14,925 nucleotides of DNA, from the NCBI GenBank assembly GCA_002070755.1, contig MWDY01000036.1, forward strand, positions 1 to 14,925. The letters are read 5' to 3'. The notes below the pieces were generated by a model that was not told the origin of the DNA, made no database searches, and saw nothing but the letters and a program-made list of their open reading frames with translations. Numbering within the stretch: position 1 is the first letter of the stretch; each line of letters starts with the position of its first letter. Source of the DNA: Spirochaetes bacterium ADurb.Bin110. Its GTDB lineage: Bacteria > Spirochaetota > Spirochaetia > Treponematales > Rectinemataceae. A program made the position numbers and the translations under genes. Of this stretch, positions 1-14,925 are shown in pieces.

Positions 1-1
1 C

Positions 2-238
2 CCCGCAATCCCTATGGACCTCGTAATTGCGCGAGAACTTGAAATCTATGGAAGCCATGGTATTCAAGCATACCGCTACGATATTTTGCTCGGTATGATC
101 GAGACTGGAAGGCTCCATCCTGAACAGCTCATCCAAGCACGCCTGACGCTTCGCCAAGGCGTCGATTTCTTGCAAAAGATGGATCAATTCCCAGGTGTGG
201 GCATAAATGTGATCACATCGATGCAAGATAATTCCTAG
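2..238 (+). CDS. Zinc-dependent alcohol dehydrogenase, C-terminal end (partial)
   Basis: Only the last 78 codons are inside the window; the reading frame is open from position 2 and the gene begins upstream. The visible part has the C-terminal pattern of medium-chain (zinc-type) alcohol dehydrogenases: a stretch reading IPMDLVIARELEIYGSHG, then a helix ending in an MI-x-GRLHPEQLI segment, an acidic/Met helix (FLQKMDQF) and the terminal strand GVGINVI. In this family that segment closes the nucleotide-binding domain over NAD(P)H, and the enzyme oxidises alcohols or reduces aldehydes in the cytoplasm. The zinc ligands and the GxGxxG loop lie outside the window, so substrate and cofactor cannot be judged. 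It is a chromosomal gene flanking the island on the tRNA side. Confidence 0.75.
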   Translation, partial: PAIPMDLVIARELEIYGSHGIQAYRYDILLGMIETGRLHPEQLIQARLTLRQGVDFLQKMDQFPGVGINVITSMQDNS

Positions 239-323
239 CAAGATTTTGACAGAATTTCCAAGATTTATCAGGATAAACAAGATGTTTTTTACTAATGCTC
301 AAAAGTGATGGGGCTGGCTCGCC

Positions 324-353
324 TTGACCAAAGCTTGTACTGCTCGCTATAGT
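324..353 (+). promoter_or_regulatory. Candidate sigma-70 promoter upstream of tRNA-Gly
   Basis: TTGACC (324-329) and TATAGT (348-353) are separated by 18 bp. Transcription would start near 360 and run towards tRNA-Gly, but a short terminator-like hairpin at 370-396 lies between. It may therefore make a short attenuated leader, or read through to the tRNA about 125 bp downstream. Pattern match only. Confidence 0.35.
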
Positions 354-369
354 AGATAAGCGTATCAAT

Positions 370-396
370 AAGGCATGTTCTTTAGGAGCCTTTTTT
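370..396 (+). terminator. Weak terminator-like hairpin
   Basis: AAGGC (370-374) can pair with GCCTT (388-392), and a T-run continues to 396. The stem is only 5 bp with a 13-nt loop. It could end transcription from the alcohol dehydrogenase gene or attenuate the promoter at 324-353. Confidence 0.3.
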
Positions 397-405
397 CTTT
401 CATAA

Positions 406-432
406 AGTAAGAGCCTGGAAGTAAGAGCCTGG
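406..432 (+). repeat. Tandem duplication of a 14-bp unit
   Basis: The unit agtaagagcctgga (406-419) is followed immediately by a second copy (420-433) differing only at the last base. It lies in the leader between the alcohol dehydrogenase gene and tRNA-Gly. No function is evident; it may be a slippage product. Confidence 0.6.
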
Positions 433-445
433 CGCGCATTTAATA

Positions 446-466
446 GCGACCGTCGTATCCCGACGG
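446..466 (+). other. Partial copy of the tRNA-Gly 5' end within a hairpin
   Basis: GCGACCGTCGTAT (446-458) is identical to the first 13 bases of tRNA-Gly at 484-496. CCGTCG (450-455) also pairs perfectly with CGACGG (461-466) around a 5-nt loop. No anticodon or T arm follows, so it is not a second tRNA. It may be a fragment from an older rearrangement at this integration hotspot, or a leader hairpin whose resemblance is partly chance. Confidence 0.4.
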
Positions 467-483
467 CGCCTGAACAGATTACT

Positions 484-554
484 GCGACCGTCGTATACCG
501 GTATTACCCGAGCTTCCCAAGCTCGTGAAGCGGGTTCGACTCCCGTCGGTCGCT
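484..554 (+). tRNA. tRNA-Gly (anticodon CCC)
   Basis: A complete cloverleaf can be read. The acceptor stem is GCGACCG (484-490) with CGGTCGC (547-553) and discriminator T554. The anticodon stem CGAGC/GCTCG surrounds the 7-nt loop TTCCCAA, giving anticodon CCC. The T arm is CGGGT-TCGACTC-CCG with the usual TTCGA loop. The D arm has the GTAT...TTAC form seen in many bacterial tRNA-Gly genes. CCA is not encoded. The last 46 bases are repeated exactly at 13455-13500, so the gene is the integration site, and insertion left the complete tRNA on the integrase side. Confidence 0.95.
509..554 (+). repeat. attL core: 46-bp direct repeat in the tRNA-Gly 3' half
   Basis: Positions 509-554 are identical over 46 bp to 13455-13500 and diverge at once on both sides. 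The repeat runs from the anticodon stem to the discriminator base, the usual core of tyrosine-recombinase elements that insert in tRNA genes. The integrase gene begins about 115 bp inside. Confidence 0.88.
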
Positions 555-562
555 TATGATTT

Positions 563-612
563 AAGTCTTTGAAATACAAAGACTTATGCTTCAACCGAAA
601 AATCGGAGAAGC
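563..612 (+). other. Twin hairpins at the left end of the island
   Basis: AAGTCTTTG (563-571) and CAAAGACTT (577-585) form a perfect 9-bp inverted repeat with a 5-nt loop. It is followed by a second nested stem: GCTTC (588-592) with GAAGC (608-612) around CCGA/TCGG. The first hairpin is conserved at 6472-6494 in the junction copy. Possible roles are a recombination accessory site or a replacement terminator for the tRNA transcript, since the natural downstream sequence was displaced to 13501. Confidence 0.5.
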
Positions 613-627
613 ACCTTATTTATCCAA

Positions 628-647
628 AGTCACACGAATAGTCACAG
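628..647 (+). repeat. Paired AGTCACA motif, left end
   Basis: AGTCACAC (628-635) and AGTCACAG (640-647) are direct repeats with a 12-bp period. The same pair, in the same orientation and with the same period, occurs at 6539-6558 and 13308-13327, and at no other place that I noticed. Its location only at element ends points to arm-type binding sites for the integrase or excisionase. Confidence 0.6.
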
Positions 648-669
648 TTCGTGTGGTAAAGGGGGAGAG

Positions 670-1833
670 GTGCATACTCCGTATTCGCTTTTTACGAGAA
701 CTTCTAAGAAAACCGGCAAGACCAGTTGGTATGCTCGATTCTGGGATGAAGAGGCTCAGCGATTTATTTGTACCCGCGCGCTGCATGTTCCATTTGCGGG
801 GAGAAGAAACGGTCGGGATCTTGCAGCTCAGGCAGCCCAGGCTCTCGTAACAAAAATGAAGAGAGAATCAGACCCTCTACTCGTCGAATTCCTCACTGCT
901 TTTTGGGCACCTGGCAGTAGATACATTCGATCACGCGAAATCGTAGATCAAAAACCGCTTTCTCTCGACTATCTCGACCACAATCGAAGAGCCATACAAC
1001 TATACATTGCACCATACCCGGGTTTTAAAACGCTCCGTCTATCAAAACTCAAAGCTGGAATTGTCAAAGACTGGCAGCTTTGGGCGATGGAACATGGCGC
1101 GACTCCGCGATCCTGCAATATTGCGCTTCAAGCACTCAGAGTACCAATACGAGATGCTGTCATGAGGGGAGAAATACCAGCTGATCCTTTGGCAATCGTA
1201 AAGAAAGTGCCAGAACACCCGCGTGAGCGCGGTGTTCTCTCAATCGCGGAAATTAATGCCCTCATTAAAGCTGATGAGCATGATCCTAGAATCAAAGCAG
1301 CTATATTGCTCGCAACTTTAGGTGGCTTGAGAAGAGGAGAAATCAGAGGCTTGCGCTGGGGAGATATCGATTGGGCTGCGAGTGTCCTTTATGTACGTCA
1401 CAACACTGTGGATCAAGAAAGGGACAAAGCTCCAAAGGCAGGCTCTTTCCGAATAATCCCTATTCATAAATCGGTCCTAGAAGAACTCAAGAGACTTTTC
1501 AGTATTGCTCCATTACAGGGAGATGATGATTTTGTTTTCTTTTCCACAAGTAAATCCAAATCACCAATCACAGGTCGAACTTTGCTTGATGGACTTCACA
1601 GAATGCTCAAGGCTATTGGTATCGATGAAGAAGAAAGAAAGAGAAGGAATTTGAATCTTCACGCAATGAGGCATAGTTTTATAACACTAGCGCGCAATCT
1701 CGGAATGCCTGATATTTCAGTCATGGCATTGAGCGGGCATAAATCACCAGAAATGCTGACGAGGTATAGTCATGGTAATCAAACACTTGATTTTCAAGTA
1801 GTACGATCAAAGATGGAGGGGGCGATTCAATGA
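670..1833 (+). CDS. int: Tyrosine recombinase / integrase
   Basis: A site-specific recombinase of 387 residues that would insert and excise the island at tRNA-Gly. With the GTG at 670 as start, the catalytic set is Arg221 (GGLRRGEI), Lys256 (PKAGSFRIIP), His331-x-x-Arg334 (HAMRH), His357 (SGH) and nucleophile Tyr366 (TRYSH), so the enzyme looks intact. Residues 1-100 have the arm-binding/SAM-like N-terminal pattern with a YARFWD strand. An upstream in-frame ATG at 586 was not chosen: it has no ribosome binding site, lies in the terminal inverted repeat, and its extra residues translate the AGTCACA repeats. GTG 670 has AAGGGGG four bases upstream. The stop overlaps the next start (ATGA). The G-rich ribosome binding site is complementary to the loop of the small RNA at 6268-6355. 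Confidence 0.92.
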   Translation: MHTPYSLFTRTSKKTGKTSWYARFWDEEAQRFICTRALHVPFAGRRNGRDLAAQAAQALVTKMKRESDPLLVEFLTAFWAPGSRYIRSREIVDQKPLSLDYLDHNRRAIQLYIAPYPGFKTLRLSKLKAGIVKDWQLWAMEHGATPRSCNIALQALRVPIRDAVMRGEIPADPLAIVKKVPEHPRERGVLSIAEINALIKADEHDPRIKAAILLATLGGLRRGEIRGLRWGDIDWAASVLYVRHNTVDQERDKAPKAGSFRIIPIHKSVLEELKRLFSIAPLQGDDDFVFFSTSKSKSPITGRTLLDGLHRMLKAIGIDEEERKRRNLNLHAMRHSFITLARNLGMPDISVMALSGHKSPEMLTRYSHGNQTLDFQVVRSKMEGAIQ

Positions 1834-2201
1834 GTGAAAAAGAAAAACAAGAACCAAAATCTATGGGAGAAAAGCTTATAAGCTATATGAAAGGAGAATA
1901 TAAATTTCCTGATTATGAATTTGATGATCTCTATAAGGAAGAACATATAATATATAGAGTACCAGTTTCAACTTTCAAAGAATTACGAAAAAAAGGGTTT
2001 AAAAATAAGACTATTGCAGAAATGTATGGGCTGTCAGAGATGAAGATAAGGAAAATATTAAAAGAGTCGAATGATAATAAAAAATTCGTTGTTCATATTC
2101 ATGAAAGCACACCACTTCAATATTCTGAAATTAGAACTGCAAAGAGAATTACTGATTCATATGGACATGAAATAAACCCTTATGATATTATTGACCTATA
2201 A
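1830..2201 (+). CDS. Small protein with a helix-turn-helix-like segment, unknown
   Basis: A 123-residue basic protein that I do not assign to a family. It starts inside the integrase stop codon (ATGA), with a strong GGAGGGGG seven bases upstream, so the two are probably translated together. Residues about 56-80 (KNKTIAEMYGLSEMKIRKILKE) look like a resolvase/sigma-type helix-turn-helix: a turn between two helices with an A-x-x-Y-G-L core. The gene is clearly more AT-rich than the integrase and has a lysine-rich start. Linkage to int suggests a regulator or a directionality or accessory factor of recombination; that role is inference from position. Confidence 0.7.
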   Translation: MSEKEKQEPKSMGEKLISYMKGEYKFPDYEFDDLYKEEHIIYRVPVSTFKELRKKGFKNKTIAEMYGLSEMKIRKILKESNDNKKFVVHIHESTPLQYSEIRTAKRITDSYGHEINPYDIIDL

Positions 2202-2253
2202 ATACCGCTAGGGAGAACAAGCGTAAGGATAACTGATGCCTGCCCGATGCGGT

Positions 2254-2348
2254 GCCTTGATGCTTCTTGGAGAGTCAAGGCGAGAGGCGACAAGCATGAT
2301 CTGATCGCCGACATCATCTCCTCTGCAAAGAGGGGTGTATTGTCGGAG
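2254..2348 (+). promoter_or_regulatory. Structured leader upstream of the excisionase-like gene
   Basis: GCCTTGA (2254-2260) pairs with TCAAGGC (2275-2281). A second structure pairs CCGACA (2308-2313) with TGTCGG (2341-2346) and encloses a hairpin CCTCT-gcaa-AGAGG (2320-2333). The 3' strand of the outer stem covers the first two bases of the GGAG ribosome binding site (2345-2348), so folding could limit translation of the gene starting at 2356. Seen by eye; no energy was computed. Confidence 0.4.
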
Positions 2349-2355
2349 ACCAGAT

Positions 2356-2556
2356 ATGTATTCTGAAACATCTTCTCGCCGTTTTCTCTCGCGTCAAGAA
2401 GCTGCAAACCAATTAGGTATTAGCCTTCCTACGCTAGCCCGTCGTTTAGCCGATAGATCGATCCCCTATACAAAACTTGGCGGCAGAATATTAATCCCAG
2501 CTGAATTTTTTGAGCAACTCGCAAACAGTGCTCTCTCAAATCAGGGGAGGCAATAA
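2356..2556 (+). CDS. Excisionase-like helix-turn-helix DNA-binding protein
   Basis: A 66-residue protein with the HTH_17/excisionase pattern: FLSRQEAANQLGISLPTLAR (helix-turn-helix, about residues 10-29), then RLADRSIPYTKLGGRILIPAEFFEQL (wing and helix). Such proteins bind near att sites and bias tyrosine integrases towards excision, or regulate early promoters (AlpA-type). The ATG at 2356 is preceded by GGAG with 7-bp spacing; an in-frame GTG at 2335 has no such site. The gene is first in a tight operon with the replication genes and is separated from int by a structured leader of about 150 bp. Whether it is an excisionase, an activator or both cannot be decided from sequence. Confidence 0.8.
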   Translation: MYSETSSRRFLSRQEAANQLGISLPTLARRLADRSIPYTKLGGRILIPAEFFEQLANSALSNQGRQ

Positions 2557-2757
2557 ATGAGCGCGCAGACCGTAAATTCGGACGCGCTCATTAGCGTCCT
2601 CCTTCCAGAACTAAGAAAACTCTGCAGCAACGCTCCTCAATTTGGAGAAATCTCTCTCAGCGCAACAATCCATGATGGTGATGTTGGCCGTATTTCCATA
2701 GGAATCCAAACAACACGAAAAATCGCAACGCCTTCATTGCGTGGAGGAAACCGATGA
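2557..2757 (+). CDS. Small hypothetical protein of the replication operon
   Basis: A 66-residue protein that I do not recognise. Its ATG directly follows the TAA of the excisionase-like gene, with GGGGAGG six bases upstream, and its stop overlaps the next start by 4 bp. It has an N-terminal amphipathic helix (ALISVLLPELRKLCSNA) and a central strand region (ISLSATIHDGDVGRISIGIQTTRK). No membrane segment and no cysteine motif are seen. The tight coupling and good ribosome binding site make it very likely a real gene, but the role is unknown. Confidence 0.65.
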   Translation: MSAQTVNSDALISVLLPELRKLCSNAPQFGEISLSATIHDGDVGRISIGIQTTRKIATPSLRGGNR

Positions 2758-2996
2758 AACGGCATAATCTGCGCAATTGGCTACTTATGACCTGCAAAAT
2801 TGATGGAATAATCGAAATAGGTCTCGGAAACACTATATATTTCTGGCCGTGGAAGTCGCTTTATAAAGGTTACAGCACGGAAAATCATATTGTTGTGAAA
2901 GCCAATGACTTTCGTACTGGTCTTGGGATTCAAAAGCTAACAAATAAGGCAATTCGAGCGTATGCGGCGAAAATGCTTCGGGAGGCGTCACGATGA
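2754..2996 (+). CDS. Small basic hypothetical protein of the replication operon
   Basis: An 80-residue basic protein, unrecognised. It is translationally coupled on both sides (ATGA at 2754 with the previous gene and ATGA at 2993 with the initiator-like gene) and has GGAGG six bases before its start. An aromatic cluster (IYFWPWKSLYKGY) in the middle and a C-terminal lysine/arginine helix (LTNKAIRAYAAKMLREASR) are the visible traits, which would suit a nucleic-acid-binding or adaptor protein. That is only a guess from composition. Confidence 0.65.
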   Translation: MKRHNLRNWLLMTCKIDGIIEIGLGNTIYFWPWKSLYKGYSTENHIVVKANDFRTGLGIQKLTNKAIRAYAAKMLREASR

Positions 2997-3817
2997 AAAG
3001 CGACGTCTTCGCACGAGTACCAATTGCTGTATTGGAAGATAGCAGACTCTCTTCAATTGAAAAAATAACGCTAATTGTCTTGCTCTCATTCATAATCGGT
3101 TCAAAAAATGAATGTTGGCCTTCTCTGTCAAAAATCGCTCACCGCGCGAGTATTACAAGGCGAAGCGTGATCCGCGCACTTAATATGCTCGAGAGAAAAA
3201 AAATTATCACACGCACCAGACGGCGAGAGAATGGAACTTCTGAACCAACTTCCACCCTTTATCGATTAGCTGGTGACTATATTTCACTAGGTAGTGACAC
3301 TATGTCACTAGAGGTAGTGACAGAATGTCACCTAGGTAGTGACACTATGTCACCCGAATTAGATAATAGAATAAGAAAAGAATCTACAGCTTCGCTGTCG
3401 GGCCAAAAGAAAAAGGTACTCCCTGAAATCGTCCTCGAAATTGAAAAAATACTAAAAGCCGAATGCGATCATCGCGGCATTACTTGGGAATATGCGAAGG
3501 AATGGAAAAGCATCGAAAGCCTTGCCAGTCTAATAACAGACCATGCCACGCTTCTCTCTCTTTCCCGTAAATTCATCGAACTCACCAAAGCGCCCTCTGG
3601 CTTCCTTTCGGGCAAGCCCCCCACCGCAAGTCTTCTCAAATCCTGCCTGGCCACGGTCGAAGCCTCCATGCCCAAATCATCTGAACCTCAAAAACTACTC
3701 CGAAAAGCAGTGCAGGCATTTATATGCCCGAAATGCGGTGCGCAGATCATTCAGGGCGACGTCGCCTGCCAAGAATGCGGCACGCTTGTGCAGGAACTTG
3801 AGGAGAAGACGGTATGA
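2993..3817 (+). CDS. Replication initiator-like protein (HTH domain plus zinc ribbon)
   Basis: A 274-residue protein. Residues about 20-92 form a winged-helix domain of the HTH_36/phage replication type (WPSLSKIAHRASITRRSVIR, then ALNMLERKKII as recognition and wing). A low-complexity linker follows (about 98-140), and the C-terminus is a zinc ribbon with Cys245, Cys248, Cys259 and Cys262 (CPKC-x10-CQEC). The linker is encoded by three palindromic iterons, so residues LGSDTMS are repeated. This matches the arrangement of lambda O and related initiators, where the origin lies within the initiator gene and the protein brings in the helicase. GGAGG stands seven bases before the ATG, and the stop overlaps the helicase start. 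Initiator function is inferred from this architecture. Confidence 0.78.
   Translation: MKSDVFARVPIAVLEDSRLSSIEKITLIVLLSFIIGSKNECWPSLSKIAHRASITRRSVIRALNMLERKKIITRTRRRENGTSEPTSTLYRLAGDYISLGSDTMSLEVVTECHLGSDTMSPELDNRIRKESTASLSGQKKKVLPEIVLEIEKILKAECDHRGITWEYAKEWKSIESLASLITDHATLLSLSRKFIELTKAPSGFLSGKPPTASLLKSCLATVEASMPKSSEPQKLLRKAVQAFICPKCGAQIIQGDVACQECGTLVQELEEKTV
3289..3353 (+). repeat. Three palindromic iterons: candidate replication origin
   Basis: The 20-bp unit aggtagtgacactatgtcac occurs at 3289-3308, 3312-3331 (three middle bases changed) and 3334-3353. Each contains a perfect palindrome GTGACA-N3-TGTCAC (3294-3308, 3317-3331, 3339-3353). Centres are 22-23 bp apart, about two helical turns, so bound proteins would line up on one face. 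An A-rich stretch at 3357-3385 follows directly and could be the unwinding element. Position inside the initiator gene resembles the lambda O/ori arrangement. Confidence 0.7.
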
Positions 3818-5058
3818 AAAAGGACTATTACGCATACGAGACCGCACTGCTTGGGCAAGTCTTGAACATACCTTCTATCATCGAAGAGCACTCGATTAGC
3901 GCGGAGCTCTTCGAAGACCGAAATTATCGAACGATCTTCGAAGCAGTCCAGAGAGCGCGTAATAAGGGGCTTAAACCGGACCTGCTCACGATTGGAGAAG
4001 AATTGCGAACCGTAGGGCGTGAAGACCTTGCCGTCGCGCTCGCTGGCATTGAGCCGCTATCCGCCGCGAACGCACAATTCTACACGGAACAGCTCAGGGA
4101 ACGCCTCAGATCGTACAACTTGAGCTTGAGCCTTTCCTATGCAAAGGAGCTTCTCGAACGCGGCGAACCAACGTTAAGCGTAGTTGAAAATCTTTTCACA
4201 AGCGCAACAGCCGCGATGCAGGCGGCGCCCGAGACGGTAGACAATTCCGCCTCGCGCTTGATTCAAGACTACGGACAAGCACTGCAGGCAAAGATCAAGG
4301 CGCGGAAGGAACGCTCGCTCATTGAAATCGGCTTCGGTGTCAGGGCGCTCGATGCATTTTCAGGCGCGATACACCCCGGCGAAATCGTGATAATCGCCGC
4401 GCGCCCAGGTACGGGTAAGACATCCCTCGCGCTTCAGACCGCGATGCACTGCGCGGGAACGCTGCGGCTTCCTTCAGCATTCTTCTCTTTCGAGATGTTA
4501 AAGAATGAGGTTCTTGATCGGCTTCTGGCACAAAAGGGCGCCGCGATGCTCCGGGATATTCGCGACGGTCGAGTTGACATTGATTCGATCTATACCGCGA
4601 TGGTCGAACTTGGGGAGTTACCGCTTTCAATTTATGACGGGCGGCATGACCTGGGGCTCTTGCGCGCACGTCTTCGCCGCGAGAAGGCGCTTCATAATTT
4701 ACAGGTGGCATTTTTAGACTACATAGGCCTCATTGACGCAGGGATGATGGGCAATGCACCCCGGTGGGAACGTATCGCAGAAATCTCGCGCAGCTTAAAG
4801 CTTCTCGCGCTTGAACTGAAAATCGCCATTTTCATCGTCGCACAATTAAACCGTGATGCGGACGGTACAGAACCCACACTTGGTAACCTTCGCGATTCGG
4901 GCTCACTCGAGCAAGACGCGGACCGTGTGCTTCTTCTATATCGGCCCAATTCCTCGGGTGACGATTCGCGAATAATCGCGCACCTTGCGAAAAATCGACA
5001 CGGGCGAACTGGTCGGTTGGACCTCAACTTCAGTGGTGAGAACGTTAGGTTTTCATAA
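3814..5058 (+). CDS. dnaB: DnaB-family replicative helicase
   Basis: A 414-residue hexameric helicase that would unwind the fork at the island's origin. The N-terminal domain (about 1-100) has the DnaB dimerisation pattern (YETALLGQVLNIP, then FEDRNYRTIFEAV). The RecA-like domain has Walker A RPGTGKTS (residues 197-204), Walker B VAFLDYIGL, sensor AQLNRDADG, the DnaB-specific LRDSGSLEQDADRVLLLYR segment, and the C-terminal arginine region KNRHGRTGRLDLNFSG. It is slightly shorter than chromosomal DnaB (about 450-470), mainly in the linker. Its start overlaps the initiator stop (ATGA), so the two are co-translated. No separate loader gene is visible, so the initiator may load it directly. Typical of phage, satellite and plasmid replication modules. 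Confidence 0.93.
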   Translation: MKKDYYAYETALLGQVLNIPSIIEEHSISAELFEDRNYRTIFEAVQRARNKGLKPDLLTIGEELRTVGREDLAVALAGIEPLSAANAQFYTEQLRERLRSYNLSLSLSYAKELLERGEPTLSVVENLFTSATAAMQAAPETVDNSASRLIQDYGQALQAKIKARKERSLIEIGFGVRALDAFSGAIHPGEIVIIAARPGTGKTSLALQTAMHCAGTLRLPSAFFSFEMLKNEVLDRLLAQKGAAMLRDIRDGRVDIDSIYTAMVELGELPLSIYDGRHDLGLLRARLRREKALHNLQVAFLDYIGLIDAGMMGNAPRWERIAEISRSLKLLALELKIAIFIVAQLNRDADGTEPTLGNLRDSGSLEQDADRVLLLYRPNSSGDDSRIIAHLAKNRHGRTGRLDLNFSGENVRFS

Positions 5059-5314
5059 TTAAAAAGGACATAGGCAGTCATGCATAATCTACGAATAGCG
5101 CCTTTAGAACTAAATTCAATATATCCTGAAAAATTTCAATTTAGATTGGAATAGCGGCAATCCTAATAGCACTAATAAGCATTTTACAAGAGAGCATGAG
5201 ATTTGAGAAATAAAGAACTAGATTCACCTCTAGCACCCTAATATTAGGCTTCATTACCATCATCTTTCAGCCAACTAAAGGATGATCGTGATAATAACAG
5301 CGAAGGGAACAGCG
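5059..5314 (+). other. AT-rich gap after the helicase gene
   Basis: It holds a possible 24-codon reading frame (5080-5154, peptide starting MHNLRIAPLE) with a distant AAAAGGA upstream; I do not regard it as proven. It also holds a perfect 12-bp palindrome, CCTAATATTAGG (5237-5248), about 65 bp before the DUF5681 gene, which could be an operator. No terminator or clear promoter was recognised. Confidence 0.35.
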
Positions 5315-5689
5315 ATGAAGAAGATACCTGAGGGCCGAAGATTTAAACCGGGACAAAGCGGCAATCCTAAAGGAAGACCCAAAAAAGAAAATACTTGGAA
5401 GTACATCCTAAATACATTGCTTTCTTTTGAAGATGTGACGATGCCTGATGGCTCAAAGATTAGTAGGAAGCGAGCAATTGCACTACGCATGGTTCAGGAA
5501 GCATTGAAAGGACGTGTTGATGCCGCGAATCTCATCGTCAAGTACACAGAAAGTCCAGAGCCGATGAAAATAAGTGCTGTGGACACGGAAGGAAGTCCAT
5601 TATCTGGCGCAATATTCATGATGAAAAAGGAGACGCTGGAATCATGGAATAAGCGAATGCAGAATAAAAAAGATAAAAGCAGCCAATAA
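5315..5689 (+). CDS. DUF5681 domain protein, possible small-terminase-like
   Basis: A 124-residue protein opening with the signature RRFKPGQSGNPKGRPKK (residues about 8-24) that defines DUF5681 proteins, common in phages and genomic islands and often next to terminase genes. A predicted helical part follows (RAIALRMVQEALKGRVDAANLIVKY), then a lysine-rich tail. I chose the ATG at 5315 because GAAGGGA lies six bases upstream; an in-frame ATG at 5282 has only badly spaced purines. It is monocistronic, about 250 bp after the helicase gene. A DNA-recognition role in packaging would fit a phage satellite, but the family has no firm function and no large terminase is present. The family call is good; the role is inference. 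Confidence 0.75.
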   Translation: MKKIPEGRRFKPGQSGNPKGRPKKENTWKYILNTLLSFEDVTMPDGSKISRKRAIALRMVQEALKGRVDAANLIVKYTESPEPMKISAVDTEGSPLSGAIFMMKKETLESWNKRMQNKKDKSSQ

Positions 5690-5919
5690 AGCCCTGATGT
5701 CTTGATAGCAATCTCAATATTTCTTTCTGACTTCGATCATTTCAATTATTGACTATTTAATTAACTAAAAGGTAAATATTTTTCATATGACCCTATAATT
5801 ACGAGAATGATCTTTCGCCCAGAAAACAGCCTAAAGTATTGAATGATTATCTATAGAGTTATTACTTACTTGCACACCTTGATTTTATTTTGAGATTACT
5901 ATTAACGCTTGGGAGATAT

Positions 5920-6093
5920 TTATTCAAGCTTGCGGACATCCTTCTTTTTCTTTTCACTCAACCGATCGTCTAGCTTCTCAATCCCTTTGAACGCTTTGCG
6001 GACGAGAACGCCAATAAGCTTTGAGGAGTCCAAAGCCGAGGAATGCGCCGACGGACGTTGAGACAAGACTCGATCCAGCTCCTTCAAAACCAA
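5920..6093 (-). pseudogene. Coding-like relic or small basic protein gene
   Basis: A minus-strand frame of 57 codons begins at TTG 6093 and ends with TAA at 5920-5922. Its peptide contains VLKELDRVLSQRPSAHSSAL and ends in a charged helix KLDDRLSEKKKKDVRKLE. Base composition is richer in G+C than the surrounding intergenic DNA, and an in-frame stop stands three codons before the TTG. No good ribosome binding site is seen. It looks like the surviving C-terminal part of a gene, although a short protein from TTG is possible. The family is not recognised. Confidence 0.35.
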
Positions 6094-6267
6094 ATCCCAT
6101 TTTTAAGCCTGCGAAATCATTCTTGTCTTAAGTTTTTAATAGCCCGAGAACTTTACAACCCTGTTTGAACGACTATTTTTGTTAACAAACCGCTCATTAC
6201 CACTTACTCAAAAAGAATTAAGAGTCAAAAACTCTGCTTCCATTAAACTGCATATTTCAAATCATTC

Positions 6268-6355
6268 AAAAAACAAATCCGCTGGCTGGTCCTCCGAGTT
6301 TAGGCCCTCAGACCACTTACGACCAAGAAGGGGGATTCTCTTGGTCCCAGCGGAT
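6268..6355 (-). ncRNA. Candidate structured small RNA, three-way junction with C-rich loop
   Basis: On the minus strand the RNA would start at about 6355, exactly at the outer stem, because the extended -10 at 6362-6370 places +1 there. Stem P1 pairs AUCCGCUGG (6355-6347) with CCAGCGGAU (6285-6277), 9 bp. Arm P3 is GACCAAGA/UCUUGGUC (6346-6339 with 6328-6321), 8 bp closing the loop GAAUCCCCCU. Arm P2 is UGGUC/GACCA (6315-6311 with 6291-6287) with an internal GAG/CUC. A U-rich tract UUUGUUUUUU (6277-6268) follows P1. The exposed C5 loop resembles loops of small RNAs that cover ribosome binding sites; its complement AAGGGGGA is the ribosome binding site of int (659-666). No known RNA family was recognised. 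Expression is unproven. Confidence 0.5.
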
Positions 6356-6361
6356 ACTTTA

Positions 6362-6388
6362 AGTATACCATTGATTTAATTTTTGCAA
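6362..6388 (-). promoter_or_regulatory. Extended -10 promoter of the small RNA
   Basis: Read on the minus strand: TGG followed by TATACT (6370 down to 6362), an extended -10 box, with TTGCAA (6388-6383) 15 bp upstream as a short-spaced -35. The predicted start at about 6355 coincides with the first base of the RNA's outer stem, which supports the assignment. Confidence 0.5.
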
Positions 6389-6417
6389 GCTTAATTTATT
6401 TTAAAATAACAATATAA

Positions 6418-6558
6418 CGAGCTTGCTAGGCTCGTGAACCAAGCAGAAGGGTTGCCGACTACTCAAGGATAAAGTCTTTGTAAAGCAAAGAGTTATGTTT
6501 CGGCTGCAATACTGGATAACCTGTTCATTTTTTTCAAAAGTCACATGAAAAGTCACAT
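6418..6558 (+). other. Diverged copy of the island's left end (internal att-like junction)
   Basis: CGAGC-TTGCTAG-GCTCG (6418-6434) keeps the stem and 7-nt loop form of the tRNA anticodon arm at 509-525 and matches the first 21 bases of the 46-bp core at 18 positions; the rest of the core is lost. An inverted repeat AAGTCTTTG/CAAAGAGTT (6472-6494) starts 54 bp after the core start, exactly as at 563 versus 509. Paired AGTCACAT motifs (6539-6546, 6551-6558) follow, 121 bp from the core start versus 119 bp at the left end. The order, spacing and sequence show common origin. No integrase remnant follows it. Confidence 0.65.
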
Positions 6559-6638
6559 TTTTACTGTTATAAGGCTTTCTGAAGCAGCTGCCTTCATATG
6601 AAAAGCTTCTTTCTTACATATCAATCACAAAGCGACTA

Positions 6639-6647
6639 TGGTATAAT
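6639..6647 (+). promoter_or_regulatory. Extended -10 promoter of the hsd operon
   Basis: TGGTATAAT (6639-6647) is a perfect extended -10 box, 46 bp before the hsdM ATG. No good -35 was seen at 16-18 bp spacing. The hsdM ribosome binding site AAGGAG (6679-6684) has 8-bp spacing. Probably drives hsdM-hsdS-hsdR as one transcript. Confidence 0.5.
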
Positions 6648-6692
6648 TCAACAAAGTATCACAAACCACTTCAGAATCAAGGAGCTTGCTGC

Positions 6693-8254
6693 ATGGACAA
6701 TAAAAAAGAACAGGAACGCGCTGAACTCCATCGCACCATCTGGAACATCGCCAACGATCTGCGAGGCAGTGTTGATGGCTGGGATTTCAAGCAGTACGTT
6801 CTCGGAATCCTGTTCTATCGCTACATATCAGAAAACATTACCGCGTATATTAACAAAAGCGAGCACGAAGCCGGTAACGCTGGATTCGATTATGCCCGGC
6901 TCTCCGACAGCGAAGCAGAACAGGCTCGCGAAGATCTTGTACAAACCAAAGGTTTCTTTATCCTGCCGAGCGAACTTTTCGAGAATGTCCGCGCTCGCGC
7001 AAAACAAGACGAAAATCTAAACGAAACTCTCGAACATGTCTTCAAGAATATCGAAGCTTCAGCCCAGGGCAGCGAGAGCGAGGACGATTTCAAAGGCCTC
7101 TTTGATGATATCGATGTCAACAGCAACAAGCTGGGGCCGACAGTTGTAAAGCGCAACGAAAAGCTGGTTAAACTGCTCGATGCCGTGGGGGATATGAAAC
7201 TCGGCAATTATCAGGACAACAACATTGACGCGTTCGGCGATGCCTACGAGTTCTTGATGAGCATGTACGCTTCCAACGCCGGCAAATCAGGCGGTGAGTT
7301 TTTCACTCCACAAGAAGTCTCAGAACTTTTAACCCGCCTTGCCCTGGTGGGCAAAACCGAGGTCAACAAGGTTTACGACCCCGCCTGCGGTTCAGGCTCC
7401 TTGCTTCTGAAATTCGCCAAGATTCTGGGTAAGGACAAGGTCCGCCTGGGGTTTTTCGGTCAGGAAATCAACATCACCACTTACAATCTTTGCCGTATCA
7501 ACATGTTCCTGCATGATATCGATTATGACAAATTCGATATTGCGTTGGGCGACACGTTGACTGACCCGAAGCACTGGGACGAAGAGCCTTTTGAAGCCAT
7601 TGTTTCCAACCCGCCATATTCCATCAAGTGGAAGGGTGACAGCGATCCGGTACTCATTAATGATCCTCGCTTCTCCCCGGCAGGTGTGCTGGCACCCAAA
7701 TCCAAAGCGGATCTTGCCTTCATCATGCACAGCCTTTCGTGGCTCGCGACCAATGGAACAGCTGCCATCGTTTGTTTCCCGGGTGTGATGTACCGAGGCG
7801 GGGCCGAGCAGAAAATCCGGCAGTATCTTATTGACAACAACTATATCGATTGCATCATCCAGTTGCCGGACAACTTGTTTTTCGGCACGAGCATCGCCAC
7901 CTGTATCATGGTGCTGAAAAAATCAAAGGCAGACAATAGCACACTCTTCATTGATGCATCGAAGGAATTTGTCAAAGTTACAAACAACAACAAGCTCACA
8001 CAGAAAAATATCGAAACCATTGTAGCAGCCTTTGCAGAGCGGAAGGATATCCAGCATTTCTGCACGCTTGTGCCGAATTCAGCCATTGCTGCAAAAGAAT
8101 ACAATCTCTCCGTTTCCACCTATGTCGAACAGAAGGATACGCGGGAGGTTGTCGACATTGTACAGCTCAATGCCGAAATTGAACAGATTGTAGCGCGGGA
8201 GCAGGTTTTGCGCGAAGAGATTGCGAAAATCATAGCGGACATTGAGGGTGGAAA

Positions 8255-8258
<4 letters not shown>
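6693..8258 (+). CDS. hsdM: Type I restriction-modification system DNA methyltransferase subunit M
   Basis: A 521-residue adenine-N6 methyltransferase that, as two copies with one HsdS, methylates the recognition site and also forms the core of the restriction complex. Motif I is [11 protein letters not shown] (residues 229-239), which binds S-adenosylmethionine. Motif IV is NPPYSIKW with the catalytic NPPY at 306-309. The segment [17 protein letters not shown] before motif I is typical of type I M subunits. The N-terminal helical domain ([34 protein letters not shown]) is the HsdM_N pattern of the EcoR124 group. Length is normal and no break is seen. Its stop overlaps the hsdS start (ATGA). 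Confidence 0.96.
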
Positions 8259-9435
<1,177 letters not shown>

Positions 9436-9439
<4 letters not shown>

Positions 9440-12400
9440 GCGCCTACAATATTGTCGCCAGCACCGACGAGGCGACCGTTGTTGCAGAATATGAGCCCGA
9501 TACTTACGGCCGTTCCGAACAATACCAGAGTGAAGCTGAACTCGAACAAGAATTCATCAATCTTCTCAAATCCCAAGGCTATGAATACCTCTCCATCCAT
9601 GACGAAGCCGCGCTCATCTCCAATCTTCGGAAACAGCTTGAGATACTCAACAGTTTTGCCTTTACCGACAACGAGTGGAAGCGGTTCTATGCAGAGAACC
9701 TTGCCAATCCCAACGAGGGAATTGTCGAAAAGACCCGCAAGATCCAGGACGACTATCAGCAGATTCTTCATCGCGATGACGGTACAACGAAGAACATCTA
9801 TCTCCTGGATAAAAAAAACATCCACAACAACCGTCTGCAGGTCATAAATCAGTATGAGCAGCCGGGCGGTACCCATGCCACACGCTATGACGTAACCATT
9901 CTGGTGAACGGCCTGCCTCTGGTCCATGTGGAACTCAAACGGCGCGGGGTCGCTATCCGTGAAGCCTTCAACCAGATAAACCGTTACCAGCGCGACAGCT
10001 TCTGGGCTTCCTCTGGCTTGTTCGAATACGTGCAGATGTTTGTGATCTCCAATGGAACCCACACCAAGTACTACAGCAACTCCACCCGAAGCGCCCACAT
10101 CAAGGAATTGAGCGCCGGCGAACGCAAACGCAACCGGAAAACCAGCCACAGCTTCGAGTTCACCAGTTTCTGGGCTGACGCGAATAACAAAATTATCCCG
10201 GATCTTGTCGATTTCACCAAAACCTTTTTCTCAAAACATACCATTCTGAACATTCTGATCAAGTATTGTGTCTTTACCTCGGAGAACCTGCTCCTCGTCA
10301 TGCGCCCCTACCAGATCGCAGCAACCGAACGAATCTTGTCGAAAATTGCCATTGCTTCGAACTATAAAAAAATGGGCACAGTGGAAGCAGGGGGCTACAT
10401 CTGGCACACCACAGGTTCAGGTAAAACCCTGACCAGTTTCAAGACTGCCCAGCTTGCCTCACAACTGCCGTATATCGACAAGGTACTCTTCGTCGTGGAT
10501 AGAAAGGACCTTGATTACCAGACCATCAAGGAATATGAACGCTTCCAGAAAGGCGCGGCCAACGGCAATCGCTCAACGCGAATTCTCCAGCGCCAGCTGG
10601 AAGACCGCGACGAACATGGCGCTCCCCATACTTACAAAATCATTGTCACCACCATTCAGAAACTCGACAGGTTCATCAGCCATAATCGGCAGCATGACAT
10701 CTATAAAAAGCATGTAGTGATTATCTTCGACGAATGCCACCGCTCCCAGTTCGGCGACATGCACCAGGCCATTACCAAAAGCTTCAAGAATTATCACCTG
10801 TTCGGTTTTACTGGTACACCGATTTTTGCGGTCAATTCTGGTTCTGGCGGCAACCCCCTGCTCAAAACCACCGAGCAGGCTTTTGGCGAAAAACTGCATA
10901 CCTACACCATTGTCGATGCTATCAACGATGGGAACGTCTTGCCGTTCAGGATTGACTTCATCAACACCATCAAGGAACCTGACGACATAATCGACCGCAA
11001 AGTCTATGCCATCGATACTGAAAAGGCACTGGCGGACCCGAAGCGGGTAAACGAGATTGTCTCCTATGTCCTCGAACATTTCGACCAAAAGACCAAGCGC
11101 GGCAATTCTTATTCGTTCACCGCCAAATGGGAGGAAGCCAATCCCGATAGTCCGCGGGAAATGATCGAAAAGCAGGAAACACTAAGGTTGGATGGTTTCA
11201 ACTCCATCTTTGCTGTCGCTTCCATCCCCATGGCAATCAAGTACTACACCGCTTTCAAGAAGCAGATTGCTGAGCAGCGGCGCAATCTCACCGTTGCCAC
11301 CATTTTCAGCTTCAGCCCGAACGAGGAAGAGCCTGAGGGCCTTTTGTCAGATGAGGACTTCAACACCGACGGCCTGGACCAGAGCTCACGGGATTCCCTT
11401 GCATCTGCCATCAAGGATTACAATGCGAGGTTCGGCACCAATTATGATACCTCCGCAGAGAAATTTGAGAATTACTACAAAGATCTGTCCCTCCGCATGA
11501 AAAACCGCGAGATCGACATCCTAATCGTGGTTAATATGTTCCTAACCGGCTTTGACGCCACCACGCTCAACACCCTGTGGGTGGACAAGAACCTGCGCCA
11601 GCACGGGCTCATTCAGGCCTTCTCGCGGACCAACCGCATTTTGAATAGCATCAAGACCTTTGGGAATATTGTCTGCTTCCGCGATCTGAAAGAAGAGACC
11701 GACAAGGCAATTGCGCTATTCGGGAACAAAGACGCAGGCGGCATCGTCCTTTTGCGTACCTATGATGAGTACTATAACGGCTACGATGAGCATGGTGAGC
11801 ACAAGCCAGGCTATAGAGAATTGATTGCTGAGCTTATTGCACAGTATCCTCTCGGTCAGCCTCTTGTAGGCGAGGAAGCGCAGAAGGATTTCATCAGGCT
11901 CTATGGTGCTATTCTGAAACTGCGGAACATCCTGACATCGTTTGACGACTTTGAAGGCAATGAACTATTACCCGAGCGGGACTTCCAGGACTACCAGAGT
12001 GTGTACCTCGATCTGTACCAGGAATTCAGGAAAGCCTCAGGCGCCGAGAAAGAAGCTATCAACGACGACATCATTTTCGAAATTGAGCTCATCCGCCAGA
12101 TCGAAGTTAACGTCGACTACATCCTCATGCTGGTCGAGAAGTACCGCCAGTCCAACTGCCAGGATAAGAATATCCTCACGACAATCGACAAGGCAATCAA
12201 TGCGAGCCTCCAGCTTCGCAGCAAGAAAGAGCTGATTGAGCGATTCATTGAGCAGGTCAACGCATCCACCAACGTGGATGAGGAATGGCGCACTTTCCTG
12301 CAAAAACGCATGCAAGAAGACCTTGCCTCCATCATCGCGCAGGAACGGCTTAAGCCTGAAGAGACCGAGCACCTCATCAGGAACGCCTTGCGGGACGGCG

Positions 12401-12540
12401 TGCTGAAGACAACGGGAACCGCCATCGACAAAATCATGCCGCCGGTTTCCCGTTTTGGCGGCAGTAACCGCGCTGCGAAAAAACAAACCATTATTGACAA
12501 GCTTATGCAGTTCTTTGAGAAGTACTTTGGAGTGGTGTAA
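9436..12540 (+). CDS. hsdR: Type I restriction endonuclease and DNA translocase subunit R
   Basis: A 1034-residue motor and nuclease subunit that pumps DNA after binding unmethylated sites and cuts at a distance. The N-terminal PD-(D/E)xK nuclease has Asp152 (RYDVTILV) and Glu166-x-Lys168 (VELK), almost the positions reported for EcoR124I. The helicase part has Walker A TGSGKT (326-331), DECH box (432-435) with FDECHRSQFG, motif III FTGTP, and the C-terminal RecA domain with FLTGFDA and a motif VI segment (IQAFSRTNRI). The C-terminal helical domain is complete. The start lies in the hsdS stop (ATGA), so R is translationally coupled to M and S rather than having its own promoter as in many type IA/IB systems. 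No frameshift is seen. Confidence 0.96.
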
Positions 12541-12587
12541 GGGTGGTCCAGTAGTTTGATAGATTGCATGCAAAGGGAAGCTTTAAT

Positions 12588-13247
12588 ATGGATGGGAATA
12601 GTATAAATTCTGAAAAAAAACTTGTGGCTATTGATTTTGCCATTGATACAATAGCAGCATTCATCCCAGTCTTAGGTCCTTTTTTAAAAACAATTACCAG
12701 CCTTGCTCGAATAAAAATGAATGAACAATCCCAAATTAAATTAGAAAAGCGTTTATTAGATCTTGAAAGGGAGATTGAGAAAATAAACAACACACTCGGA
12801 GGCGGTCAATTAAACTATGAATCATTTCTTTTGGCTCCAGAAATAATTAAGGAGTATCTGATTACGGATGATGAAGAAAGAGCAAAAGACTATATCAGGC
12901 TGGTTGCGGGAATGTTCAGCTCTGGAAGAATTGAATTCGACAGCTTGAAAGAAGCATTAAACATAATTTCATCTTTATCAAAGAATGAGTATAGAATTTT
13001 CCAGCTTTTACCTGAGGGCTATGAAACTTGGAATGAAATTTTTCCTGATAAACCTTATCAGAACGATAAAGACGGCTGGATAGCTGCGCTTAATAAATTA
13101 AAAAGCAAATATCTAATTGACATTAAATTACCTTTATATCCCGGCAGTGTGAATACTGAAATTAGATTCTCTGATGATGAAGAAGTAAGTTTGACCAATT
13201 ATGGGAAAAGAATAATTGAAACAATAAAAAATTGCGAACAAACTTAA
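12588..13247 (+). CDS. Unknown cargo protein with hydrophobic N-terminal helix and coiled coil
   Basis: A 219-residue protein not firmly recognised. The ATG at 12588 has AAGGGA about nine bases upstream; an in-frame TTG at 12564 is less likely. Residues about 12-37 (LVAIDFAIDTIAAFIPVLGP and following) form a hydrophobic or membrane-inserting helix pair. Residues 45-73 are a predicted coiled coil (LEKRLLDLEREIEKINNTLG). The middle part (ERAKDYIRLVAGMFSSG, then LKEALNIISSLSKNEYRIFQLL) recalls the DUF4393/Abi-alpha pattern, and the C-terminal 70 residues look like a winged-helix fold ending in LTNYGKRIIETI. It is strongly AT-rich, unlike the hsd genes, and sits about 50 bp after hsdR at the cargo end next to attR. 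An anti-phage or restriction-linked role is inferred from position only. Confidence 0.7.
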   Translation: MDGNSINSEKKLVAIDFAIDTIAAFIPVLGPFLKTITSLARIKMNEQSQIKLEKRLLDLEREIEKINNTLGGGQLNYESFLLAPEIIKEYLITDDEERAKDYIRLVAGMFSSGRIEFDSLKEALNIISSLSKNEYRIFQLLPEGYETWNEIFPDKPYQNDKDGWIAALNKLKSKYLIDIKLPLYPGSVNTEIRFSDDEEVSLTNYGKRIIETIKNCEQT

Positions 13248-13307
13248 CACTATTCGAAAATAGATTAGTTCTTCCAACTTCATAGTTTTTATAATGCTCT
13301 TCAAAAA

Positions 13308-13327
13308 AGTCACACAAAAAGTCACAC
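13308..13327 (+). repeat. Paired AGTCACAC motif, right end
   Basis: AGTCACAC at 13308-13315 and 13320-13327, both exact, with a 12-bp period and the same orientation as the left-end and junction pairs. It lies about 130 bp inside the right att core. A probable arm-type recombination site. Confidence 0.6.
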
Positions 13328-13370
13328 TTTTTCGCTGATTCCTTCTGATACGCCTTGGAATAAATTTAGC

Positions 13371-13399
13371 TTGATTGATTAAGCTATTATTTGTATAAT
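13371..13399 (+). promoter_or_regulatory. Outward promoter at the right end of the island
   Basis: TTGATT (13371-13376), 17-bp spacer, TATAAT (13394-13399). Transcription would start near 13406 and run through the right att core. In the integrated state it leads into chromosomal DNA with only a short palindrome and a gene relic. In an excised circle it would run through attP into the left end and the integrase gene. Confidence 0.55.
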
Positions 13400-13454
13400 A
13401 TGAATATAAACGTACGAAGTGATTCGTGCTGATTTTGGATGATACGGTTGCCGG

Positions 13455-13500
13455 CGAGCTTCCCAAGCTCGTGAAGCGGGTTCGACTCCCGTCGGTCGCT
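13455..13500 (+). repeat. attR core: 46-bp repeat of the tRNA-Gly 3' half
   Basis: Exact 46-bp copy of 509-554. The upstream bases do not continue the tRNA (no D arm or 5' acceptor strand), so this is the displaced 3' fragment left by integration and not a functional tRNA. The island ends at 13500. Confidence 0.88.
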
Positions 13501-13514
13501 AAAAGAATTCTTTT
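13501..13514. terminator. Perfect palindrome directly after the tRNA 3' fragment
   Basis: AAAAGAATTCTTTT begins at the base after attR. Before integration it would have followed the tRNA-Gly gene directly, so it may be part of that gene's original terminator. The stem is weak (A/T-rich), so confidence is modest. Confidence 0.3.
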
Positions 13515-13672
13515 AATCGAAAGAGAACCATCTTTCTTATCTAATTTTCCTTAAGACTCTCCTTCTATCAATCTTATGTATTGAGACTGATTGGCCTCAT
13601 GTTTTCTTAATAATTCACCCCGAATATAGATATATTTTTGGTTCTTAATAGGAATCTCAGCGTTATCTGTAA

Positions 13673-14050
13673 GGAGCTTTTCTTAGACGAGCTCTTATTC
13701 AATTCAATTGGATTGCAGCAAATTCTGGTGGTTATGGTATCACGGTGGATACTTGGGATATTAGTCAGTTGCCAGCCGGCTGTGTGTTTGATATGCAATT
13801 CGATGCATATAGCATACCTGACAAATTCATTGTTGAATATCCTGATGGGCATACAGCAAAAGATACGGGATGGCGAGGAGATTCATGGTATGAAGGCGAT
13901 CCGCTCTATCCAGGAGGAATTGCAGGTGCTGGCGCAGGACAAATAGATTCTATGTTTACCAAAGGTTCACAGCAACACTTTAAGATTACTGTCATAGGTC
14001 CTGATGCTGGAACCGCGTGGGAATATAGTATCCGCGCCAGAATGCCTTAA
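13673..14050 (+). pseudogene. C-terminal fragment of a larger protein gene (chromosomal relic)
   Basis: The frame is open from just after a TAA at 13670-13672 to the stop at 14048-14050, but the only start-like codon is the GTG at 13745, which has no ribosome binding site and would cut into an apparent domain. The protein-like part reads FNWIAANSGGYGITVDTWDI, then a Tyr/Gly/Asp-rich region (VEYPDGHTAKDTGWRG) and a final strand segment WEYSIRARMP. It resembles a beta-sandwich C-terminal domain of an extracytoplasmic protein; the family is not recognised. No signal peptide is encoded. Most likely the 5' part was lost at this tRNA-proximal hotspot. A short expressed protein from GTG 13745 (101 residues) cannot be excluded. 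Confidence 0.5.
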
Positions 14051-14083
14051 AATTTTGCTCCTGTTTTCCTAGTTAGCTTAGTC

Positions 14084-14124
14084 GGCCATTTTTTGAAGGA
14101 TACTTCAGAAAATGGCCAATTTTT
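14084..14124 (+). terminator. Strong intrinsic terminator
   Basis: GGCCATTTT (14084-14092) pairs with AAAATGGCC (14109-14117), extended inside by TGAAG/CTTCA (14094-14098 with 14103-14107) around a GATA loop. The stem is about 15 bp, followed by AATTTTTAT. It would end transcription across the relic at 13673-14050; the A-run on the left also permits action on the opposite strand. Confidence 0.85.
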
Positions 14125-14260
14125 ATATAACCATTTGGGTAAAAACCCACCTCTGCTATATGGACACCCCTTCCTCATAAACTCAATTTATAGCAAGATA
14201 AACTTGAGCTGAAATAATAATTGCCCAATATTCTGTATTTAATAAGCTCAAGGAATTATC

Positions 14261-14925
14261 ATGTCGATACTGGCCATGGCGCTGACTCTCGTTGGAGGGC
14301 TCGCTCTTTTCATGTATGGAATGGAGCGGTCGAGCGAAGGTATTCAGCGGGCAGCAGGCGAGCGGCTCCAGAGTGTCCTAAACATGATGACGAAAAACAG
14401 CATAATGGGAGTACTTACAGGCACGCTGGTGACCATTGCGGTTCAGTCATCGTCGGCCACGACGGTCATGCTCATAACCTTTGTCAATGCAGGCCTTCTT
14501 TCCCTTACACAGGCTATTGGCGTCATTATGGGCGCGAATATTGGCACAACGCTTACGGGCTGGATAATAGCCGCGGTCGGTATAGCAAAATTCAGCATAA
14601 CTTCGCTTGCGGTGCCTCTTTTCGGAATCGGGTTCTTGATGTCCCTTTCAAAGCGTAAATCCGACGAGTTCAAAAGCTACGGACGCGCTATCATGGGATT
14701 GGCCTTCATTTTTCTAGGCCTTGATTTCATTCAAAGCGCAATTCCCACACCATCAGCCAATGCTCTGCTGTTTATCCGCAATTTTTCTAGCCTTGGTTAT
14801 GCATCTATTTTGCTAGCTGTCTTAATCGGAACTGCTTTTACGATTCTGGTCCATGCCTCCAGCGCCACATTGGCCATAGTCATAACAATGGCATCTCAGG
14901 GTATCATCGATTTCAACATCGCTGC
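14261..14925 (+). CDS. Na+/phosphate cotransporter family protein, N-terminal part (partial)
   Basis: The first 221 codons of a membrane protein that runs off the window. The ATG at 14261 has AAGGA six bases upstream. Several membrane helices are visible, starting with LTLVGGLALFMYGMERSSEG. The first repeat carries the family motif VQSSSATTVMLITFVNAGLL followed by GANIGTTLTGW. The second inverted-repeat unit has VHASSATLAIVITMASQGII at the end of the window. These QSSSA-type motifs define the PNaS family, which couples Na+ entry to inorganic phosphate transport in the cytoplasmic membrane; some bacterial members are fused to a PhoU-like domain that would lie beyond the window. It is the first gene of the right chromosomal flank, and the terminator at 14084-14124 isolates it from upstream transcription. 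Confidence 0.9.
   Translation, partial: MSILAMALTLVGGLALFMYGMERSSEGIQRAAGERLQSVLNMMTKNSIMGVLTGTLVTIAVQSSSATTVMLITFVNAGLLSLTQAIGVIMGANIGTTLTGWIIAAVGIAKFSITSLAVPLFGIGFLMSLSKRKSDEFKSYGRAIMGLAFIFLGLDFIQSAIPTPSANALLFIRNFSSLGYASILLAVLIGTAFTILVHASSATLAIVITMASQGIIDFNIA

Follow-up and report, generated by a model that had tools for sequence, protein, structure and literature searches.

The window, by which we mean the whole stretch of 14,925 nucleotides analysed here, carries an integrative element that is inserted in a tRNA-Gly(CCC) gene (484-554) and bounded by a perfect 46-bp direct repeat, whose aligned copies lie at 509-554 and 13456-13501. The left part of the element codes for an integrase, orf123, a small helix-turn-helix protein, a phage O-like replication initiator, a DnaB helicase and a DUF5681 protein, and the right part carries a type I restriction system. 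Several features of a satellite-type context are present, namely the integrase, the replication module and the direct repeats at a tRNA gene; no capsid family was detected in a selection of the element's frames (10 compared with Pfam and 10 with PHROGs). Named relatives of the DnaB helicase and the integrase include spirochaete records (P0015, P0148), so that a spirochaete is the likely host. The tyrosine integrase (387 aa; plus strand, 670-1833) begins with a GTG at 670, and 23 of 25 aligned relatives start at the same column. Its stop codon is overlapped by the ATG of orf123 (plus strand, 1830-2201), an orphan protein whose gene has 28% GC against 45% across 555-6417. Weak matches link orf123 to phage terminase-small-subunit, late-activator and helix-turn-helix families, its structure model is of low confidence (mean pLDDT 48.6), and a search for its relatives among 3 candidates returned only orf123 itself.

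Certain other features of the element deserve description in their own right. Within the replication-initiator gene, GTGACAnnATGTCAC repeats occur at 3273-3353 in three perfect copies and one imperfect copy; by sequence they resemble the iterons of an origin located within an O-like gene, as in lambda. The segment 6406-6644 aligns to 495-732 with a score of 133, the highest among 200 shuffles being 71.5, and looks like a degenerate third attachment region, such that the window would consist of two tandem elements, the second of which looks like a restriction cassette devoid of an integrase. When 6380-6700 was aligned to the right end instead, the score of 81 did not exceed that of shuffles (up to 90.5). 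Pairs of AAAGTCACA set 12 bp apart adjoin all three attachment regions (626-646, 6537-6557 and 13306-13326, one copy with a mismatch) and are probably integrase arm sites. In the restriction system, the middle of HsdS displays four tandem ELTA (TAEL-type) repeats (8780-8827) and HsdR carries the EcoR124_C domain; in EcoR124-type enzymes, specificity changes with repeat number. Among the matches listed, a stretch near 8735-8827 shows 84-90% identity to enterobacterial HsdS genes, and the near DNA matches listed from plasmids and phages are restriction-subunit S pieces amounting to about 1% of the query. A perfect extended -10 box, TGGTATAAT, precedes hsdM at 6639-6647, in surroundings that resemble those of the small RNA promoter described below.

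The locus of principal interest is a GC-rich island within AT-rich noncoding DNA, with 58% GC in 6277-6355 compared with 32% in 6100-6276 and 16% in 6356-6417. The first-pass annotation had proposed that its minus strand encodes a small RNA, and each structural component of that proposal is borne out. An extended -10 box, TGGTATACT, lies at 6370-6362 and has no second copy on the minus strand; no good -35 element is seen, and the seventh base past the -10 hexamer is A6355, the expected RNA start. The -10 box and the start point are spanned by a perfect inverted repeat, ATACTT-T-AAGTAT (6354-6366), of which the window holds no other copy with fewer than three mismatches and which is a possible operator. 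The candidate RNA of 88 nt (6268-6355, minus strand) is predicted to fold, over a body at 6277-6355, into a three-way junction. This comprises an outer stem of nine Watson-Crick pairs (6355-6347/6285-6277), a first arm of eight pairs plus a closing G-U (6346-6338/6329-6321) and a second arm of five pairs and a G-U, plus a 3-bp tip (6315-6310/6292-6287). The first arm ends in the loop GAAUCCCCCU (6329-6338), the outer G and U of which may wobble-pair, leaving eight inner bases open; its five Cs have predicted unpaired probabilities of 0.91-1.0. The 3' strand of the outer stem runs into a U-rich, terminator-like tail, UUUGUUUUUU (6268-6276), whose first U still lies within that stem. The minimum free energy is -38.1 kcal/mol as against -27.5 (sd 3.5) for shuffled sequences, giving a z-score of -3.03, with 1 of 200 shuffles folding as well. 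The sequence gives good support to a separate structured RNA that has its own promoter, bears a C-rich loop and ends in a U-rich tail.

One alternative is that these signals arose by chance, in a decayed intergenic stretch that mimics an RNA gene. We searched for a loose unit composed of an extended -10 box, a closing stem of 8 bp or longer and six or more Ts in ten, and found it at one place in the window, the small RNA locus itself. Such looser units also turned up in 47 of 400 shuffled windows; against this, 2000 further shuffled windows yielded 181 of them and none that matched the real fold energy per nucleotide, a figure that is not a formal probability, as the unit was defined from the case itself after it had been seen and shuffling in 500-nt blocks diluted the local GC content. 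Read in this way, the absence of an equal in 2000 shuffles is strong evidence for the combination of promoter, stem and U-run. Two broader surveys are less distinctive. In a GC-corrected fold landscape of 2968 windows of 90 nt, windows from three other places outrank the small RNA, which stands 13th. A generic promoter and terminator scan lists neither its promoter nor its terminator; the promoter-like site that it does report on the minus strand lies at 6438-6411 (3 such sites overall, where 2.6 are expected). A known Rfam RNA was rejected as the identity of the locus: no family reaches its gathering cut-off, the sole match across the whole window is the tRNA, and a search of 6050-6650 at E-values up to 10 gave three matches far below cut-off, none overlapping the small RNA.

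Alternatively, the palindromes might work as DNA, in the form of a cruciform, an operator or an excision or replication site. The perfect inverted repeats do adjoin the attachment-site relic, and one palindrome spans the start point; however, the promoter and the U-run are in register with the minus-strand fold and the plus strand lacks a U-run after the stem. As an origin of replication the locus was discarded, the GTGACAnnATGTCAC repeats at 3273-3353 being the better candidate. We regard a role as DNA as improbable, and a chance origin, which is also favored by the want of a credible homologue in the collections searched, as somewhat less improbable but still a minor contender. We consider it likely that the minus-strand 88-nt locus is a genuine small RNA gene of the mobile element, a satellite-like one residing in tRNA-Gly(CCC). 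From the sequence signals we infer that transcription would start at the extended -10 promoter, and the resulting 88-nt RNA would fold as a three-way junction and stop at the U-run.

Searches for homologues of the small RNA were carried out at several levels of stringency. The exact loop-and-stem pattern is absent from the viral contigs, and a looser pattern occurs in 6 of them, none of which has a relative of nine window proteins or a covariance-model match. With blastn, 5 phage and 7 plasmid records were recovered by pieces covering 16-29% of the query, and among 392 genomes of the phylum 31 gave pieces of 19-44 bases only. A covariance model built from the one small RNA sequence found the window alone in a set of 45 sources, one match with an E-value of 4.5 in 70 sources (30 of 80 genome loci and 40 of 80 viral loci), and a single match of 19.7 bits (E 0.098), with broken pairs in the alignment, in 30 integrase-bearing genomes. 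In 378 genomes of the class the model gave two matches. The better of these scores 30 bits, with a single-genome E-value of 7.3e-5, equivalent to about 0.03 across the 378, and lies inside a 232-aa open frame on the opposite strand, with several broken pairs and no U-run; it is probably a chance match and was set aside. The second (22.3 bits, E 0.0104) is a partial alignment only. No credible homologue was thus obtained from the parts searched of the viral, phage, plasmid and genome collections, and among the titles and abstract openings listed from the literature, in several cases a short part of long results (12 of 3,809 and 5 of 13,331, for example), none dealt with a small RNA from this element or from a satellite of spirochaetes. 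The missing homologue says little, because the DNA of close relatives of the element lay outside the search, the collections having yielded only distant ones.

Close relatives of the element's proteins do exist: in the protein collection, they reach up to 79% over full length for DnaB and up to 94-95% for the integrase. The loci recovered as DNA are more distant. A single-sequence search with DnaB recovered nothing from viral contigs, and an E-value limit of 1e-60 left none of 390 genomes of one order; alignment scans gave, for the best 80 loci in each case, full-length matches of 27-34% with short pieces to 41% in genomes, and 26-37% in viral contigs. Distant integrases were seen at 5 viral loci (34-38%), in 9 of 394 genomes of the class (at most 43%), among which are all the positive genomes of one family (3 of 26), and in 24 of the 380 genomes searched from that order (at most 45%). 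Extension was carried out at six of the integrase places and was cut short by a contig end at two. Across 11 loci that were compared, the helix-turn-helix protein was matched in 4 and a 66-aa frame in 2, DnaB, DUF5681 and orf123 had no match at an E-value of 0.01, and a tRNA lay nearby in 5 (four Leu, one Met). These integrase loci are too distant to test the small RNA. The arm-site pattern was found in 7 viral contigs, none with a protein relative, and the iteron pattern in no viral contig; DUF5681 was not found in phages, and plasmid records found with DnaB and integrase remained below 60%.

The exposed loop GAAUCCCCCU could act in trans by covering Shine-Dalgarno sequences. Given a real RNA, we regard base pairing by the loop as the likeliest mechanism, at about even odds. 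The first-pass annotation had favored the integrase as the target, with the RNA covering its ribosome-binding site and keeping the integrated element silent. The 8-nt perfect loop complement, AAGGGGGA, is indeed located at 659-666 on the plus strand, just before GTG 670, and occurs elsewhere on that strand only at 6328, as the small RNA's own complement. It is probably the integrase ribosome-binding site, because 23 of the 25 relatives start at the GTG column. However, the pairing itself has little to distinguish it. It scores -5.9 kcal/mol after opening costs. Of 900 background sites, which are predicted ribosome-binding sites from loci retrieved for comparison, 34 pair as well at the site itself and 54 do so when the whole segment is considered; it stands 21st among the places listed from 652 window segments. 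The site is predicted to be largely paired in its own leader, with a mean unpaired probability of 0.15. Cofolding with the small RNA brought a gain of 0.0, a value reached or undercut by 97 of 99 random segments, in a method that considers nested pairing only and to which loop-to-loop pairing is invisible. Repression of the integrase thus finds no specific support, and as the main target it was rejected; we hold it improbable both as a model of the silent element and, granted loop pairing, as a main target. The integrase leader (586-700) folds over its own ribosome-binding site with a z-score of -3.22 (0 of 200 shuffles), a predicted structure by which the integrase is possibly self-limiting.

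A better-placed partner within the element is the Shine-Dalgarno region of orf123, TGGAGGGGGCGATTCA (1814-1829, plus strand), which includes GGAGGGGG at 1815-1822 and extends to the base preceding ATG 1830. The suggestion that this next gene's site shares AGGGGG with the integrase site holds, but the pairing is longer than AGGGGG, and orf123 is a better partner than int: the loop and upper stem of the small RNA meet AGGGGG-(C)-GAUUC with one bulged base. The energy is about -9.8 kcal/mol, equalled by 6 of the 900 background sites, and the site is predicted to be mostly open (0.65-0.71 unpaired). It is 4th among places listed from the 652 segments, and the three ahead of it, which do not lie at tested starts, are about equal or slightly lower in energy. 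Cofolding of orf123 with the small RNA was matched by 4 of 100 random segments, and the lowest of 120 random window segments reached -10.5 as compared with -9.7 for orf123. GGGGG is itself a frequent motif: of 1366 predicted ribosome-binding sites 91 contain it, as do 13 of the 180 in a mostly spirochaete subset. The evidence for orf123 is no more than suggestive, because 12 gene starts were tried, for which about 0.08 chance sites as good would be expected. Thus, the loop complements both the int and the orf123 sites, and solely the latter stands out from background, suggesting from sequence comparison that orf123 is the best in-element candidate and the integrase a weak one.

We propose that orf123, translated from the int operon, is the likeliest target within the element, that the loop and stem top would pair with it from the Shine-Dalgarno sequence to near the ATG, and that the integrase would be a secondary target at most. 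The leading prediction is accordingly of orf123 pairing rather than int pairing. Granted that the loop pairs, orf123 as a main target is a tentative assignment that may well prove wrong. The composite reading, of a real RNA that acts by loop pairing and has orf123 as its leading candidate, is possible rather than probable; it overlaps some of the alternatives, so that our estimates for them do not sum to one. Among these is a real RNA whose target lies outside the element, in a helper phage or a host mRNA. The suggestive status of the in-element targets leaves room for it, and PLE satellites are reported to manipulate gene expression of the invading phage (PMC7567579). We consider this option plausible, although unlikely, and under it the locus would be one more orphan small RNA.

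A further structured region raises the question of a second regulatory RNA. This is the replication-operon leader (2202-2355), located downstream of orf123 and ahead of the helix-turn-helix gene; its fold has a z-score of -4.17, none of 200 shuffles folding as well. It is preceded by a promoter-like TGGACA-18-TATTAT with the TG of an extended -10 (2 sites found against 0.9 expected), and the whole region spans 2162-2358. The start codon of the helix-turn-helix gene at 2356 is predicted to be paired (0.06 unpaired) and its Shine-Dalgarno sequence partly so (0.41). Rfam gave no match to the leader up to an E-value of 5, and a search of phages gave no DNA match. From its modelled fold, 2202-2355 may be a second structured RNA controlling the replication operon. 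These properties favor a scheme in which the small RNA and the leader (about 2198-2355) form a two-RNA replication control, as P4 CI pairs with leader sites to shut off the operon. Their cofolding energy of -5.4 kcal/mol points the same way but is weak, being reached by 8 of 100 random segments; moreover, the pairing sites listed from the 652-segment accessibility scan include none within the leader, and the start of the following gene gave no pairing. A P4 CI-type layout, with the RNA beside the replication leader and complementary to it, is not what is seen here, with no long antisense match listed and the cofolding figure as given. We rate such two-RNA control as unlikely. More speculative still, and in our estimation rather remote, is a satellite run largely by RNA, in which the C-rich-loop RNA and the structured leader, both transcribed from extended -10 promoters of their own, would jointly decide between integration and replication, with orf123 as the regulator under control.

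RNA regulators have already been described for some phage satellites and islands, namely P4, PLE and SGI1 (PMC4825925, PMC7567579, PMC9299015). The likeness to the P4 CI RNA drawn in the first-pass annotation holds loosely, insofar as an element-encoded RNA is predicted to pair on, and control, its own element. It does not extend to the mechanism: the CI RNA is cut out of a longer transcript, and by pairing with the flanking seqA and seqC it terminates transcription (PMC4825925), whereas the candidate has its own predicted promoter and lies about 3.9 kb from the replication leader at 2202-2355. The resemblance to Salmonella genomic island 1 (SGI1) is that of an integrative island with its own small RNA, here a candidate; the sgm-sRNA of SGI1 is reported to be needed for transfer (PMC9299015). 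In PLE satellites of Vibrio cholerae, the noncoding IIR RNA, which is flanked by inverted repeats and outnumbers every other PLE transcript, has antisense homology to the leaders of several of the element's own genes, and PLEs also have transcribed 5' UTRs of about 150-200 bp (PMC7567579). The candidate would likewise be a noncoding RNA of a satellite-like element, and its loop complements sites in the leaders of two of the element's genes, of which only that of orf123 exceeds background; in contrast to the IIR RNA, this predicted complementarity resides in one loop. A parallel in mode of action is offered by the C-rich-loop small RNAs, such as Staphylococcus aureus RNAIII and the UCCC group, in which an unpaired C-rich hairpin loop binds a G-rich Shine-Dalgarno sequence (PMC2837412). 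The candidate similarly has a C-rich motif in a predicted unpaired loop and a G-rich putative Shine-Dalgarno partner; however, it belongs to another host and would act on a mobile-element gene, any repression by it is a prediction and the likeness is one of loop and partner. If the proposal is true, a small RNA together with a structured leader in a probable spirochaete element would extend the range of RNA-regulated satellites and provide a small testable circuit. By its presumed working the candidate resembles both the C-rich-loop RNAs and the PLE RNA, an analogy that does not establish membership in either, and it is probably a small RNA of an already known general kind.
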